This document shows, piece by piece, positions 1 to 64,000 of a DNA stretch of 64,000 bases. The stretch covers positions 62,001-126,000 of the forward strand of contig NZ_RAQH01000008.1 in NCBI RefSeq assembly GCF_003610695.1, written 5' to 3'. The stretch comes from Epilithonimonas arachidiradicis (lineage in GTDB: Bacteria; Bacteroidota; Bacteroidia; Flavobacteriales; Weeksellaceae). A program made the position numbers and the translations under genes. The notes under the pieces were generated by a model, which ran no database searches, was not told where the DNA came from, and saw only the letters and a program-made list of their open reading frames with translations. The first letter of the stretch is position 1; each line of letters opens with the position of its first letter.

Positions 1-644
1 ATTACCAGCTTTCTGTCGGTGCTTTCAGCTAAAACCGGATTGTGTGTGACAATTACAAAAGTCTGCTGATATTTGTCTCTTAAATCAAAAAATAACTGGT
101 GAAGCGCATCTGCATTTTTGGAATCCAGGTTTCCGGTTGGTTCGTCAGCATAAATGATTTTTGGAGAATTAATCAAGGCTCTTGCAACAGCAACTCTTTG
201 AGACTCACCGCCGGAAAGTTCAGAAGGTTTGTGATGCAACCTGTGTGCAATATTGAGATCTTCGAAAAGCGAATGTGCTTTTTCGATCACATTTTTTTCC
301 GCAATTCCTCCGATTTTTGTCGGCAACAAAACATTTTCAAGTGCAGTGAATTCTGGTAAAAGCTGATGGTTCTGAAAAACAAATCCAATATTTTTATTAC
401 GAAATTTTGACAATTCCCTATCCTTCATATTTAGAAAGGAATTCCCATCTAATGAGATTTCTGTTCCGTAATTACCAATGTCAGAAGGTTTATCCAACGT
501 TCCCAGAATTTGAAGCAATGTTGATTTTCCGGCTCCGGATTCTCCGACAATAGAGACAACTTCGCTTGGTTTGATATGGATATCGACACCTTTCAGAACC
601 TCCAGAGTTCCGTAGAATTTATGTATATTTTTTGCTCGAATCAT
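1..644 (-). CDS. lolD: LolD-type lipoprotein-release ABC transporter ATPase (3' end cut off by window)
   Basis: ATP-binding subunit of the MacB/LolD class, probably powering release of lipoproteins from the inner membrane or a related FtsX-like export step. My translation from ATG 642-644 shows Walker [10 protein letters not shown], a Q-loop region [19 protein letters not shown], signature [15 protein letters not shown], Walker [14 protein letters not shown] and the switch His in VTHNPVLAE. About 214 codons lie in the window against a usual length of about 220-230, so only the extreme C-terminus is missing. The GNLDS after Walker B is typical of the LolD/FtsE group. It stands alone in view: uvrD starts its own unit on the same strand. 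The family call is firm; the exact partner permease is not visible. Confidence 0.85.
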
Positions 645-737
645 TATTTTCAATAGGTTGATGTGATCATTTGTTAATTCAATAATTAAAAAAACATTGT
701 CAGATTATCGAATCGCCATACTATCAGATTATATCAT

Positions 738-3065
738 TTAAATCTTGGTTAATTTAGCAAATTTCAGAATAAGGTTTTTCTCGCCTTCATTACTGAAAAT
801 AACTTTAGCTTTGATATTCTGAGGATCGGTTCCGTCCAGAAAAGTCACTTCTCCAATACCAAAACGGTCGTGGCGAACTTTGTCACCTACTTCTATATTT
901 TCTGAAGATGAGCCGCTTGGATTGATAATCTTAGCCGTGGCGACAGGTTTTAAAGTCTTTTTTGGTGGTGGATTATTGATATTTCTCTCCAGCGTTTTTT
1001 TCTCCTCTTTCTTTTTGAAAAATCTAGGTTCAGACGGCCTTTCATCAAAAATATTAGAATTGATTCCGGAATTGTTCACAAATCTTGCTTCCAGCATTGG
1101 GTTGATGAATTCTATATATTTCGAATCCACTTCGCTCAAAAATCTTGACGGTTCCGAATCTGTAATTTTTCCCCATTGGAAACGGGAAACGGCATAAGTG
1201 AAATAAGCCTGCTTTTCCGCTCTTGTCAATGCGACATAGAACAAACGTCTTTCCTCTTCGAGTTCTTCTCTCGTGGATGAGCTCATAAAACTTGGAAACA
1301 AATTTTCTTCTAATCCTACGAGGTAAACTACAGGAAATTCCAGACCTTTCGATAAGTGAATGGTCATCAGCGACACTTTTTCGCCCTCATCTTTATCGTT
1401 CTGAGTATCGGATGACAATGCAATATTTTCAAGGAAATTGGACAAGCTTGGGTCGCCGTCCTCAATCTGTCTTTGTTCCTCAATAAAACCCTGCATCGAG
1501 TTCAATAATTCCTGGATATTTTCAACTCTGGAAATACCTTCTGGCGTTTGGTCTTCTTTTAAAAATTTAATCAAACTGCTTCGTTTCGCCACTTCCATTG
1601 CGACATCATAAACATTCTCTGTTTTCAGCATCACCTGAAACGCTTTTATCATCGCCCAAAAATCGCCGAGTTTAGTGATAATTCCGTTATTTAAACCTAA
1701 TTGTGGCGCGTAAAAACCGAGATTGTCCAAAACCTGAGTTATCGGAACATTGTGGGAATCTGCAAAAACAATCAGTTTATTTTGCGTTGTTTCTCCAATA
1801 CCTCTTGCGGGATAATTGATGATTCTTGACAAGGCTTCGGAATCATTTTCATTAACCAAAATTCTGAGGTAAGCCAATAGATCCTTGACTTCTTTTCTTT
1901 GATAGAAAGATAATCCGCCATAAACTCTGTAAGGAATATTCTTCTTTCTGAGCGCATCTTCAAAAGCTCTGGTCTGCGAGTTGGTTCTGTAAAGAATCGC
2001 AAAATCTGAGAATTTTCGTTGTTGTGTGTTATGCAACTCGAAGATATTGGCAGAAACAAAATTCGCTTCGTCCGCATCAGAAAGACTTCGGTAAACTTTT
2101 ATTTTCTCGCCGACTTCATTTTCGCTGAAAACATTTTTCTTGAATTGTTGTAAATTTTTAGAAATCACAACATTGGCTGCATCTACAATATTCTGGGTAG
2201 AACGGTAATTCTGTTCCAGAGAAACGGTTACCGCATCGGGGTAATCTTTCTTGAAATTCAGAATGTTGTAAATATTAGCGCCACGAAATGAATAGATCGA
2301 CTGTGCATCGTCTCCAACGACACAGATATTCTCGAATTTGGAAGCTAAAGCTTTGACAATCAAATATTGAGAATGGTTTGTATCCTGATACTCATCTACC
2401 AGAATGTATCGGAATCTGTCCTGATACTTGGCTAAAACTTCAGGAAAACGCGTCAATAATTCGTTGGTTTTCAATAATAAGTCATCGAAATCCATTGCGC
2501 CGTTTTTGAAACAGGCTTCGACATATTTTCTGTAAATTTCACCAATCAATCTCATATTCGCTCTTTCATCAGCTTCCATCAATTCCGGGTTGTTGAAATA
2601 GGCGTTAACCGTAATCAGATTATTTTTGTATTGAGAAATTCTCGCCAAAACTTTCTTTGGCTTATAAATTTCCGCATCAACGTTCATATCTTTTATCACC
2701 TTCTTCAAAACATTGAGAGCGTCCTGTGCATCATAAATCGTAAAATTGGAAGGATAACCGAGATAATGCGCCTCGCTTCTGAGAATCCGTGCAAAAACCG
2801 AGTGAAATGTGCCCATCCAGAGTGACCTCGCATCGCTAACGCCAACGACTTTTGCGATACGTTCTTTCATCTCTTTTGCTGCTTTGTTGGTAAAGGTCAA
2901 AGCCAGAATATTGAAAGGGTCAACACCATTGGTAATCAGATGCGCAATCCTCATCGTCAGAACTCTGGTCTTGCCGGAACCTGCGCCCGCCAAAACCATC
3001 AACGGTCCTTGTAACGTAGTAACTGCCTCAAACTGTGCTTCATTTAATCCTTTCAGATAATCCAT
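738..3065 (-). CDS. uvrD: UvrD/PcrA-type ATP-dependent 3'-5' DNA helicase
   Basis: Superfamily 1A helicase of 775 aa that unwinds DNA in excision repair and in removing RecA or stalled-fork structures. Walker A GAGSGKT lies at about residues 27-33, followed by LTFTNKAAKEMKER (motif Ia), the Walker B region LVDEYQDTN, GDDAQSIYSFRGA (motif III), QNYRST (motif IV), MTIHLSKGLEFPVVYLVG (motif V) and VALTRAEK (motif VI). The C-terminal 60 residues (VGDKVRHDRFGIGEV) form the Tudor-like RNA-polymerase-interaction domain typical of PcrA/UvrD. The length is normal and the ATG start fits. It is monocistronic, with divergent FUSC upstream. A TATTTTTG -7-like sequence lies on the minus strand at 3090-3097. 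Confidence 0.97.
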   Translation of the reverse strand: MDYLKGLNEAQFEAVTTLQGPLMVLAGAGSGKTRVLTMRIAHLITNGVDPFNILALTFTNKAAKEMKERIAKVVGVSDARSLWMGTFHSVFARILRSEAHYLGYPSNFTIYDAQDALNVLKKVIKDMNVDAEIYKPKKVLARISQYKNNLITVNAYFNNPELMEADERANMRLIGEIYRKYVEACFKNGAMDFDDLLLKTNELLTRFPEVLAKYQDRFRYILVDEYQDTNHSQYLIVKALASKFENICVVGDDAQSIYSFRGANIYNILNFKKDYPDAVTVSLEQNYRSTQNIVDAANVVISKNLQQFKKNVFSENEVGEKIKVYRSLSDADEANFVSANIFELHNTQQRKFSDFAILYRTNSQTRAFEDALRKKNIPYRVYGGLSFYQRKEVKDLLAYLRILVNENDSEALSRIINYPARGIGETTQNKLIVFADSHNVPITQVLDNLGFYAPQLGLNNGIITKLGDFWAMIKAFQVMLKTENVYDVAMEVAKRSSLIKFLKEDQTPEGISRVENIQELLNSMQGFIEEQRQIEDGDPSLSNFLENIALSSDTQNDKDEGEKVSLMTIHLSKGLEFPVVYLVGLEENLFPSFMSSSTREELEEERRLFYVALTRAEKQAYFTYAVSRFQWGKITDSEPSRFLSEVDSKYIEFINPMLEARFVNNSGINSNIFDERPSEPRFFKKKEEKKTLERNINNPPPKKTLKPVATAKIINPSGSSSENIEVGDKVRHDRFGIGEVTFLDGTDPQNIKAKVIFSNEGEKNLILKFAKLTKI

Positions 3066-3130
3066 TATAGTCTCAAAATTTTAAGATAACAAAAATAGCG
3101 ATTTTTATGCAATTTCTCATTTCATTAGCA

Positions 3131-3161
3131 TTTGAATTTCCGCGATTAATGGGTAATTTTG
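3131..3161 (+). promoter_or_regulatory. Bacteroidetes-type promoter for the FUSC gene
   Basis: TTTG at 3131-3134 (-33) and TAATTTTG at 3154-3161 (-7) are separated by 19 bp, a full match to the known Bacteroidetes consensus TTTG / TAnnTTTG. Transcription would begin around 3167, about 55 nt before the TTG start of the FUSC gene. Confidence 0.7.
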
Positions 3162-3221
3162 CACTTGCAAAAAATAGTTTTTCAAATCGCTGTTTCTAAT
3201 TCTAAAAGTTAAATCAATCCA

Positions 3222-4298
3222 TTGAAAATCAATATAAAAAAAGAAATCGGTTCATTTTTTGAACTGAAACCTTCGCCCAGAAGCTGGCACATTCCTTTTC
3301 TTGCGGGACTTTCTGTTGGTATTCCTTTGATATTCGGATATTATTCCGGAGATGTAAAAGCTTCATTAACAGCAAGTCTGGCAGGCTTGGTAATTCTTTA
3401 CATCCCGAATACAAAAGATATTTTTGAAATGATGATGAAGATGTTTGTCTGTTCTTTCGGAATGATTATTTCTTACATTTTCGGTTTGGTTTTTAGTTTC
3501 AATATGTGGATTGCACCTTTAGCTTTCGGGGTTTTTTCAGCAATAGCTTATTATATTGTCCGGTATTTCAATCTAAAACCTCCGGGAGGCTTTTTCTTTA
3601 TTATGATGGCTTCTATGGCTATCGGACTTCCCCACAATCCGGAAGCTATTCCGCAGAAAATCGGAGTTTTCACCATCGGAACTTTGAATGCTTGTCTTAT
3701 TTGCTTGATTTATACTTTATTAAAATCCAAAAAAGAACCTAGTAAAAATGTAACTACGCTCCAGATCAATCCGTATATTAATCTTGTAGAATCACAAATT
3801 ATCGGGATCTGTATGTCTGCTTCGGTTTTGATTGGACAGATTTTTAAATTGGATTATCCTTACTGGATTCCGGTTTCCAGCTTGGCAGTTTTACAAGGTG
3901 TCAACCAATATCACATCTGGAAACGTGGTTTTCACAGGATTATTGGTACATTGATAGGTCTTGTGATGGCGTGGTTTATATTTTCTTACATTAATGATAC
4001 GTTGTGGATTTGCATTGCGATTATCTGTCTTCAGATTATCGTGGAAATGCTGATTACGAGACATTATGCGCTGGCTGTAATATTTCTTACTCCAATGGGA
4101 ATTCTTCTTGCTGAAACCGGAAGCTCTACTTCACTTAATCCTGATTATCTTTTAAAAATGAGATTGTTGGAGATTTTAATCGGTAGCGCAATTGGTTGTG
4201 TTGGCGGTTGGTTTTTGTATAACGAAAGGATCAGATTTAATTCTATCAAACATTTGAGAAGGTCGAAGGTTGTATTAAGAAAAAGCTTTCGAAAATAA
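3222..4298 (+). CDS. FUSC family integral membrane protein
   Basis: Polytopic membrane protein of 358 aa related to the fusaric-acid-resistance/aromatic acid exporter superfamily. Hydrophobic segments run through residues 25-170 and again through 190-335, the duplicated architecture usual for FUSC proteins, with the central loop (about 165-185) rich in Lys. The segment PYWIPVSSLAVLQG followed by a basic HIWKRGFHRIIGTLIG is the characteristic FUSC motif. No large cytoplasmic domain is present, so this is a short form. The reading frame opens with TTG at 3222; the first in-frame ATG lies far downstream inside the membrane region, so TTG is the probable start. The substrate cannot be read from sequence; efflux of small aromatic compounds is inference from the family. 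Confidence 0.8.
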   Translation: MKINIKKEIGSFFELKPSPRSWHIPFLAGLSVGIPLIFGYYSGDVKASLTASLAGLVILYIPNTKDIFEMMMKMFVCSFGMIISYIFGLVFSFNMWIAPLAFGVFSAIAYYIVRYFNLKPPGGFFFIMMASMAIGLPHNPEAIPQKIGVFTIGTLNACLICLIYTLLKSKKEPSKNVTTLQINPYINLVESQIIGICMSASVLIGQIFKLDYPYWIPVSSLAVLQGVNQYHIWKRGFHRIIGTLIGLVMAWFIFSYINDTLWICIAIICLQIIVEMLITRHYALAVIFLTPMGILLAETGSSTSLNPDYLLKMRLLEILIGSAIGCVGGWFLYNERIRFNSIKHLRRSKVVLRKSFRK

Positions 4299-4315
4299 AA
4301 AGGTTAAAAATTATT

Positions 4316-4660
4316 CTAATTTATACTTAATATCAATGTAAAAATCATCAATATTGCTAATCCAATTATTGACCAATTAGCCGTAGAAAGTTGAGTCTTA
4401 TTGCTTTTTTTGAGTTTAGAAGCTTCCATTATCATCAGACTAAACCAACCAACCACAATTAAAATTGCTAAAACGCCCAAAATAATTTGCGAATCGTAAG
4501 CGGCCACAAACAAAAGCACACAACTCGCAACAGCTGCAACTAAGAGAATTACAGTTCTTACTAATATATGGATTATGATTGTCTGATTGTTAATTTGAAC
4601 ACTTGGCTTGTCCTCGTTATCCTCCTTGATATCAAACAACTCATTGAATTCTTCATTCAT
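4316..4660 (-). CDS. Small three-helix membrane protein, unknown function
   Basis: An open frame extends upstream to 4711, but the internal ATG at 4658-4660 (protein start MNEEFNELFDIKEDNED) is preferred. It lies 1 bp after the stop of the upstream 60-aa gene, and the longer form would run through that gene's end. The resulting 114-aa protein has an acidic N-terminus of about 30 residues, then three hydrophobic stretches (HILVRTVILLVAAVAS..., IILGVLAILIVVGWFSLMI, WSIIGLAILMIFTLILSI). I recognise no family. It is the last gene of the minus-strand polysaccharide-type cluster. Confidence 0.6.
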   Translation of the reverse strand: MNEEFNELFDIKEDNEDKPSVQINNQTIIIHILVRTVILLVAAVASCVLLFVAAYDSQIILGVLAILIVVGWFSLMIMEASKLKKSNKTQLSTANWSIIGLAILMIFTLILSIN

Positions 4661-4661
4661 A

Positions 4662-4844
4662 TTACTTCTGTTTTTGATATAATTTAATGAAAAAAGCGGT
4701 AAGTCCGGCATAAGCCAAAACCTGTAACATGCTGCTTATCATATACATATTTTGTGAAAAACCTACCTGAGGAAATATGTAAATTAATTGAGTTAAGGTC
4801 AGAATTGCTAAAGAAATAATGGCTATTAGTGTGTGATTTTTCAT
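4662..4844 (-). CDS. 60-aa two-helix membrane protein, unknown function
   Basis: A short hydrophobic protein with two predicted membrane segments (about residues 4-24 and 32-55) and a basic C-terminus (KLYQKQK). Its ATG at 4842-4844 directly abuts the TAG stop of the upstream glycosyltransferase-like gene, and its stop lies 1 bp before the next start. Translational coupling in one operon is therefore very likely. Coding status rests mainly on this tight packing; no family is recognised. Confidence 0.55.
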   Translation of the reverse strand: MKNHTLIAIISLAILTLTQLIYIFPQVGFSQNMYMISSMLQVLAYAGLTAFFIKLYQKQK

Positions 4845-5903
4845 CTAAGTTTTTTTAGTAGTTAATCTTTCAACTAATATCGGCAATTTTTTTGAAACAT
4901 TCTCTAATGAGTATAATTGAAAATCAAATCTCTGATTTTTCACTTCGGAAAATTGAGTTTGTAAATCCTTTTTTTCTTTGTTAATAAATTCTAAATCAGA
5001 GTTATATGTTTCTGGGAAAATAGCTGGTTTTGCGTATTTTATTGCATCTCCAATATTACCGCTGATTTTAGTTTTTCCGTAGATTTCTTTGACAGAGAAA
5101 AATTCAGTTTCATTTTGAATTGGACAATATAAAACATCTGCTTTTCTCATACAATTATCAAATTCTTGCTGAGGAATTTTATATTCAAAAAACTGTATTT
5201 TTATAAATTGCGGAAGTTTATCTACAATTGACTTTAATTTTTCTAATTCTTTTCCGGAAGCTTTCCCCAGGAAAATAATTTCATAATTGATTCCGGTATT
5301 TTCAAAGTTTTTTAATTTGTCAAGAAACGAGTTATAATCCCTCCTACTTTGCGAAACTGCGCCCGGAACTACAATCCTGATTGTTTCCGTATCTGATTTT
5401 TCGGAATCAAATTGATTAAAATAAACCGGCAAAAATTCCAGATTATTTTTTTGAGAAACCAATTCGTCGATTCCCAAAAGATATTTTGATTTTTGATAGA
5501 CTTTCGGAGCCTCCAAAAGTCCTTCCTTTAGGAATAATTTGAGCCTGTACTTGAAATCGTTTTTAAAAATACTTTTAAACAATTCCCATTTTGGAGCTTT
5601 GGTAAAATTAAGATTATGAACAAGAATTGCCGTATTGAATTTCTTTACAATCGCTTTGTAGAAAATGAAATGCCGATGAATGGTTCCAATAATAATCAAG
5701 TCATATTTTTCCTTCTCCAATGTTTCCAAAAGCTGAGAATAATCGGTGAGAAATACATTTGGTTTGTGAATGTTCAACAGGTTAAAAATCTTTTCCGAGA
5801 AATAGAAATCAACAGAAAATTCCGATGAATCTTTTGTCAATTCGTAGAAGTTAGCAGCTAATTCTGCGTGTGTATCCAGTTCTATGTAAGCTATTTTTTT
5901 CAT
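4845..5903 (-). CDS. GT-B-like glycosyltransferase, probable
   Basis: A 352-aa protein without signal peptide. The N-terminal half has Rossmann-like elements (IAYIELDTHAELAANFYEL, YDLIIIGTIHRHF, TAILVHNLNFTKAPKW). The C-terminal half has the usual GT-B order: a strand RIVVPGAVSQSRRDY, YEIIFLGKASG, IKIQFFEYKIPQQEFDNCMRKADVLYCPI, then a glycine-rich stretch GNIGDAIKYAKPAIFP resembling the nucleotide-sugar-binding end of GT4 enzymes. The classical E-x7-E motif is not obvious, so the family is inferred from fold pattern and neighbours. It overlaps the GT2 gene by 4 bp (ATGA) and abuts the following small membrane gene. A role in cell-surface glycan assembly is likely. Confidence 0.6.
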   Translation of the reverse strand: MKKIAYIELDTHAELAANFYELTKDSSEFSVDFYFSEKIFNLLNIHKPNVFLTDYSQLLETLEKEKYDLIIIGTIHRHFIFYKAIVKKFNTAILVHNLNFTKAPKWELFKSIFKNDFKYRLKLFLKEGLLEAPKVYQKSKYLLGIDELVSQKNNLEFLPVYFNQFDSEKSDTETIRIVVPGAVSQSRRDYNSFLDKLKNFENTGINYEIIFLGKASGKELEKLKSIVDKLPQFIKIQFFEYKIPQQEFDNCMRKADVLYCPIQNETEFFSVKEIYGKTKISGNIGDAIKYAKPAIFPETYNSDLEFINKEKKDLQTQFSEVKNQRFDFQLYSLENVSKKLPILVERLTTKKT

Positions 5904-6811
5904 AATCCGAAGTTTTTGAAAAACTCTTTCCAGCGTAGATTTCGGATAAATTGGATTTCTTCTTGGCTTAGATTGCGTTGGTCTTTTTGTTTCAGAAAAG
6001 ATTTGATAGTGATAAAAAATTCTTTTGCAGAATGATTTTTGAAACTGGATTTTGCAGAAGAAATCATGGCCAAAGGCAAACTCAACCCGATATTATAAAA
6101 GTATTGACCCAATTTTTCTGCTTTTTGGTCTTTGTATTTATAAGCAGTTGGCCTTAGATGCTTTACCCAAAGGTCTTTGATTGTGACTACTTCCCAATTA
6201 CTTTTTTTTGCTAACAAAATATCCAAATTGTCCCAGCCCAAAACAGCTCTTAAGCCATTCATATCTTCGAAACATTCTTTTCTATAAGCTTTTATCGGAC
6301 CACGAACGTGGTTTTTGGAAGACAAATTTTCAAAAATCCAATCGTGATTATTGTTGCTGAAATCTAACCAGTTTTCATTCGGATTTCTGAGGTTCTTGAT
6401 TTCAGGATTTTGCTTGTAATTTTTGATATAAACCAAACCGGAAACAATTCCGGCTTTTGGATCTGACTCGAAAATCTGATTGATCTTTTCCAAATAATTC
6501 TGAGGAAAGATGATATCTGCATCGTATTTACAAATGACATCAAAACTTTTCCAATCAACAGATCCTAAACCTTTATTAAAAGTTTTCACAACCTTTGCTC
6601 CAGGTTCATGTTCAGATTTTTCTAAGTTCAAAACCTTGAATCTTGAATCTTGAGCCTTAAAATTATTAATGATTTCGGAGGTTCTATCGGTAGAACCATC
6701 ATTCACAATTACACAAACGAAGTCTTGAAAACTTTGATTCTTAAGAGATTCCAAGCATTGAGAAATGTTTTTCTCTTCGTTGTGGGCAGGAATGATGATA
6801 AGAAATTTCAT
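5900..6811 (-). CDS. Family 2 glycosyltransferase
   Basis: A 303-aa GT-A enzyme transferring a sugar from a nucleotide donor to a surface glycan. The N-terminus FLIIIPAHNEEKNISQCLESL, the nucleotide-binding VIVNDGSTDRTSEI, and the metal-binding acidic site in CKYDADIIFP are the standard GT2 landmarks. The catalytic region GLRAVLGWDNLDILLA resembles the (D/E)D acceptor loop of this class. There are no membrane segments, so it is cytosolic or membrane-associated. Start ATG 6809-6811 directly abuts the stop of the upstream methyltransferase, and its end overlaps the next gene by 4 bp. This makes a compact operon of methyltransferase, GT2, GT4-like and two small membrane proteins. Confidence 0.9.
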   Translation of the reverse strand: MKFLIIIPAHNEEKNISQCLESLKNQSFQDFVCVIVNDGSTDRTSEIINNFKAQDSRFKVLNLEKSEHEPGAKVVKTFNKGLGSVDWKSFDVICKYDADIIFPQNYLEKINQIFESDPKAGIVSGLVYIKNYKQNPEIKNLRNPNENWLDFSNNNHDWIFENLSSKNHVRGPIKAYRKECFEDMNGLRAVLGWDNLDILLAKKSNWEVVTIKDLWVKHLRPTAYKYKDQKAEKLGQYFYNIGLSLPLAMISSAKSSFKNHSAKEFFITIKSFLKQKDQRNLSQEEIQFIRNLRWKEFFKNFGL

Positions 6812-7612
6812 TTAGAAAGGATTCGATTTCAGATTGACTTCAAATAAAAATTCTGGTGTTTTAGGGCTTTCAAAAGTTGACGTTTTAAAATTTTCTTTTG
6901 TGAAAACGGCGCACATTGTATTTTGTGGATGGTAAAGGTTTTTATGAAATTCTTTCGGAGTCCCGTCCAGAATGGCTTTGAAAACTTCATAACGGATTTT
7001 CTCCGGATTGTAAGCGTAATCGTGCCAAACCACAACCGAATTTTCGTGGACAAGATGTTTGAAAACCTGTTCTGTGTCGTGTTTTACCATCTCGTAAGAA
7101 TGATCACCGTCAATGAAGATCAGATCATATTTTTTACCCAGTCCGGCAAAATCAAAGGTTTTTGTATTGCCTTCCAGATGCAAAATTTTTGAATTTTTCT
7201 TGGACAAAACGCCGTGTAATTCTGCATATCTTCTATTCCAGCCCATTGCTTCCATTTCGGCTTTGGAAAGGTTTAGCGTGGTACAGTCATCAATCTCTTT
7301 AGCGATGTTCCAAACACTTTCTCCTCTCCAGGTTCCGATTTCGAAATATGAATTTTTTCCTTTCGCAAGAGTCTTTAATAAAGCTAAATCCGTGGGAAGT
7401 GAACCGCCATCAAGAATAAACAGATCGACATTAGATTCAAAATTACCGTTAGAAATTTCGTCAAGAGAAACTTCGGGCAGGCTTAATAGTTGAGGATATT
7501 TTTTTTGAAATTCGAATTTTCTGATATCGTTCTGATCAAGAATCAGATTAACAAGGCTTGGCTCCTTTATAATATACTGAATTGATTTTATTAGCTTTTG
7601 AAGTTTTGTCAT
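6812..7612 (-). CDS. Class I SAM-dependent methyltransferase (Methyltransf_24 type)
   Basis: A 266-aa protein with the SAM-binding motif SYFEIGTWRGESVWNIAK at about residues 87-104, an acidic motif after it, and YDLIFIDGDHSYEMVKHD, the IDGDHSY hallmark of the Methyltransf_24/sugar-methyltransferase group. The first 70 residues form a helical extension. It heads the minus-strand cluster with two glycosyltransferases, suggesting methylation of a sugar in a surface polysaccharide or glycan. The acceptor is unknown. The 178-bp gap to the divergent MFS gene holds this operon's promoter. Confidence 0.85.
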   Translation of the reverse strand: MTKLQKLIKSIQYIIKEPSLVNLILDQNDIRKFEFQKKYPQLLSLPEVSLDEISNGNFESNVDLFILDGGSLPTDLALLKTLAKGKNSYFEIGTWRGESVWNIAKEIDDCTTLNLSKAEMEAMGWNRRYAELHGVLSKKNSKILHLEGNTKTFDFAGLGKKYDLIFIDGDHSYEMVKHDTEQVFKHLVHENSVVVWHDYAYNPEKIRYEVFKAILDGTPKEFHKNLYHPQNTMCAVFTKENFKTSTFESPKTPEFLFEVNLKSNPF

Positions 7613-7762
7613 TACAAAATTGGCAATTAATTTATCGTTCCAAAATGGATTAAAAGCCGAAAGTTACAGATTTTTCTAATATTTCTGATGATTATTGATT
7701 TCAACGATGAATAATTATTGATTTATTAACCCGGGGAATTATTTTTAGAAAGTTATAAGAAG

Positions 7763-7770
7763 TAATTTTG
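7763..7770 (+). promoter_or_regulatory. -7 element TAATTTTG before the MFS gene
   Basis: TAATTTTG is a full TAnnTTTG match about 20 bp before the MFS start codon. No convincing TTTG is present at the -33 position (only T-rich sequence around 7742-7746), so this is a half-supported promoter giving a very short leader. Confidence 0.4.
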
Positions 7771-7789
7771 CATCTTTGATTTTAATGTT

Positions 7790-8974
7790 ATGGATGCAAC
7801 GATTGGACAAAGCAAGAATTTTTCATATTCCGTTATTTCCTATGTCTTTTTTACATTTATAGGCTATTTTATCATCGGATTATCGTTATCAGTTTTACCG
7901 ATTTTTATAAACAAAGGTCTTGGTTTTAGTATGCTGGTTGCAGGAATTGTGATTAGTTTACAATATGTGATGACATTTTTGATGCGGGCTTATTCCGGAA
8001 AAATCATCGATAGCAAAGGCCCGAAGCCAGCTGTCTTGGCAAGTATGTTAAGTTTTGCTTTCACCGGTTTGGTGTTGATAATGGCTTACTATTTCAGGTT
8101 ATCTCCCATTATTAGCTTATCATTTCTGATTATCACAAGATTCTTTACAGGCTGTGCCGAAGGTATGATTGGCGCAAGTCCTATTAACTGGGCTATCATG
8201 GCTTTCGGAGAAAAACATACAGCCAAAATTATTTCTTATAACGGTGTGGCGTGTTACGGCGCTTTGGCTTTAGGTGCATCTCTAGGAGTAATAATTGTTA
8301 AACACTTCAATTTTTATGGCTTAGGGATTCTGATTATTTTTTTAGGATTAATCGGATTTTTCATTGCAAGAAACAAAGAAAATAGAACCGGGAAACAATC
8401 TGAAGAAGAACAAAAATCCTTCTGGAATGTGCTTGGGAAAGTAGCGCCTTTTGGACTTTGTCTGGCTTTGGGAGGTTTAGGATTCGCGACCATTTCTACT
8501 TTTATAACACTTTACTACGATTATTACCATTGGCAAAACGGCGCAATGTGTTTGTCAGTTTTTGGGATTTTGTTTGTTGCAGGCAGATTGGTTTTCAGTA
8601 ATGCAATTAACCGATTTGGCGGAATCAACGTTGCGATTGCAAGTTTGGCTGTTGAAGTGCTAGGACTGACAATTATTGCGTTGTCTTATCATCCCTATTT
8701 TGCATTGGTTGGTGCGGGAATCACAGGTTTAGGATTTTCATTGATTTTCCCAGCTTTGGGCGTAATGGCGATGAAGACTGTTCCCTCTTCCAATCAAGGT
8801 TCGGCTCTAGCTGGTTATGGCTTGTTTATCGATATTTCTTTGGGAATTACTGGTCCGTTGATTGGCGGTGTTGCTGATGTGTTTGGTTTGCCCTATATTT
8901 TCCCTTTCAGTATTGGAATTGTGATGTTAGGCTTGGCTTTAGCTTACTATCTGAAAATGAATCAATCGAAATAA
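7790..8974 (+). CDS. MFS transporter, YhhS/YfcJ-like
   Basis: A 394-aa major facilitator with 12 predicted membrane helices. The loop between helices 2 and 3 carries RAYSGKIIDSKGPKPAV, a version of the MFS motif A (G-x3-D-x2-G). ITRFFTGCAEGMIGASPINW matches the helix-5 region seen in the YhhS/YfcJ arabinose-efflux-like subgroup. A central basic/acidic loop (residues about 200-215, NKENRTGKQSEEEQKS) separates the two halves. Likely role is proton-coupled efflux of a small molecule; the substrate is not readable. SulP follows 36 bp downstream on the same strand, so co-transcription is possible. Confidence 0.85.
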   Translation: MDATIGQSKNFSYSVISYVFFTFIGYFIIGLSLSVLPIFINKGLGFSMLVAGIVISLQYVMTFLMRAYSGKIIDSKGPKPAVLASMLSFAFTGLVLIMAYYFRLSPIISLSFLIITRFFTGCAEGMIGASPINWAIMAFGEKHTAKIISYNGVACYGALALGASLGVIIVKHFNFYGLGILIIFLGLIGFFIARNKENRTGKQSEEEQKSFWNVLGKVAPFGLCLALGGLGFATISTFITLYYDYYHWQNGAMCLSVFGILFVAGRLVFSNAINRFGGINVAIASLAVEVLGLTIIALSYHPYFALVGAGITGLGFSLIFPALGVMAMKTVPSSNQGSALAGYGLFIDISLGITGPLIGGVADVFGLPYIFPFSIGIVMLGLALAYYLKMNQSK

Positions 8975-9010
8975 TAATTAATTCCGCTATTTTCGCATTT
9001 TAAAATTTTT

Positions 9011-10537
9011 ATGCAGAAAGTTCTCAATCTTTTTGATTTCTCTCAAAAAGTAAATTATAAAAACGAAATCTTCGCCGGATTAACCGTTGCAATGACAATG
9101 ATTCCGGAATCTTTGTCTTTTGCTATTCTTGCAGGATTTTCTCCGCTGACAGGTTTGTATGCCGCATTTATAATGGGATTGGTTACTGCAATCTTCGGCG
9201 GAAGACCAGGATTAATTTCTGGAGGAGCCGGTGCAACAGTCATTGTTTTAATTCCATTAATGATTTCCCACGGCATCGAATATGTTTTTGCAGCCGTCGT
9301 TTTAGCCGGAATTATTCAAATCATTATCGGGATTTTCAAATTAGGTAAATTCATAAGATTGGTGCCGCAATCGGTAATGTATGGATTTGTTAACGGATTA
9401 GCCATTGTGATTTTTATGTCGCAGATCAATCAGTTTAAAATACAAGGAACAGAAAATTGGTTATCAGGAAATCCTCTTTATACAATGCTCGGATTGGTAG
9501 CTTTGACGATTTCTGTCGTATTAATATTTCCAAAATTCACAAAGAAAATTCCAGCTTCTTTGGTAGCAATTGCTGTTACTTTTGCTTTGGTAATGATTTT
9601 AGGAATCCAAACTAAAACCGTGAATGACATTGCTAATATAGCTGGAGGTTTTCCGCCATTTCACATCCCGAATGTTGAATTGTCTTTTGAAGTTTTGAAA
9701 GTGATTTTTCCATTTGCATTAATTATGTCAACGGTTGGATTGACAGAAGGTTTATTGACTTTAAATTTAGTTGATGAAATTACAAATAGCAAAGGAAACA
9801 GCAACCGAGAATGCGTTGCACAAGGAACTGCCAACATCCTGAATGGCTTCTTTTTCGGTATGGGCGGATGTCCGATGATTGCTCAGACTTTGGTTAATCT
9901 TTCAGCTGGAGCAAGAGCCAGGCTATCGGGAATTATTGCTGCTTTGGTTATTCTTTTCATTATTCTTTTTGGTGCGCCTGTTATTGGGAAAATGCCAGTT
10001 GCAGCGTTAGTTGGTGTGATGATTATGGTTTCTGTCGGAACGTTTGAATGGGCAAGTTTCAAAGCCATAAAACGATTTCCGAAGTCTGATATTTTTGTGA
10101 TGGTTGTTGTGACTTTGATTACTGTTTTCCTTCACAATCTGGCTTTGGCGGTTTTGATTGGTGTGATTATTTCGGCTTTAGTTTTTGCATGGGAAAGTGC
10201 GAAAAGAATCCGAGCAAGGAAGTTTGTTGATGAAAATGGAGTGAAGCATTACGAGATTTTTGGACCGTTGTTCTTTGGTTCTACGACAGTTTTTGCTGAG
10301 AAATTCGATGTAACGAATGACCCGAAAGAAGTCGTCATCGATTTTAAAGAAAGTCGTGTTGTGGATATGTCTGCTATTGATATTCTGCATAAACTGACTG
10401 AACGTTATAAAAACCAAGGGAAAAAACTTAGTTTAATAAATCTGAGCCGTAGATGCAAACGTTTGATAAAGAATGCGGAGAATGTTGTGGATATTAATAT
10501 TATTGAAGACTCAGAATATGACGTTTTGAAGAATTAA
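9011..10537 (+). CDS. SulP family inorganic anion transporter with STAS domain
   Basis: A 508-aa member of the SulP/SLC26 family. Residues about 20-400 are membrane-embedded, starting with AGLTVAMTMIPESLSFAILAGFSPLTGLYAAFI, the conserved SulP signature around helix 1. ECVAQGTANILNGFFFGMGGCPMIAQT is the helix-8 region near the anion site. Residues about 410-505 form a cytoplasmic STAS domain (VVIDFKESRVVDMSAIDILHKL), whose DxS segment resembles anti-sigma-antagonist folds. Typical substrates are sulfate, bicarbonate or other oxyanions; no carbonic anhydrase gene is adjacent to support bicarbonate specifically. Upstream GCTATTTTCGC may be a weak -7 sequence. Confidence 0.92.
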   Translation: MQKVLNLFDFSQKVNYKNEIFAGLTVAMTMIPESLSFAILAGFSPLTGLYAAFIMGLVTAIFGGRPGLISGGAGATVIVLIPLMISHGIEYVFAAVVLAGIIQIIIGIFKLGKFIRLVPQSVMYGFVNGLAIVIFMSQINQFKIQGTENWLSGNPLYTMLGLVALTISVVLIFPKFTKKIPASLVAIAVTFALVMILGIQTKTVNDIANIAGGFPPFHIPNVELSFEVLKVIFPFALIMSTVGLTEGLLTLNLVDEITNSKGNSNRECVAQGTANILNGFFFGMGGCPMIAQTLVNLSAGARARLSGIIAALVILFIILFGAPVIGKMPVAALVGVMIMVSVGTFEWASFKAIKRFPKSDIFVMVVVTLITVFLHNLALAVLIGVIISALVFAWESAKRIRARKFVDENGVKHYEIFGPLFFGSTTVFAEKFDVTNDPKEVVIDFKESRVVDMSAIDILHKLTERYKNQGKKLSLINLSRRCKRLIKNAENVVDINIIEDSEYDVLKN

Positions 10538-10703
10538 TATTTAATCGCAAATCAAAGATTCGATAAAGTTGAAGGTATAAGTTTTTTATTAAAATGCTTT
10601 TAAAGTTATTAAGTCTGAAGTGAATTTTATGAGGAATTTTATTTTTATATGTCTTCGATTAACTTAGACTGACAATGTCTTACTATTGATTTTCGTATTA
10701 GAG

Positions 10704-10730
10704 ATGTCACACTGAGCGGAGTCGAAGTGT
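10704..10730. repeat. Short imperfect palindrome (CACTGAGCGGAGTCGAAGTG core)
   Basis: CACT...AGTG ends enclose GAGCGGAGTCGA. From general knowledge, very similar sequence (reverse complement CTTCGACTCCGCTCAGTG) recurs between genes of many Bacteroidetes. Only one copy is present in this window, so the repeat status here rests on memory, not on an internal second copy. Confidence 0.45.
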
Positions 10731-10860
10731 TTTTCTTAAAGGATTACCTGTTAGTTTTTTATTTGGAAACTCGATTGGATGACCAAACCCATAGCCCCGA
10801 TTGACTCTGAGTTTTTTATTTATAATTTGAATCGTCGAAACTTCGTTTTGCAGTGGCATC

Positions 10861-10940
10861 CTTTTTTGTCTTAGCTGAAAACTTTGTTTTGATGACAAAA
10901 CTTCTGAGACAAAAAAGATATAGCGGAAAGCGGGATTAAG
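10861..10940. repeat. Inverted-repeat element with TTTTTTGTCT / AGACAAAAAA arms
   Basis: CTTTTTTGTCTTAG at 10861-10874 pairs with CTGAGACAAAAAAG at 10904-10917 around a 29-base loop. It is followed by the GC-richer string AGCGGAAAGCGGGATTAAGC. A related string CATAGCCCCGATTG precedes it at about 10790-10803. The arrangement resembles an interspersed intergenic element of Chryseobacterium-like genomes, which is a recollection rather than something testable in this window. Confidence 0.4.
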
Positions 10941-10967
10941 CTCCTAAAATAAAAGCTTGAAATAATT

Positions 10968-11044
10968 CTCTTGCAGATTTAGCAAATTAAGCAGATTTTT
11001 TTCTATTGAGTTTTCAATCTGCTAAATCTGAGTAATCTGCGGGA
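10968..11044. repeat. REP-like long imperfect palindrome built of GCAGATT/AATCTGC units
   Basis: The left arm 10968-10997 (CTCTTGCAGATTTAGC...AAGCAGATT) is an imperfect reverse complement of the right arm 11016-11044 (AATCTGCTAAATCTGAG...CTGCGGGA), with a T-rich loop of 18 bp between. Within each arm the unit GCAGATT or AATCTGC recurs. A related element lies at 57761-57822, so the family occurs at least twice here. Confidence 0.6.
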
Positions 11045-11136
11045 TGTTTAAATTATTATTTAAAAATTTTCTTTGAGAAAAACTCGATTTTCAAAATCCA
11101 ACTAAAATCACGATTTTTGCAGTCTCAAATTTTATT

Positions 11137-12729
11137 ATGTCTTTACAACAAGAAATCAGCAAAAGAAAAACTTTCGGAATCATCTCCCACCCCGATGCGG
11201 GAAAAACCACGCTTACGGAAAAACTCCTGCTTTTTGGAGGGGCAATTCAGGAAGCTGGCGCCGTAAAATCCAATAAAATCAAAAAAGGAGCGACTTCCGA
11301 CTTTATGGAAATCGAGCGTCAGAGAGGGATTTCTGTGGCAACTTCGGTTTTAGCTTTTGAATATAGAGACCACAAAATCAATATTCTGGATACGCCCGGT
11401 CACAAGGATTTTGCGGAAGATACGTATCGAACGCTGACTGCAGTTGACTCTGTAATCGTTGTAATTGACGTTGCAAAAGGAGTTGAGGAACAGACGGAGA
11501 AACTGGTTCAGGTTTGTAGAATGAGAAACATTCCGATGATTGTTTTCATTAATAAGCTGGATCGTGAAGGTAAAGATGCTTTTGATTTGCTGGATGAAGT
11601 GGAACAGAAATTAGGTTTGACAGTTTGTCCACTCTCTCTACCGATTGGTATGGGTAGCGACTTTCAAGGGATTTATAATATTTGGGAAAATAACATCCAA
11701 TTGTTTTTGGAAGAGAAAAAACAAAAAGTTGGCGAATCTCTTAAAATTGATGATATCAACGATTCTCAAATTGATGAACTGGTTGGTGAAAAAGCGGCAA
11801 CAACGCTGCGTGAAGAACTGGATTTGATACAGTCTGTTTATCCTGAGTTTAATCGTGAAGATTATATGAATGGTGATTTACAGCCTGTTTTCTTTGGTTC
11901 TGCTCTTAATAATTTTGGTGTTCGTGAGTTATTGAATGCTTTCATTGATATCGCACCCATGCCACAGCCAAAAGAAAGTGAAACGAGATTGGTAAAGCCG
12001 GAAGAACAAAATTTTACCGGATTTGTTTTCAAAATCCACGCAAATATGGATCCGAAACACAGAGACCGTCTGGCGTTTGTGAAAATTGTGTCCGGAACTT
12101 TTAAAAGAAATGAAAATTATCTCCTTGTAAGAGAAGGTAAAAAAATGAAGTTCTCCTCTCCTAACGCTTTCTTTGCGGATAAAAAAGAAGTTGTTGATGA
12201 GAGTTTCCCTGGCGATATTGTCGGTCTTCATGATACGGGAAGTTTCAGAATTGGTGATACTTTGACAGCCGGTGAAAAATTGAGTTTCAAAGGCATCCCG
12301 AGTTTCTCTCCGGAGCATTTCCGTTACATCAATAACAATGACCCACTGAAAGCGAAACAGTTAGCGAAAGGTGTTGACCAGCTGATGGATGAAGGTGTAG
12401 CTCAGTTATTTACGCTGGAAATGAATGGCAGAAAGATTATCGGAACGGTTGGTGCACTTCAGTACGAAGTTATTCAATATCGTTTGGAACACGAATATGG
12501 TGCGAAATGTTCTTATGAGCCCATCAGTATTCATAAAGCGTGTTGGGTTGAGGCGGATGAAAAGTCTGAGGAATTCAAAGAATTTGCAAGGTTGAAACAG
12601 CGTTTCTTAGCAAGAGACAAATATGACCAATTGGTTTTCTTAGCAGATTCGTCTTTCACTATTCATATGACGCAGGAAAAGTTTCCGAACGTGAAACTGC
12701 ATTTTATCAGTGAATTTAAGAATCATTAA
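11137..12729 (+). CDS. prfC: Peptide chain release factor 3
   Basis: GTPase of 530 aa that recycles RF1/RF2 from the ribosome after peptide release. G1 is in ISHPDAGKTTLTEKLL (residues about 16-31), the switch-I region contains RQRGISVATSV, G3 is DTPGHKDFAEDTYRTL, and G4 is FINKLDREGKD. The extra residues after DTPG and the C-terminal RF3 domain (about 395-520) distinguish it from EF-G. The length matches the family. It stands alone with its own terminator at 12737-12766, so it is a monocistronic unit. Confidence 0.97.
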   Translation: MSLQQEISKRKTFGIISHPDAGKTTLTEKLLLFGGAIQEAGAVKSNKIKKGATSDFMEIERQRGISVATSVLAFEYRDHKINILDTPGHKDFAEDTYRTLTAVDSVIVVIDVAKGVEEQTEKLVQVCRMRNIPMIVFINKLDREGKDAFDLLDEVEQKLGLTVCPLSLPIGMGSDFQGIYNIWENNIQLFLEEKKQKVGESLKIDDINDSQIDELVGEKAATTLREELDLIQSVYPEFNREDYMNGDLQPVFFGSALNNFGVRELLNAFIDIAPMPQPKESETRLVKPEEQNFTGFVFKIHANMDPKHRDRLAFVKIVSGTFKRNENYLLVREGKKMKFSSPNAFFADKKEVVDESFPGDIVGLHDTGSFRIGDTLTAGEKLSFKGIPSFSPEHFRYINNNDPLKAKQLAKGVDQLMDEGVAQLFTLEMNGRKIIGTVGALQYEVIQYRLEHEYGAKCSYEPISIHKACWVEADEKSEEFKEFARLKQRFLARDKYDQLVFLADSSFTIHMTQEKFPNVKLHFISEFKNH

Positions 12730-12736
12730 AATACAT

Positions 12737-12766
12737 AATCCGCAGCGTTTTCTGCGGATTTTTTAT
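12737..12766 (+). terminator. Rho-independent terminator of prfC
   Basis: Stem AATCCGCAG / CTGCGGATT with loop CGTTTT, followed by a T run; it begins 8 bp after the prfC stop. Confidence 0.85.
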
Positions 12767-12790
12767 TCGTAAAATATTATTAAAAAATTT

Positions 12791-13591
12791 CTACTTCAAA
12801 TACTCCTTCACTTCATCCAAATTATTATCACCAAAAATCAAAGAAATGATAATCGGCATTTTACCTTTTTTATAAAGTAATGCCAAGACATTATCTCCAT
12901 TGATTTTTGATTTTGTATCAATTGTTATGCTTTTATGATTTGGTAAATCAAGACTCAGAAAACGTTTTTTCATATAATGGGTTTTTACGCCCAACTTTTC
13001 AAAATTCTCATTCAGTTCTAGTGAATAGTAACCCCAATCATCCATTACTGTGAAATAAGTTTCTGCTTCTGGTGAATTTTCATCCGCAAAAGTCTTGGTT
13101 TCTATATCAAAAATGATAAGTCTGGTTTCAGAAATGTTTTCTGTTTGCGAAGGATTTGGTTTTTTCGGCGATTGGTAAGAAACGACCTGCATTGGATTAT
13201 CTATAGAAACACCTTTTAAGATGTTCCAACCTTCGTTTATTCTTCCAAAGTCATTAAAGAAAAAAGTGGTGTCTTTGTTTTTCTTATCAATCAAGTAATC
13301 ATCATAATCTGTGTAATGCGAATACGTTTCAGTTTTCATTAGTTCTGTAATGAAATCACCATCTGTATCAAATCTCGCCTGACCTTTTATTTCGCCATTT
13401 TTAAGATATAAAATAGAACCGCCATTAGCAGTGAAAAGATGCTGAACCTGGTCTCTTGGATTTTCAATTGGTACTTTTGATTCAACAATTACTGAATCTT
13501 TCTTTATTTGCTGAACTTCTTGAACTTCCTGTTCCTTTTTGCAAGAAACTGTAATTGCCAATATCAGAAAGTATTTGAAATATTTTATCAT
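12791..13591 (-). CDS. Lipoprotein of unknown function
   Basis: The frame opens at 13612, but ATG 13589-13591 gives a clean type II signal peptide (MIKYFKYFLILAITVSC, lipobox Cys at residue 17), so that start is used (266 aa). The mature protein begins with a Lys/Gln/Glu linker. It then contains repeated short strands such as NGEIKGQARFDTDGDFI, DTTFFFNDFGRINEGW and NLPNHKSITIDTKSK-like segments, suggesting a beta-rich periplasmic or surface fold. I do not recognise a domain. It is convergent with prfC and has about 200 bp of upstream non-coding sequence shared with the divergent DUF4349 gene. Confidence 0.7.
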   Translation of the reverse strand: MIKYFKYFLILAITVSCKKEQEVQEVQQIKKDSVIVESKVPIENPRDQVQHLFTANGGSILYLKNGEIKGQARFDTDGDFITELMKTETYSHYTDYDDYLIDKKNKDTTFFFNDFGRINEGWNILKGVSIDNPMQVVSYQSPKKPNPSQTENISETRLIIFDIETKTFADENSPEAETYFTVMDDWGYYSLELNENFEKLGVKTHYMKKRFLSLDLPNHKSITIDTKSKINGDNVLALLYKKGKMPIIISLIFGDNNLDEVKEYLK

Positions 13592-13798
13592 CGCATTTAG
13601 TTTGAGAAGCAATTTAGAATTAATTCGGTAAAATCCTCTTTTAATCTTTAAAATTTCATTCTTTACTTTTGTAAATCGTTTGTAAAATCAATTTAAATAT
13701 TTGATTTTCATTAGATTAAAATATTACAAAAAGTTTCGGATTCATTTACAAATCATTCTTTTAGTTGTTGGATAGCTTTACATCATAAAATTATCCCA

Positions 13799-14725
13799 AT
13801 GAAAAAATTAATATTGACCGCCGTTATTTTGAGTACACTCACGATGTGTAAAAAAGCAGATTTACAAGAACCTAATAACACGATCGCCAATGCAGATTCT
13901 TTAATGGATAAAGCTTCTGAAGCAGTCAACAGTCTTAATACTCATGCAGTTTTAGATTCGGTGAATCTGAAAGCTAAAGATTTGATTAAAAATAAAGAGG
14001 AAATCGAAAAAGCATTCGAGAACAGCAAAAATAAAATCGATTCTATTTCTGAAAACGTTGAAAAATTTAAGAAAGATATTGAAAATAAAAAAGTAGCTAC
14101 AACCATCGATTCTATCCAAGAGAAAATCAAAAAAGAAACCCCAAAACCTAAAAAAGTCACCAAAGTTATCTACAAAGACAAACCCGTAAAAAAAGAACCA
14201 GTTGCGCCAGTTAACGCAATGGTGAAAAATGGTTCTGTAGAACTAAATGTAGACGATATTTCTCTGGCAAAACAATCGGTGAGAGATATTATCAGAAAAT
14301 ATGATGGAATCATCAATACAGAAAATCTGGTGAGTAATGATGAGTTTCAGACTTTATACCTGACGACAAAAGTTCCTTATGATAAGTTCGATTATTTGGT
14401 AGAAGATTTATCGATGTTGGGAAGTATTCATAACAAAAACCTTGAAGTTAAAGGCGATTCCTACAATCCTAATAAACTTTGCAGTCTGGACATCACTTTG
14501 TACGATAATCATCTGAAGCCAAAAGAATCCGAGAATCAAAGTTTTGGAGAAAAATCTGCAAATGCAATTTCTTCCGGCTGGAAAGTGATTGGAGATATCT
14601 TACTCTTTCTTCTACCCTTTTGGCCAGTTTTCCTGATTGGTGGGATTGGATATTATTTATATAAAAAGAAATATGGTAACGGCAATCATAATCCACCAAA
14701 CAAAGATTCTGAAGAGAACTCATAA
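13799..14725 (+). CDS. DUF4349 domain lipoprotein
   Basis: A 308-aa protein. Signal peptide MKKLILTAVILSTLTMC places the lipobox Cys at residue 17. Residues about 30-120 are a charged, heptad-like coiled region. Residues about 140-240 match DUF4349 (VKNGSVELNVDDISLAKQSVRDIIRKYDGII, then YLTTKVPYDKFDYLVEDL, the 'strand-helix-strand' pattern of that domain). A single membrane helix (about 268-290, GDILLFLLPFWPVFLIGGIGYYLY) is followed by a short Lys/Asn tail. This anchors both ends, lipid at the N-terminus and helix at the C-terminus, as is typical of the family. Function is unknown; a role in envelope organisation is inference. Confidence 0.8.
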   Translation: MKKLILTAVILSTLTMCKKADLQEPNNTIANADSLMDKASEAVNSLNTHAVLDSVNLKAKDLIKNKEEIEKAFENSKNKIDSISENVEKFKKDIENKKVATTIDSIQEKIKKETPKPKKVTKVIYKDKPVKKEPVAPVNAMVKNGSVELNVDDISLAKQSVRDIIRKYDGIINTENLVSNDEFQTLYLTTKVPYDKFDYLVEDLSMLGSIHNKNLEVKGDSYNPNKLCSLDITLYDNHLKPKESENQSFGEKSANAISSGWKVIGDILLFLLPFWPVFLIGGIGYYLYKKKYGNGNHNPPNKDSEENS

Positions 14726-14730
14726 AATAA

Positions 14731-14761
14731 AAAAGACGCTTAGATTATAAGCGTCTTTTCT
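14731..14761. terminator. Bidirectional terminator between convergent genes
   Basis: AAAAGACGCTTA / TAAGCGTCTTTT stem with a small loop, with A run before and T run after; serves the DUF4349 gene on + and the TPR gene on -. Confidence 0.85.
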
Positions 14762-14781
14762 ATGATTGAAAAATTTGATTC

Positions 14782-15345
14782 TTAGTTCATCAAGCTTTTG
14801 CTTAGGTTAAGTGCATCTTGGTTTGAGCTGTCATACTGCAAAGATTTTGCGATATATTGTTTTGCTTTTTCTTTGTCCGTATCCTTATCCAGAAATGCGA
14901 TGAAGAAATAGGCATAAGCTAGATTCTGTTTGTTAGCTTCAACTTCTTCAGGCTTTACTTTGGCGATGTACTTTTCATAAGCCATTTTTGCAGCATTGTT
15001 ATCCTTCGCAGATTGGTTGGCATATCCAATACTGTAATAAGCTGGCGCCCAGTCTGGAATAATTGTTGTGATTTTGTTCCAGGTTGCGATAGCTGATGTC
15101 CAGTCATTTGCGTTTTGATAAGCTGTTGCCAAACCAACAAGAGCTTGTGTATCGTCTGGTTTTGCAGCAATCTGTTTTTTAAGCGCTTCAATTTCCGGGT
15201 TGCTGATACCATTGGTTTGAGCTGTTATAGTTGTTGAATTGTTAACAGTGTCATTTGTGTTTTGTGTTGTTTGGGCGTTCACAAAACCAGCTGTTGCGAA
15301 TGACAATCCAAACAATAAACTTTTAATTTTTAAATCCGTTTTCAT
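14782..15345 (-). CDS. Secreted tetratricopeptide-repeat protein
   Basis: The frame extends to 15384, but ATG 15343-15345 (MKTDLKIKSLLFGLSFATAGFVNAQ) gives a standard Sec signal peptide with cleavage after NAQ, so the 187-aa product is preferred. Residues after about 45 form three to four TPR-like helical pairs (TQALVGLATAYQNANDWTSA, APAYYSIGYANQSAKDNNAA, QNLAYAYFFIAFLDKDTDKE). TPR proteins act as binding scaffolds, here in the periplasm; the partner is unknown. Stand-alone gene, sharing the terminator at 14731-14761. Confidence 0.8.
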   Translation of the reverse strand: MKTDLKIKSLLFGLSFATAGFVNAQTTQNTNDTVNNSTTITAQTNGISNPEIEALKKQIAAKPDDTQALVGLATAYQNANDWTSAIATWNKITTIIPDWAPAYYSIGYANQSAKDNNAAKMAYEKYIAKVKPEEVEANKQNLAYAYFFIAFLDKDTDKEKAKQYIAKSLQYDSSNQDALNLSKSLMN

Positions 15346-15563
15346 AACCTTTATTTTAAGTTGTAATGAATATCGCAAGTACAATTCCAGAAATCGGTAA
15401 AATTTTAAAACTTTAGATTTTTTAATATTTTTTTAAGAATAGTCTTGCTGGATTTAAGAAATTTTAAATACACGTTTAATTTCTGATGTTTGGCCTTATT
15501 GTTGATATATTTATATACTATTTATAACAATTAAAGTGTATTTTTAAACTTATAATCATAAAA

Positions 15564-16244
15564 ATGAATTTTACTACTATCCATAATACGATAAAGCTCC
15601 TGGAGGAGTTCGATTCTGAAAACACAAAAGAGTCTTATTCTGATGATATCCAAGGTTTCAGGAACTGGATCTATGATAAAGAAGTCATCAGAAGAAAATC
15701 AGTTATTGATGAACCAGTTTGGGAAGGAAAAGAGAATGGAAGATCTCCGGAAAGTGTGATTAGCACCTTACTGGTTCATCTTAATCGATATGCCAAAACT
15801 TACTCTAAGTCTGCTATTGCTGATTCCAATTTCAATACACAGGAAGAATTCATCTATTTAATTAACCTGAAAGCTTTTGGATCAATGACAAAAATGGAAT
15901 TAATTAAAAAGAATATCCAGGACAAATCTGCCGGTATTCTTATTATTAACAGATTGATCAAGCAAGGCTGGGTGGAACAAACCAATTCACAAACCGATAA
16001 AAGAACAAAAGTCCTGCGGATTACAGATGAAGGTATAGAAGCTTTGGAAAACCAAATGGACAAAATACGTACAGCAACCAATATCATCACTGGCAATATT
16101 ACGCATCAGGAGAAAATGGAACTTATCAGGATTCTGGATAAGCTTGAGCAGTTTCACAATCCAATTTTTTGCAGAAATATTGATCATCAGAATCTATTGG
16201 AGACCGTTCTGAAAGATTATCCAATCGGAAACAAATTAATATGA
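15564..16244 (+). CDS. MarR family transcriptional regulator with N-terminal extension, carotenoid operon
   Basis: A 226-aa predicted DNA-binding protein. The winged-helix region is at about residues 100-170: FIYLINLKAFGSMTKMELIKK, IINRLIKQGWVEQTNSQTDKRTKVLRITDEG, where DKRT-x-VLRIT is the MarR wing. The first about 65 residues, including an acidic/Trp-rich stretch (FRNWIYDKEVIRRKS, VWEGKENGRSPESV), are an addition to a usual 140-150 aa MarR protein. Its stop overlaps the crtI start by 4 bp, so it is co-translated with the pigment genes and is very likely their regulator. An AT-rich imperfect inverted repeat at 15502-15530 is a weak operator candidate. Confidence 0.85.
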   Translation: MNFTTIHNTIKLLEEFDSENTKESYSDDIQGFRNWIYDKEVIRRKSVIDEPVWEGKENGRSPESVISTLLVHLNRYAKTYSKSAIADSNFNTQEEFIYLINLKAFGSMTKMELIKKNIQDKSAGILIINRLIKQGWVEQTNSQTDKRTKVLRITDEGIEALENQMDKIRTATNIITGNITHQEKMELIRILDKLEQFHNPIFCRNIDHQNLLETVLKDYPIGNKLI

Positions 16245-17710
16245 AGAAAAAGATAGCAATCATTGGTTCCGGGTTCTCTGGCTTGTCTGCCGCAGCTTAT
16301 GCTTCCAAAACGGGGCACGAAGTTCATGTCTTCGAAAAAAATAACAGTTTGGGTGGCCGCGCAAGAAGTTTCAAAACAGATAATGGTTACACCTTTGATA
16401 TGGGACCAAGCTGGTATTGGATGCCGGATATCATAGAAAACTTCTTTAATGATTTTGGTAAGAAAGCTTCTGATTTTTATCAATTGGTATCTCTCAATCC
16501 CCAATTTGAAATGGTTTTTTCTGATGGGTTGATGGCAATTCCTGAGAGTTATGAAGAGATGAAAAATCTATTTGAAAAAACTGAAAAAGGTGCTGGCAAG
16601 ATGTTGGACGACTTTATGGAAGATGCCCAATACAAATATGAAGTTGGAATGAAGGATTTTGTCAGCAAGCCGTGCCATTCCTGGTTAGAATTTGTTTCTC
16701 CAAAAATTGCTAAGAGCGCATTGCGATTAGATTTGTTGTCTAATTTTCATCAATTTGTAAGAAAATATTTTTCTAATCCGAAACTGATTACTTTGATGGA
16801 ATTTCCTGTAATTTTTTTAGGTGCAGCGCCAAAAGATATTCCAGCTTTGTATAGCCTGATGAATTATGGAGGATATAAATTAGGAACTTGGTACCCGTTG
16901 GGCGGCTTCATCAAGGTTATCGAGGCGATGGCCAAAATCGCATCAGAACAAGGATCTCAGATACACTTTAATTCTAATGTCGATAAGATAATTACGGATA
17001 ATAAACAAGTTTCAGGAATTGTTGTAAACGGCAGAAAAATTGATTTCGATGTGGTGATTGCCTCTTCTGACTATCATCATACGGAACAAAAAATGTTGCC
17101 CGAAAATCTCAGGAATTATAATGAGAATTACTGGAAAAAGAAAACCTTTGCGCCTTCTTGCCTGATCTTTTATCTGGGATTTAATGAAAAAATTCCGAAC
17201 CTTAAACATCATACTCTGTTCTTTGAAAATGAGCTTGAGCTCCATACCAAAGAAATCTATAATGACAAAAAATGGCCAACAAAACCATTGTTTTATGCTT
17301 GTTGCCCATCAAAAACGGATAAAAATTTGGCTCCGGAAAACTGCGAAAATGTTTTTCTGCTGATGCCAATCGCTACAGGAATCGAGGATTCTTCTGAGAT
17401 GCGCGAAAAATATTTTCTGGAAATGATTGCTAGATTGGAAAAACATACCAATTCAACTCACCTTTTGTCAAAATTGGATTATAAAAAAAGCTACTGTATT
17501 GATGATTTTATAAGCGATTATAATGCTTACGAAGGAAATGCCTACGGATTAGCAAATACTTTGTCTCAAACTGCGGTTTTGAAACCTTCGTTAAAAAATA
17601 AAAAAATTAAAAACCTCTATTACACAGGACAACTTACGGTACCCGGACCCGGAGTGCCGCCGTCCATCATATCAGGAAAAATAGCCGCCACCGAAGCCAA
17701 CAAAAAATAA
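16241..17710 (+). CDS. crtI: Phytoene desaturase CrtI
   Basis: FAD-dependent amine-oxidase-fold enzyme of 489 aa that introduces double bonds into phytoene to give lycopene. The N-terminus AIIGSGFSGLSAAAYASKTGHEVHVFEK is the dinucleotide-binding motif, followed by LGGRARSF and FDMGPSWYWMPD, characteristic of CrtI. The C-terminus LYYTGQLTVPGPGVPPSIISGK is the bacterial-type phytoene dehydrogenase signature. It overlaps the MarR gene by 4 bp and lies 6 bp before crtB. The enzyme is expected to be membrane-associated, using oxygen or quinone as acceptor (family knowledge). Confidence 0.96.
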   Translation: MKKKIAIIGSGFSGLSAAAYASKTGHEVHVFEKNNSLGGRARSFKTDNGYTFDMGPSWYWMPDIIENFFNDFGKKASDFYQLVSLNPQFEMVFSDGLMAIPESYEEMKNLFEKTEKGAGKMLDDFMEDAQYKYEVGMKDFVSKPCHSWLEFVSPKIAKSALRLDLLSNFHQFVRKYFSNPKLITLMEFPVIFLGAAPKDIPALYSLMNYGGYKLGTWYPLGGFIKVIEAMAKIASEQGSQIHFNSNVDKIITDNKQVSGIVVNGRKIDFDVVIASSDYHHTEQKMLPENLRNYNENYWKKKTFAPSCLIFYLGFNEKIPNLKHHTLFFENELELHTKEIYNDKKWPTKPLFYACCPSKTDKNLAPENCENVFLLMPIATGIEDSSEMREKYFLEMIARLEKHTNSTHLLSKLDYKKSYCIDDFISDYNAYEGNAYGLANTLSQTAVLKPSLKNKKIKNLYYTGQLTVPGPGVPPSIISGKIAATEANKK

Positions 17711-17716
17711 ACTATT

Positions 17717-18550
17717 ATGAAAAAATTATTTGATGAACTTTCTTACAAAATCAGCAAAGCCACCACAAAACAATATAGTACCAGTTTTTCCTTAGGCATC
17801 CTTGCTCTATCCCCAAAAATCAGGAATTCTATCTATGCAATTTATGGTTATGTACGTTTGGCTGACGAAATTGTTGATAGTTTTCACGGTTTCGATAAAC
17901 AAAAATTACTCTCCAGATTCCGTGATGAAACACTGTTAGCTTTGGAAGAAAAAATTTCTCTTAATCCTATTCTGCAATCGTTTCAGGAAACTGTACACCA
18001 ATATCAGATCAATTATCAGCTGATTAATCAGTTTCTAAGAAGTATGGAAATGGATCTTCATAAAATTGATTATGATTCTGATCTTTACAAAGAATATATT
18101 TTGGGTTCTGCGGAAGTGGTTGGTTTGATGTGTCTCCAGGTTTTTGTAGATGGCAATAGAGACGAATTTGAAAAGCTAAAACCTTTTGCGATGACTTTGG
18201 GTTCTGCATTTCAGAAAGTTAATTTCCTGCGGGATATGAAAGATGATTATTATGTTCTGGGCCGCACTTATTTCCCGAATGTTGATATTACAGATTTTGA
18301 TCAAACGGTGAAATCTAATATTGAACAAGAAATTCAGTCCGAATTTGCAGAAGCTCTGGAAGGTATAAAAAAACTTCCCCGCTCTTCCCGCTTTGGTGTT
18401 TATCTGGCTTACAGGTATTACGTTTCACTCTTTAATAAAATTAAAAAAACATCACCTTCTAAAATGATTAACCAGAGAATCAGGATTTCCAATAGCCGCA
18501 AAATATCATTGATGATGGGCTGCTATGTAGAATATAAGTTCTCTATATAA
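17717..18550 (+). CDS. crtB: Phytoene synthase CrtB
   Basis: A 277-aa squalene/phytoene synthase that condenses two geranylgeranyl diphosphates. The first Asp-rich site is YVRLADEIVDSF at about residues 46-57; the second is NFLRDMKDDYYVLGRTYFP at about 170-188, both intact. YSTSFSLGILALSPKIRNSIYAIY is the usual N-terminal signature. Genomic pairing with crtI and downstream cyclase/hydroxylase supports phytoene rather than squalene synthesis. A 78-bp spacer with a hairpin (18589-18612) separates it from the next gene. Confidence 0.95.
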   Translation: MKKLFDELSYKISKATTKQYSTSFSLGILALSPKIRNSIYAIYGYVRLADEIVDSFHGFDKQKLLSRFRDETLLALEEKISLNPILQSFQETVHQYQINYQLINQFLRSMEMDLHKIDYDSDLYKEYILGSAEVVGLMCLQVFVDGNRDEFEKLKPFAMTLGSAFQKVNFLRDMKDDYYVLGRTYFPNVDITDFDQTVKSNIEQEIQSEFAEALEGIKKLPRSSRFGVYLAYRYYVSLFNKIKKTSPSKMINQRIRISNSRKISLMMGCYVEYKFSI

Positions 18551-18588
18551 TTGGAATTGATTTTGCTTGAGCCAAACTGCACAAATAT

Positions 18589-18612
18589 TACTTTATCAAT
18601 TAGGATAAAGTA
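18589..18612 (+). other. Intra-operonic hairpin between crtB and the SRPBCC gene
   Basis: TACTTTATC and GATAAAGTA are perfect 9-bp inverted arms around the 6-base loop AATTAG. No T run follows directly, so it is not a standard terminator; it could be an RNA processing/stability hairpin or an operator. This is the only sizeable spacer within the crt operon. Confidence 0.45.
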
Positions 18613-18628
18613 TTTTAAATGAAAGAAA

Positions 18629-19102
18629 ATGAAACATCAACTGAAAAGAGAACAACAACTGAATTGCTCCATTGAGAAAGCCTGGGAGTTTTTTTCGTCT
18701 GCCAATAATCTTTCTGTAATCACGCCAGAAAATATGAAGTTCACTGTATTAACAGAGTTTGAAGATGACGATATTTTTGAAGGAATGATCATCGATTATA
18801 AGATCACACCGATTTTCAATATAAAAATGAATTGGCAAACAGAAATTACTCACGTGGATTATAAAAAAAGCTTTGTTGATTTCCAGGTGAAAGGTCCTTA
18901 TAAAAGATGGCATCATTATCACGAATTTGTAGAAAATGATGAAGGTGTTCTTGTAAGAGATATAGTGGATTATGAATTGCCATTTGGTTTTCTCGGCGAG
19001 ATTGCTCATCAACTTTTCGTAAAAAAGAAACTGGATTATATATTTAATTACAGGAAAGATGTTTTAGAAGTATTATTTAATCGAAAAAGAAAAGTCTCGT
19101 GA
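18629..19102 (+). CDS. SRPBCC-fold protein of the carotenoid operon
   Basis: A 157-aa START/Bet v1-like (SRPBCC) protein. LNCSIEKAWEFFSSANNLSVITPENMKF is the polyketide-cyclase/ligand-binding N-terminus, and WHHYHEFVENDEGVLVRDIVDYELPFGFLG the conserved central strands. The fold makes a hydrophobic pocket. In flavobacterial carotenoid clusters a gene of this type lies regularly between crtB and crtZ, so a carotenoid-binding or handling role is plausible but unproven. Its TGA stop overlaps the GTG start of crtZ (GTGA). Confidence 0.85.
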   Translation: MKHQLKREQQLNCSIEKAWEFFSSANNLSVITPENMKFTVLTEFEDDDIFEGMIIDYKITPIFNIKMNWQTEITHVDYKKSFVDFQVKGPYKRWHHYHEFVENDEGVLVRDIVDYELPFGFLGEIAHQLFVKKKLDYIFNYRKDVLEVLFNRKRKVS

Positions 19103-19557
19103 ATTTCCTAATTGTACTCATTACTTTTTTCCTAATGGAAGGCTTTACCTGGTGTGTGCACAAGTATGTGATGCACGGCTTTTTATGGTCACTTCACAGA
19201 GACCACCACGATCATAGCAACGATCCGCCCCTTGAAAAAAACGATTATTTTTTCGTGATTTTTGCAATTCCGGCTATTGCAATGATGTATTATGGAACTG
19301 TTAATGATTTTAATATTTTTTTCTACATCGGCATCGGCATTACGATCTATGGTATGGCTTATTTTTTTGTCCACGATATATTCATCCATCAACGGCTTAA
19401 GATTCTGAAAAACACGCAGAACCCTTACCTGCTTGCGATCAGACGGGCTCATAAGCAGCACCACAAACACATTGGTAAGGAAAAAGGTGAATGCTTCGGT
19501 TTTCTATGGGTGCCTGTAAAATATTTCAAAATGTACTTTAACAAAAGCAAAGTTTAA
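19099..19557 (+). CDS. crtZ: Beta-carotene 3-hydroxylase CrtZ
   Basis: Di-iron membrane hydroxylase of 152 aa converting beta-carotene to zeaxanthin. The His clusters are all present: H21/H26 in CVHKYVMHG, H33/H36/H37 in LHRDHHD, then FVHDIFIHQR and RAHKQHHKH. Four hydrophobic stretches match the fatty acid hydroxylase/CrtZ topology. The start is GTG at 19099, sharing 4 bp with the upstream stop, which indicates translational coupling. The lycopene cyclase gene starts 3 bp later. Length is standard for bacterial CrtZ. Confidence 0.95.
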   Translation: MNFLIVLITFFLMEGFTWCVHKYVMHGFLWSLHRDHHDHSNDPPLEKNDYFFVIFAIPAIAMMYYGTVNDFNIFFYIGIGITIYGMAYFFVHDIFIHQRLKILKNTQNPYLLAIRRAHKQHHKHIGKEKGECFGFLWVPVKYFKMYFNKSKV

Positions 19558-19560
19558 TTA

Positions 19561-20286
19561 ATGCAACTCACATATTTACTCATTAATTTTTTCACGGTAA
19601 TCATCTGTTTTATATTCTCATTTCACCCAAAAATCAATTTCTACAGACATTTCAGGGCATTTTTATTATCCGCAGTTTTGGTGGCAACTGTATTCATCAT
19701 TTGGGATGCTTGGTTTACCAAATTAGGAGTTTGGTGGTTTGACGATCAATATCTCGTAGGTATCCGTTTTTTTGGCTTGCCATTAGAAGAGATTCTGTTT
19801 TTTATCTGCATACCGTTTTCTTGCATCTTTACCTACTTCTGTCTAACAAAATTTTTACCAATGGATTGGAAACCTCTTCCCGATAAAATATTTGTCATTA
19901 CTTTTATAATCATTTCATTATTTGCAGCTGTATACTTCCGGGAAAAAATTTATCCATTCATGACTTTTCTAACATTGGGAATTAGTTTATTCATTTTGTA
20001 TTTCTTATTAGGGGCAAAATGGATTGGAAAAGCTTGGATTGTTTATCTTATCCTTTTACCAGGATTTGTTTTGGTAAATGGAATATTGACAGGAACCGGA
20101 TTAGAAAGTCCCATTGTCAATTATAACTCGGAAACGTTTATTGGAGTGAGATTTCTTACAATCCCGATTGAGGACTTTTTTTATGGTTTCGAATTGATAA
20201 TCTGGAATCTATATTTCTTCAAAAAATTAAAAAAGGAAGAGAAAATCAATGACAATGATGAGAATATCATTTTAAAGTCGACCTGA
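19561..20286 (+). CDS. Lycopene cyclase, CrtYcd-type membrane protein
   Basis: A 241-aa polytopic protein with about seven membrane helices, formed by two copies of the lycopene cyclase domain. Each carries the conserved acidic Pro-x-Glu motif: FFGLPLEEILFFICIPFS in the first half and LTIPIEDFFYGFELIIWN in the second. This is the fused CrtYc-CrtYd arrangement known from Bacteroidetes and archaea, unrelated to flavoprotein CrtY. It cyclises lycopene to beta-carotene for CrtZ. Final gene of the tight operon; the next gene starts about 50 bp later. Confidence 0.92.
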   Translation: MQLTYLLINFFTVIICFIFSFHPKINFYRHFRAFLLSAVLVATVFIIWDAWFTKLGVWWFDDQYLVGIRFFGLPLEEILFFICIPFSCIFTYFCLTKFLPMDWKPLPDKIFVITFIIISLFAAVYFREKIYPFMTFLTLGISLFILYFLLGAKWIGKAWIVYLILLPGFVLVNGILTGTGLESPIVNYNSETFIGVRFLTIPIEDFFYGFELIIWNLYFFKKLKKEEKINDNDENIILKST

Positions 20287-20339
20287 TTGTAAGATTCTAG
20301 TAGAAGCTTTTTACTAAATTCGTATTCTTAAAAGAACCA

Positions 20340-20672
20340 ATGAAAAACTATCTATTCCTTGCTGCTGCTATTATCTGCGAAACCATTGGCACATCATTTC
20401 TTAAAAAAACAGAAAACTTCAGCAGGCCATTGCCTACAATTATTTTTATTGTGGCCATGGCTTCTTCATTTTACTTATTGACTTTTGCGCTCAGAAGTAT
20501 TCCAATAGGTATTGCTTATGCTATTTGGTCTGCTGTCGGTATTGTACTGATTTCCACAGTTGGGTATTTTGTCTATAAACAAGCTTTGGATTGGCCCGCC
20601 ATTTTGGGGATTGCTTTTATCGTGATTGGTGTGGTAATTATTAATCTTTTTTCCAAATCTTCTGCACACTGA
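20340..20672 (+). CDS. SMR family multidrug efflux protein (EmrE/QacE-like)
   Basis: A 110-aa four-helix membrane protein. The essential Glu is E14 (AAIICETIGTSFLKKTENF), and IPIGIAYAIWSAVGIVLIS is the SMR family signature in helix 3. SMR proteins work as antiparallel dimers exchanging protons for cationic compounds or guanidinium. The gene lies 53 bp after the crt operon on the same strand and could be read through, but no functional link to pigments is evident. The annotation is based on full-length family fit. Confidence 0.93.
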   Translation: MKNYLFLAAAIICETIGTSFLKKTENFSRPLPTIIFIVAMASSFYLLTFALRSIPIGIAYAIWSAVGIVLISTVGYFVYKQALDWPAILGIAFIVIGVVIINLFSKSSAH

Positions 20673-20690
20673 ATCTCATAAAACTAACTG

Positions 20691-21725
20691 TTATATCACA
20701 CTCAAAAACGCCATCGTATCCACATTATCGGCATAAGTGTCCAACGAAGGATTCTGTGTTTCGCCAAAACCAATCGATTCTAATCCCAATTCCGGCTTTG
20801 CAACAACAGTTTGGATTTCTTCTTTATTGGATTCTACAAATTGTTTGGCTTCGTCCAAAGTATTGTAGCGGGAAAAATTAATTACAGATAACGGACTGAA
20901 GAGTTTCTCATCTTCCTTCAGCATTACAAAATTATTATCCCAGAACTGGTCTTGATTCAAAAGGTAAATAGCTCTGTTATAGTCGTAGTTGTTTGCATAT
21001 TTGTTATGATTGATAACGTCTTTGTAATGAATAAAATTTTCAAACAATCTATCCAATTTCATATCATTCGGAATCAGAATTCTGGTAACATTTCTGCATC
21101 CTAATCCATAGTATCGGAAAATGTCATCAGCTAACAATTGTAATTCTTCATCCGTTTCATCACCTTTCAAAACAGCGACAGAAGTTCTGTTTTTTCTGAT
21201 AATGCTCAGACTGTCTTTGAAGTAATATTCCAGATATCTTGCGGTGTTGTTGCTTCCTGTTGCAATCACTGCATCAAAGTTTTCTAACCTTTCTACGATT
21301 TGATATTCGATTTCATTGTTAGAAAACTCGTTCCATAATTGTAAAATATAAGGCAGCATCAATCGGTCTTTGGATGATAATTTGATGACAGGAATATGAT
21401 TACTCAAAACCACAGAAATTACATCGTGAAATCCAACCAACGGAATATTGCCTGCTAATATCAATCCTACTCTTTTAGATGTATTTGATAACTTATATTT
21501 GGACAACCAGTTTTCAATATTTTCTTTAGAGAAAAGACTTGCCCATTGTTGTAAGTTATATTTTTGATTCTCTTGCGTAAACCAAGGATTTTCGATTTCG
21601 GAACGCTTCATCAGATAAGCCAGTCGCTCTTCTTTTTCACTGTAATGCTCATCATCATTTTTAAGGAAATTTTGAATGAATTCTCCTAATTTTTCAAGTC
21701 CTGAAATTTTGTTTTCGTTCAGCAT
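20691..21725 (-). CDS. LuxC-like acyl-CoA reductase
   Basis: The frame opens at 21776, but ATG 21723-21725 (MLNENKISGLEKLGEF) is preferred because the longer form would run through the divergent promoter region. The 344-aa protein has RVGLILAGNIPLVGFHDVISVVLSNHIPVIKLSSKD, the nucleotide-binding region of the aldehyde dehydrogenase-fold LuxC family, and the catalytic Cys candidate in YYGLGCRNVTRILIP. LuxC reduces acyl-CoA/acyl groups to fatty aldehyde using NADPH. In Bacteroidetes such genes occur outside luminescence operons, often beside a ferredoxin, as here. The substrate is unknown. Confidence 0.8.
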   Translation of the reverse strand: MLNENKISGLEKLGEFIQNFLKNDDEHYSEKEERLAYLMKRSEIENPWFTQENQKYNLQQWASLFSKENIENWLSKYKLSNTSKRVGLILAGNIPLVGFHDVISVVLSNHIPVIKLSSKDRLMLPYILQLWNEFSNNEIEYQIVERLENFDAVIATGSNNTARYLEYYFKDSLSIIRKNRTSVAVLKGDETDEELQLLADDIFRYYGLGCRNVTRILIPNDMKLDRLFENFIHYKDVINHNKYANNYDYNRAIYLLNQDQFWDNNFVMLKEDEKLFSPLSVINFSRYNTLDEAKQFVESNKEEIQTVVAKPELGLESIGFGETQNPSLDTYADNVDTMAFLSVI

Positions 21726-21742
21726 AGCTGGCTTTTTTTTTG

Positions 21743-21760
21743 TAATTTTGCACAAAAATA
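21743..21760. promoter_or_regulatory. Divergent -7 elements between acyl-CoA reductase and ferredoxin genes
   Basis: TAATTTTG on + at 21743-21750 and TATTTTTG on - (bases 21753-21760) both match TAnnTTTG. They lie back to back within the 50-bp gap, so the two promoters must share the same DNA face. Clear TTTG -33 elements were not found for either. Confidence 0.5.
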
Positions 21761-21775
21761 TAAATAAATATAGCA

Positions 21776-22126
21776 ATGGCTATCAAGATAACAGACGAAT
21801 GTATAAACTGTGGCGCTTGTGAACCGGAATGCCCGAACACCGCCATCTATGAAGGAGCAGTAGATTGGAAAGCATCGGAAGGGACATCGCTTAATGGTAT
21901 GGTGGTTTTATCATCGGGTCTTACTGTGGATGCAAACGCTGCTCAGCAGCCTGTAGAAGACGATTATTACTTTATCGTAACTGACAAATGTACCGAGTGT
22001 AAAGGTTTCCACGAGGAACCTCAATGTGCGGCTGTTTGCCCTGTTGACTGCTGTGTTCCTGATGAGGACAATGTAGAAACAGAAGAAGAATTGTTGGCGA
22101 AAAAAGCGTTCCTACACAACGAATAA
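21776..22126 (+). CDS. Two-[4Fe-4S] ferredoxin (Alvin-type)
   Basis: A 116-aa electron carrier. Cluster ligands are [12 protein letters not shown] (residues about 10-21) and [18 protein letters not shown] (about 73-90). The second has the CxxC-x8-CxxxCP spacing that defines the Allochromatium-type 2[4Fe-4S] ferredoxins. About 50 residues between the clusters and an acidic C-terminal tail ([17 protein letters not shown]) extend the usual about 80-aa form. It is divergent from the LuxC-like reductase and upstream of serC, an arrangement I associate with Flavobacteriia. Confidence 0.93.
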
Positions 22127-22135
22127 ACGTCAGAA

Positions 22136-22225
22136 GTTGGATGACCGAAGATTAGAATTCGTTTTCGGAAGTTTGCTTAAATTTTAATTCTGAAAAAATA
22201 ATATTAAAAACATCCGTCTTCCAAC
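22136..22225. repeat. Imperfect inverted repeat between ferredoxin gene and serC
   Basis: GTTGGATGACCGAAG (22136-22150) is an imperfect reverse complement (12 of 15) of CATCCGTCTTCCAAC (22211-22225). The latter is followed by the tandem ACATCGGACATCGGAC. The pattern resembles variable intergenic filler repeats of Chryseobacterium-like genomes. Confidence 0.4.
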
Positions 22226-22252
22226 ATCGGACATCGGACAAAAAATAAATAA

Positions 22253-23308
22253 ATGAAAAAACATAATTTCAGCGCTGGTCCTAGTATTCTTCCTCAGGAA
22301 GTTTTTCAAAAAGCATCGGAAGCCATTCTAGATTTTAACGGAATAGGTTTATCTCTCTTGGAAATCTCGCATAGAAGTAAAGACTTCGTTGCTGTGATGG
22401 ATGAGGCTCGTGCTATTGTAAAAAGATTGATGAATCTTGGAGATGATTACGAGGTATTGTATCTGCAGGGTGGCGCAAGTCTTCAGTTTCTGATGGTGCC
22501 TTACAATCTCTTGTCACTGGACGGAAAAGCGGCTTACACCAATACAGGAACCTGGGCATCAGGTGCTATCAAGGAAGCTAAAATGATTGGTAATGTAGAT
22601 GTAGTGGCTTCTTCCAAAGAATCGAATTTTAATTATATTCCTAAAGATTTTACAGTTGGTTCAGAATACGATTATTTCCACTGTACTTCCAACAATACGA
22701 TTTTCGGAACTCAGATGAAGTCTTTCCCGAAAGTAGATACGCTTTTGGTTTGCGATATGTCATCTGATATTTTCAGCAGAGAATTAGATTTTTCTCAGTT
22801 TGATTTGATTTATGCAGGTGCTCAGAAAAATATGGGTCCGGCTGGAGCAACTTTGGTTGTAGTTAAAAAATCGATTCTTGGAAAAACAGGAAGACAAATT
22901 CCAACTTATCTGGATTATGCGGTGCATATTGATAAAGAATCGATGTCTAATACGCCTCCGGTTTTTGCAGTTTATGCATCTTATCTCACATTAAAGCATT
23001 TGGAAGAAAATGGCGGCATTGCTGCTGCTGAAGCAAAAAATAATGCAAAAGCAAAATTGCTTTATGACGAGATTGATAACAATCCAAATTTCCAAGGTGT
23101 CGCAGCTGTAGAAGACCGTTCTTTTATGAATGTGACTTTCACTTTGACAGACGAGTCTAAGCAAGAAGCCTTTGACGCAGCCTGGAAAGCTGCAGGAATC
23201 AGTGGACTGAACGGACACCGAAGTGTCGGCGGTTACAGAGCAAGCATCTACAATGCAATGCCGATAGAAAGCGTACAGGTTTTGGTAGATGTGATGAAAA
23301 GTATTTAA
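22253..23308 (+). CDS. serC: Phosphoserine aminotransferase
   Basis: PLP enzyme of 351 aa converting 3-phosphohydroxypyruvate to phosphoserine in serine synthesis. HNFSAGPSILPQEVFQKA is the SerC N-terminal signature; YLQGGASLQFLMVPYNLL contacts the cofactor; the PLP Lys lies in FDLIYAGAQKNMGPAGATLVVVKK; the C-terminal HRSVGGYRASIYNAM binds the phosphate. Length is normal. It precedes the serA-like gene, with an intervening terminator-like hairpin at 23329-23360, so the two may be partly uncoupled. Confidence 0.96.
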   Translation: MKKHNFSAGPSILPQEVFQKASEAILDFNGIGLSLLEISHRSKDFVAVMDEARAIVKRLMNLGDDYEVLYLQGGASLQFLMVPYNLLSLDGKAAYTNTGTWASGAIKEAKMIGNVDVVASSKESNFNYIPKDFTVGSEYDYFHCTSNNTIFGTQMKSFPKVDTLLVCDMSSDIFSRELDFSQFDLIYAGAQKNMGPAGATLVVVKKSILGKTGRQIPTYLDYAVHIDKESMSNTPPVFAVYASYLTLKHLEENGGIAAAEAKNNAKAKLLYDEIDNNPNFQGVAAVEDRSFMNVTFTLTDESKQEAFDAAWKAAGISGLNGHRSVGGYRASIYNAMPIESVQVLVDVMKSI

Positions 23309-23328
23309 TATTCTTTCCAAATTATAGC

Positions 23329-23360
23329 AAACGTCTTCAGGTTATTGAGGACGTTTTTTT
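23329..23360 (+). terminator. Terminator after serC
   Basis: AACGTCTTCA / TGAGGACGTT stem (one G-T pair) with a short loop, then a run of seven T residues. Confidence 0.75.
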
Positions 23361-23468
23361 GTTAAATTAATGTTAATTCGGATAAAAATTTGTAACTTAG
23401 CCCACCTCGAAATTTAACTCAAACAAATTGAGAAAAGCCGTTAACTAAAGGATTTTTGAATTAAACAA

Positions 23469-24425
23469 ATGATTGTATTAGCCAATGACGGAATCTCCGA
23501 AAAGGGAATTCAGCTTTTGAAAGAAGCAGATATTACGGTTTTGGAAGCCAGAGTATCTCCGGAACACCTGAGCAAATTCATCAATGACAACCAGGTTGAT
23601 GTCCTTTTGGTGAGGAGTGCAACACAGGTCAGAAAAGAGCTGATCGATAGCTGTCCTAATCTCAAAATCATTGGACGCGGCGGAATCGGGATGGATAATA
23701 TCGATGTAGAATATGCGATTGATAAAGGCATCTACATCATCAATACACCAAAAGCTTCCTGCAAATCTGTTGCAGAGCTGGTTTTCGCCCATTTCTTTTC
23801 ATTAGCAAGATTCCTTCACGAGAGTAACAGACTGATGCCTTTGGAAGGAGAAACCAACTTCAATGCACTGAAGAAATCATTCAATAATGCGACTGAACTT
23901 TCCGGAAAAACGCTCGGCGTTATCGGAATGGGAAATATCGGAATTGAAGTCATTAAGATGGGAATCTCTCTCGGAATGAAAATCTTAGCTTACAACAGAA
24001 CACCAAAAACTGAGAACGTTCAGCTTAGCTTTTTCGATGGTCAATCTTTGGATTTTGAAATTAAATCAGTAAATTTAGATGAAGTTTTAAAAAATTCAGA
24101 TTTTATCAGCCTTAATACAGGTAAAACAGATGAATACCTGATTGATTACAAGGAATTGGAACTCATGAAAGAAGGTGTTTTCATTGCAAATACTGCAAGA
24201 GGCGGTGTCATCAACGAAGTGGCCCTTTTAGATGCTATTGAAAGCGGAAAAGTTTATGGTGCCGCATTAGACGTATTCGAAAAAGAACCGGCGCCTGAAG
24301 TATTGATTCTGATGAATCCTGCCCTATCTCTTTCCCCTCACGTTGGCGGCAACACGATGGATGCCCAAAACCGAATCGGAGAAGAGTTAGCGCAACAAAT
24401 TATTAAAATAAAAGCCCAACTATAA
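23469..24425 (+). CDS. serA: D-3-phosphoglycerate dehydrogenase (short, no ACT domain)
   Basis: A 318-aa D-2-hydroxyacid dehydrogenase. NAD binding is at TLGVIGMGNIGIEVIKMG (residues about 146-163). The catalytic triad can be placed at Arg in IANTARGGVINE, Glu in VFEKEPAPE and His in LSPHVGGNT. GRGGIGMDNIDVEYAIDKGI is typical of SerA. The regulatory ACT domain of longer SerA proteins is absent, so serine feedback inhibition may be missing. Position after serC strongly supports the phosphorylated serine pathway over another hydroxyacid substrate. DUF1015 follows 3 bp later. Confidence 0.9.
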   Translation: MIVLANDGISEKGIQLLKEADITVLEARVSPEHLSKFINDNQVDVLLVRSATQVRKELIDSCPNLKIIGRGGIGMDNIDVEYAIDKGIYIINTPKASCKSVAELVFAHFFSLARFLHESNRLMPLEGETNFNALKKSFNNATELSGKTLGVIGMGNIGIEVIKMGISLGMKILAYNRTPKTENVQLSFFDGQSLDFEIKSVNLDEVLKNSDFISLNTGKTDEYLIDYKELELMKEGVFIANTARGGVINEVALLDAIESGKVYGAALDVFEKEPAPEVLILMNPALSLSPHVGGNTMDAQNRIGEELAQQIIKIKAQL

Positions 24426-24428
24426 TAT

Positions 24429-25670
24429 ATGCCAGTATTTAAACCATTTAGAGGAATCAGACCAAACCCTGATTTTATTGAGGTTTTCCCGACCTACTCT
24501 TTGGATAATTTTACACAGGAGGAAATCAATAAAAAAGCTCAGGTTGATGATTCTTACATCCAGATGATAAAGCCTGCAGTCGTGAGTAAATCTAAAGATG
24601 TTGATAGAAATCTGAGAAAAATAAGGTCTAACTTTGAAGAATTATTGGATGACAAAAAACTAACCCAAGATGATTCTGCTTATTACTTATACGAACAGAC
24701 ACTTCCGGATAAAACAAGTTTCAGAGGGTTGATGGGATTGGTAAGTGTAGATGACTTCTGGGAAGGAAAAATCAAAAAACACGAGTCGACAATCACAGAA
24801 AGAAGAATGAAAATGGCGCATTACCTCGAAAAAGTAGGTGTGCAAGCTGAACCGGTTCTATTAACTTATCATTCCAATTCCAAGGTAGAACTATTGATGA
24901 ACCACGAGCAGAAGAATGTTCCCATCATTAATTATACCGACGATAAAAAAGTAAGACACAAGATCTGGAGAATCGATAATAGATTGAAACTTCAGCAGTT
25001 CAAAGAAGTCCTAGATCCTATCGATTCGTTTTATATTGCCGATGGCCATCACAGGATCGGTTCTGTTGCAGAATATGCTAAAAAACAAAGAGACAAGTAC
25101 AAAAGGTCTCACGGTACGGAACATTACAACTTTGTTTACAGTTTTATTGTTTCCAACCAGTCCATCAAAATCAATGATTACAATCGTCTCCTTAAAGACC
25201 TTAATGGATTATCCGATGAAGATTTCTTAGAAAAATTAAGAGAAGATTTCCAAATCCATGAAAAAGGTGATGCACCTTACTTTCCTTCACAAAAATTCCA
25301 CATCAGTATGTATCTTGGTGGTAAATTTTATAGTTTACATGTTAAACACAGCATTCGCGAAGAACATAAAAATGGTAACGACCTGGATCACCATTTGGTA
25401 GATAAATACATTTTTGAAAATATCCTAGGCATCGAAAATGCAAAGCATACAGACAAAATCACTTATTTGAAAGGAACATCCGACATCAATGGTATTTCTG
25501 AATTAAAAGAAAAAGTGGATAGCGGAGACTACAAAGTTGGTTTTGGGATCTACCCTATTAGTTTTACGGATCTTTTGAAGATTTCTGATAAAGAGATCAA
25601 AATGCCGCCAAAATGTACGTTGATTGAGCCGAAACTAATCACTGCTCTGGTGATGTACGATATGAAATAA
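24429..25670 (+). CDS. DUF1015 family protein
   Basis: A 413-aa soluble protein beginning FKPFRGIRPNPDFIEVFPTY, the usual DUF1015 opening, with the central signature DSFYIADGHHRIGSVAEYAKKQRDKY (residues about 195-220) and a C-terminal ITALVMYDM. The DGHHR motif suggests a ParB/Srx-like phosphate-binding fold. In many bacteria the family is encoded next to serA/serC; here it starts 3 bp after serA, implying co-translation. A link to serine metabolism (for example a serine kinase-like activity) is inference from this context. Confidence 0.88.
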   Translation: MPVFKPFRGIRPNPDFIEVFPTYSLDNFTQEEINKKAQVDDSYIQMIKPAVVSKSKDVDRNLRKIRSNFEELLDDKKLTQDDSAYYLYEQTLPDKTSFRGLMGLVSVDDFWEGKIKKHESTITERRMKMAHYLEKVGVQAEPVLLTYHSNSKVELLMNHEQKNVPIINYTDDKKVRHKIWRIDNRLKLQQFKEVLDPIDSFYIADGHHRIGSVAEYAKKQRDKYKRSHGTEHYNFVYSFIVSNQSIKINDYNRLLKDLNGLSDEDFLEKLREDFQIHEKGDAPYFPSQKFHISMYLGGKFYSLHVKHSIREEHKNGNDLDHHLVDKYIFENILGIENAKHTDKITYLKGTSDINGISELKEKVDSGDYKVGFGIYPISFTDLLKISDKEIKMPPKCTLIEPKLITALVMYDMK

Positions 25671-25689
25671 AAATCTATTCTGAATTAGA

Positions 25690-25714
25690 AAGGTGACATT
25701 GACTGTCACCTTTT
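25690..25714 (+). terminator. Terminator after the serA-DUF1015 unit
   Basis: AAGGTGACA / TGTCACCTT perfect stem, loop TTGAC, then TTTT. Confidence 0.85.
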
Positions 25715-25790
25715 CTATTTTTAACAATTTAATTTGATATTGATTTACAATTCTTTAGTTAATCAAAACTAGATACAGAAAGGATTGTCA

Positions 25791-25829
25791 AATAAAATTA
25801 ACAATAGTTAATTTTATTGTCTATCTTTA
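25791..25829 (+). promoter_or_regulatory. Palindromic operator candidate and -7-like element before the phytochrome
   Basis: AATAAAATTAAC (25791-25802) and GTTAATTTTATT (25807-25818) are perfect 12-bp inverted arms around AATA. Three bases further is TATCTTTA (25822-25829), one base off TAnnTTTG. A dimeric regulator bound here would cover the -33 region. Direct sequence observation; the regulator is unknown. Confidence 0.5.
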
Positions 25830-25870
25830 CTCAGCAAAACACAAAGGGTATATTAAATTAATAATCAACT

Positions 25871-28075
25871 ATGTATCCGAAAGAATATATCAATTGTGAC
25901 CAGGAACCCATCCATATCTGTGGCGAAGTCCAGGAATATGGGTTTCTAATTGGAGTTCAAAATTCTAAAATAGTTTCTTACAGCGAAAATATTCTAGACC
26001 TTTTTTCTATAGATTCTAATGCACTGATTGGAAAAGATATCCATGTATTATTTAGTGAGCTTGATATCAATGTCAATTGGGAAAATTATTCTAATAATCA
26101 AGAGCTTGCAATACAGCATATTGATTATAACAATATAGAATATACTTTAAGTATTCATACCAATCTGGAAGTCACTTTTTTTGAGATAGAAAAAGTAGTT
26201 CCTAATCATAAAATCAACAAAGAATATGCTGCGATACAACATATTCTTAGAAATTCTAATGATGAAAATATCTGGAAAGTCCTGTTGAAAGAGATTCAGG
26301 ATGTGATTGATTTTGACCGTGTAATGATTTATCAATTTCATTATGACGGAAGCGGCCAGGTAATTGAAGAATTAGTTAAACCAAATCTTGAGAGCTACCT
26401 GCATCTCCATTATCCGGAATCTGACATTCCTGCCCAAGCCCGGGCGCTGTATCTTAAGAACCCGGTAAGAATCACATCACACGTCTCCGGGAAAACCTAC
26501 CCTATTGTTGGTGTAATCCCGAGAGAGAATATGGATCTTACTTACAGCGTCACAAGATCGTCGTCGCCTGTACATAGAGAATATCTGAAAAATGCGAAAG
26601 TCGAGGCAAGTTTCAGTACTTCCATTATTGTCAATGGAGAATTGTGGGGAATGGTGGCTTGTCAAAATGTTGAGCCAAAACATCTTGATCTTCAATCCAG
26701 ATTACTGGCAGAGACTTTGACGAGGACTTCTGCGAACGCCTTTGCCTCTTACAGATCGTTGCAGACTTTGGAAGAATACCAGAGAATCAATCTTAATAAT
26801 ATCTCTCTTCGTCAAAATCTACTGAGTGAGGAGGATTTTGGAAAGGCGCTCGAAACGAATATCAATGATATTATGGACAGCTGTGCGGCGGACGGAATGA
26901 TTATCAAAATCAACAACGAGATCTTGACTGCCGGCATTGTCCCGAATCATTCTGATATAGAAAAAATCATTGTCTGGAGCAAAGAAAACAATGAGAATTT
27001 TGAAGAGAATATCTTCATTAGCAATACACTCTGCCAGGACATTAATATAGAATTGGACAATCCAGAAATCAGTTGTGGAATTATTACCAGCGTGCTTGGA
27101 AATAATACGTCTGATATGTTGATCTGGCTCCGTAAAGAACAAGGACAAAAAATAAAGTGGGCGGGAAAACCTGAAAAAGATACAGTTTCTGAAATCAAAG
27201 ATGGTGTAGAGATCATCAAGTTTTCCCCAAGGAAGTCCTTCGAAGTCTGGAAAGAATATGTGAAAGGAACTTCCCTGCCTTGGAAAATCAAAGAAATAGA
27301 ATCAGCAAGATGGATTACTTCTGTAATTCTAAAAGCTTCTCATACCAAATCTTCTCAGATTGTTGATCTTAATAATCAGCTGAAGGAGCTTAACCAAGAA
27401 TTAGATTCTTTCTCTCATACGATTTCGCACGATCTCAATACGCCGCTGACGGTTATTAAACTGAATGCCCAGTTGGCAAAAAAGATTCCGGATCCGGAAA
27501 ATGTCCAGAAAACATTAGACAACATTATTGTTCAGGTAGATACAATGAGCGAAATGATCCGGAATGTTCTGGAGTTAAGTAAAATCAAGAAATCAGAAAT
27601 AGAATTGAGGAGAATTGAAGTTGATTCGCTAATCAGTAAACTGGCTGAAGATTCTAAAATCAGTTTTAATTCGCCTCATACAGAGATTGTCATAGAAAAT
27701 ACACCAGAGGTTTTAGGTGATAAAACGATGGTCTATCAGGTCTTTGTCAACGTGATTGGTAATGCGGTAAAATATTCTTCCAAATCGGAAAAGCCGCTGG
27801 TTAAAATAGAAGGTGAGATTTATGAAGATGCTGTAACTTACAAAATTACCGATAACGGAATCGGGATTGATCAGCAGGAATCTAATAAAATGTTCAAGAT
27901 ATTCAGCCGAATGAGTAATGCTAAGGAGTTCAAAGGCAATGGTGTTGGGCTGAGTATTGTTCATCACCTGATGGAGAAAATGGGCGGAAAAATAAGCTAT
28001 GAAAGTGAAAGCGGCAAAGGCACAACATTTATTTTAAAATTTCAAAAACCAAATTATGATTTCAGTATTTCTTAA
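25871..28075 (+). CDS. bphP: Bacteriophytochrome histidine kinase
   Basis: A 734-aa red/far-red photoreceptor kinase. Order: PAS (about 5-115), GAF (about 135-310), PHY (about 320-500), HisKA (about 505-575), HATPase_c (about 615-725). Cys9 in NCDQEPIHICGEVQEYG is at the biliverdin attachment position. The GAF motif PESDIPAQARALY is intact. The PHY tongue is recognisable from WAGKP through FSPRKSFEVWKEYVKGTSLPW. The phosphorylated His is H520 in ISHDLNTPL; the ATP lid regions are NVIGNAVKYSSK, DNGIGI and GNGVGLSIV. No response regulator or receiver domain is adjacent. Its 3' end overlaps the heme oxygenase gene by 20 bp. Confidence 0.97.
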   Translation: MYPKEYINCDQEPIHICGEVQEYGFLIGVQNSKIVSYSENILDLFSIDSNALIGKDIHVLFSELDINVNWENYSNNQELAIQHIDYNNIEYTLSIHTNLEVTFFEIEKVVPNHKINKEYAAIQHILRNSNDENIWKVLLKEIQDVIDFDRVMIYQFHYDGSGQVIEELVKPNLESYLHLHYPESDIPAQARALYLKNPVRITSHVSGKTYPIVGVIPRENMDLTYSVTRSSSPVHREYLKNAKVEASFSTSIIVNGELWGMVACQNVEPKHLDLQSRLLAETLTRTSANAFASYRSLQTLEEYQRINLNNISLRQNLLSEEDFGKALETNINDIMDSCAADGMIIKINNEILTAGIVPNHSDIEKIIVWSKENNENFEENIFISNTLCQDINIELDNPEISCGIITSVLGNNTSDMLIWLRKEQGQKIKWAGKPEKDTVSEIKDGVEIIKFSPRKSFEVWKEYVKGTSLPWKIKEIESARWITSVILKASHTKSSQIVDLNNQLKELNQELDSFSHTISHDLNTPLTVIKLNAQLAKKIPDPENVQKTLDNIIVQVDTMSEMIRNVLELSKIKKSEIELRRIEVDSLISKLAEDSKISFNSPHTEIVIENTPEVLGDKTMVYQVFVNVIGNAVKYSSKSEKPLVKIEGEIYEDAVTYKITDNGIGIDQQESNKMFKIFSRMSNAKEFKGNGVGLSIVHHLMEKMGGKISYESESGKGTTFILKFQKPNYDFSIS

Positions 28076-28592
28076 GGAGCAAACGAAACAACAACACGAC
28101 GACACAGAAGCAAAATTACAATCACAAAAGATTTTTGATAAATCTTATACTTTAAATGATTACAAGACTCTTTTAATCCATAATTATAAACTGATCAGCA
28201 GATACGAGCCTCAGATCCAGGAAAAATTAAAAGCTTATCCGGAGTTGAAATTGGAACTGAGAAGTAAAATCGATGCTCTTCGAACAGATCTAAATAATCT
28301 GAATATCCAGACAGAAAATGAAAACCCAACTCACAATCTTGAAAACGAAGCTGAAGCTTTTGGCGCTTTGTATGTGATGGAAGGTTCTACACTTGGAGGC
28401 AATGTCATTGCAAAACAACTTAAAAAAAATCCGGAATTCGAAAATGTAGAGTTCAATTATTTTGGAGTTTATGGCGAGAATACAGGACCTTACTGGCAGG
28501 AATTTAAATCCATTATTGATGATAAAATTACCGAAGAACACTACAAAGATTGTGTAGCCGGCGCAAAAAAAGCTTATCAATTATTAGCATAA
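28056..28592 (+). CDS. bphO: Heme oxygenase supplying biliverdin to the phytochrome
   Basis: A 178-aa biliverdin-producing heme oxygenase. The proximal heme ligand is most likely H14 (EQTKQQHDDTEAKL), and the distal helix is AFGALYVMEGSTLGGNVIAKQL, where the Gly-rich GSTLGG matches bacterial BphO/HemO. It overlaps bphP by 20 bp in a different frame, so translation is coupled and the chromophore is made with the apoprotein. The alternative role, iron recovery from heme, is less likely given the position. Confidence 0.93.
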   Translation: MISVFLKEQTKQQHDDTEAKLQSQKIFDKSYTLNDYKTLLIHNYKLISRYEPQIQEKLKAYPELKLELRSKIDALRTDLNNLNIQTENENPTHNLENEAEAFGALYVMEGSTLGGNVIAKQLKKNPEFENVEFNYFGVYGENTGPYWQEFKSIIDDKITEEHYKDCVAGAKKAYQLLA

Positions 28593-28625
28593 AAAAACGG
28601 AGCGATTTAATTTCGTTCCGTTTTT
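28593..28625. terminator. Bidirectional terminator between bphO and a PPIase gene
   Basis: AAAACGGAGCGA / TCGTTCCGTTTT stem with one G-T pair, flanked by A and T runs; lies between convergent genes. Confidence 0.8.
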
Positions 28626-28644
28626 CTTTTTATTGATTTCTAAA

Positions 28645-29742
28645 TTATTTCTCGATTTTTACCAATTCTACATCGAAAACCAACCAAGAGTTTGGTGGGA
28701 TCACACCTCCTGCTCCTCTTTCGCCGTATCCTAATGCTGGTGGAATCAATAGCGTTGCAGCTTCTCCTTCTTTCAATAAAAGAATCCCTTCGTCCCAACC
28801 TTTGATAACTTGTCCCACTCCAATTGGAATATCGATAGGCTGACCTCTTTTGAATGAGTTATCAAACTCTTCTCCATCCACTAGTTTCCCGGCATAATGC
28901 ACAGCAACGGTTTGTCCTGCCGTTGGATTAGCTCCAGTGGAAGTTTTAGTAATTTTATAATAAAGTCCAGATGGCGTTGACTGCATCCCGGCTTTCAGAT
29001 CATTAACTAATTTTTCTTGCTTCTCGGCAAATTCCTTCAACTTTCTTGCCTTTTCTTCTTCAGCTTTTGCTAAGTAGGCCTTATTATTATCCTGGATTTT
29101 TGCTTTACCCTCTGCAAAGATTTTCGCAGCATCATAATGCTTGTATTGATCTCCTTTTGAGAAAACCGCAACTTTGTTTAATACAACATCAGTCTTTGGT
29201 TTGTCCTGAGCGCCTTTTTCTACATTGGCAATAGAATCGATAACCGCTTCTCCTTTTACAACTTTACCAAAAATTGTATGTCTTCCGTCCAGCCAAGGTG
29301 TCGCAACTTCTGTAATGAAGAACTGAGAACCGTTGGTATTAGGTCCGGAATTAGCCATTGATAAGATTCCTTTTCCCGTATGCTGAAGATCATTCTTCTC
29401 ATCATCGAATTTGTAACCAGGATCACCCATCCCTGTTCCTTGTGGGTCTCCTCCTTGGATCATAAAATCCTTGATCACTCTGTGGAAGATCGTTCCATCG
29501 TAGAAGGGTTCTCCTTTTTTCTTCGATTTATTTTCGATTTTACCTTCGGCAAGACCAACAAAATTAGCTACAGTAACCGGAGATTTCTCATCCTCGAATT
29601 TTACTAAGATATCCCCTTTTGTTGTTACAAAATTCCCGTAAAGTCCGTCTGGCAGACTTTTGTAAGTTTCTTTGTCTATTTCCAATGTTTTACAATTTAA
29701 TAGTGTTAATAATGTTATAGATAATGCTATAAATTTTTTCAT
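28645..29742 (-). CDS. Lipoprotein with fused cyclophilin and FKBP peptidyl-prolyl isomerase domains
   Basis: A 365-aa envelope foldase. Signal MKKFIALSITLLTLLNC gives a lipobox Cys at residue 17. Residues about 33-195 are a cyclophilin (FHRVIKDFMIQGGDPQGTG, GILSMANSGPNTNGSQFFI, LDGRHTIFGKV). Residues about 205-250 are a Lys/Glu-rich, probably helical linker. Residues about 255-365 are an FKBP (VAVHYAGKLVDGEEFDNSF, GQVIKGWDEGILLLKEGE, LGYGERGAGGVIPPNSWLVFDVELV). Key active-site residues of both families are visible. It lies just downstream of the GldI-like PPIase on the same strand, so the two may form one envelope-folding operon. Confidence 0.93.
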   Translation of the reverse strand: MKKFIALSITLLTLLNCKTLEIDKETYKSLPDGLYGNFVTTKGDILVKFEDEKSPVTVANFVGLAEGKIENKSKKKGEPFYDGTIFHRVIKDFMIQGGDPQGTGMGDPGYKFDDEKNDLQHTGKGILSMANSGPNTNGSQFFITEVATPWLDGRHTIFGKVVKGEAVIDSIANVEKGAQDKPKTDVVLNKVAVFSKGDQYKHYDAAKIFAEGKAKIQDNNKAYLAKAEEEKARKLKEFAEKQEKLVNDLKAGMQSTPSGLYYKITKTSTGANPTAGQTVAVHYAGKLVDGEEFDNSFKRGQPIDIPIGVGQVIKGWDEGILLLKEGEAATLLIPPALGYGERGAGGVIPPNSWLVFDVELVKIEK

Positions 29743-29762
29743 TTTTATATAAGCGTTAGTTT

Positions 29763-30275
29763 TTATAGTACTTTAACTTTGATAATCAAAGGCATATCAT
29801 TCGTGATCTTTTTGTTGTCACCATAGGTTCCGTAAGCTAAAACCGAAGGCACCAGCAATTCTGCTTCCTCTCCTTTTTTCAAATACCTTATGGCATCTTC
29901 TACAGCATCCATCTCCTGAAAATGACCAAATTCTACATCGATATTCTTAACCGGTGTTTCATACAGCTTAACTCTGTCAAAGTCGTAAATGTAATATTGG
30001 TAAGAGACTCTCTCGCCATTGTTCTTGCGGTAGTTTTTCTCGAGATTTTCTATATTAACCCAATAGTTCATTCCCATAGGGTAATATTTTTCATCTTGAG
30101 CTTTGATCCAGTCTTCTATTTGAGCTCTTTCCAAATCGTTCAGATCTTTGGTTCTATTTTTAGAAACTTCCATTTCACTTTCTGACATAAATTGCTCGTC
30201 AGGCTTCTGGACAGGCGACTGTTTTACGCAGGAAACGGTAAGAATTAGAATCGATATGCAAAATAATTTCTTCAT
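29763..30275 (-). CDS. gldI: GldI-like FKBP-type lipoprotein
   Basis: The frame opens at 30305; ATG 30273-30275 (MKKLFCISILILTVSC, lipobox Cys at residue 16) is the better start, giving 170 aa. The C-terminal about 90 residues show an FKBP core (VSYQYYIYDFDRVKLYET, FGHFQEMDAVEDAIRYLKKGEEAELLVPSVLAYGTYGD). The active site is degenerate compared with classical FKBPs, as in the gliding-motility lipoprotein GldI. The N-terminal half is charged and helical. GldI is needed for gliding and T9SS-linked secretion in Flavobacterium, but non-gliding relatives keep homologues, so motility is not implied. Confidence 0.7.
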   Translation of the reverse strand: MKKLFCISILILTVSCVKQSPVQKPDEQFMSESEMEVSKNRTKDLNDLERAQIEDWIKAQDEKYYPMGMNYWVNIENLEKNYRKNNGERVSYQYYIYDFDRVKLYETPVKNIDVEFGHFQEMDAVEDAIRYLKKGEEAELLVPSVLAYGTYGDNKKITNDMPLIIKVKVL

Positions 30276-30356
30276 ATTCCGATAATGTTCTCTGAAATAG
30301 CTCAAAAAACTTTTGCGAAAATAAGGATTTTAAAAGACTTAATTGGTATCAAAAAA

Positions 30357-30388
30357 CAAAAACCGGAAGCAATTTTCCGGTTTTCATT
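30357..30388 (-). terminator. Terminator of ilvE
   Basis: On the minus strand GAAAACCGGAA / TTCCGGTTTT stem followed by a T-rich stretch (GTTTTTTG). Confidence 0.8.
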
Positions 30389-30416
30389 CTTTCAATTTAT
30401 CTTTAATTATTTAATT

Positions 30417-31487
30417 CTAGATACTGTAAGCGTGTTCTTCTACCAGAACTCTCCATCCAAAAGGATCTTCAGCTTTATTAGTCTGGATATTGACAAGATC
30501 ATTCTTAAGTAACGAAGCGTAGCTTTCTTCTTCCGATAGCTGAGGTAATAACAAATGCTCACCTTGATAACCCAAAGCCTGGAAAACACTTGTAACAACT
30601 GCAGTTCCCACACCCCAAACTTCTTTCAAAGTTCCATTTTTCTGAGCGTCGATAACATCTGAAACCTTAACATTACCAATCACTACCTCAATACCTCTTT
30701 TCTTCGCCAATTGGATAAAGCTATCTCTGGTAACACCATCCAAAATTTTATCAGATGTTTTAGGCGTATAGATGGTATCATTGATTCTTACAAAAACGTT
30801 CATTGTTCCACTTTCTTCAAAATATTCGTGAGAACAATCGTCTGTCCAGATAATCTGCTCATAACCTTCTTCTATAGCCAACTGAGTAGGATAGAATGAA
30901 GCAGCATAGTTTCCTGCTGCCTTTGCAGCTCCTACACCTCCACTTGCTGCTCTGGAATAATGATCAGCAATTTTTACAGAAACTGGCGCAGTGTAATAAT
31001 TTTTTGCCGGCGTTGCAACAATGGCAAACATATATTTTTCAGAGATTCTTGCTTTAAGTGCTTCTTCCGTAGCGAATAATAATGGTCTGATGTAAAGTGA
31101 CATTCCTTCCCCGTGAGGAATCCAGTCTCTATCAATATCCACCAAAGCTTTCAGCCCATCCATAAACATCTCTTCGGAAATCTCAGGAATTGCCAATCTT
31201 TTTGCGGATTTGTTAATACGTTCAAAATTCTTTTCCGGGCGGAAAAGGAACACCTGACCGTCTTTATCTTTATAGGCCTTCATTCCTTCGAAACATGCTT
31301 GTCCGTAATTAACCCCCATCATAGCAGGGGTAAAACCTATTGGACCATAAGGAATCAACTGTAGATCCCCCCATTTTCCATTCTCGTATTCACAAATAAT
31401 CATATGATCTATAAAAGTGTTCCCGAATGAGAAATCTGTAGGATCAAATGAAGAAATTCTTGGGTTTGAAGTTTTTTGAATTATCAT
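30417..31487 (-). CDS. ilvE: Branched-chain amino acid aminotransferase
   Basis: PLP fold-type IV transaminase of 356 aa interconverting Val/Leu/Ile and their 2-oxo acids with glutamate. YGQACFEGMKAYKDKDGQVFLFRPEKNFERIN is the class IV N-terminal motif. The PLP Lys lies in GGVGAAKAAGNYAAS. ESGTMNVFVRINDTIYTP and ILDGVTRDSFIQLAKKRGIEV are the family cofactor-binding segments. Size fits the eukaryotic/bacterial type II group. Single gene with promoter at 31513-31542 and terminator at 30357-30388. Confidence 0.96.
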   Translation of the reverse strand: MIIQKTSNPRISSFDPTDFSFGNTFIDHMIICEYENGKWGDLQLIPYGPIGFTPAMMGVNYGQACFEGMKAYKDKDGQVFLFRPEKNFERINKSAKRLAIPEISEEMFMDGLKALVDIDRDWIPHGEGMSLYIRPLLFATEEALKARISEKYMFAIVATPAKNYYTAPVSVKIADHYSRAASGGVGAAKAAGNYAASFYPTQLAIEEGYEQIIWTDDCSHEYFEESGTMNVFVRINDTIYTPKTSDKILDGVTRDSFIQLAKKRGIEVVIGNVKVSDVIDAQKNGTLKEVWGVGTAVVTSVFQALGYQGEHLLLPQLSEEESYASLLKNDLVNIQTNKAEDPFGWRVLVEEHAYSI

Positions 31488-31512
31488 TTTTTAATTTTTT
31501 GTTGAGGTATTA

Positions 31513-31542
31513 CAAATATATAATAATTTTTTAATAATCAAA
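31513..31542 (-). promoter_or_regulatory. Promoter of ilvE
   Basis: On the minus strand TTTG (31539-31542) and TATATTTG (31513-31520) are 18 bp apart, a full match to the Bacteroidetes consensus. The predicted leader is about 20 nt. Confidence 0.75.
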
Positions 31543-31550
31543 ATTTAGTT

Positions 31551-31558
31551 TAATTTTG
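31551..31558 (+). promoter_or_regulatory. -7 element TAATTTTG before mnmD
   Basis: Full TAnnTTTG match ending 12 bp before the TTG start codon of mnmD, predicting a nearly leaderless transcript. No TTTG at the expected -33 position. Confidence 0.4.
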
Positions 31559-31570
31559 TAAAAAAATACT

Positions 31571-32245
31571 TTGAAAAGAGAATTAATCAGCACTAGTGAC
31601 GGAAGCAAAACATTATTAATCAATGGTTTAGAAGAGACTTACCATTCTAAACATGGCGCCCTTCAGGAAGCCGTTCATGTATTTATCAAAAATGGATTGA
31701 ATTTATTAAATGATTACGAAATTAATATTTTAGAGTTAGGATTTGGTACAGGTCTTAACGTTTTGGTAACATTTGATGAATATTTGAGAAATGATAAAAA
31801 TCATAAAATCAATTATTTTGGTGTCGAAAAATATCCGATTTTTTTACAAGAAGCAGCAGAATTGTCTTATTCTGAATTATTTCCGGACCCAATTATCAAA
31901 AATTTGTCTTTAGAGATTCATAAAAAAGAATGGGAAAAATCATTGGAACTAGATGTTAATTTCCATCTCAAAAAAATAAAAGAAGATTTTTTTAAGATCA
32001 AAGATATTAGCCTACCTCCAATTGATTTGGTTTATTTTGATTGCTTTGGAGCTAGAGTTCAGCCGGATCTTTGGGAAAAAGAGTTGTTTGAGATTGTTGC
32101 TTCCAAAATGAAGACAGGAGGATTATTAACAACATATTCATCAAAAGGAAGTGTGAGACGCATCTTGATCGAGCTAGGCTTCGAGGTTGAGAAAAAACAA
32201 GGCCCTCCCGGAAAAAGAGAAATGATCAACGCCTGGAAAAAATAA
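31571..32245 (+). CDS. mnmD: tRNA 5-methylaminomethyl-2-thiouridine methyltransferase MnmD
   Basis: A 224-aa SAM-dependent enzyme that methylates nm5-modified U34 in certain tRNAs; this is the stand-alone MnmD domain without the MnmC oxidase part. Features: TSDGSKTLLINGLEETYHSKHGALQEAVHVFI at the N-terminus, SAM motif ILELGFGTGLNVLVTF, acidic YFGVEKYP, and the catalytic-side IDLVYFDCFGARVQPDLWEKELF, where the usual FDAF appears as FDCFG. The C-terminal PPGKREMINAWK is typical. Starts with TTG at 31571. The NUDIX gene follows 33 bp later. Confidence 0.93.
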   Translation: MKRELISTSDGSKTLLINGLEETYHSKHGALQEAVHVFIKNGLNLLNDYEINILELGFGTGLNVLVTFDEYLRNDKNHKINYFGVEKYPIFLQEAAELSYSELFPDPIIKNLSLEIHKKEWEKSLELDVNFHLKKIKEDFFKIKDISLPPIDLVYFDCFGARVQPDLWEKELFEIVASKMKTGGLLTTYSSKGSVRRILIELGFEVEKKQGPPGKREMINAWKK

Positions 32246-32278
32246 TTTCCCTAAATTAGGCATTGCAAATCACAATTT

Positions 32279-32695
32279 ATGATAGACAAAATCAACATCA
32301 GGGTTTACGCGCTTTGTATAAAAGATAACAAAGTGCTTGCACTACACGAGGAATATGCTGGAGATCATCTTCTTAAATTACCCGGCGGTGGATTAGAATT
32401 CGGAGAAAGTACATTGGAATGCCTTAGAAGAGAGTTTCAAGAAGAACTTAATCTTGAAATTGAAGTTAAAGATCATTTTTATACGCAGGACGATTTTCTG
32501 GTTTCCAGATTTCGGGACAATGAGCAGTTGATTACAATTTATTATTTAGCCGAAATCCTCAATGAAGAAGATCTGCTAATCCTGGATCCTTGCATAGAAA
32601 AGACAGAATGGATACCGCTAGAAGGAGACAATCCCTTCCCATTACCAATTGACAAACGCGTTTTTGATATAGCAAAACAAAAATTCCTGAATTAA
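32279..32695 (+). CDS. NUDIX hydrolase
   Basis: A 138-aa pyrophosphohydrolase. The Nudix box GGLEFGESTLECLRREFQEE lies at about residues 37-56 and continues LNLEIE, intact apart from Gly replaced by Asn near its end. The N-terminal strand KINIRVYALCIKDNKVLALHEEYAG fits the fold. Substrate (nucleoside diphosphate linked to another group) cannot be predicted. A terminator hairpin overlaps its stop codon. Confidence 0.92.
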   Translation: MIDKINIRVYALCIKDNKVLALHEEYAGDHLLKLPGGGLEFGESTLECLRREFQEELNLEIEVKDHFYTQDDFLVSRFRDNEQLITIYYLAEILNEEDLLILDPCIEKTEWIPLEGDNPFPLPIDKRVFDIAKQKFLN

Positions 32696-32711
32696 GATTC
32701 AGGAATTTTTT
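32681..32711. terminator. Terminator overlapping the end of the NUDIX gene
   Basis: AAATTCCTGAAT / ATTCAGGAATTT stem with a TAAG-region loop that includes the stop codon, followed by T residues; convergent genes on both sides. Confidence 0.8.
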
Positions 32712-32728
32712 ATTCAATTTTTTAAGAA

Positions 32729-33184
32729 TTATTTCACTTCAACAAAATTAACATCGCCTTCATATTTTTTGTCGATTATCAGAATCATTGCAGCTTGAGT
32801 TATGTAAGATTGATCCTCTCCAACTGATTTTCTATATTTAACTTCAAGAATGTTGCTGTTCTTTCTAATTGAAACTAGCTCTAATTTTATAGTTTGATTT
32901 GAAGGATCTTCAATTTGTGCTACAACAAATTCGCGGGAAAAATCGATTGGTGTCGGTTTTCCGTTCTTTCCCATTATTGTTGCCATTCCAAACACCTGAT
33001 CAAACGCTTCTTGAGTTTCAAATTTGGGACTATCCATTGCAGCATCGATATTATTTTTAACGAAATAATTCTGTGCTTCTTTGTAGGGAATCTCTTCATT
33101 AATGACTGAGTCTCCTGGTTTGACAGATGAATTACAATTAATTAAAATCAATAACAAAATAATGTAAGCAATATACTTTCTCAT
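32729..33184 (-). CDS. Small lipoprotein, unknown function
   Basis: A 151-aa protein with type II signal MRKYIAYIILLLILINC (Cys17). The mature part has alternating strands (FSREFVVAQIEDPSNQTIKLELVSIRKNSNILEVKYR), then QAAMILIIDKKYEGDVNFVEV. This resembles a cystatin/protease-inhibitor-like lipoprotein fold common in Bacteroidetes, but I do not assign a family. Its start lies 2 bp after the stop of the sterol desaturase gene, so it is the last gene of that operon. Confidence 0.7.
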   Translation of the reverse strand: MRKYIAYIILLLILINCNSSVKPGDSVINEEIPYKEAQNYFVKNNIDAAMDSPKFETQEAFDQVFGMATIMGKNGKPTPIDFSREFVVAQIEDPSNQTIKLELVSIRKNSNILEVKYRKSVGEDQSYITQAAMILIIDKKYEGDVNFVEVK

Positions 33185-33186
33185 AA

Positions 33187-34131
33187 TTAGGATGCTTGTT
33201 TTTTCATTCTCCTCTCCAGCTCTTCCCGCTGATAATCTCTTACGGTTTTACCTGTTCCGTCGTGTCGCCAGCCTGGTGAATAGAAAAGATATTTTAACTT
33301 ATCTGTAAATTTTAAATCAGGTTGTTTCAGGTCTCTTGCAATTTTTTTCCATTCGTAGAACACAAGATTTACAGGACCTTTGTCTTCCATTTTTGGATAG
33401 ATTCCGTATTTGATGGGAACTTCCGGAACTTCTTTTTCGAATGTTCCAAAAATTCTGTCCCAGATAATCAGCGCCATTCCCATATTCCTGTCCAGATAAC
33501 GGATATTGCAGGCGTGATGAACCCTATGATGTGAAGGCGTTACCATAAACCACTCCAGAAAACCAAGGTTCTTAACGGTTTGTGTATGGACCCAAGTCCC
33601 ATAAACCTGTAAAACCGAATATGCCACCATAATATGCCAAGGATTGAATCCTAAAAATGCCAATGGCGAAAAGTACAAATACCTGTATAAAGGTTGTAAA
33701 ACAGGACTTCTGAAACCTGTTGTGATATTGAAGTGATCCGAACTGTGATGTGTGATGTGAACCGCCCAAAACGCTCTGGAATGATGATCTACATAATGCA
33801 AAACATAATAGGCAAAATCCTGTAAAACAAAAACCGCGACAAAATACCAGACGTTAAATTCCCAAGTGAACAAACGGTGGTGATAAAAGAAAAACATTAC
33901 AGCCATAGACACTCCCTTCATCAGAAGATCTAATCCATAATTGAGGACAGCCAGATAAACATTGGATAAAACGTCTTTGGTCTCGTATAATTTTTCTTTG
34001 TTGAAATGACTATAAATCATTTCTCCTAAAATGACAATAGCGTGAATTGGTATAGACCACATATAGATGATCCCTTGCCCATTTTCGCTAAAAATTTCGT
34101 CTAACATGTTAATAGTTCTTATAAATTCCAA
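33187..34131 (-). CDS. Sterol desaturase/fatty acid hydroxylase family membrane enzyme
   Basis: A 314-aa di-iron membrane oxygenase. His clusters: HYVDHHSRAFWAVHITHHSSDHFN (residues about 115-138) and TPSHHRVHH (about 199-207), with at least four membrane helices before and between. Family members hydroxylate or desaturate lipids, alkylglycerols or carotenoids. The C-terminal 50 residues are basic and soluble (KTVRDYQREELERRMKKQ). It overlaps the upstream glycosyltransferase by 13 bp. The substrate is unknown; an envelope lipid is the simplest inference. Confidence 0.88.
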   Translation of the reverse strand: MEFIRTINMLDEIFSENGQGIIYMWSIPIHAIVILGEMIYSHFNKEKLYETKDVLSNVYLAVLNYGLDLLMKGVSMAVMFFFYHHRLFTWEFNVWYFVAVFVLQDFAYYVLHYVDHHSRAFWAVHITHHSSDHFNITTGFRSPVLQPLYRYLYFSPLAFLGFNPWHIMVAYSVLQVYGTWVHTQTVKNLGFLEWFMVTPSHHRVHHACNIRYLDRNMGMALIIWDRIFGTFEKEVPEVPIKYGIYPKMEDKGPVNLVFYEWKKIARDLKQPDLKFTDKLKYLFYSPGWRHDGTGKTVRDYQREELERRMKKQAS

Positions 34132-35189
34132 AGAAGATCTTCGTATTTTTTCAGGATAATCTCTTTGGAAAATCTGGATTTGATTGATTCTTTGATGTTT
34201 TCTCTGTTATTATTTTTGTAAACAGCGTGTTTTATTTTCTCTGCAAAGTTATCATAATCTTCTATATCAGCAATTTCGCCGTTGATCTGATCAATAATAA
34301 TCTCGTCAATTCCACCGGGACAATTATTAGCTAAAGAGTAAACGCCACAAATTCCTGCCTCCAGAAGCACATTGGGAAAACCTTCATACCGGGATGATAA
34401 AATGAAAAGATCTGCAAATTTCAGGTATTGATAAGGATTTGTTTTTTTTCCATGAAAAATAACATGATCCAAACCGAGCATCTCTTTCATCTGGGTCAGC
34501 ACTTCTTTATCACGACCATCGCCCAGAATGTGCAACAAAATATTCTGATTCTTGAGTCTCGTGAAAACTTTCAACAGATTATCAAAACCTTTTCTTGCCG
34601 ACAGATTTCCAATGGCAACCACATTTTTGTATTGATGCGAAAATTCAGCAGGTCGTTCCGATTGATTCAGTTTTTCTTCAATAAAATTGACATCTACAGG
34701 ATTGTTGATCTTAACCAATTTCTTTTTCTTGATACCAAAATTTTTAACTAAATCTTGCTGCATATCATTACTCTGAGCAATGATTTTATCGTAACCATTA
34801 TAGAATTTATAGAAAAACCTGATCTCTTTTCTCGTCACATGTTGCGAGACAACGTTAGTTTCCCTTGCAATGAATTTTGTATTCGGAAATAATCTTGTAA
34901 AGAGAGACAAATACGCATTCACTTCACCAAAACCTGAAAATACAATGTCCGGTTTTCTCTTTTTGATTTCCAGAAGAATTGGTTTCAGAGAGTGCCGGAT
35001 TCTCGGAGTCTGGATATCGATAATTTCAACATCGGGTTTCAGAAAATCAAGATAGGCGCCTTCTTTTCTCAACAAAAGAATCGAAGGAGAAAACCTTTCC
35101 CTGGGAAGATGATTGGCAATTGTTGTTACAATTCTTTCCGCCCCTCCAGTTTCCAAATCGGGTAATATGAAAATGATTGACTTTTTCAT
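34119..35189 (-). CDS. Family 4 glycosyltransferase
   Basis: A 356-aa GT-B enzyme. N-terminal ETGGAERIVTTIANHL binds the acceptor; the C-terminal half has NVVAIGNLSARKGFDNLLKVF, ILHILGDGRDKEVL, and the donor-binding FILSSRYEGFPNVLLEAGICG with the E-x7-E spacing. No signal peptide or membrane helix is seen. Together with the overlapping sterol-desaturase-like gene and the small lipoprotein it forms a three-gene operon, suggesting glycosylation of a lipid or envelope glycan. Confidence 0.92.
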   Translation of the reverse strand: MKKSIIFILPDLETGGAERIVTTIANHLPRERFSPSILLLRKEGAYLDFLKPDVEIIDIQTPRIRHSLKPILLEIKKRKPDIVFSGFGEVNAYLSLFTRLFPNTKFIARETNVVSQHVTRKEIRFFYKFYNGYDKIIAQSNDMQQDLVKNFGIKKKKLVKINNPVDVNFIEEKLNQSERPAEFSHQYKNVVAIGNLSARKGFDNLLKVFTRLKNQNILLHILGDGRDKEVLTQMKEMLGLDHVIFHGKKTNPYQYLKFADLFILSSRYEGFPNVLLEAGICGVYSLANNCPGGIDEIIIDQINGEIADIEDYDNFAEKIKHAVYKNNNRENIKESIKSRFSKEIILKKYEDLLWNL

Positions 35190-35290
35190 ACGTAGATGTT
35201 CATTTTTTCAATGTTGATCTAAGTCACTAATTGTTTAGCGATTTCATCAATCAAAATTACAAAACCAAAATGGGAATTCCTATAAATAAA

Positions 35291-35314
35291 ATTGTCGGAA
35301 AATTTTCCGACAAT
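35291..35314 (-). terminator. Perfectly palindromic terminator of recQ
   Basis: ATTGTCGGAAAA / TTTTCCGACAAT is a perfect 24-bp palindrome 8 bp beyond the recQ stop, followed on the minus strand by TTTATTTATA. Confidence 0.75.
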
Positions 35315-35322
35315 CATTATAT

Positions 35323-37533
35323 TTAGTTAGCAACATCACTGATGAATTTGATCCTTAAAACTCTTACTTCATCATCTGTGAGATCATCGCCATATTCAGC
35401 CAGTAACGTTTTCATACTGTCACTTTCGGAATTTTTCATAAAATCCATAAAGTCATCTACAACATCTTCATCAAAATTTTCTTCGATATAATAATCGATA
35501 TTCAGTTTAGTTCCCTGATAAACAATACTTTCCATTTCAGAAAGAAGATCACTCATTGATAGATGCTTAGCTTTCGCAATATCTTCAAGATCTATCTTTT
35601 TATCGGTATTTTGAATAATAAAAACCTTGTGGCTGGATTTATTGGCCACCTGTTTCATTACAAGATCCTGAGTTCTTTCTATACCATTATCCTCAACATA
35701 TTTTTTTATAAAATCAGCAAATTCTTTTCCGTATTTTCTGGCTTTACCTTCACCTACACCGTAGATTTTCGCAACTTCCTCTACTGTAATCGGATATTGT
35801 ACTGTCATATCTTCCAGGCTGGGATCCATAAAAACCGTATAAGGCGGAATGCCGTGTTTTTTAGCCACAGTTTTTCTAAGATCCTTTAACTGCCCAAATA
35901 ACAACTGATCCAGTCCGCCACCAGCCTGAACCTGGACTTGCTCGCTGTCAGATTTTTGCTTGATTTGGGTTAGATCATATTCTCTGTCTTCAGCAATCAA
36001 AAACGGCTCTTTGTATTTTCCTGAAATAACGTCATTTCCTTTCTCAGAAATCTTCAGGACACCATAAGTTTCGATATCTTTTCTAAGAAAGTCCTGAACG
36101 GTAGCTTGTCTGATGATCGATTTCCAATAGTTATCCGTTTCTTCCTTTCCGAATCCGAAGAATTCTGTTTGTTCCAGTTTATAAGATTTGGTGACAGCCG
36201 TTTCTTTACCGGCAATGATTGTGATCAGATCTTTTGTACGGAATTTTTCTCCCAAGGATTTGATCATTTCCAATACTTTTTTCAAATCCTTAGCTGCATC
36301 CTTTAACTTTGGCGGATTCTGGGAATTATCGCACATCATTGCACCTTCACCTTTTACCGGATCAAATTTTTCTCCGAAATAATACAGCAAATATTGTCTT
36401 CGGCTCATTGATGTCTCTGCATAACCAACCACTTCATTCAAAAGTTGTAGTCCGATTTCTCTTTCGGAAACAGGTTTTTGAGCCAGGAATTTTTCTAATT
36501 TTTCAATATCTTTCGGATCATAGAATGCCAGACAGTAACCTTCTCCTCCATCTCTACCAGCACGTCCTGTTTCCTGATAATAGCTTTCTAAAGATTTCGG
36601 AATATCATAATGGATTACAAAACGAACATCCGGCTTGTCAATTCCCATTCCGAATGCTATCGTCGCAACAATCACGTCCACTTCTTCCATCAGGAATTTG
36701 TCCTGATTGGCAACTCTTGTTTTTTGATCCAACCCGGCGTGATAAGGTAATGCATTGATCCCATTAACCTGTAAAAGCTGGGCAAATTCCTCCACCTTTC
36801 TTCTGCTGAGGCAATAGACAATTCCGGATTTCCCTTTATGCTGATTGATGAATTTGACAATTTCTTTATCAACATTCACTTTTGGACGAATCTCGTAATA
36901 TAAATTAGCTCTGTTGAAGCTTTCTTTGAAAACCAGAGCATTGTTCATTCCCAAAGTTTTCTGAATATCATCCTGAACCTTTGGTGTCGCAGTTGCCGTT
37001 AAAGCAATCACGGGAACATCTGCGATCTTATCAATAATGCCTTTCAGGTTTCTGTATTCCGGGCGGAAATCATGTCCCCATTCTGAGATGCAATGCGCTT
37101 CATCAATGGCAACAAAAGAAATTTTTACGTCTCTCAAAAATTCAAGATATTCTTCTTTGATTAAAGATTCCGGAGCAACATATAACAGCTTTGTTTTGCC
37201 AGCTGTGATATCATCCATCACCTGTTTTGTCTGGGATTTGTTAAGAGAAGAATTGAGGACGTGAGCCACACCTTCGTCAGACGATAAACCGTTTACCGCA
37301 TCCACCTGATTTTTCATCAATGCTATTAATGGAGAGACTACGATGGCCGTTCCTTCAGAAATCAATGCCGGCAGTTGGTAACAAAGAGATTTTCCGCCAC
37401 CAGTTGGCATTAAAACAAACACATCTTTTCCACCGAGAAGTTCCTGTATAATCTGTTCCTGTTGTCCTTTGAATTTTGAAAATCCAAAATATTTTTTGAG
37501 TTCTGCAGATAAGTTGATGTCTTTTGTGCTCAT
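35323..37533 (-). CDS. recQ: RecQ DNA helicase
   Basis: A 736-aa superfamily 2 3'-5' helicase for recombination and replication repair. Motifs: [18 protein letters not shown] (I), [19 protein letters not shown] (II), [10 protein letters not shown] (III), YHAGL (IV region), [21 protein letters not shown] (V), [12 protein letters not shown] (VI). The RQC region follows, with [11 protein letters not shown], and an HRDC domain at about 530-605 ([14 protein letters not shown]). About 120 further C-terminal residues, acidic at the end, exceed the E. coli length and are usual for Bacteroidetes RecQ. The zinc-ligand Cys set of the RQC is poorly conserved (only MMCDNSQN is apparent). Confidence 0.96.
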
Positions 37534-37611
37534 CCTTTAATATAGTTTGCTAAATTTGCATTTTATTGAAAGGTTATACATTAATGGTAATTCCTGAATT
37601 TTAGGGATAAA

Positions 37612-37637
37612 AAAATGAAGCTAAAAAACTTCATTTT
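37612..37637 (+). other. Hairpin upstream of kdsD
   Basis: AAAATGAAG and CTTCATTTT are perfect 9-bp arms around CTAAAAAA. It lies in the 176-bp gap between divergent recQ and kdsD. A TAAATTTG -7 match sits upstream on + at 37551-37558, so the hairpin would be in the kdsD leader. Confidence 0.4.
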
Positions 37638-37709
37638 GCTCTATTAAATTGTAAGCGTGAAGGTACAAAATAAATATTATTAAAAAAAATAATTAAATAC
37701 TTTAAAATT

Positions 37710-38669
37710 TTGGATCCAAAAGGAATAATCGCAAACGCCCATCAAGCGCTGGATATAGAAATTGATGAGTTAAAAAATCTTAGAAACCGACTGAACGACA
37801 GCTTTATAAAAAGTGTTTTAACCATCAACGAATCGAAAGGGAAATTGATTATTGTCGGGATTGGAAAATCGGCTCATGTTGCCAATAAAATTGTTGCAAC
37901 GCTTAACTCTACAGGGACTCCTTCTCAATTTTTACACGCTGCAGAAGCGATCCACGGCGATCTTGGTGTCATCCAAAAACAAGATGTTGTATTATGCATC
38001 TCCTACTCCGGAAACTCTCCGGAGATTGTCAACCTTCTACCCTTTTTGAAAGATTATTCCTCCGCTCTGATTGGAATGACCGGAAATCCCGAAAGTAAAC
38101 TGGGAAAAGCGGCAGATATTATTCTCAATACACACGTTGACAAAGAAGCGTGTCCTAATAAATTGGCGCCAACTAGTTCTACAACTGTTCAAATGGCTTT
38201 AGGAGACGCTTTAGCAATTTGTTTGATGGAGCTTAACGGATTTAAAGATATCGATTTTGCTAAATTCCATCCGGGTGGAAGCCTTGGTAAAAATTTGACC
38301 GCAAAAGTAGAGCAGTTTGTTTCCCAGAATAAGCCGGAAGTTTCGCCGGAATCAGGAATCAGAGATGTGATTATTTCTGTCAGCGGTTCAAAACACGGGA
38401 TTACAGTCGTTATTGAAAATGAAAATATTATGGGCGTCATCACTGACGGTGACATCCGAAGAATGCTCCTGAATCAAGACGATATCTCTAAGGTTAAAGC
38501 TTCTGATATCATCAGTAAAAATCCAAAAACCATTGAAAAAAATCAATTAGCTAAAGAAGCGATGCAAATCCTAAAAGCATTCAATATCGGTCAGCTTGTA
38601 GTGACAGATCAAGGCAGATATTACGGGATTATCGACATCCATACGTTATTGGATGAAGGGATTGTTTAA
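37710..38669 (+). CDS. kdsD: D-arabinose 5-phosphate isomerase (KpsF/GutQ family)
   Basis: A 319-aa enzyme making arabinose 5-phosphate for KDO and hence lipopolysaccharide. The SIS domain covers about 35-170: KLIIVGIGKSAHVANKIVATLNSTGTPSQFLHAAEAIHGDLG, CISYSGNSPE, APTSSTTVQMALGDALAI, FAKFHPGGSLGK. Two CBS repeats follow (about 205-319, VVIENENIMGVITDGDIRRML and VVTDQGRYYGIIDIHTLL). All family landmarks are present. Start is TTG at 37710, immediately after an A/T-rich leader. tatC follows 46 bp downstream. Confidence 0.95.
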   Translation: MDPKGIIANAHQALDIEIDELKNLRNRLNDSFIKSVLTINESKGKLIIVGIGKSAHVANKIVATLNSTGTPSQFLHAAEAIHGDLGVIQKQDVVLCISYSGNSPEIVNLLPFLKDYSSALIGMTGNPESKLGKAADIILNTHVDKEACPNKLAPTSSTTVQMALGDALAICLMELNGFKDIDFAKFHPGGSLGKNLTAKVEQFVSQNKPEVSPESGIRDVIISVSGSKHGITVVIENENIMGVITDGDIRRMLLNQDDISKVKASDIISKNPKTIEKNQLAKEAMQILKAFNIGQLVVTDQGRYYGIIDIHTLLDEGIV

Positions 38670-38715
38670 TATTTAAGATTAATATCAGTAATCATTTATA
38701 ATTTATCATTTTATA

Positions 38716-39534
38716 ATGAGCGAAGAAAAGGAGATGTCCTTCCTTGGACATATTGGTGAGCTGAGGTCACACCTTGTAAGATCTATTTTAGCGATTGTCA
38801 TTTTAGCTATTATTGTTGGATTCAATATTAATTGGGTAATGGATCATATTTTTTTTGGTCCTACAAGAAACGACTTTTTAACTTTCCGAATTGTAAATCA
38901 TTTTTCCAGAGAATTGACTGGTAATGACAGTTTTATTTTGCCAGCTCAGTTCAGTGTTCAACAAAAGCAGTTGTTCCAGCAATTCAATGTGATGATGGCG
39001 GTTTCTATTTTTTCTGGAGTGGTTTTAGCTTTTCCTTATATCGTTTGGGAAATCTGGAAATTCATCAGCCCAGCTCTTATGCCCAATGAGAAAAAAAATT
39101 CGATCTTCTATATCAATTCGATTTGGATACTTTTTATGACCGGCGTTTTGACGGGTTATTTTTTGATTTTACCTTTTGCAATCAATTTTGGATTGTTATT
39201 CAAAGTTTCAGATAATATCGTTCAGCTTTTTGATTTGTCAGATTACACGACCCTATTTTTACAAGTCACAATGGGAATGGGCGTTGTTTTCCTTTTTCCA
39301 ATTGCAGTTTATATTCTGACTTCAATCGGAATTCTAACCCCAAAATTCCTTAGAACATATAGAAGACATGCTATCGTTTTAATAATGGTTGTTGCCGCTA
39401 TTATCACACCCGCTGATGTTTTGAGTATGATGGCAGCAGCATTGCCATTAGTTTTACTTTATGAAATCAGCGTAATAATGTCCAATGTGATTTATAAGAA
39501 AATGCAGAAGCGGGAACTCAAAAAAGACATTTAA
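38716..39534 (+). CDS. tatC: Twin-arginine translocase subunit TatC
   Basis: A 272-aa six-helix membrane protein that recognises twin-arginine signal peptides. MSFLGHIGELRSHLVRSILAIV is the conserved cytoplasmic N-terminus; FAFPYIVWEIWKFISPALMPNEKK-like and TPADVLSMMAAALPLVLLYEISV are TatC signatures. Two extra loops lengthen the first periplasmic region (about 35-75), normal for Bacteroidetes. No tatA/tatB is adjacent. Ends before a terminator at 39544-39573. Confidence 0.95.
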   Translation: MSEEKEMSFLGHIGELRSHLVRSILAIVILAIIVGFNINWVMDHIFFGPTRNDFLTFRIVNHFSRELTGNDSFILPAQFSVQQKQLFQQFNVMMAVSIFSGVVLAFPYIVWEIWKFISPALMPNEKKNSIFYINSIWILFMTGVLTGYFLILPFAINFGLLFKVSDNIVQLFDLSDYTTLFLQVTMGMGVVFLFPIAVYILTSIGILTPKFLRTYRRHAIVLIMVVAAIITPADVLSMMAAALPLVLLYEISVIMSNVIYKKMQKRELKKDI

Positions 39535-39543
39535 TAAAGAATT

Positions 39544-39573
39544 AAATCAGCAATTAACCTTGCTGATTTTTTA
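39544..39573. terminator. Terminator after tatC
   Basis: AAATCAGCAA / TTGCTGATTT stem with loop TTAACC and a T run; lies between convergent tatC and the Crp-like gene. Confidence 0.85.
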
Positions 39574-39583
39574 TTAAATAAAA

Positions 39584-40156
39584 TTAACCTTTCACAATTT
39601 CTTTCCTGATTCTGCTGAGAGAGGTATCCGTAATTCCAAGATATGAAGCTACATTTTTAAGCGGTGCAAATTTCAGAACGTCAGGTTTTTCTTGAATTAA
39701 GTCTAAATAACGTTCTGTTGCCGATTTGGTAATCATTTCCACAGAACGGTTTTTGAGGTAAAATAACTGATAAGACATCCACGCTCTCCCCCATTCTGTC
39801 AACGCCGGAATACTGTGAAACAGTTCCTGGAAATCATCATAGCTTATTTTCCAAACCACACAATCCGTCTCAGCCTGGATATTTTCTATCGAAGGTATTC
39901 TTTGAAACAACGATGATGCTTCTATGACAATGTCAGATTCTGTGAAAAAATTAATGGTGATGTCGTTAGAATCAACATCATAAACGAAAGACCGCACAAC
40001 GCCGCTTTCTAAAACAAAATATGAATTGAGGATGTCATTTTCCTTTAAGAAAAAATCACCTTTTTTATAATTGATTTTGTGATGTTTACTGAAGATAAGA
40101 TTAAGATCTCCTTCGGAAAATGCGGGATGTTGGTAAATATTTTTTAAAATGTCCAT
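39584..40156 (-). CDS. Crp/Fnr family transcriptional regulator
   Basis: A 190-aa protein. Residues about 15-115 form a cyclic-nucleotide-binding-like beta barrel (KINYKKGDFFLKENDILNSYFVLESGVVRSF). Residues about 145-188 hold the recognition helix-turn-helix (ATERYLDLIQEKPDVLKFAPLKNVASYLGITDTSLSRIRKEI). There are no Fnr-type Cys ligands, and the phosphate-binding cassette of true CRP is degenerate, as in the common Bacteroidetes 'Crp-like' group whose effector is unknown. Located beside tpx on the same strand, but with a terminator between them, so it has its own promoter. Confidence 0.88.
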   Translation of the reverse strand: MDILKNIYQHPAFSEGDLNLIFSKHHKINYKKGDFFLKENDILNSYFVLESGVVRSFVYDVDSNDITINFFTESDIVIEASSLFQRIPSIENIQAETDCVVWKISYDDFQELFHSIPALTEWGRAWMSYQLFYLKNRSVEMITKSATERYLDLIQEKPDVLKFAPLKNVASYLGITDTSLSRIRKEIVKG

Positions 40157-40160
40157 AAAT

Positions 40161-40196
40161 GAAAAACGGAAAATCTAAAATAGTAGATTTCCCGTT
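40161..40196 (-). terminator. Terminator of tpx
   Basis: On the minus strand AACGGGAAATCTA / TAGATTTTCCGTT stem with one mismatch, followed by TTTTC. Confidence 0.7.
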
Positions 40197-40221
40197 ATAA
40201 AGAATGATTTTATTCTAAATT

Positions 40222-40719
40222 TTATTTCAAGGCATTTACAGCCGCTTCGTAATTTGGTTCCTGACCTATTTCCGGAACTTGCTCCGTGTAGATTACAGTT
40301 CCTTTTTCGTCCAAAGCAACCACAGCTCTGCTCAATAATCCTTTCAAAGGAGAATCATCCAGAGTCACACCATAATCTTCTCCGAAATTCCCTCTGAAAT
40401 CTGATAATACTTCTACATTATCAAGGCCCTCAGCCGCACAAAATCTGTTAAGAGCAAAAGGTAAATCCCTGGAAACATTGATGACAACGGTATTTTCCAA
40501 AGAACTCGCTTCCTTGTTGAATTGTCTTGCAGAAGCCGCACAAACACCGGTATCAATGCTTGGGAAGATATTTAGCAACACTTTTTTTCCTGTATAATCT
40601 GCCAAATGCTTTTCTGATAAATCTGCTCCAACTAGAGTAAACTCCTGAGCAACAGTTCCAACTTCCGGCAAACTCCCAACGGTATGAATAGGATTTCCTT
40701 TGAATGTAATTTGTGACAT
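40222..40719 (-). CDS. tpx: Thiol peroxidase Tpx
   Basis: A 165-aa atypical 2-Cys peroxiredoxin reducing alkyl and hydrogen peroxides with thioredoxin. The peroxidatic Cys is C60 in NIFPSIDTGVCAASARQF; the resolving Cys is C94 in NRFCAAEGLDNVEVLSDF, matching the C61/C95 pair of E. coli Tpx. YTEQVPEIGQEPNYEAAV is the C-terminal signature. Upstream TAATTTTG on the minus strand (40742-40749) is a consensus -7 element. Cytosolic, no signal peptide. Confidence 0.96.
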   Translation of the reverse strand: MSQITFKGNPIHTVGSLPEVGTVAQEFTLVGADLSEKHLADYTGKKVLLNIFPSIDTGVCAASARQFNKEASSLENTVVINVSRDLPFALNRFCAAEGLDNVEVLSDFRGNFGEDYGVTLDDSPLKGLLSRAVVALDEKGTVIYTEQVPEIGQEPNYEAAVNALK

Positions 40720-40813
40720 TGTTTTATATTTTATTGAGACTCAAAATTAGATATTTTTAATTTAAATAACATTAATAAATTTCATATTTTCGCAGCCAAA
40801 CATTATATACACG

Positions 40814-41263
40814 ATGAAAAAAATCAATCTTAGTATATTACTGGTTTTTCCCTTGTTGGCAAGCGCTCAGTCGGTCATTGGTAATATCAATTCCGGTGCA
40901 GTTTCTGAGAATTCCTTTAACCATTCTGTTGGAGAAATCTATGTAATAGCGTCTAATCCGGACGATGCCAGTTCCGGAACACTGGGAATCTTGTACCAAA
41001 CCACTTTAAAGGTTTTGGGAATCAATGAAATTTTAAAAGACGATGTCAAAATCTATCCGAATCCAACAGCAGATTTTATCAATCTGAAATTGAGTTCGAA
41101 AAATAAGATAGATGAAGCGGTTATCTACGATAATTCCGGCAGAATCATTTTAAAAACTAAAATCGAATCGGATAAGATAGATTTACGTTCCCTAAATACA
41201 GGAATTTATCTGCTTTATTTCACCAATACAGACATCAAACCTATAAAAATTATAAAAAAATAA
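40814..41263 (+). CDS. Small T9SS-secreted protein with type A sorting domain
   Basis: A 149-aa protein with signal peptide MKKINLSILLVFPLLASAQ. The C-terminal about 80 residues are a type IX secretion sorting domain: INEILKDDVKIYPNPTADFINLKL, IYDNSGRIILKTK, IDLRSLNTGIYLLYF, KPIKIIKK. The remaining 45-residue mature segment (SVIGNINSGAVSENSFNHSVGEIYVIA) contains the short motif seen in front of sorting domains in Bacteroidetes, so the protein is almost only a targeting module. The next gene begins 7 bp downstream and is presumably co-expressed. Confidence 0.85.
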   Translation: MKKINLSILLVFPLLASAQSVIGNINSGAVSENSFNHSVGEIYVIASNPDDASSGTLGILYQTTLKVLGINEILKDDVKIYPNPTADFINLKLSSKNKIDEAVIYDNSGRIILKTKIESDKIDLRSLNTGIYLLYFTNTDIKPIKIIKK

Positions 41264-41270
41264 AAACCAA

Positions 41271-42383
41271 ATGAAAAAACTCTACATCGCTTTCAGCTTA
41301 TTTTTAGCTTCATTAGCTTATTCGCAAGTTCCACAGGCTTTCAGTTATCAGACAATTGCTTTCAATTCGGCAGGTGCTCCAATTGCTAATGGAAACGTCA
41401 ACTTAAGAATCAGCATTCTGGATAATTCTGCAACAGGAAATGTTTTATATACTGAAACTCATACTAAAACAACCAATTCCAAAGGTTTGGTTAACCTTAA
41501 TATCGGACAAGGAACTGCAACCACAGGAAACTTCGGCGGAATCAATTGGGGCACGAATCCGAAATTTGTAAAAGTAGAAATGGATCCAGCTGGCGGAAGT
41601 AATTATACCAATGTTGGCGTGAACCAGTTGATGAGTGTGCCTTATTCTCAAGTTAGTAAAACCGTTGTGACTGGTCCTGGACAAGGAATTACTTTGGTTT
41701 CTCCGAATGGAACAAATTACACTTTGAATGTAGACAATTCGGGAAATTTAAATTTACCCACAAATTCATCTTCGAATTCTACAGTTCCGACAAATTTATA
41801 TGTATATGGAACTTATAATAATTTCAATGCTTCTACTGCAGAGTTGATGAGAAACGCAAGTACAAAGTATGGATATAAATATTTGCCTGCAAACACTCAG
41901 CTTAAATTTATTACAGCGCAAAATACTTCAGCACAAACATATGGAGTTGATAGCCAAAACTTTTTGGTTATAAATGGCAACAATATTAATGTTTCTTCTA
42001 ATGGTTTTTACAGAATTGCTATTATAGATTATGGAACTGTAGCAAATGTAAAAGTAGAAAACATAAGTCCTTCCATTTATATTTCAAGTAATTCATCATC
42101 ATCTGGAATAACAACGTCTGCAATTACCTATAATACTTCTACTAATAGATTTTCGGTAAGTATAAGTGGTGTCACATCTTCGAACTTTAACGGAATGAAT
42201 ATAACAATACCATCAAATTCTGGCATACAAGAAACTTTGGGAGATAATCTAAGTGATGGAAACTTTGATATTAACGGTTCATACATTTTGATTCCTAATT
42301 TAACATCAACTCCTAAAAATTTCAAATTAGAATTTAATATTAATTTTGACGCAACAGGAACTTACACAATTACACAAATATAA
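41271..42383 (+). CDS. Secreted protein with Bacteroidetes 'fibre-like' N-terminal domain
   Basis: A 370-aa exported protein, signal MKKLYIAFSLFLASLAYSQ. Residues about 20-125 (PQAFSYQTIAFNSAGAPIAN..., NLRISILDNSATGNVLYTETH, WGTNPKFVKVEMDPAGG, NQLMSVPYSQVSKTV) match an N-terminal module that I have seen in many secreted and tail-fibre-like Bacteroidetes proteins. The rest is Asn/Ser/Thr-rich and beta-structured, including PTNLYVYGTYNNFN, resembling SusE/SusF-type starch-binding repeats by pattern. No sorting domain is present at the C-terminus, unlike its neighbour. A surface or extracellular role is inferred. Confidence 0.65.
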   Translation: MKKLYIAFSLFLASLAYSQVPQAFSYQTIAFNSAGAPIANGNVNLRISILDNSATGNVLYTETHTKTTNSKGLVNLNIGQGTATTGNFGGINWGTNPKFVKVEMDPAGGSNYTNVGVNQLMSVPYSQVSKTVVTGPGQGITLVSPNGTNYTLNVDNSGNLNLPTNSSSNSTVPTNLYVYGTYNNFNASTAELMRNASTKYGYKYLPANTQLKFITAQNTSAQTYGVDSQNFLVINGNNINVSSNGFYRIAIIDYGTVANVKVENISPSIYISSNSSSSGITTSAITYNTSTNRFSVSISGVTSSNFNGMNITIPSNSGIQETLGDNLSDGNFDINGSYILIPNLTSTPKNFKLEFNINFDATGTYTITQI

Positions 42384-42386
42384 TTT

Positions 42387-42409
42387 AAGAGGTAAACGCC
42401 TCTTTTTTT
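42387..42409 (+). terminator. Terminator after the secreted-protein pair
   Basis: AAGAGG / CCTCTT stem with loop TAAACG, then a run of T residues. Confidence 0.8.
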
Positions 42410-42452
42410 ATTTTAATTAACAAGAAAACCACTCAAAATCATATTTCTGATA

Positions 42453-42483
42453 TTAGAAAATTATTATAAAAACACTAAATTTG
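42453..42483 (+). promoter_or_regulatory. icd: Promoter candidate for isocitrate dehydrogenase
   Basis: TAAATTTG at 42476-42483 is a full -7 match. TTAG at 42453-42456, 19 bp upstream, is one base off TTTG. Predicted leader is about 33 nt. Confidence 0.5.
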
Positions 42484-42504
42484 TATGTTTTGAAAAAACA
42501 GTAA

Positions 42505-44742
<2,238 letters not shown>

Positions 44743-44766
44743 TCTTATTCCTGTTAAAATTAATAT

Positions 44767-44797
44767 AAAACCCTTAACAAATGTTGAGGGTTTTCTT
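44767..44797 (+). terminator. Terminator of icd
   Basis: AAAACCCTTAAC / GTTGAGGGTTTT stem (one T-G pair) and a T-rich tail. Confidence 0.8.
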
Positions 44798-44838
44798 TTG
44801 TTTAATTAATTTGCAGAAAGAAATTAAAATTAATATTT

Positions 44839-47259
44839 ATGACGCTTTTTGATATGAAAAAAATCTTTATTTTTTTTATCTATGTTGTTGGGATTTTGCA
44901 GTTTAAAGCTCAGGGAAGAATAGATAAAGCTATTCAGAATCTGGAACAAAATTATTCGCAGGAGAAAGTCTATGTTCTATTGAACAAAGACAATTATGTT
45001 GTCGGCGATAATATCTATTTCAAATCTTTTGTTTTCGATGGCTACAGACGCTCAACCATTTCCAATACTTTGTTTGTCGAGTTATACGACCACAACAAAA
45101 ATCTAGTTGATAAAAGAACTATTGCGCTTAAAAACGGCGAAGGCGACGGCTCGTTTGTTCTAACAGAAGCTTTAAAAGAAGACATATATTTCTTTAGAGC
45201 TTATACAGCTTGGATGGCTAATTTTCCAGAGGAATTTAATTTTATGAAACAGGTTCCGATTTACAATCCTAAATCCGAACAAAGATTAATTCTTGATAAA
45301 AACACCAAATGGACAGCCAATGCTTTTTCGGAAAGTGGAACTTTTATTGAAAACATCAATACCAAAATTGCTGTAAGATTATTCTCTCAAGGCATTCCGC
45401 CTGCGAGTTGGAGCGGCTATGTCATCGACGCTGAAAAACCGGCTGAAAAATTAGTCAGCTTTAAAGGATTTGACCAGAATGTAAGTTCTTTCAGTCTAAC
45501 GCCAAAAGCCGGAAGAAATTATAAGGTCATTGTTGAAGACAACAAAGGAATTAAGCAAACCGTTGCTTTGCCAGCTGTAGCTAATTCCGGGATTAATCTG
45601 CAGATATCAAGCGGTAACGACGGAATCAATTATACATTAAAGAGCAGCAATCTTCCGGAAGGTTTAAAAGGTCACAGTATTGTTGGAATCATTAATAATC
45701 AAATGGTTTACAGGGCTAATATCAAAAATGCTTCAGCAGATATTTCCAGCAAAATACCTACAAAAATCAGTGATGATAAAAATGCGGTCTTGCAATTGGT
45801 GATATTCAATGACAAAGAGGAAGTTGTTGCTAAAAGATTGTGTTTCGTTAAACCAAAAAATCTGATGATTGAACAGCCTACTTTTGCATCAACATCTCTT
45901 AATAATGATCCTCGTGCCTTCAACAGCTTTGAATTAGAACCCGACTCAGATTATCCAAGTTATACAGTTTTAGTAAAAGAAAACACCAAAACTGAAAATA
46001 CAAATGATAATAATATCCTAAGTGCGCTTTGGCTGACAGGTGATATCTCATCTCCTATTTTTTCACCGGCTCAGTATTTTTCCAAGAATGCCAACGCAGA
46101 TGCGTTAGATGCTTTATTAATTTCAGAAAGCTGGAAAAGATTTGATTGGGATTCTCTTTTAACCGGAAAAACGCCTGAAATCAAATATAAACCCGAATCC
46201 AATTTATCGTTCAAAGGAAAGGTCACTAATAATGGTCGAATCATTCCAAATAAAAGTGTTAATCTATTATTTAATGCAGGAGGAACAGATAAGGGGATTT
46301 CCCAGGCTGTAACGGATGACGGTGGATTTATTTACCTCAATAACATTTACTTTGATGAGCCTTTAACAGTTTCTTATTATCTGAATCAGGATAAAAGTAA
46401 AGCTTCCGAATCTGACAATGTCAATATCTATTTTCAACCGTTGACAAACAATATTATCTACAAAGGTAATTTGCCGGCAACCAATTATCGTTTGGCAGGA
46501 TCTTCACAGAATGCTCAAGTGAGTTCCGATGTTGCCAAAGCACTTCAAAACAAAAAAAACCAGCAGATATTAAAAGCTGCTAACGAAGAAACTCAGATTG
46601 AAGAAGTCCAGGTTACAGCGAAAAAAGTTGATTTGAAAGAAAAACTGGATAAAGAATTATCAAGCGGAAGATTCAGCGGGATGAACTCAACTATTTTTGA
46701 TTTGGTTAATGAAAACCAGGATGCTCAAACTTCTCTTAACATTATGCAATGGCTGCAAGGCAGGGCTGCAGGATTGACCTTCACAATGGATAGTTCCGGT
46801 AATTATGTTCCAAGTATCCGTGGCTCACAAGCTAAATTATATTTAGATGAGATGCCAGTTGATGCAAGTATGATTAATTCTCTCCCTGTCAGCAATATTG
46901 CTATGGTAAAAGTTTTGAAAAACGATGGTTTGGTTGGTAATGCCGTTGCCATCTATACAAAAAGAGGAAATATGCTGGCTGACCAAAAAGATGACAAAAA
47001 AGAACTGAACAACAAAACAATTTTGAGAGGTTATGATAAAGCGGTTGATTTCGAACAACCCGATATTACCAGCGATGCCTACAAAAAAATAACAAAAGAC
47101 ACCCGTGAGCTTTTGTATTGGAATCCAAATCTGACTCCTGAGTCCGGACTTCCTGCAAGAGCCATATTCTTTAATAATGATGAAGCTAAAAATCGGGAGA
47201 TTACGATCATTAGTTTTGATAAAGATGACAGGCTTCTTTATTATGATGAAGTGAAATAA
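44839..47259 (+). CDS. MG2-domain and TonB-plug-domain envelope protein
   Basis: An 806-aa exported protein. Start is either ATG 44839 or, more cleanly for the signal peptide, ATG 44854 (MKKIFIFFIYVVGILQFKAQ). Residues about 35-150 resemble the macroglobulin MG2 domain (YVLLNKDNYVVGDNIYFKSFVFDG, LFVELYDHNKNLVDKRTI, DIYFFRAYTAWM). The central part has further Ig-like strands. Residues about 640-735 form a TonB-receptor plug-like domain (IMQWLQGRAAGLTF, VPSIRGSQAKLYLDEMPVD, SNIAMVKVLKN, VAIYTKRGN) without any beta-barrel. The combination recurs in Bacteroidetes; function is unknown, possibly a periplasmic or surface partner of outer-membrane transport. Confidence 0.75.
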   Translation: MTLFDMKKIFIFFIYVVGILQFKAQGRIDKAIQNLEQNYSQEKVYVLLNKDNYVVGDNIYFKSFVFDGYRRSTISNTLFVELYDHNKNLVDKRTIALKNGEGDGSFVLTEALKEDIYFFRAYTAWMANFPEEFNFMKQVPIYNPKSEQRLILDKNTKWTANAFSESGTFIENINTKIAVRLFSQGIPPASWSGYVIDAEKPAEKLVSFKGFDQNVSSFSLTPKAGRNYKVIVEDNKGIKQTVALPAVANSGINLQISSGNDGINYTLKSSNLPEGLKGHSIVGIINNQMVYRANIKNASADISSKIPTKISDDKNAVLQLVIFNDKEEVVAKRLCFVKPKNLMIEQPTFASTSLNNDPRAFNSFELEPDSDYPSYTVLVKENTKTENTNDNNILSALWLTGDISSPIFSPAQYFSKNANADALDALLISESWKRFDWDSLLTGKTPEIKYKPESNLSFKGKVTNNGRIIPNKSVNLLFNAGGTDKGISQAVTDDGGFIYLNNIYFDEPLTVSYYLNQDKSKASESDNVNIYFQPLTNNIIYKGNLPATNYRLAGSSQNAQVSSDVAKALQNKKNQQILKAANEETQIEEVQVTAKKVDLKEKLDKELSSGRFSGMNSTIFDLVNENQDAQTSLNIMQWLQGRAAGLTFTMDSSGNYVPSIRGSQAKLYLDEMPVDASMINSLPVSNIAMVKVLKNDGLVGNAVAIYTKRGNMLADQKDDKKELNNKTILRGYDKAVDFEQPDITSDAYKKITKDTRELLYWNPNLTPESGLPARAIFFNNDEAKNREITIISFDKDDRLLYYDEVK

Positions 47260-47306
47260 GGTTATTTTTTTATAATTAAAAAGAATATTTATATAATTTG
47301 AAAACA

Positions 47307-47334
47307 AAAAAGACTGAAAAATTTCAGTCTTTTA
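47307..47334. terminator. Bidirectional terminator
   Basis: AAAAGACTGAAA / TTTCAGTCTTTT stem between convergent genes, A run before and T run after. Confidence 0.8.
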
Positions 47335-47336
47335 AT

Positions 47337-48356
47337 TTATAACATTTTCAAGTTGTTAACTTCTTGTTCCGTAAGGATTCTCCAGTGTCCACGTTTGATA
47401 TTTTTCTTAGTCAATCCGGCAAACATCACTCTGTCGAGCGCTTCCACTTCATAACCTAATTTTTGGAAAATTCTTCTGATGACTCTATTCCAGCCGATGT
47501 GGATTTCGATGCCCACCTCATTCTTTGGTTTTCCTTCGATGTACGAGATGCTGTCCACTTCTGCAACACCTTCTTCCAAACGGATGCCTTCTGCAATTGA
47601 TTTCAAATCTTCAACGGATAATTTTCTATCCAGTGTCACGTGGTAGATCTTTCTCATATTGAAAGACGGATGCGTCAGCTTTTTCGTCATATGTCCGTCA
47701 TTCGTCAAAAGAATAACACCTGTCGTTTGTCTATCTAACCTTCCGACTGGGAAAATTCTGTAAGGTGAAGCATTCGCAGTCAAATCCATTACTGTTTTTC
47801 TCGCTTTCTCGTCTTTGGTGGTCGAGATATAACCTTTTGGTTTGTTTAATAGAACATAAACCGGTTTTTCCGGCGTGATATTTTGTCCGTCAAATACAAC
47901 TCGGTCGGTTTTCTGAACCTGGTAACCCATTTCGGTCACCACTTTCCCGTTCACTTCCACAAGACCTTGTGTAATCAGTTCGTCTGCTTCTCTCCTGCTG
48001 CAAATCCCGGAATTGGCAATATATTTATTAAGTCTTATGGACTCTTTCGGAACCGATTTGCTTATTTTATCGAATCTTCTTTTCTGGATAAAAGATTTCG
48101 TTTTGTCTTCGTCTTTTTCAGCTCTGCTAAAAGGTTTTTTTGGACCAAATTTTCTATCGCCGTTTTCATATTTGTCACGGCTGTCAAAACGGTTTCCGCC
48201 TCTTGTAGTTTTTGGACCCTTTGAATTTCCGAAAGATTTTCCACTTCCAGAATTTCCTCTGCTATCACTGGAGCTACGGGAGTTTCCGGAAGGTCTGCTG
48301 CCTCCACATGGTCTTGGTTTTCTGTTTCTACCTGATTGATTTCCGTCTCCGCTCAT
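47337..48356 (-). CDS. rluB: rRNA pseudouridine synthase (RluB/RsuA family) with disordered basic N-terminus
   Basis: A 339-aa enzyme isomerising a uridine in 23S (or 16S) rRNA. The first about 95 residues are low-complexity Gly/Ser/Arg/Lys (GNSRSSSDSRGNSGSGKS), probably an RNA-binding tail. An S4 domain follows at about 105-150 (IRLNKYIANSGICSRREADELI). The catalytic Asp is in VGRLDRQTTGVILLTND. TKDEKARKTVMDL and VIRRIFQKLGYEVEALDRV are RsuA/RluB family signatures. A TATCTTTG -7 element lies just upstream on the minus strand (48372-48379). Choice between RluB and RluF/RsuA rests on general resemblance. Confidence 0.88.
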   Translation of the reverse strand: MSGDGNQSGRNRKPRPCGGSRPSGNSRSSSDSRGNSGSGKSFGNSKGPKTTRGGNRFDSRDKYENGDRKFGPKKPFSRAEKDEDKTKSFIQKRRFDKISKSVPKESIRLNKYIANSGICSRREADELITQGLVEVNGKVVTEMGYQVQKTDRVVFDGQNITPEKPVYVLLNKPKGYISTTKDEKARKTVMDLTANASPYRIFPVGRLDRQTTGVILLTNDGHMTKKLTHPSFNMRKIYHVTLDRKLSVEDLKSIAEGIRLEEGVAEVDSISYIEGKPKNEVGIEIHIGWNRVIRRIFQKLGYEVEALDRVMFAGLTKKNIKRGHWRILTEQEVNNLKML

Positions 48357-48540
48357 TTTCTAAAATTTTTGCAAAGATAGTGAATTAGTTAAGAAATCGC
48401 TATTATTTGAAAACGCAAACGTCAATGCAGATACAGCGATTGCATATGACAAATAAAAAAAACAAATATTTACATATGAATTCCGAATTATGGATTGATT
48501 TTAACGAAAATTGAGAATAATGTAATTTTAAATATTGAAA

Positions 48541-49695
48541 TTACTCAAACATTTCTGCCAAACGAACTTTCTTAATTTCATCAACATTATAAAGTTCAGC
48601 AATCGTTTTTTTTACTTCCAATTTAGGATAGAGATTGACACCAATCAATTTAATTTTACCCTCTTCTACCCAGCTTTGTTCTCTTGTTGCATGCTCAAAA
48701 ATCATTTTCTGGATGTCTCCGGATTTTAACAATGCCAGATAACCGTCTTTTTCTTCAATTTCAAGGAATAATTTCCAGGACTTTTCAGCGAATTGTTGCG
48801 TGATATCTTCCACGAAATAACTTCCGGAAGACGCATCTTCGAAAACATTGATAATACTTTCATAAGCCAAAACAACCTGCTGTTTAAAGGATATTTCTTT
48901 GGAAAGCTCCGTTTGATTCTCGATTTTATGATCATTGGAAAAAACCGCATCAGCGCCGCTAATCATCGCTGAAGCCAATTCCAAAGTGGAACGAATCAGG
49001 TTATTTTCTTCATCATTTTTAGCTTTGTTTCTCAACGACGTTTCCGCAAAAATATAAGGAATCAGATCTTTTTCAAATTCTTTTGAAAGCTGATTGAACA
49101 AATATTTAAACGCTCTGATTTTCGCTATTTCGAAAAAATAATTGGAACCAATAGCCAATCGGAAAACCAATTTCTCAAGAATTTCCGGGCCAAACTTTTC
49201 AACCAATTCTTTAGATTTTCCCAAAGCAAAAGCCAATTGCTGAATAATCGATGCACCGGCATTTTGATGCAAACTAACGTCAATACCAATCTGTCTTTCG
49301 AAAGCTTTGGATAATAGCTCACCAGCTAAATGCTCATTGATTTTGGCATTTTTATCATCAGAAAAAACATCAATCAAAGAAAAATAACGATTTGTTTCTT
49401 CGGTCAAAATATGTTCCGCCAAATCAGGATTGTTGATGAAAATCGCTTTTTCTTCCAAGCCTTCAACATTTTCATTCAATAGAAAAGCGAAAGCCTGTTC
49501 TTCCAAACCATCCTGATATTCGGCGACAAGATGTGTGCTTTCTTCAACTTTTGGGAGGATTTTAGTTTCGGAATTGTTTTGATAATAAGGTTTTACATCA
49601 ATATTTTCCAGATTCTCTTTTTGGAGAATTGCATAGATATCATCAGTTTTCAATTGTTTTTGAACCAGCTTTTCCCAATTGTCAAATCCACTCAT
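48541..49695 (-). CDS. mutA: Methylmalonyl-CoA mutase small (beta) subunit
   Basis: A 384-aa protein of the MutA/B family. N-terminal NWEKLVQKQLKTDDIYAIL and the TIM-barrel segments IGIDVSLHQNAGASIIQQLAFAL, VFRLAIGSNYFFEIAKIRAF, IPYIFAETSLRNKAKNDEENNLIRSTLELASAMISGADAV match the non-catalytic small subunit. The B12-binding domain (DxHxxG) is absent, as expected for this subunit. The catalytic large subunit gene, normally next downstream, is not present: the neighbour is rluB after a 184-bp gap. Shorter than the about 450-600 aa of many MutA proteins. Confidence 0.85.
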   Translation of the reverse strand: MSGFDNWEKLVQKQLKTDDIYAILQKENLENIDVKPYYQNNSETKILPKVEESTHLVAEYQDGLEEQAFAFLLNENVEGLEEKAIFINNPDLAEHILTEETNRYFSLIDVFSDDKNAKINEHLAGELLSKAFERQIGIDVSLHQNAGASIIQQLAFALGKSKELVEKFGPEILEKLVFRLAIGSNYFFEIAKIRAFKYLFNQLSKEFEKDLIPYIFAETSLRNKAKNDEENNLIRSTLELASAMISGADAVFSNDHKIENQTELSKEISFKQQVVLAYESIINVFEDASSGSYFVEDITQQFAEKSWKLFLEIEEKDGYLALLKSGDIQKMIFEHATREQSWVEEGKIKLIGVNLYPKLEVKKTIAELYNVDEIKKVRLAEMFE

Positions 49696-49778
49696 TTTTG
49701 AAAAATTTTTGTTTGAAAAAATACAAATTTCACAGCAAAGACGGTAAAGATTTTACCAGAAAAAGTAATATAAAATTA

Positions 49779-49807
49779 AAAAGCCTTTTCAACTCAGAAA
49801 AGGTTTT
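49779..49807 (-). terminator. Terminator after divIC
   Basis: Minus-strand AAAACCTTTTC / GAAAAGGCTTTT stem, followed by a T-rich tail, separating divIC from mutA. Confidence 0.65.
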
Positions 49808-49816
49808 TATATCAAT

Positions 49817-50167
49817 TTATTTTTTTGCGATTTTGGAACTGTCAACCACCAATATGAAAATCTCCTCGTTAGGCTTTTTCATAAAATAATTTTCACGGGC
49901 GTATTTTTCTTTTTCCTGTTTATTATTCATCAGCTTACGGTAGAATTTGTCATTCTTTTCGTATTCTGTTTTATAAAATTCGCGTTGACCTTCGTAGCGT
50001 TTGATTTCACCATTCAGTTCGTTGATAACCAGAAAAGAAGTACTGTCAAAAAATATCATCCAAATTAAAAATCCAACCAACGTCAAAACATATTTGTTAA
50101 ACACATAAGTCTGGAAAAACTTAAGTGTCGGCGATTTTTTCTTGATATCTTTGATTAGTTCTTTCAT
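49817..50167 (-). CDS. DivIC/FtsB-like septum formation initiator
   Basis: A 116-aa bitopic protein of the divisome. One membrane helix (residues about 26-48, YVLTLVGFLIWMIFFDSTSFLVI) is followed by a coiled coil (NELNGEIKRYEGQREFYKTEYEKNDKFYRKLMNNKQEKEKYARENYFMKKPNEEIFILV), the FtsB/DivIC arrangement, with ARENYFMKKPNEE as the conserved family end. It lies 11 bp downstream of udk, a pairing usual in Flavobacteriia. Confidence 0.88.
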   Translation of the reverse strand: MKELIKDIKKKSPTLKFFQTYVFNKYVLTLVGFLIWMIFFDSTSFLVINELNGEIKRYEGQREFYKTEYEKNDKFYRKLMNNKQEKEKYARENYFMKKPNEEIFILVVDSSKIAKK

Positions 50168-50178
50168 TGTAAATAATA

Positions 50179-50796
50179 TTAATGAACTTTTTTAAGCGAA
50201 TTGTTAATCACAGTAGTTAAGAAATCAATCGCTACAGAATTCTGCTTCATATTCGGAACAATCAAATCGGCTTCGTTTTTAGAAGGTTCGATAAATTCCT
50301 GATGCATCGGTTTCAGGGTCGTCTGATAACGGTGCAAAACTTCCTGCAAATCACGTCCTCTTTCCTGTGTATCTCTGCGGATTCTTCTAATCAATCGCTC
50401 GTCTGAATCGGCATGCACGAAGACTTTAAGATCAAACTCTTTGAGTAATTCTTTGCTGGTCAAAACCAATATTCCCTCCACAATCAAGACATTTCTTGGT
50501 TCCACAGTTACGTGATCGCCCGTTCTGGAATGCGTGACGAAAGAATAAATTGGTTGCTCAATGCTTTGGTGGTTTTTGAGCGCTTTGACGTGTTGCAACA
50601 TCAGGTCAAAATCGATTGATTTAGGGTGGTCATAATTGAGAACTTCTCTTTCTGACAAAGTCAGATTGGGATTGTCGTGGTAATAATTGTCCTGAGAAAG
50701 CACATTAACGCCTTCCAGGTTAAGTTGTTGAAGAATCTTATTAACAACAGTTGTCTTCCCGGAACCTGTTCCTCCGGCTATACCAATCACGAGCAT
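50179..50796 (-). CDS. udk: Uridine kinase
   Basis: A 205-aa pyrimidine salvage kinase phosphorylating uridine and cytidine. P-loop GIAGGTGSGKTTVVNKIL at about residues 5-22; SQDNYYHDNPNLTLSEREVLNYDHPKSIDFDLM is the uridine-binding/lid signature; IEQPIYSFVTHSRTG and VLIVEGILVLTSKEL, then IRRIRRDTQERGRDL, are further family motifs. Normal length. First gene of a udk-divIC unit. Confidence 0.96.
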   Translation of the reverse strand: MLVIGIAGGTGSGKTTVVNKILQQLNLEGVNVLSQDNYYHDNPNLTLSEREVLNYDHPKSIDFDLMLQHVKALKNHQSIEQPIYSFVTHSRTGDHVTVEPRNVLIVEGILVLTSKELLKEFDLKVFVHADSDERLIRRIRRDTQERGRDLQEVLHRYQTTLKPMHQEFIEPSKNEADLIVPNMKQNSVAIDFLTTVINNSLKKVH

Positions 50797-50865
50797 CTCT
50801 ACATTTTTTACAAAAATACTATAATTTTTTTTTCAGAATCAAATAAAACTGAAAATTACTTACAC

Positions 50866-50895
50866 AAAAAAAGCTGCAATATGCAGCTCTTTTTT
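50866..50895 (-). terminator. Terminator of the low-complexity lipoprotein gene
   Basis: Minus-strand AAAAAGAGCTGCAT / TGCAGCTTTTTTT hairpin overlapping the gene's stop by 2 bp. Confidence 0.8.
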
Positions 50896-51394
50896 ATTTT
50901 CTTCTTCCACTATTTTCGGTAGATCGCGTTTCAATTTGAGGTTGAACCTGTTTTTGTGGAGTTGTTCTAATATTATTCTGACTCCTTCTCGTTGCTTCAA
51001 CACGGTTATTATTTCTATTTCCAGTGGCGGGTTGGGTTCTCGCATTATTTTGATTGGTATTAATCATCCCGGTATTTCTCTGGCTTCTGGTAGGCTGAAT
51101 TCTGATATTCTCATTGTGCATTGAGTTTCTTTTCGGCGAAATCACAATATTGTTCCGTAGTCTGGAATTTGATTTATATAAGGCTCCATTTCTATAATAA
51201 TTATTGTTATAATCCAGATAGACAACATTTGGAGCATACCAATAACCGTCGGGTGACTGATAATAACCGTCTCTATAACCATCAGAATAACCCATAGAAT
51301 AAGGGTCATTGTAACTATATGAATCTGTTGCTGCAACACAAGAAACCATAGTCATTGCAAAAGCAGCTAATATTATTTTGATTGAATTTTTCAT
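50894..51394 (-). CDS. Low-complexity lipoprotein (Tyr/Gly then Asn/Arg-rich)
   Basis: A 166-aa exported protein with signal MKNSIKIILAAFAMTMVSC (lipobox Cys19). Residues about 22-55 are rich in Tyr, Ser, Gly and Asp (SYNDPYSMGYSDGYRDGYYQ), and about 95-166 are rich in Asn, Arg, Gln and Thr and strongly basic. It is almost surely disordered. No family is recognised; similar Tyr-rich lipoproteins occur in Flavobacteriia. Coding status is supported by the signal peptide and a terminator overlapping its stop. Its upstream neighbours are transcribed separately. Confidence 0.7.
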   Translation of the reverse strand: MKNSIKIILAAFAMTMVSCVAATDSYSYNDPYSMGYSDGYRDGYYQSPDGYWYAPNVVYLDYNNNYYRNGALYKSNSRLRNNIVISPKRNSMHNENIRIQPTRSQRNTGMINTNQNNARTQPATGNRNNNRVEATRRSQNNIRTTPQKQVQPQIETRSTENSGRRK

Positions 51395-51508
51395 TTTCTT
51401 CGATTTTATAAGTTATACATTGTCTGTATTAACAAATAAATTACAAAGAATCTGCCAAGATAGAAATCGAGGAACTTTTATCAAGTAATTATGAATAAAT
51501 TTGAAAAA

Positions 51509-52132
51509 TTATTCTTCAGGAGAAATTCCCAAAACATAATAGAAAACAGCCAAAACTCGGGCAAAAAATTCACGGGTGTGATTTCTGTAAAAACTTTCGT
51601 TTTTGCTGACATCTTGAGCATCATAACCGAGTGCATTCATCCCATTATTTCTAGCAAAAAACAAGGCTCTGAGGTTATGAAAACCTTGTGAAACGATAAT
51701 TACATTTTTTTGACCATAAACATTTTTACAACGTAAAATACTTTTATGCGTATTGAAACCTTTTGGGTCTTCAATAATAATATTTTCCGGAACGCCTTCG
51801 GTATAAACTAAAAAACGTTTCATAGCGGCTGGCTCATCATAATTTTCACTTTTCTCGCCGCTAACAATAATTTTCTTGATTTTTCCGTGATGATACAATG
51901 TTCCGACCGCGTCCATTCTTGCCGTAAAATAAGGGTTCGCAACACCCGAACGCATCTTGGGAGAAGTTCCCAAAACCAATGCGCAATCTCTCGGCGGCAC
52001 CTTGCTGATTTTGGTATATGTTCTTCCGCTGGTTAAGGCAACAACCCAGAAGTTGGCTAAAATCAACAGCAAAATTCCCAGCTCTACAAGCCTGAAAACT
52101 ATCTTCAGAAAATTAGCAACCGTTTTGAACAT
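51509..52132 (-). CDS. SanA/YdcF-like DUF218 membrane protein
   Basis: A 207-aa protein with one N-terminal membrane helix (about 12-33) and a DUF218 domain: CALVLGTSPKMRSGVANPYFTARMDAVGTLYHHGKIKKIIVSGE, YDEPAAMKRFLVYTEGVPENIIIEDPKGFNTHKSILRCKNVYG, VSQGFHNLRALFFARNNG. This matches the SanA vancomycin-tolerance protein layout, in which the domain faces the periplasm. It shares 1 bp (TAATG) with the upstream reductase gene, so translation is coupled. Biochemical activity unknown; envelope barrier role is known for SanA in E. coli. Confidence 0.85.
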   Translation of the reverse strand: MFKTVANFLKIVFRLVELGILLLILANFWVVALTSGRTYTKISKVPPRDCALVLGTSPKMRSGVANPYFTARMDAVGTLYHHGKIKKIIVSGEKSENYDEPAAMKRFLVYTEGVPENIIIEDPKGFNTHKSILRCKNVYGQKNVIIVSQGFHNLRALFFARNNGMNALGYDAQDVSKNESFYRNHTREFFARVLAVFYYVLGISPEE

Positions 52133-53268
52133 TAGTTATACAAATCAAAATCTAAATATACATCTTTGCTCATTGCTATGGAAACGCAGGGCAAAATTTT
52201 TCCCTGACGTTTTTCATTTTCGGTCAGATATTCATCTTCTGTCATATCCACTTCCCCATTTTTCAGATAGCAAAGACAGCTTCCACAGATTCCGGATTTG
52301 CAGGAATAAGGCAATTTGTAACCCAAATCTAGTAACTGTTGAAGGATTTTTCGCTCGTTATTTTTTAGAACAATTCCGTCTTTTTCAATATGATTGAATT
52401 TGATTTTGATATTCACATTTTCAATCAGAGGAAATTCTTTTTCCGTTGGATAGATGTCATCGTTAAAAGCTTCAAACAATTCAAAATGAATATTCTTTTT
52501 CGGAATTCCGTGGTTGTAACAAGCATTGGCGACAGATTTTATCATTGCTCCGGGACCACAAATCAAAACCTTATCCGTGCTGTCCCAAATTGTAGATTCT
52601 TCATCATCTTCATCCAAATGAAGGATTTGATTAATGATTAAAGAAATTTTCTTTTCGTCCAATCTACCCTGGAACAATTTGTCTTTAATGGGTTCTTGAG
52701 ACAAAAAATAATAAACTTCGAATCGTCCAACATTCTCTTTCAACAATTGCTCTAATTCATCTCTTAGAATAATATCTTCATAACTTTTGTTGCCATAGAA
52801 AAGGTAAATTCTGGTAAATTGTTCTTCGTGAAGAATATTCTTAATATGACTAAAAAGCGGCGTGATTCCAATGCCTGATGCGAAAGCAAGAATGGTTCGT
52901 TTCTCATTTGGTTTTGAAGGGATGAAAAATCGTCCCAGAGGTTCACTTACTGAGATTTCATCCCCAATATGATAATTCTGAAATAGAAATTGGGTGGAGC
53001 TTTCGTCACCATTAATTTTGATTGCCAGTTCAATTTTACTTTCAAAAGGTGCTGATGTAAATGAGTAATCATTCTGAATTTCTCTTTCATTGAAATGATA
53101 TTTCAATGTCACATATTGCCCGGCCCGATATTGATATTGCGATTTTAATTCCTCAGGAATTTCCAATTCCAACGCAAAAGCATTTTTGGTCAATTGTCGT
53201 TTTTTAGCTATTTTTAGCCTGTGAAACTGAGGTTGATTCGCAATTGTTAATTGATTCTCCATTGTCAA
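52132..53268 (-). CDS. PaaE-like ferredoxin-NADP reductase with fused [2Fe-2S] ferredoxin
   Basis: A 378-aa oxidoreductase: an FAD domain (about 15-115), NAD(P) domain (about 120-260; FASGIGITPLFSHIK, LICGPGAMIKSV) and a C-terminal plant-type ferredoxin (about 285-378; CKSGICGSCLCYL...LPCVSIA supplies four Cys). Order matches PaaE, the reductase of phenylacetyl-CoA epoxidase, and related oxygenase reductases. The flavin motif usually R-x-Y-S is NDYS here. No paaABCD genes are in view, so partner and pathway are unknown. Start is ATG 53266-53268 or the ATG six bases on (MENQLT). Confidence 0.88.
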   Translation of the reverse strand: MTMENQLTIANQPQFHRLKIAKKRQLTKNAFALELEIPEELKSQYQYRAGQYVTLKYHFNEREIQNDYSFTSAPFESKIELAIKINGDESSTQFLFQNYHIGDEISVSEPLGRFFIPSKPNEKRTILAFASGIGITPLFSHIKNILHEEQFTRIYLFYGNKSYEDIILRDELEQLLKENVGRFEVYYFLSQEPIKDKLFQGRLDEKKISLIINQILHLDEDDEESTIWDSTDKVLICGPGAMIKSVANACYNHGIPKKNIHFELFEAFNDDIYPTEKEFPLIENVNIKIKFNHIEKDGIVLKNNERKILQQLLDLGYKLPYSCKSGICGSCLCYLKNGEVDMTEDEYLTENEKRQGKILPCVSIAMSKDVYLDFDLYN

Positions 53269-53318
53269 GAATCAAATTTAATGAAAATTGACAAAAGAAA
53301 AAATCTAAATTTAAAATC

Positions 53319-53906
53319 TTGAAAGAACAAAATCTTTACATAATTTCGGGTTGTAATGGTGCTGGAAAAACTACTGCATCTTTTACAATTCTGCCCGAAA
53401 TATTAGATTGTAAAGAATTTGTAAATGCTGATGAAATTGCAAAAGGTCTTTCGCCTTTTCAACCAGAAAAAGTAGCTCTTGAATCTGGCAGAATTATGCT
53501 TAATCGTATTGATGAGTTATTTTCACAAAATGAAAACTTTGCTTTTGAAACAACCTTGGCAACCAAAATCTACAAACAGAAAATTATAAAGGCAAAGGAA
53601 CAAGGTTATAACACAACACTTCTTTTCTTTTGGTTAAAAAATCCTGAACTAGCGATTGAACGTGTGAAAATTAGAGTTAAGGAGGGTGGACATTATATTC
53701 CTGAAGATGTAATTAAGAGAAGATATTACAATGGAATTTTCAATTTATTCAATATTTATCTTTCAATTGTAAACCAGACTTTGATTTTTGACAATTCTGA
53801 AGGAAAACACATTCTCATTGCTGAAAAGAATTCAGAGACAGAAATCAATATTTATAATCAAGAAAAATTTAACGAGTTAAAGAGCTATTATGACAACAGA
53901 AAATAA
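53319..53906 (+). CDS. Zeta-toxin-like P-loop kinase (COG4185-type ATPase)
   Basis: A 195-aa P-loop protein. Walker A is GCNGAGKTT with K17; ADEIAKGLSP with D38/E39 follows at the position of the zeta-toxin catalytic acid; FAFETTLATKIY (about 75-86) and RVKEGGHYIPEDVIKRRYYNGIFNLF (about 125-150) are typical of the group annotated as zeta toxin or predicted ABC-type ATPase. Zeta toxins phosphorylate UDP-N-acetylglucosamine; this subgroup's substrate is not established. Start is TTG at 53319. Its last codons overlap a 48-aa ORF by 17 bp, a likely cognate partner. Confidence 0.82.
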   Translation: MKEQNLYIISGCNGAGKTTASFTILPEILDCKEFVNADEIAKGLSPFQPEKVALESGRIMLNRIDELFSQNENFAFETTLATKIYKQKIIKAKEQGYNTTLLFFWLKNPELAIERVKIRVKEGGHYIPEDVIKRRYYNGIFNLFNIYLSIVNQTLIFDNSEGKHILIAEKNSETEINIYNQEKFNELKSYYDNRK

Positions 53907-54036
53907 AATAGAGAGACGTGAAAAAATACTAAAAGGTCTTGAAAAAGCTTATGAAAAAATGTTGGAATTCAAGAGAAAAAACAATAGCGAAATTGTTATA
54001 ATTAGAGAAAATAAGATTGTTAAAATCAAACCATAA
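53890..54036 (+). CDS. 48-aa partner ORF overlapping the zeta-like kinase gene
   Basis: ATG 53890 to TAA 54034-54036 encodes a 48-residue, highly charged protein: MTTENKIERREKILKGL, then a helical EKAYEKMLEFKRKNNSEI, and a C-terminal strand VIIRENKIVKIKP. It starts inside the kinase gene (overlap 17 bp, different frame) and ends 10 bp before the thioredoxin-like gene. Small ORFs of similar pattern (basic helix then 'V-I-x-x-N-x-K-I-V' end) are, to my recollection, found next to this kinase group in Bacteroidetes. It may be the antitoxin or a regulatory partner. It was found by direct translation of the overlapping region. Confidence 0.6.
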   Translation: MTTENKIERREKILKGLEKAYEKMLEFKRKNNSEIVIIRENKIVKIKP

Positions 54037-54046
54037 AATTAATTTA

Positions 54047-54682
54047 ATGAGAAAATTCCTGATATATTCAGTTTTGTCACTCAGCTTTTTAGCTTGTAAA
54101 AAGAACGACGAAAAAGTTGCAGAGGCAGAAGCAAAAGAAGATTCAATAAAAGTTGAACCTACAAAAACCGAAGCGGATGTTGCACAACTGAAAGAGTTTT
54201 CTCCAGAAACAATCTCAACAACTTTAAAATCGAATCATTCGGATACGCTTTATGTGACCAATTTTTTTGCAACGTGGTGTGGGCCGTGTATGTACGAGAT
54301 TCCTTTTTTCAGAAAAAAGATGGAAGAATTGGCTAATCAACCTGTGAAATTCACTTTTGTAAGTCTGGATAACAAAACCGATTGGGCGACAGATGTCAGC
54401 GATTTTGCGGATGAATACAACATTAGAGAAAATGTTGTTCTTTTAGACGGAACACTTTTGAATCAAGAATTTTTCAAGCAAAATTTCCAGTCTTGGGATG
54501 GAGGAGCTATTCCATTCACCTTGATTAGAAAAGGTGATAAATCTGACGAAACGGTTGGTTCTATGAGCGAGGAAATGCTCAATCAGAAAATCGAAAAACT
54601 ATTGACCCACAATTCTACTACAAAAGTTGTTGAGAATAAAGAAAAAGCTGGAATTGCCGGTCCGAAGAAATCTTTGAAATAA
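54047..54682 (+). CDS. TlpA-like thioredoxin lipoprotein
   Basis: ATG 54047 is preferred to an upstream in-frame ATG at 54017 because it gives a lipoprotein signal, MRKFLIYSVLSLSFLAC (Cys17), in a 211-aa protein. An Ala/Glu/Lys linker leads to a TlpA/ResA-type thioredoxin domain (about 48-190) with the redox site WCGPC (C78, C81) in YVTNFFATWCGPCMYEIPFF. Such proteins reduce disulfides in the periplasm, for cytochrome c maturation or oxidative stress. The FecCD permease gene follows 12 bp later; a shared operon is likely but a functional link is unproven. Confidence 0.88.
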   Translation: MRKFLIYSVLSLSFLACKKNDEKVAEAEAKEDSIKVEPTKTEADVAQLKEFSPETISTTLKSNHSDTLYVTNFFATWCGPCMYEIPFFRKKMEELANQPVKFTFVSLDNKTDWATDVSDFADEYNIRENVVLLDGTLLNQEFFKQNFQSWDGGAIPFTLIRKGDKSDETVGSMSEEMLNQKIEKLLTHNSTTKVVENKEKAGIAGPKKSLK

Positions 54683-54694
54683 CAATTATTCTTG

Positions 54695-55663
54695 ATGAAA
54701 CGTTTTCCTATTCTGGTAACATCTATAATCGTATTAGCGATTATTACGTTTTTCATCAACCTTAATATTGGTTTTGCAAAACTGAATTTTTCAGACTTTA
54801 TAAATTCAGAATCTGAGAATTTTCAGATTGCAGGATTCAGGATTAATCGTGCTTTGGCAATGCTTTTGGCTGGAATTGCGATCCCAACTAGCGGGTTTCT
54901 CTTGCAGGAATATTTCAAAAATCCTTTGGCTGGTCCTGATGTTTTGGGAATCACGTCGGTTTCCAGTTTGTTTGTCGCGTTTTACATTTTCTTTTCACAA
55001 AACATTGTTATTCCTGATTTTTTACAGAACAGTTTTATCAGTTTATCATCTATCATTGGAAGTATTGTTTTGATGATGATTTTACTTTTATTTTCGAATC
55101 GATTTCGGGATAAAAGTTTCATCATTATTTTTGGATTTTTGATTTCGGCTTTGGCTGGCGCTGTTGTTTCGTTTCTTCAGTTTTATGTGGAAAGTCAAAG
55201 TCTGAAAAATTATATTTTATGGACTTTTGGAGCAAATAATCAGGCTAGTTTAATTCAAATTTCAATTCTTACGGTTTTAATAATTATTGGATTAATTTTT
55301 ACTTTCAAATCTATAAAACCGTTAATAGGCAATGCTCTAGGAAATGCTTACGCACAGAGTTTCGGAATCAATCAATCCAAGCTAAAAATCAGTATTATTG
55401 TAGCTTCTTCCCTACTTTCTGCTTCGGTTACGGCTTTTTTAGGACCGATTTTATTTATTGGCGTGGTGGTGCCACATGTTTGCAGAATGATTTGGAATCC
55501 CGCGCAACTCTGGCATCAATGGATTTTGAATATGATTCTGGGTATTTTCATTATGCAGGTTTTCTCAATTATATCAGAATTGAGTCAGTTTCCGATTAAT
55601 ATCATCACGACATTCTTTGGAATTCCTGTGATATTATTGATGTTGATGAAAAGTAATAAATAG
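54695..55663 (+). CDS. FecCD/BtuC-type ABC transporter permease
   Basis: ATG 54695 used (an in-frame TTG lies 3 bp earlier); 322 aa with 9-10 hydrophobic helices. Signatures: ALAMLLAGIAIPTSGFLLQEYFKNPLAGPDVLGITS near the N-terminus, and FLGPILFIGVVVPHVCRMIWNP for the cytoplasmic coupling loop. Family transports iron-siderophore, heme or cobalamin across the inner membrane. The cognate ATPase is split off by the inserted GxxExxY element; its TAG stop directly abuts the left inverted repeat at 55664. No substrate-binding protein gene is visible. Confidence 0.9.
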   Translation: MKRFPILVTSIIVLAIITFFINLNIGFAKLNFSDFINSESENFQIAGFRINRALAMLLAGIAIPTSGFLLQEYFKNPLAGPDVLGITSVSSLFVAFYIFFSQNIVIPDFLQNSFISLSSIIGSIVLMMILLLFSNRFRDKSFIIIFGFLISALAGAVVSFLQFYVESQSLKNYILWTFGANNQASLIQISILTVLIIIGLIFTFKSIKPLIGNALGNAYAQSFGINQSKLKISIIVASSLLSASVTAFLGPILFIGVVVPHVCRMIWNPAQLWHQWILNMILGIFIMQVFSIISELSQFPINIITTFFGIPVILLMLMKSNK

Positions 55664-55736
55664 TTTTTATCGCAAAGTCGCAAAAAATTGATTTTTAAAA
55701 CTGATGAAAGACGCAAAGTTTTTTATCTTCGATAAA
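55664..55736 (+). repeat. Left inverted repeat of the GxxExxY cassette
   Basis: Starts TTTTTATCGCAAAG (55664-55677) and ends TTATCTTCGATAAA (55723-55736); a GACGCAAAG at 55710-55718 echoes the outer unit. Mate: 56125-56198. Confidence 0.8.
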
Positions 55737-55744
55737 AAAATACA

Positions 55745-56122
55745 ATGGATGAAAATGAATTGGCAAAAATTGTCGTTGATTTAGGATTTAAAATTTACAA
55801 AAAACTTGGTGCAGGTTTATTTGAAAACGTTTATGAGGAATGTCTTTTTCATGATATTAAAAAATTTGGATTAAAAGTCGAAAAGCAAAAATCATTACCT
55901 ATAATTTATGATGATTTGATAATTGAGAATGCTTTTAAAATTGATTTATTAGTAGAAGATAAATTAATTTTAGAAATAAAAACTGTCGATTATCTGAATG
56001 ATATTCACAAAGCGCAAATTCTAACTTACCTAAAAATGACGAATTGTAAATTAGGATTATTATTAAATTTCAGAACAGATTATTATAAAAACGGAATAAA
56101 AAGAGTTGTAAACAATCTTTAG
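55745..56122 (+). CDS. GxxExxY family protein
   Basis: A 125-aa protein with the defining motif GLFENVY (G24, E27, Y30) and a PD-(D/E)XK-like core: D67 in AFKIDLLVEDKLILEIKTVDYL with E77 and K79, then KAQILTYLKMTNCKLGLLLNF. The family resembles nucleases/Holliday-junction resolvases, but biochemical activity is not established to my knowledge. It sits alone between two inverted repeats inside an ABC transporter operon. Its orientation follows the operon. Base composition is more AT-rich than the neighbouring reading frames by eye. Confidence 0.88.
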   Translation: MDENELAKIVVDLGFKIYKKLGAGLFENVYEECLFHDIKKFGLKVEKQKSLPIIYDDLIIENAFKIDLLVEDKLILEIKTVDYLNDIHKAQILTYLKMTNCKLGLLLNFRTDYYKNGIKRVVNNL

Positions 56123-56124
56123 AA

Positions 56125-56198
56125 TTTATCGAAGATAAGCCCTGGCGACTTTTAAACAGAATAATAGTAAAAAAACTTTTGTGCCTTTGCGATAAAAA
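56125..56198 (-). repeat. Right inverted repeat of the GxxExxY cassette
   Basis: TTTATCGAAGATAA (56125-56138) and CTTTGCGATAAAAA (56185-56198) are exact reverse complements of the left-arm inner and outer units, in mirrored order. The arm ends on the base before the ATPase start codon. Confidence 0.8.
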
Positions 56199-57146
56199 AT
56201 GAAACATTTCCTAGAATTAAAAAACACAACAATCGGCTATTCAAACCCTTTGGTTTCGGAGATTAATTCGTCATTGGAATTAGGCGAAGTTTTTCTGTTA
56301 ATGGGAAACAACGGAATTGGAAAAACCACCTTAATCAAATCTATTCTTGGACAAAATAAACTATTGAAAGGCGAAATTTCTATCAATGGGAAATCAATTC
56401 AAAAACTGAATTCAAATGAAATAGCTTCTCAAATTGCCATTGTTTTTTCTAAAGCTGAAATTCCTGATAATTATACGGTTACAGATTTAATTTCGTTAGG
56501 GAAATACATTCATTATCCTTATTATTTTAAATTGAATGAAACAGATAAACAAGAAATTTCCGAAATTATCAACAAACTCAATCTATCAAAATATCAGAAT
56601 AAAAAACTAACCGAATTATCTGACGGCAATCTTCAAAAAGCCTTTATAGGAAGAGCCTTAGCTCAGAATTCTCCTTTCATTATTTTGGATGAACCGACAA
56701 CTCATTTGGATGAAGAAAACAAATTAATGATTCTTTCTCTTCTCAGAAATCTTGCTAAATCAGAAAATAAGTTAATTCTTTTCTCTTCACACGATTGGCG
56801 ATTGGCAAAAGAATTTTCTGATAAAATATGGTGGATTAAAGATAAAAAACTCATCAGCGGAATCTCTGAAGAAGTGATTCTCAACAATCCTGAATTGATT
56901 ACACCAAAGATTCTGAATTTTAATCAAACCTTCCATTCTCCTGAAATTGATGCGCCGAAATTGGAAAAAGAAATGATGTTCTCTTATCTCCAAAAAAACT
57001 TCTCTCAAGATTTACGAAAATTTAAATTGACGTTTAAAAATGATTTTTGGGAACTGAATTTGGATAATTTTTATGACAATTGTCATAATTTTCAAGAAAT
57101 TAAACATTCTCTCCAAACTCTTATTAAAACAGGCAATTCTAACTAA
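56199..57146 (+). CDS. FecE-like ABC transporter ATP-binding protein with C-terminal extension
   Basis: A 315-aa ATPase partnering the FecCD permease. Walker A GNNGIGKTTLIKSIL (about 36-50), Walker B FIILDEPTTHLDEENK, switch His in FSSHDWRLAKEF. The signature is LSDGNLQKAFIGRAL, where LSGGQ would be usual. About 60 residues after the normal end (from ILNFNQTFHSPEID) are an extra, Lys/Phe-rich region. Start ATG follows the right inverted repeat without a spacer, so it has lost any original upstream ribosome-binding sequence shared with the permease gene. Confidence 0.9.
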   Translation: MKHFLELKNTTIGYSNPLVSEINSSLELGEVFLLMGNNGIGKTTLIKSILGQNKLLKGEISINGKSIQKLNSNEIASQIAIVFSKAEIPDNYTVTDLISLGKYIHYPYYFKLNETDKQEISEIINKLNLSKYQNKKLTELSDGNLQKAFIGRALAQNSPFIILDEPTTHLDEENKLMILSLLRNLAKSENKLILFSSHDWRLAKEFSDKIWWIKDKKLISGISEEVILNNPELITPKILNFNQTFHSPEIDAPKLEKEMMFSYLQKNFSQDLRKFKLTFKNDFWELNLDNFYDNCHNFQEIKHSLQTLIKTGNSN

Positions 57147-57228
57147 ATAGATTTTATTTTAATTTTATTTAATAAGATTCGCATAATAATTAAGATATTG
57201 CAAATCAGCTATTTAATCATCTTATTGT

Positions 57229-57266
57229 AAAAATACTATGCATGCATAGTATTTTTTTTATATTTG
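57229..57266 (+). promoter_or_regulatory. Perfect 28-bp palindromic operator and promoter of the fad regulator
   Basis: 57229-57256 is a perfect palindrome with half-site AAAAATACTATGCA (core ACTATGCATGCATAGT). It is followed by a full -7 match TATATTTG at 57259-57266. TATG at 57237-57240, 18 bp upstream, fits a one-off -33 and lies inside the palindrome. A bound dimer would block the promoter, so autorepression by the MarR protein encoded 27 bp downstream is the natural inference. Confidence 0.7.
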
Positions 57267-57282
57267 TATAAAGCGCTTCAAT

Positions 57283-57744
57283 ATGCTAATTATGGAAAAG
57301 AAAAATTCTGAAAAAGTCGAAAGTATAGACTTGATGTTAAAGTCGGCTTGGCTGGCTGTTTCGAAGATGTATTCGGATCAGGCTTCCCTGTACAATTCTA
57401 CAGCAGTTCAAGCTCTTACTTTGTTAAAAATTGACCCAAAAGAAGGAACAAGAAGCACAAACCTTGGTCCTAAAATGGCAATAGAACCTACTTCTCTTAC
57501 AAGAATCATCAAACTTCTTGAAGACAATGGTTATATCTACAAAGAAAAAACTACAACGGATAAGCGGGAAGTTATTATCAAACTAACTGATAAAGGGCTT
57601 AATTCCAGAAACTTGTCAAAAGAAGTTGTTCTCAATTTCAACAAAAAGGTTTTGGAAAGAATTGCGCCTGAGAAATTTGAAGTTTTTAAGGAAGTGATGA
57701 CAGACATTCTGAAAATAGCAAACGAACTGAATCATAAGAAATAA
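57283..57744 (+). CDS. MarR family regulator of the fatty-acid degradation operon
   Basis: A 153-aa winged-helix protein (ATG 57283, or ATG 57292 for MEKKNSEKV). The order is dimerisation helices, then PTSLTRIIKLLEDNGYIYKEKTTTDKREVIIKLTDKG (recognition helix and wing, about 74-110), then C-terminal helices. DKRE-VIIKLT is the MarR wing. Its position just before fadN-fadA-fadE on the same strand and just after the 28-bp palindrome makes it the probable acyl-CoA-responsive repressor of beta-oxidation, replacing the TetR-type FadR used in Bacillus; the ligand is inference. Confidence 0.87.
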   Translation: MLIMEKKNSEKVESIDLMLKSAWLAVSKMYSDQASLYNSTAVQALTLLKIDPKEGTRSTNLGPKMAIEPTSLTRIIKLLEDNGYIYKEKTTTDKREVIIKLTDKGLNSRNLSKEVVLNFNKKVLERIAPEKFEVFKEVMTDILKIANELNHKK

Positions 57745-57760
57745 CTATCAAGAAAGATAA

Positions 57761-57822
57761 ACTCTCGCTCGTTATGCAAATCGAACAGATTAATCTGCAT
57801 AATCATTGAAATCTGCGAGAGA
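57761..57822. repeat. REP-like palindrome between marR and fadN
   Basis: CTCTCGC (57762-57768) pairs with GCGAGAG (57815-57821); inside, TTATGCA (57772-57778) pairs with TGCATAA (57796-57802), and CAGATTAATCTG (57786-57797) is a perfect 12-bp palindrome. The ATCTGC unit is shared with the element at 10968-11044. Confidence 0.6.
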
Positions 57823-57863
57823 ACTCTTATGTAAAATATTAAATCATAAAATATTATCTAATA

Positions 57864-60236
57864 ATGAACAGAAAAATAAAACACGTTACGGTTCTCGGTT
57901 CCGGCGTGATGGGTTCCGGAATTGCCTGTCATTTAGCGGGTAACGGCATTCAGGTTTTGATGTTGGATATGCCTCCGAAAGACTCGGAAAATGCCGACAA
58001 AAAAACAAGAAATAGCGTTGCACAAGGTCATCTTGACAACGCTTTGAAAAGTAATCCTTCACCAATCTATGACAAATCTTTTGCCTCCAGAATTACGGTT
58101 GGAAACTTCGAAGATGATTTGGAAAAAATCAAAAATTCGGATTGGGTCATTGAGGTGATTGTCGAGAGACTGGATATCAAACAATCGATGTTTGAAAAAG
58201 TTGACAAACTTCGTAAAGAAGGAACTTTGGTAACTTCTAACACATCGGGAATCCCGATTCATCTGATGTCGGAAGGTAGGTCAGAAGATTTCCAGAAACA
58301 TTTCTGTGGAACGCACTTCTTCAATCCACCGAGATATCTGAAATTATTTGAAGTGATTCCAGGTCCGAAAACGGATAAATCTGTGATTGATTTCTTTATG
58401 TCTTACGGTGAAAAGTTCCTTGGAAAAACAACGGTTCTTTGTAAAGATACACCAGGTTTTATCGGAAACAGAGTCGGAGTCTACTCGATGGCGAAAATTA
58501 TGGAATTGACGGAAGAAATCGGTTTAACGATTGAAGAAGCCGATTCTTTGACCGGAGATTTACTGAATCGTCCAAAAACCGGGACTTTCAAATTGGGAGA
58601 TTTGGTTGGATTAGACACGGCTTTCAACGTAACCAAAGGACTTCAGGCGAATCTTAAAGATGATGAAATGGTTCAGGCACTTAAAGACTCGAAAACTCTG
58701 AATTTCCTGATTGAAAATAAATTTCTTGGTGATAAAGCTAAAAAAGGATTCTATTATAAAGAAAAAGATGCTGGCGGCAATGTGAACCGTTTCGTTCTTA
58801 ACTATCAAACGTTGGGCTACGAACCGACAAAACAGCCTAAACTTCCTATCGTTACAACAGCGAAAGAAGCCGGAAGTTTGAAAAACCGTTTGCCGATTTT
58901 GTTGAAAGACCAATCCAAAGCCGGAGAATTGATTAGAAAACATTTTGCTTCATTGTTCGCTTACGTTTCTCAACGCGTTCCTGAAATTACGGATGTTTTC
59001 TACTCTATCGATGATGCAATGAAAACCGGTTATGCCTGGAAATACGGACCGTTCGAAAACTGGGATTTTGTTGGTGTTCAGAAAGGAATTGATTTGGTGG
59101 AAAGCGAAGGTTACAAAGTCGCTGATTGGGTTAAGGAAATGCTGGCTTCCGGAAACGAATCTTTCTACAAGTTAGAAAATGGAAAACAGTTATTCTACAA
59201 TCAGAATACAAAATCGTACGAACCAATTCCTGGTCAGGATGTTTTCATTATACTTAATAATATCAGAAAAGAAAAAACAGTTTGGTCCAATTCCGAATCT
59301 GCATTAATTGACCTTGGTGACGGTATTTTGAACTTCGAGTTCCGTTCAAAAATGAATTCTCTTGGAGGTGGCGTTTTGGAAGGTCTTAATAAATCCATAG
59401 ACATTGCCGAGAAAGATTACAGAGGTTTGGTTGTTGGAAATCAGGCTGACAATTTCTCAGTCGGTGCTAATCTCGCAATGGTAATGATGATGGCTGTTGA
59501 ACAAGATTGGTACGAACTGAATATGGCCATCGCAATGTTCCAACAAACTTCTATGAAGCTAAGATATTCATCAATTCCTGTTATCGCTGCACCTTTCGGA
59601 ATGACGCTTGGCGGTGGATGTGAATTCTCTATGCACGCGGACAAAATTGTTGCTGCAGCAGAAACTTACATCGGTTTGGTGGAAGTTGGCGTTGGTCTGA
59701 TTCCAGGAGGTGGCGGAACAAAAGAATTTGCATTGAGAGCATTGAAAGGAACACTTCCTGATGATGTTAAGACCAATCATTTGAGAAATTACTTTATGAA
59801 TATTGCAACCGCAAAAGTGGCAACTTCTGCCTGGGAAGCTAAACAAATGGGAATTCTGACAGATAAAGATATCATCGTTGTCAACAAAGACAGACAGATT
59901 GCTGAAGCCAAACGTCAGGCGATTGTTTTGGATGAATTAGGTTACACCCCGCCAGTTCCTGAGAAAGTTAAAGTTCTAGGTAACGAAGCAATGGGAATGT
60001 TCTACGTTGGAACTGACCAAATGGTTGCAGGTGGTTACGCATCGGAACACGATAGAAAAATCGCGAATAAAATCGGCTATGTAATGACCGGCGGTAATCT
60101 TTCTGAGCAGACAGAAGTTTCTGAACAATATCTTTTGGATTTGGAAAGAGAAGCATTTTTATCACTTTGCGGAGAGAGAAAAACGCTTGAGAGAATAGGT
60201 GGAATGTTGAAAACAGGAAAACCGGTGAGAAACTAA
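57864..60236 (+). CDS. fadN: 3-hydroxyacyl-CoA dehydrogenase/enoyl-CoA hydratase FadN
   Basis: A 790-aa bifunctional beta-oxidation enzyme. The dehydrogenase comes first: VTVLGSGVMGSGIACHLAG (about 8-26, NAD site), FCGTHFFNPPRYLKLFEVIPGPKT (catalytic His), CKDTPGFIGNRVGVYSM. A crotonase-like hydratase region follows at about 480-690: NFSVGANLAMVMMM and YIGLVEVGVGLIPGGGGTKEF. This domain order and length match FadN of Bacillus, not E. coli FadB. fadA begins 26 bp downstream. First enzyme of the fadN-fadA-fadE operon. Confidence 0.95.
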   Translation: MNRKIKHVTVLGSGVMGSGIACHLAGNGIQVLMLDMPPKDSENADKKTRNSVAQGHLDNALKSNPSPIYDKSFASRITVGNFEDDLEKIKNSDWVIEVIVERLDIKQSMFEKVDKLRKEGTLVTSNTSGIPIHLMSEGRSEDFQKHFCGTHFFNPPRYLKLFEVIPGPKTDKSVIDFFMSYGEKFLGKTTVLCKDTPGFIGNRVGVYSMAKIMELTEEIGLTIEEADSLTGDLLNRPKTGTFKLGDLVGLDTAFNVTKGLQANLKDDEMVQALKDSKTLNFLIENKFLGDKAKKGFYYKEKDAGGNVNRFVLNYQTLGYEPTKQPKLPIVTTAKEAGSLKNRLPILLKDQSKAGELIRKHFASLFAYVSQRVPEITDVFYSIDDAMKTGYAWKYGPFENWDFVGVQKGIDLVESEGYKVADWVKEMLASGNESFYKLENGKQLFYNQNTKSYEPIPGQDVFIILNNIRKEKTVWSNSESALIDLGDGILNFEFRSKMNSLGGGVLEGLNKSIDIAEKDYRGLVVGNQADNFSVGANLAMVMMMAVEQDWYELNMAIAMFQQTSMKLRYSSIPVIAAPFGMTLGGGCEFSMHADKIVAAAETYIGLVEVGVGLIPGGGGTKEFALRALKGTLPDDVKTNHLRNYFMNIATAKVATSAWEAKQMGILTDKDIIVVNKDRQIAEAKRQAIVLDELGYTPPVPEKVKVLGNEAMGMFYVGTDQMVAGGYASEHDRKIANKIGYVMTGGNLSEQTEVSEQYLLDLEREAFLSLCGERKTLERIGGMLKTGKPVRN

Positions 60237-60262
60237 TCTGTCATTATTAAAATTAAACAAAT

Positions 60263-61438
60263 ATGGAAGCATATATAGTAACAGGATACAGAACAGCAGT
60301 TGGTAAAGCACCGAAAGGTTCTTTGCGTTTTACCCGTCCGGATGATATGGCGGCAACTGTGATAGAACGTCTGATGAAAGATGTTCCCAATCTTGACCCG
60401 GCTCGCATCGACGATTTGATTGTCGGTTGTGCAATGCCGGAAGCAGAACAAGGACTGAATGTCGCGAGACTGATTTCATTAATGGGATTGGACACCGACA
60501 AAGTGCCAGGTGTAACAGTGAACAGATATTGCGCATCGGGCTCAGAATCTATAGCAATTGCGGCAGCAAAAATCAAAGCCGGAATGGCAGAATGCATCAT
60601 CGCTGGTGGTGCAGAAAGTATGTCTTATATCCCGATGGGCGGTTACAAACCAATTCCGGACACGGATTTAGCAAAATCAAATCCCGATTACTATTGGGGA
60701 ATGGGATTAACGGCGGAAGCAGTTGCCAAAGAATTCAAGGTGGGTCGTGAGGAACAAGACCAATTTGCTTACAATTCACATCAGAAAGCAATTAAAGCGA
60801 TACAGGAAGGAAAATTTGATAACCAGATTGTTCCGATTGATGTGAAATATAATTTTCTGGATGAAAAGGAAAAAATCCAGACCAAAGAATATGCATTCAA
60901 ACAAGATGAGGGTCCGAGAGCTGATACTTCAATCGAGGCCTTGGCGAAACTTCGTCCTGTTTTTGCTGCCAATGGTTCCGTAACAGCAGGTAACTCTTCT
61001 CAGACTTCTGACGGCGCTGCTTTCACAATGGTAATGTCCGAAAGAATGGTAAAAGAATTAAATCTGACGCCAGTTGCAAGACTTCTCTCCTATTCGACTG
61101 TCGGGGTTCCGCCAAGGATTATGGGAATTGGTCCAATGTATGCCATTCCAAAAGCGTTGGAACAAGCTGGTCTTAAACAATCGGATATCGATTTATTTGA
61201 ACTGAACGAAGCTTTTGCTTCGCAATCAGTCGCCATTTTAAGAGAATTAAACATCAATCCTGACATCGTCAACGTGAACGGAGGCGCAATTGCACTCGGA
61301 CATCCACTAGGCTGTACAGGAACTAAACTGACTGTTCAACTTCTTGATGAAATGAAACGCAGAAACAGCAAATATGGTGTAGTGACAATGTGCGTTGGAA
61401 CAGGTCAGGGTGCGGCGAGTGTATTTGAGTTGTTATAG
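60263..61438 (+). CDS. fadA: Acetyl-CoA C-acyltransferase (3-ketoacyl-CoA thiolase)
   Basis: A 391-aa thiolase cleaving 3-ketoacyl-CoA. The active-site Cys is in VNRYCASGSESIAIAA (about residue 90); the C-terminal His and Cys lie in GGAIALGHPLGCTGTKL and MCVGTGQGAASVFELL. NEAFASQSVAIL is the family substrate motif. Cytosolic tetramer by family knowledge. Follows fadN; the next operon gene, fadE, is separated from it by an inserted four-helix-bundle gene. Confidence 0.96.
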   Translation: MEAYIVTGYRTAVGKAPKGSLRFTRPDDMAATVIERLMKDVPNLDPARIDDLIVGCAMPEAEQGLNVARLISLMGLDTDKVPGVTVNRYCASGSESIAIAAAKIKAGMAECIIAGGAESMSYIPMGGYKPIPDTDLAKSNPDYYWGMGLTAEAVAKEFKVGREEQDQFAYNSHQKAIKAIQEGKFDNQIVPIDVKYNFLDEKEKIQTKEYAFKQDEGPRADTSIEALAKLRPVFAANGSVTAGNSSQTSDGAAFTMVMSERMVKELNLTPVARLLSYSTVGVPPRIMGIGPMYAIPKALEQAGLKQSDIDLFELNEAFASQSVAILRELNINPDIVNVNGGAIALGHPLGCTGTKLTVQLLDEMKRRNSKYGVVTMCVGTGQGAASVFELL

Positions 61439-61448
61439 ACACGGAGAA

Positions 61449-61468
61449 TAAAGAATAAAGAGAAAAGA
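61449..61468 (+). repeat. Left 20-bp inverted repeat of the four-helix-bundle cassette
   Basis: TAAAGAATAAAGAGAAAAGA, purine-rich, with internal AATAAAGA periodicity; exact mate at 61843-61862. Confidence 0.85.
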
Positions 61469-61477
61469 CTTTTCATA

Positions 61478-61834
61478 ATGAAGCATAATTTTAAGAATCT
61501 AAATATTTGGAAATTATCTATAGAATTAGCTGATGAAATTTATGCAATCACTGAAAGTTTTCCTAAAAATGAAGAATTCGGTTTGAAATCACAAATCAGA
61601 AGGTGTACAGTCTCTGTTGCTTCTAATATTGCAGAAGGTTCAAGCAGAACTTCACAAAAGGACTTCAATCGATTTTTAGAAATCAGTTTAGGTTCTCTTT
61701 ATGAATTACAAACTCAAATAATTATTTCCTCAAAGAGAAATTATATTGAACAATCGAAATTTGAATTAATTGAAAATAAAATCACCGAATTACAGAGAAT
61801 GATTTCTGGCTTTCAAAAAACACTGAGTTTGTAA
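61478..61834 (+). CDS. Four-helix-bundle protein (23S rRNA intervening-sequence type)
   Basis: A 118-aa protein of the family first found encoded in intervening sequences of 23S rRNA genes. Landmarks: FKNLNIWKLSIELADEIYAITESFPKNEEFGLKSQIRRCTVSVASNIAEGSSRTSQKDFNRFLEISLGSLYELQTQ, where SVASNIAEGSSR and the following SLGSLYELQTQ are the family signatures. Four amphipathic helices are expected. The family has no established biochemical role. It is placed inside the fad operon, between inverted repeats and in the same direction as the operon. Confidence 0.93.
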   Translation: MKHNFKNLNIWKLSIELADEIYAITESFPKNEEFGLKSQIRRCTVSVASNIAEGSSRTSQKDFNRFLEISLGSLYELQTQIIISSKRNYIEQSKFELIENKITELQRMISGFQKTLSL

Positions 61835-61842
61835 GTCTTTAT

Positions 61843-61862
61843 TCTTTTCTCTTTATTCTTTA
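61843..61862 (-). repeat. Right 20-bp inverted repeat of the four-helix-bundle cassette
   Basis: Exact reverse complement of 61449-61468; it ends 19 bp before the fadE start codon. Confidence 0.85.
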
Positions 61863-61881
61863 ATCTAAAAAAATAAATAAT

Positions 61882-63669
61882 ATGTCAACAGATACTAAAA
61901 CATTAGACGGCGGCGAGTTTCTAGTAAAAGAAATCACTGCAAACGAAATATTTTCTATCGAAGAATTGTCCGAAGAACAAAAGATGCTTCGTGATTCTGC
62001 AAAAGAATTCATAGATAAAGAAGTCGTTCCGAATAAGGAAAGATTCGAGAAAAAAGATTATGCTTACACGGAAGAAGTAATGCGTAAAATCGGTGAAATG
62101 GGATTCTTGGGAATCGCTGTTCCTGAAGCTTACGGCGGTTTGGGAATGGGATTCGTAACGACAATGCTGGCTTGCGATTACATCTCTGGAACGACTGGTT
62201 CATTAGCAACTGCTTATGGTGCGCACACAGGAATTGGAACGCTTCCTATCTTACTTTACGGAACTGAAGAACAAAAGCAAAAATATCTTCCGGATTTGGC
62301 TGCTGGAACTAAATTCGGAGCGTATTGTTTAACCGAGCCGGATGCAGGTTCTGATGCCAACAGCGGAAAAACAAGAGCAAAACTTTCGGAAGACGGAAAA
62401 CATTACATCATCAACGGACAAAAAATGTGGATTTCCAATGCAGGATTTGCTGATACCTTCACTTTGTTTGCGAAAATCGATGACGACAAAAACATCACTG
62501 GATTTGTAATCAACCGTTCTGAATTGGAAAATCCGGAAAGTCTGACTTTCGGAGAGGAAGAACACAAATTGGGAATCCGTGCGTCTTCTACGCGTCAGGT
62601 TTTCTTCAATGATATGAAAATTCCTGTTGAAAATCTTTTAGGAGAAAGAAATAATGGTTTCAAAATCGCACTTAATGCACTTAACGTTGGTCGTATCAAA
62701 TTGGCTGCAGCTTGTCTGGATGCACAAAGAAGAATTCTTAATTATTCATTGACTTATTCTACAGAGAGAAAACAATTTGGTGTTTCTATCAATACATTTG
62801 GAGCGATTCGTAAGAAGTTGGCGGAAATGGCAACTGGCGCTTTCGTGAGTGAAGCTGGTTCTTACAGAGCTGCGAAAAATGTAGAAGACAAAATCGAAGA
62901 ATTGGTTGCCGGCGGAATGAACCACGAGCAGGCAGAACTGAAAGGTGTGGAAGAATTTGCAGTTGAATGTTCTATCCTGAAAGTTTTTGTATCAGATTTG
63001 GCGCAACATACAGCCGATGAAGGTATCCAAATCTTTGGCGGAATGGGATTCTCCGAAGATACACCAATGGAAGCGGCCTGGAGAGATTCAAGGATTTCCA
63101 GAATCTACGAAGGAACCAACGAAATCAACAGACTTTTGGCTGTTGGGATGTTAATCAAACGGGCAATGCAAGGCAAAATCGATTTGTTAACACCTGCGAA
63201 AAACGTCGCTAAAGAATTGATGAGCATTCCGTCTTTTGACATTCCTGATTATTCGGAATATATGTCTGAGGAAAAAGAAGTGATTAAGAACTTGAAGAAA
63301 GTATTCTTAATGGTTTCCGGTTCTGCGCTTCAAAAATATATGATGGACATCGAGAAACAACAGCATTTGTTATTAAACGCTTCCGAAATTCTGAACCAAA
63401 TCTATATGGCAGAATCCGCCATCCTGAGAGCTGAGAAACATTTCTCAACAGATTCTGTGGAAGCGGCAATGGCAAGGCTGAACCTTTACAAAGCGGTTGA
63501 AATCATCACAACCAACGCCAAAGAAGGTATAGTTTCTTTCTCAGAAGGCGACGAACAAAGAATGATGTTAGCAGGACTGAGACGTTTCACAAAATATGTA
63601 AATACTCCTAATCCAATTGCTTTAACAGAACAAATTGCCACTCATTTTATTGAGAAAGGTTTTTATTAA
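61882..63669 (+). CDS. fadE: Acyl-CoA dehydrogenase FadE
   Basis: A 595-aa FAD enzyme making the 2,3-double bond in acyl-CoA. The acyl-CoA dehydrogenase core is about 30-430: FGAYCLTEPDAGSDANSGKTRA (FAD/substrate), MWISNAGFADTFTLFAKI, RKQFGVSINTFGAIRKKLAEMA, LAQHTADEGIQIFGGMGFSEDTPMEAAWRDSRISRIYEGTNEINRLL. The catalytic Glu is probably the one in YEGTNEI. About 160 extra C-terminal residues resemble the long form of Bacillus FadE (594 aa) and related VLCAD-like enzymes. Last gene before a strong terminator. Confidence 0.95.
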   Translation: MSTDTKTLDGGEFLVKEITANEIFSIEELSEEQKMLRDSAKEFIDKEVVPNKERFEKKDYAYTEEVMRKIGEMGFLGIAVPEAYGGLGMGFVTTMLACDYISGTTGSLATAYGAHTGIGTLPILLYGTEEQKQKYLPDLAAGTKFGAYCLTEPDAGSDANSGKTRAKLSEDGKHYIINGQKMWISNAGFADTFTLFAKIDDDKNITGFVINRSELENPESLTFGEEEHKLGIRASSTRQVFFNDMKIPVENLLGERNNGFKIALNALNVGRIKLAAACLDAQRRILNYSLTYSTERKQFGVSINTFGAIRKKLAEMATGAFVSEAGSYRAAKNVEDKIEELVAGGMNHEQAELKGVEEFAVECSILKVFVSDLAQHTADEGIQIFGGMGFSEDTPMEAAWRDSRISRIYEGTNEINRLLAVGMLIKRAMQGKIDLLTPAKNVAKELMSIPSFDIPDYSEYMSEEKEVIKNLKKVFLMVSGSALQKYMMDIEKQQHLLLNASEILNQIYMAESAILRAEKHFSTDSVEAAMARLNLYKAVEIITTNAKEGIVSFSEGDEQRMMLAGLRRFTKYVNTPNPIALTEQIATHFIEKGFY

Positions 63670-63690
63670 ATAGTCAATCTAATTATAACC

Positions 63691-63727
63691 AAAAGCGCAT
63701 CAGAAATTTCTGATGCGCTTTTTTTAT
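63691..63727 (+). terminator. Terminator of the fad operon
   Basis: AAAAGCGCATCAGAAA / TTTCTGATGCGCTTTT perfect stem followed by a T run. Confidence 0.9.
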
Positions 63728-63737
63728 TCATTATATT

Positions 63738-64000
63738 TTATTGTGGAATTGGCTTCTCTATGAAATTGCCGTGTCCGTCATTTTCCTTATAACTATTTAT
63801 TTTTCCATCAATGAAGTATGCGTGACTACGTTTATTCCCATTTTCATAATAGGTTATCACTTCTTTTGGTTTTTCGTTTTCATCATAAAATTGATGAATA
63901 ATTAATTTTCCTGTTTTAGTGTTAGTTGCTTTTACCTCCGTAACTTTGCCACTATTAAAAATTGTTTCAATTTTGTAATCACCTTCATATCTTATCGTAG
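63738..64000 (-). CDS. MORN-like/YwqK-type repeat protein, C-terminal part (cut off by window)
   Basis: The reading frame runs from the window edge to the stop at 63738-63740, about 87 codons. My translation shows YEGDYKIETIFNSGKV, IIHQFYDENEKPKEVITYYENGNKRSHAYFIDGKINSYKEND. The 'YYENGNKR...F.DGK' spacing is the repeated MORN-variant unit of YwqK-like antitoxin or secreted proteins. The N-terminus lies outside, so a signal peptide cannot be judged. Convergent with fadE. Confidence 0.65.
   Translation of the reverse strand, partial: TIRYEGDYKIETIFNSGKVTEVKATNTKTGKLIIHQFYDENEKPKEVITYYENGNKRSHAYFIDGKINSYKENDGHGNFIEKPIPQ

Follow-up and report, generated by a model that had tools for sequence, protein, structure and literature searches.

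Among the described systems, the closest to the locus studied here are the RAYT transposases with their REPINs; the consulted sections of PMC8049555 describe RAYTs as vertically inherited, and E. coli genomes with a RAYT gene as holding more REPINs. A related arrangement, the TIRYT or TIRtron, consists of RAYT-like genes flanked by long terminal inverted repeats (TIRs) (consulted sections of PMC3733652). GxxExxY proteins occur in many genomes; within the open-licence literature searched, the available portions of the papers that mention them state no role for these proteins and concern other matters (PMC8934634, PMC12085832). In that literature, no title or opening of an abstract among the matches listed ties the gene to repeats, no mover was found for dispersed palindromes resembling CGCAAAG or CACAGATT, and longer strings containing CGCAAAG were absent from the matches listed. 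The element described below belongs to a family of short palindromic repeats, of which it is the member that contains a gene; this, together with the scattered gene-less copies, suggests a gene-plus-repeat mobile family that has not been described.

The window, that is, the whole stretch of 64,000 nucleotides that was analysed, lies on a contig of a 3.65-Mb genome (15 contigs, 99.95% complete; G000). It contains a palindrome of 535 bp with a GxxExxY gene at its centre, which occupies the whole gap between two forward-strand genes that lie outside the element, one encoding a FecCD-type ABC permease upstream (54695–55663; PF01032, E 6e-54) and the other an ABC ATPase downstream (56199–57146; PF00005, E 4e-28). 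As the original prediction had stated, the left arm (55664–55736, + strand, 73 nt) starts directly 3' of the permease stop codon TAG (55661–55663), and the right arm (56125–56198, − strand, 74 nt) is followed immediately by the ATPase ATG at 56199. The predicted imperfect inverted repeats were also recovered: local alignment of the arms gave 54 identical columns out of 76 and a score of 28.5, which was not reached by any of 3000 dinucleotide shuffles (mean 10.3, sd 1.9, maximum 20.0) or by sliding control pairs of equal spacing within the window (n = 655, maximum 16.0). Both arms contain an exact outer 14-bp block, TTTTTATCGCAAAG, and an exact inner 14-bp block, TTATCTTCGATAAA, which closes the left arm on its gene-facing side (55723–55736, +) and pairs at 100% with TTTATCGAAGATAA at the corresponding place of the right arm (56125–56138, −). 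The outer motifs TTTTTATCGCAAAGTCGCAAAA (55664–55685, +) and TTTTGTGCCTTTGCGATAAAAA (56177–56198, −) form an inverted pair of 91% identity, the left one being found also at the ends of gene-less copies in this genome, and a motif repeat further inside the left arm, AAGACGCAAAG (55708–55718, +), resembles the inner hairpin arm of those copies when compared by eye with their alignment. The GxxExxY gene (55745–56122, +, 125 aa) is the sole ORF of at least 70 aa between the arms, so that, again as predicted, no transposase lies inside them. The element is neither in an intron nor inside a gene, as it sits between two open genes and gave no Rfam intron match. Upstream of the permease gene, the window also encodes a protein with a Zeta-toxin-type kinase domain (53319–53906, +; PF06414, E 5e-11).

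The product of the gene was identified by the profiles TIGR04256 (E 5.2e-39, 133.2 bits against a curated cut-off of 35) and PF13366 (E 6.1e-39, 133.4 bits against a cut-off of 22). It contains the G-x2-E-x2-Y motif and the PD-(D/E)XK catalytic residues D67, E77 and K79. Over 49 sequences, G24, E27, Y30, E77 and K79 are invariant, D67 and Q91 are conserved at 90% or more, and no cysteine is found among the columns conserved to this degree; the stretch Q91–Y95 forms a QxxxY motif. The AlphaFold2 model of the protein (pLDDT 96.6) shows a PD-(D/E)XK nuclease fold, and in the structural comparison with Foldseek the top structure was 4ic1, with I-Bth0305I (3r3p_B, E 0.12) also among the matches. 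Cas4-type profiles matched the window protein (E 4.7e-4) and the GxxExxY protein of locus L118 (E 2.8e-5). Searching the solved structures by sequence with the single window protein as query gave no match, and the profile search gave weak matches, with 4ic1 (E 0.2) ranked behind a chance match to S100. Taken together, these data point to a small Cas4/RecB-like PD-(D/E)XK nuclease.

Matches to TIGR04256 were present in 34 of 59 genomes (own included), with up to eight per genome, and 106 loci, a subset of these places that includes broken copies, were examined. Among the 104 loci with enough flanking sequence, 83 scored at least 20 when the upstream flank was compared with the reverse-complemented downstream flank; the controls reached this score in 17 of 104 cases (reversed) and 4 of 103 (far stretch). 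Similarity in direct orientation is common as well (43 of 104 loci, and 24 of 76 in a second collection), because the arms hold repeated motifs and sometimes whole palindromes. When ORFs of at least 100 aa with full flanks were considered across the fetched loci, inverted arms were found on 117 of 164 GxxExxY ORFs, many of which are orthologues and hence non-independent, versus 21 of 480 other ORFs. The second collection, composed of the best 80 of 563 confirmed relatives (four dropped for short flanks) and thus biased to close ones, gave 44 of 76 versus 3 of 76 for the reversed control. Most of the GxxExxY loci examined carry matched inverted arms of their own, and a tandem step of 9–10 nt is common to these arms (z 5.3 and 3.8 in 69 arms from the first collection). 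Among 20 loci of the second collection that were inspected in detail, clear CGCAAAG-style arms were seen at L285 and L286, labelled Deltaproteobacteria, and at L293 and L298, labelled Cyanobacteria; L295 (Alphaproteobacteria) and L303 (Chloroflexi) were without them. The occurrence of such arms on GxxExxY genes beyond Bacteroidota is at most probable, because these records are metagenome-assembled genomes with uncertain taxon labels, and others among the 20, such as Bifidobacterium breve (L270), suggest mis-binning.

The sequence of the arms tracks the lineage of the protein and not the locus. For 95 full-length genes, the score of an arm against the other side had a median of 26.5 at its own locus, 13.5 at other loci and 12.5 when reversed. 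Between different loci, similar arms were found in 81 of 3294 pairs with a protein identity below 50%, in 37 of 700 at 50–60%, in 61 of 243 at 60–70%, in 21 of 43 at 70–80% and in 4 of 5 above 80%; within one locus group, none of the 15 pairs with an identity below 50% had similar arms. Six intact genes whose products start with M[ND]ENELAK have both arms at no more than four mismatches from the CGC motif, and nine genes have both arms within three mismatches of the motif CCACAAAAG, eight of them with products that start with MITQ[SA]Y or MMITQSY and the ninth, L157 (MIEDKGYL), belonging to their locus group. The arm of a GxxExxY lineage other than that of the window element reads CCACAAAAGTCACAAAAG. 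The correspondence between arm and lineage is not one to one, since in G015 a gene of the other lineage found at the permease–ATPase junction (L099) has arms within four and two mismatches of the CGC motif.

The genome was searched for further copies of the arm, as had been proposed, and with up to two mismatches the outer motif TTATCGCAAAGNCGCAAA was found at 26 places (reversed pattern, 0). Two of these are the window element itself, 16 pair with a partner at up to five mismatches to give 12 gene-less palindromes of 106–128 bp, and six are without such a partner, including L055, which by eye lies inside a coding sequence and is probably a chance match; L041 and L051, with a partner at six mismatches, which is near chance, were still included in the alignment. 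The gene-less copies follow a common plan, consisting of the outer motif, 25–30 nt, an inner AAGTCGCAAAG ... CTTTGCGACTT, another 25–30 nt and the outer motif again, and the window element corresponds to this plan with a gene in the middle; the motifs CGCAAAGNCGCAAA (outer) and AAGNCGCAAAG (inner), which its arms contain, are also the building blocks of the gene-less copies of this size range on the chromosome. The arms are therefore not private to the cassette, since they also end the gene-less palindromes, which are the multi-copy form across the genome. The 14 aligned copies are diverged (mean column identity 61%), which argues against a recent burst. A covariance model built from them, by which one palindrome may be counted once per strand, gave 1–51 matches in 22 of the 23 genomes of the genus (own included), none in G013, and a single match outside the genus, in one of 16 genomes. 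A broken GxxExxY copy is also present in this genome (C1:99180–99529), in two pieces, one of them with three stops, and with decayed CGC-like arms.

Folded as single-stranded DNA, all eight of the aligned gene-less copies that were tested gave z values of −3.3 to −5.7. Pair counting over the 14 copies revealed no covariation beyond shuffles (82.9% vs 82.4%), so conservation of the arms lies in their sequence and does not work through compensating changes. A structured RNA was considered and rejected: RNAalifold gave only seven pairs for the gene-less family, which shows no covariation, and an Rfam search of 55500–56400 up to E 1 returned one snoRNA (E 0.47), below the gathering score. The original prediction had offered recognition of a hairpin by the protein as an alternative; the folding of the copies agrees with it and the lack of covariation does not, and we regard recognition of the arm hairpin by the protein as possible.

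The second resident GxxExxY gene of this genome (C6:147234) has arms that differ from those of the window and are within one mismatch of TTAACCACAAAAGTCACAAAAG. Allowing two mismatches, this motif has 62 matches in the genome (control, 0); it is present throughout the 23 genomes of the genus and absent from 16 other genomes. Matches separated by up to 300 bp are inverted in 4 of 4 pairs of the window-arm family and in 16 of 16 pairs of the second family, and the only longer inverted pairs, up to 4 kb, are those of the two resident GxxExxY genes and one pair spanning two neighbouring short copies. Outside the genus, CCACAAAAG has 115 matches in G048, whose gene has exactly CCACAAAAG arms, six in G046, where no gene was recognised, one in G043 and none in 18 other genomes. 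G043, with its single match, does hold a gene of the CCACAAAAG lineage, but the arms of this gene are three mismatches away from the pattern, which may therefore overlook copies there. The motif CACAGATTNAAANGATTA has 55 matches in G052, where a gene has such arms, three in its congener G025 and 0–1 in 20 others (reversed control, 0–2). For the two families tested outside the genus, the genome with the gene contains almost every copy of the repeat that matches it.

The association between gene and copy number is weaker within the genus than outside it. Genomes with and without the gene had a mean of 36 and 23 matches, respectively (n = 9 and 14, p 0.023), and another comparison gave 39 and 21 (n = 7 and 16, p 0.019); both p values ignore shared ancestry and count G019 as gene-bearing even though its gene is internally deleted. 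G014 has no GxxExxY match, yet it contains 24 and 36 repeat matches, and 12 of the 14 genomes of the genus without a CGC-type gene still have 7–44; evidently, old copies of the repeat outlive the gene. Several of the Y1 loci L331–L342 of related genomes have REP-like hairpins of their own, for example GCTCCGTAGGAGCGACCTGTTA, unlike the GxxExxY arms.

Comparison of the permease–ATPase junction in relatives, which had also been proposed, revealed both occupied and empty pairs among 24 junctions (own included). The window lineage is present in five, with the internally deleted gene of G019 among them, and six hold a different GxxExxY lineage, 62–69% identical and with CACAAGGACACTAAG-type arms, whose gene in G011 has an internal stop. 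The remaining 13 have no GxxExxY match, and the gap is 6 bp or less in five of those; another insert of 326–328 bp is found in three of the 24 junctions, a palindrome of another type (about 100 bp) in four and only a gap of −1 to 19 bp in six. Junctions of this kind are taken by different elements, so there is nothing unusual in an insert that fits exactly between a stop and a start codon. A third palindrome, TTTGTCATTCCGTAGGAATCT...AGATTCCTACGGAATGACAAA or similar, is found at the same junctions in other genomes (L072, L076, L317, L375). The mixed contents of the 24 junctions indicate that neither a fixed presence of gene and arms in all relatives nor a family of ordinary repeats unlinked to GxxExxY genes holds cleanly: the first disagrees with the counts above, and for the second, gene-less copies are indeed dispersed, but gene and arms behave as a unit.

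Proteins of another locus with the same arms group with the window lineage in the protein tree (support 100/100), and the junction group needs two changes, a single change being obtained in 0 of 200 bootstrap trees; the window copy seems to have changed site. At a second locus, L132 and L162, with proteins about 32% identical, occupy one junction, and at a third, gene-less CGC copies in G000, G004, G006 and G016 are found in the same place as CCACAAAAG copies in G008, G011 and G017. These loci, together with the permease–ATPase junctions, indicate that the same junctions were repeatedly filled. Gene-bearing forms look mostly inherited in place, as 80 of 107 gene-bearing loci fall in 15 groups that share flanks, although a group defined in this way can hold two nearby sites. 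The idea of a mobile cassette is thus partly right: gene and arms form one unit, but it is the gene-less form that is present in many copies. We saw no movement of the element or of the repeats. Phage and plasmid origins were discarded: there was no match in 50,697 phage records or in IMG/VR (close-relative search only), and matches were found in 8 of 72,556 plasmid records.

There was no sign of a general target duplication, as the left and right flanks of 94 elements were no more alike than mismatched ones (median 6.0 for both), with four elements scoring at least 10 where 1.2 were expected. At the site L378:17319–17441, the flanks of the filled site overlap by 23 bp in the empty sites of G007, G013, G018 and G020, by 21 bp in that of G002 and by 2–5 bp in G005 and G019, so a target duplication of about 23 bp is possible at this one site.

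The explanation that we favour, with a probability of about 0.57, is a system resembling REPIN/RAYT, with a Cas4-like nuclease that would take the place of the HUH transposase and amplify the gene-less palindromes in trans. From the matching of lineages and the copy numbers, we infer that the protein may cut and spread the repeats. It would recognise the arm motif, repeated at a 9–10-nt step and in inverted pairs; more speculatively, it could nick or trim the palindromes, probably as hairpins in the single-stranded DNA of the replication fork, after which repair or ligation by the host could copy them into new intergenic places. Amplification of the gene-less copies in trans would parallel the effect of RAYT transposases on REPINs, and the copy that holds the gene would mostly be inherited in place and change site only occasionally. 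PD-(D/E)XK enzymes are not known to perform strand transfer alone, so the joining step would need a further partner. If the nuclease does amplify the repeats, it would be a mobiliser of palindromic repeats with a nuclease fold instead of a HUH or DDE transposase; the pairing of one protein lineage with each repeat family makes the function of the protein and the mover of the palindromes jointly testable with one purified protein and one set of oligonucleotides.

An IS transposase or a RAYT could instead move the palindromes, the GxxExxY gene being a passenger caught between two arms. Such an origin would fit the abundance of gene-less copies in genomes without a matching gene, and Y1 transposases are present in 14 of 16 genomes tested; we nevertheless consider it unlikely, given that PF01797, the Y1/RAYT profile, has no match in the genome of the window or in G016, yet these contain 41 and 36 repeat matches. 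Moreover, neither arm type was found within four mismatches on either side of 12 Y1 loci of other genomes, several of which are accompanied by REPs of a different type that end in CGACCTGTTA or CGATCTATTGGT, and the inverted arm pairs of the window's genome (up to 4 kb and two mismatches) contain no single longer insert besides GxxExxY genes. A passenger would also leave the match between arm sequence and protein lineage unexplained. Equally improbable in our view is a nuclease with a role in the host, such as hairpin trimming, chromosome maintenance or a self-guarding pair, with repeats that spread by slippage or recombination without it. The conserved active site, the location of the gene mostly in conserved locus groups and the strong folding of the gene-less copies are compatible with this proposal; however, outside the genus the copy numbers of the genome with the matching gene and of the others lie one to two orders of magnitude apart, which would need an amplification that depends on the gene or arrives with it, and the broken copies and the genome of the genus without a match suggest that the gene is dispensable.

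The repeated filling of the same junctions also fits homing, in which the nuclease would cut empty junctions and recombination with a filled allele would then copy the element into them; PD-(D/E)XK homing endonucleases exist, and I-Bth0305I is in the Foldseek list. Homing, however, needs no inverted arms and yields no dispersed gene-less palindromes at unrelated sites, and the junction shared by L132 and L162 was taken by lineages with very different proteins, so we give this mechanism very little credit. Finally, the position of the palindromes in gene junctions and their good folding could be expected of transcription terminators or operon RNA structures next to an ordinary host gene, but the patchy occupation of the permease–ATPase junction (a GxxExxY element in 11 of 24, two with a damaged gene), the lack of base-pair covariation beyond shuffles and the lack of an Rfam match above chance make this highly improbable.

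A second gene of the window touches on this subject. It encodes a PF05635 protein (23S rRNA-intervening sequence protein, a four-helix bundle) at approximately 61440–61900 (profile match 61493–61810, +) and, by eye, has inverted AGAATAAAGAATAAAGAGAAAAGA-type tandem motifs on either side and fits tightly between two genes; this locus is a second cassette with the plan of the GxxExxY element. Flanks were available for 28 of the 30 PF05635 loci retrieved (one was misread as 11 aa); an inverted-flank score of at least 20 was reached by 10 of these 28, and by none when reversed. Small genes of Flavobacterium (L245:1261–1638, L249:1251–1622 and L250:1255–1632) are located between inverted AGTGTTCAGTTTTTAGTGTTCAG-type tandem motifs; those of L249 and L250 are PF05635, and that of L245 looks alike. 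A wider generalisation, to which we incline a little less than to its contrary, would be a mobile repeat system, of a type absent from the literature searched, in which many Cas4-like nuclease lineages, each with its own palindromic repeats of shared 9–10-nt tandem step, amplify gene-less palindromes in trans and use no transposase of a known class, in Bacteroidota and perhaps other phyla; PF05635 proteins may sustain a parallel system in these genomes.

The element shares features with several known systems. With the Cas4/RecB-type PD-(D/E)XK nucleases, its protein has in common the fold, the catalytic residues, the QxxxY motif, the Cas4-type profile matches and 4ic1 as the best structure, but it is only 125 aa long, lacks a cysteine conserved at 90% or more and is tied to palindromic repeats of its own. 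As in insertion sequences and their MITEs, there are terminal inverted repeats, a gene-bearing form and short gene-less forms; in contrast, no transposase lies between the arms, the 94 elements show no general excess of target duplication, although one site may have one, and an inner hairpin and a tandem 9–10-nt step are present. TIRYTs or TIRtrons also have one gene between long TIRs that form a repeat family, although theirs encodes a tyrosine transposase of the IS200/IS605 group. The REPIN-RAYT system differs in that its protein is a Y1/HUH transposase and not a PD-(D/E)XK nuclease (PF13366), in that the GTAG tag is at neither end of the 14-copy gene-less consensus found here, and in that different repeats accompany the Y1 genes inspected in related genomes. 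Nevertheless, it resembles the present one in its paired inverted short motifs dispersed between genes, in a single gene flanked by the same motif and mostly inherited in place, in a motif that differs between lineages, and in the larger number of repeat copies in genomes that hold the gene.
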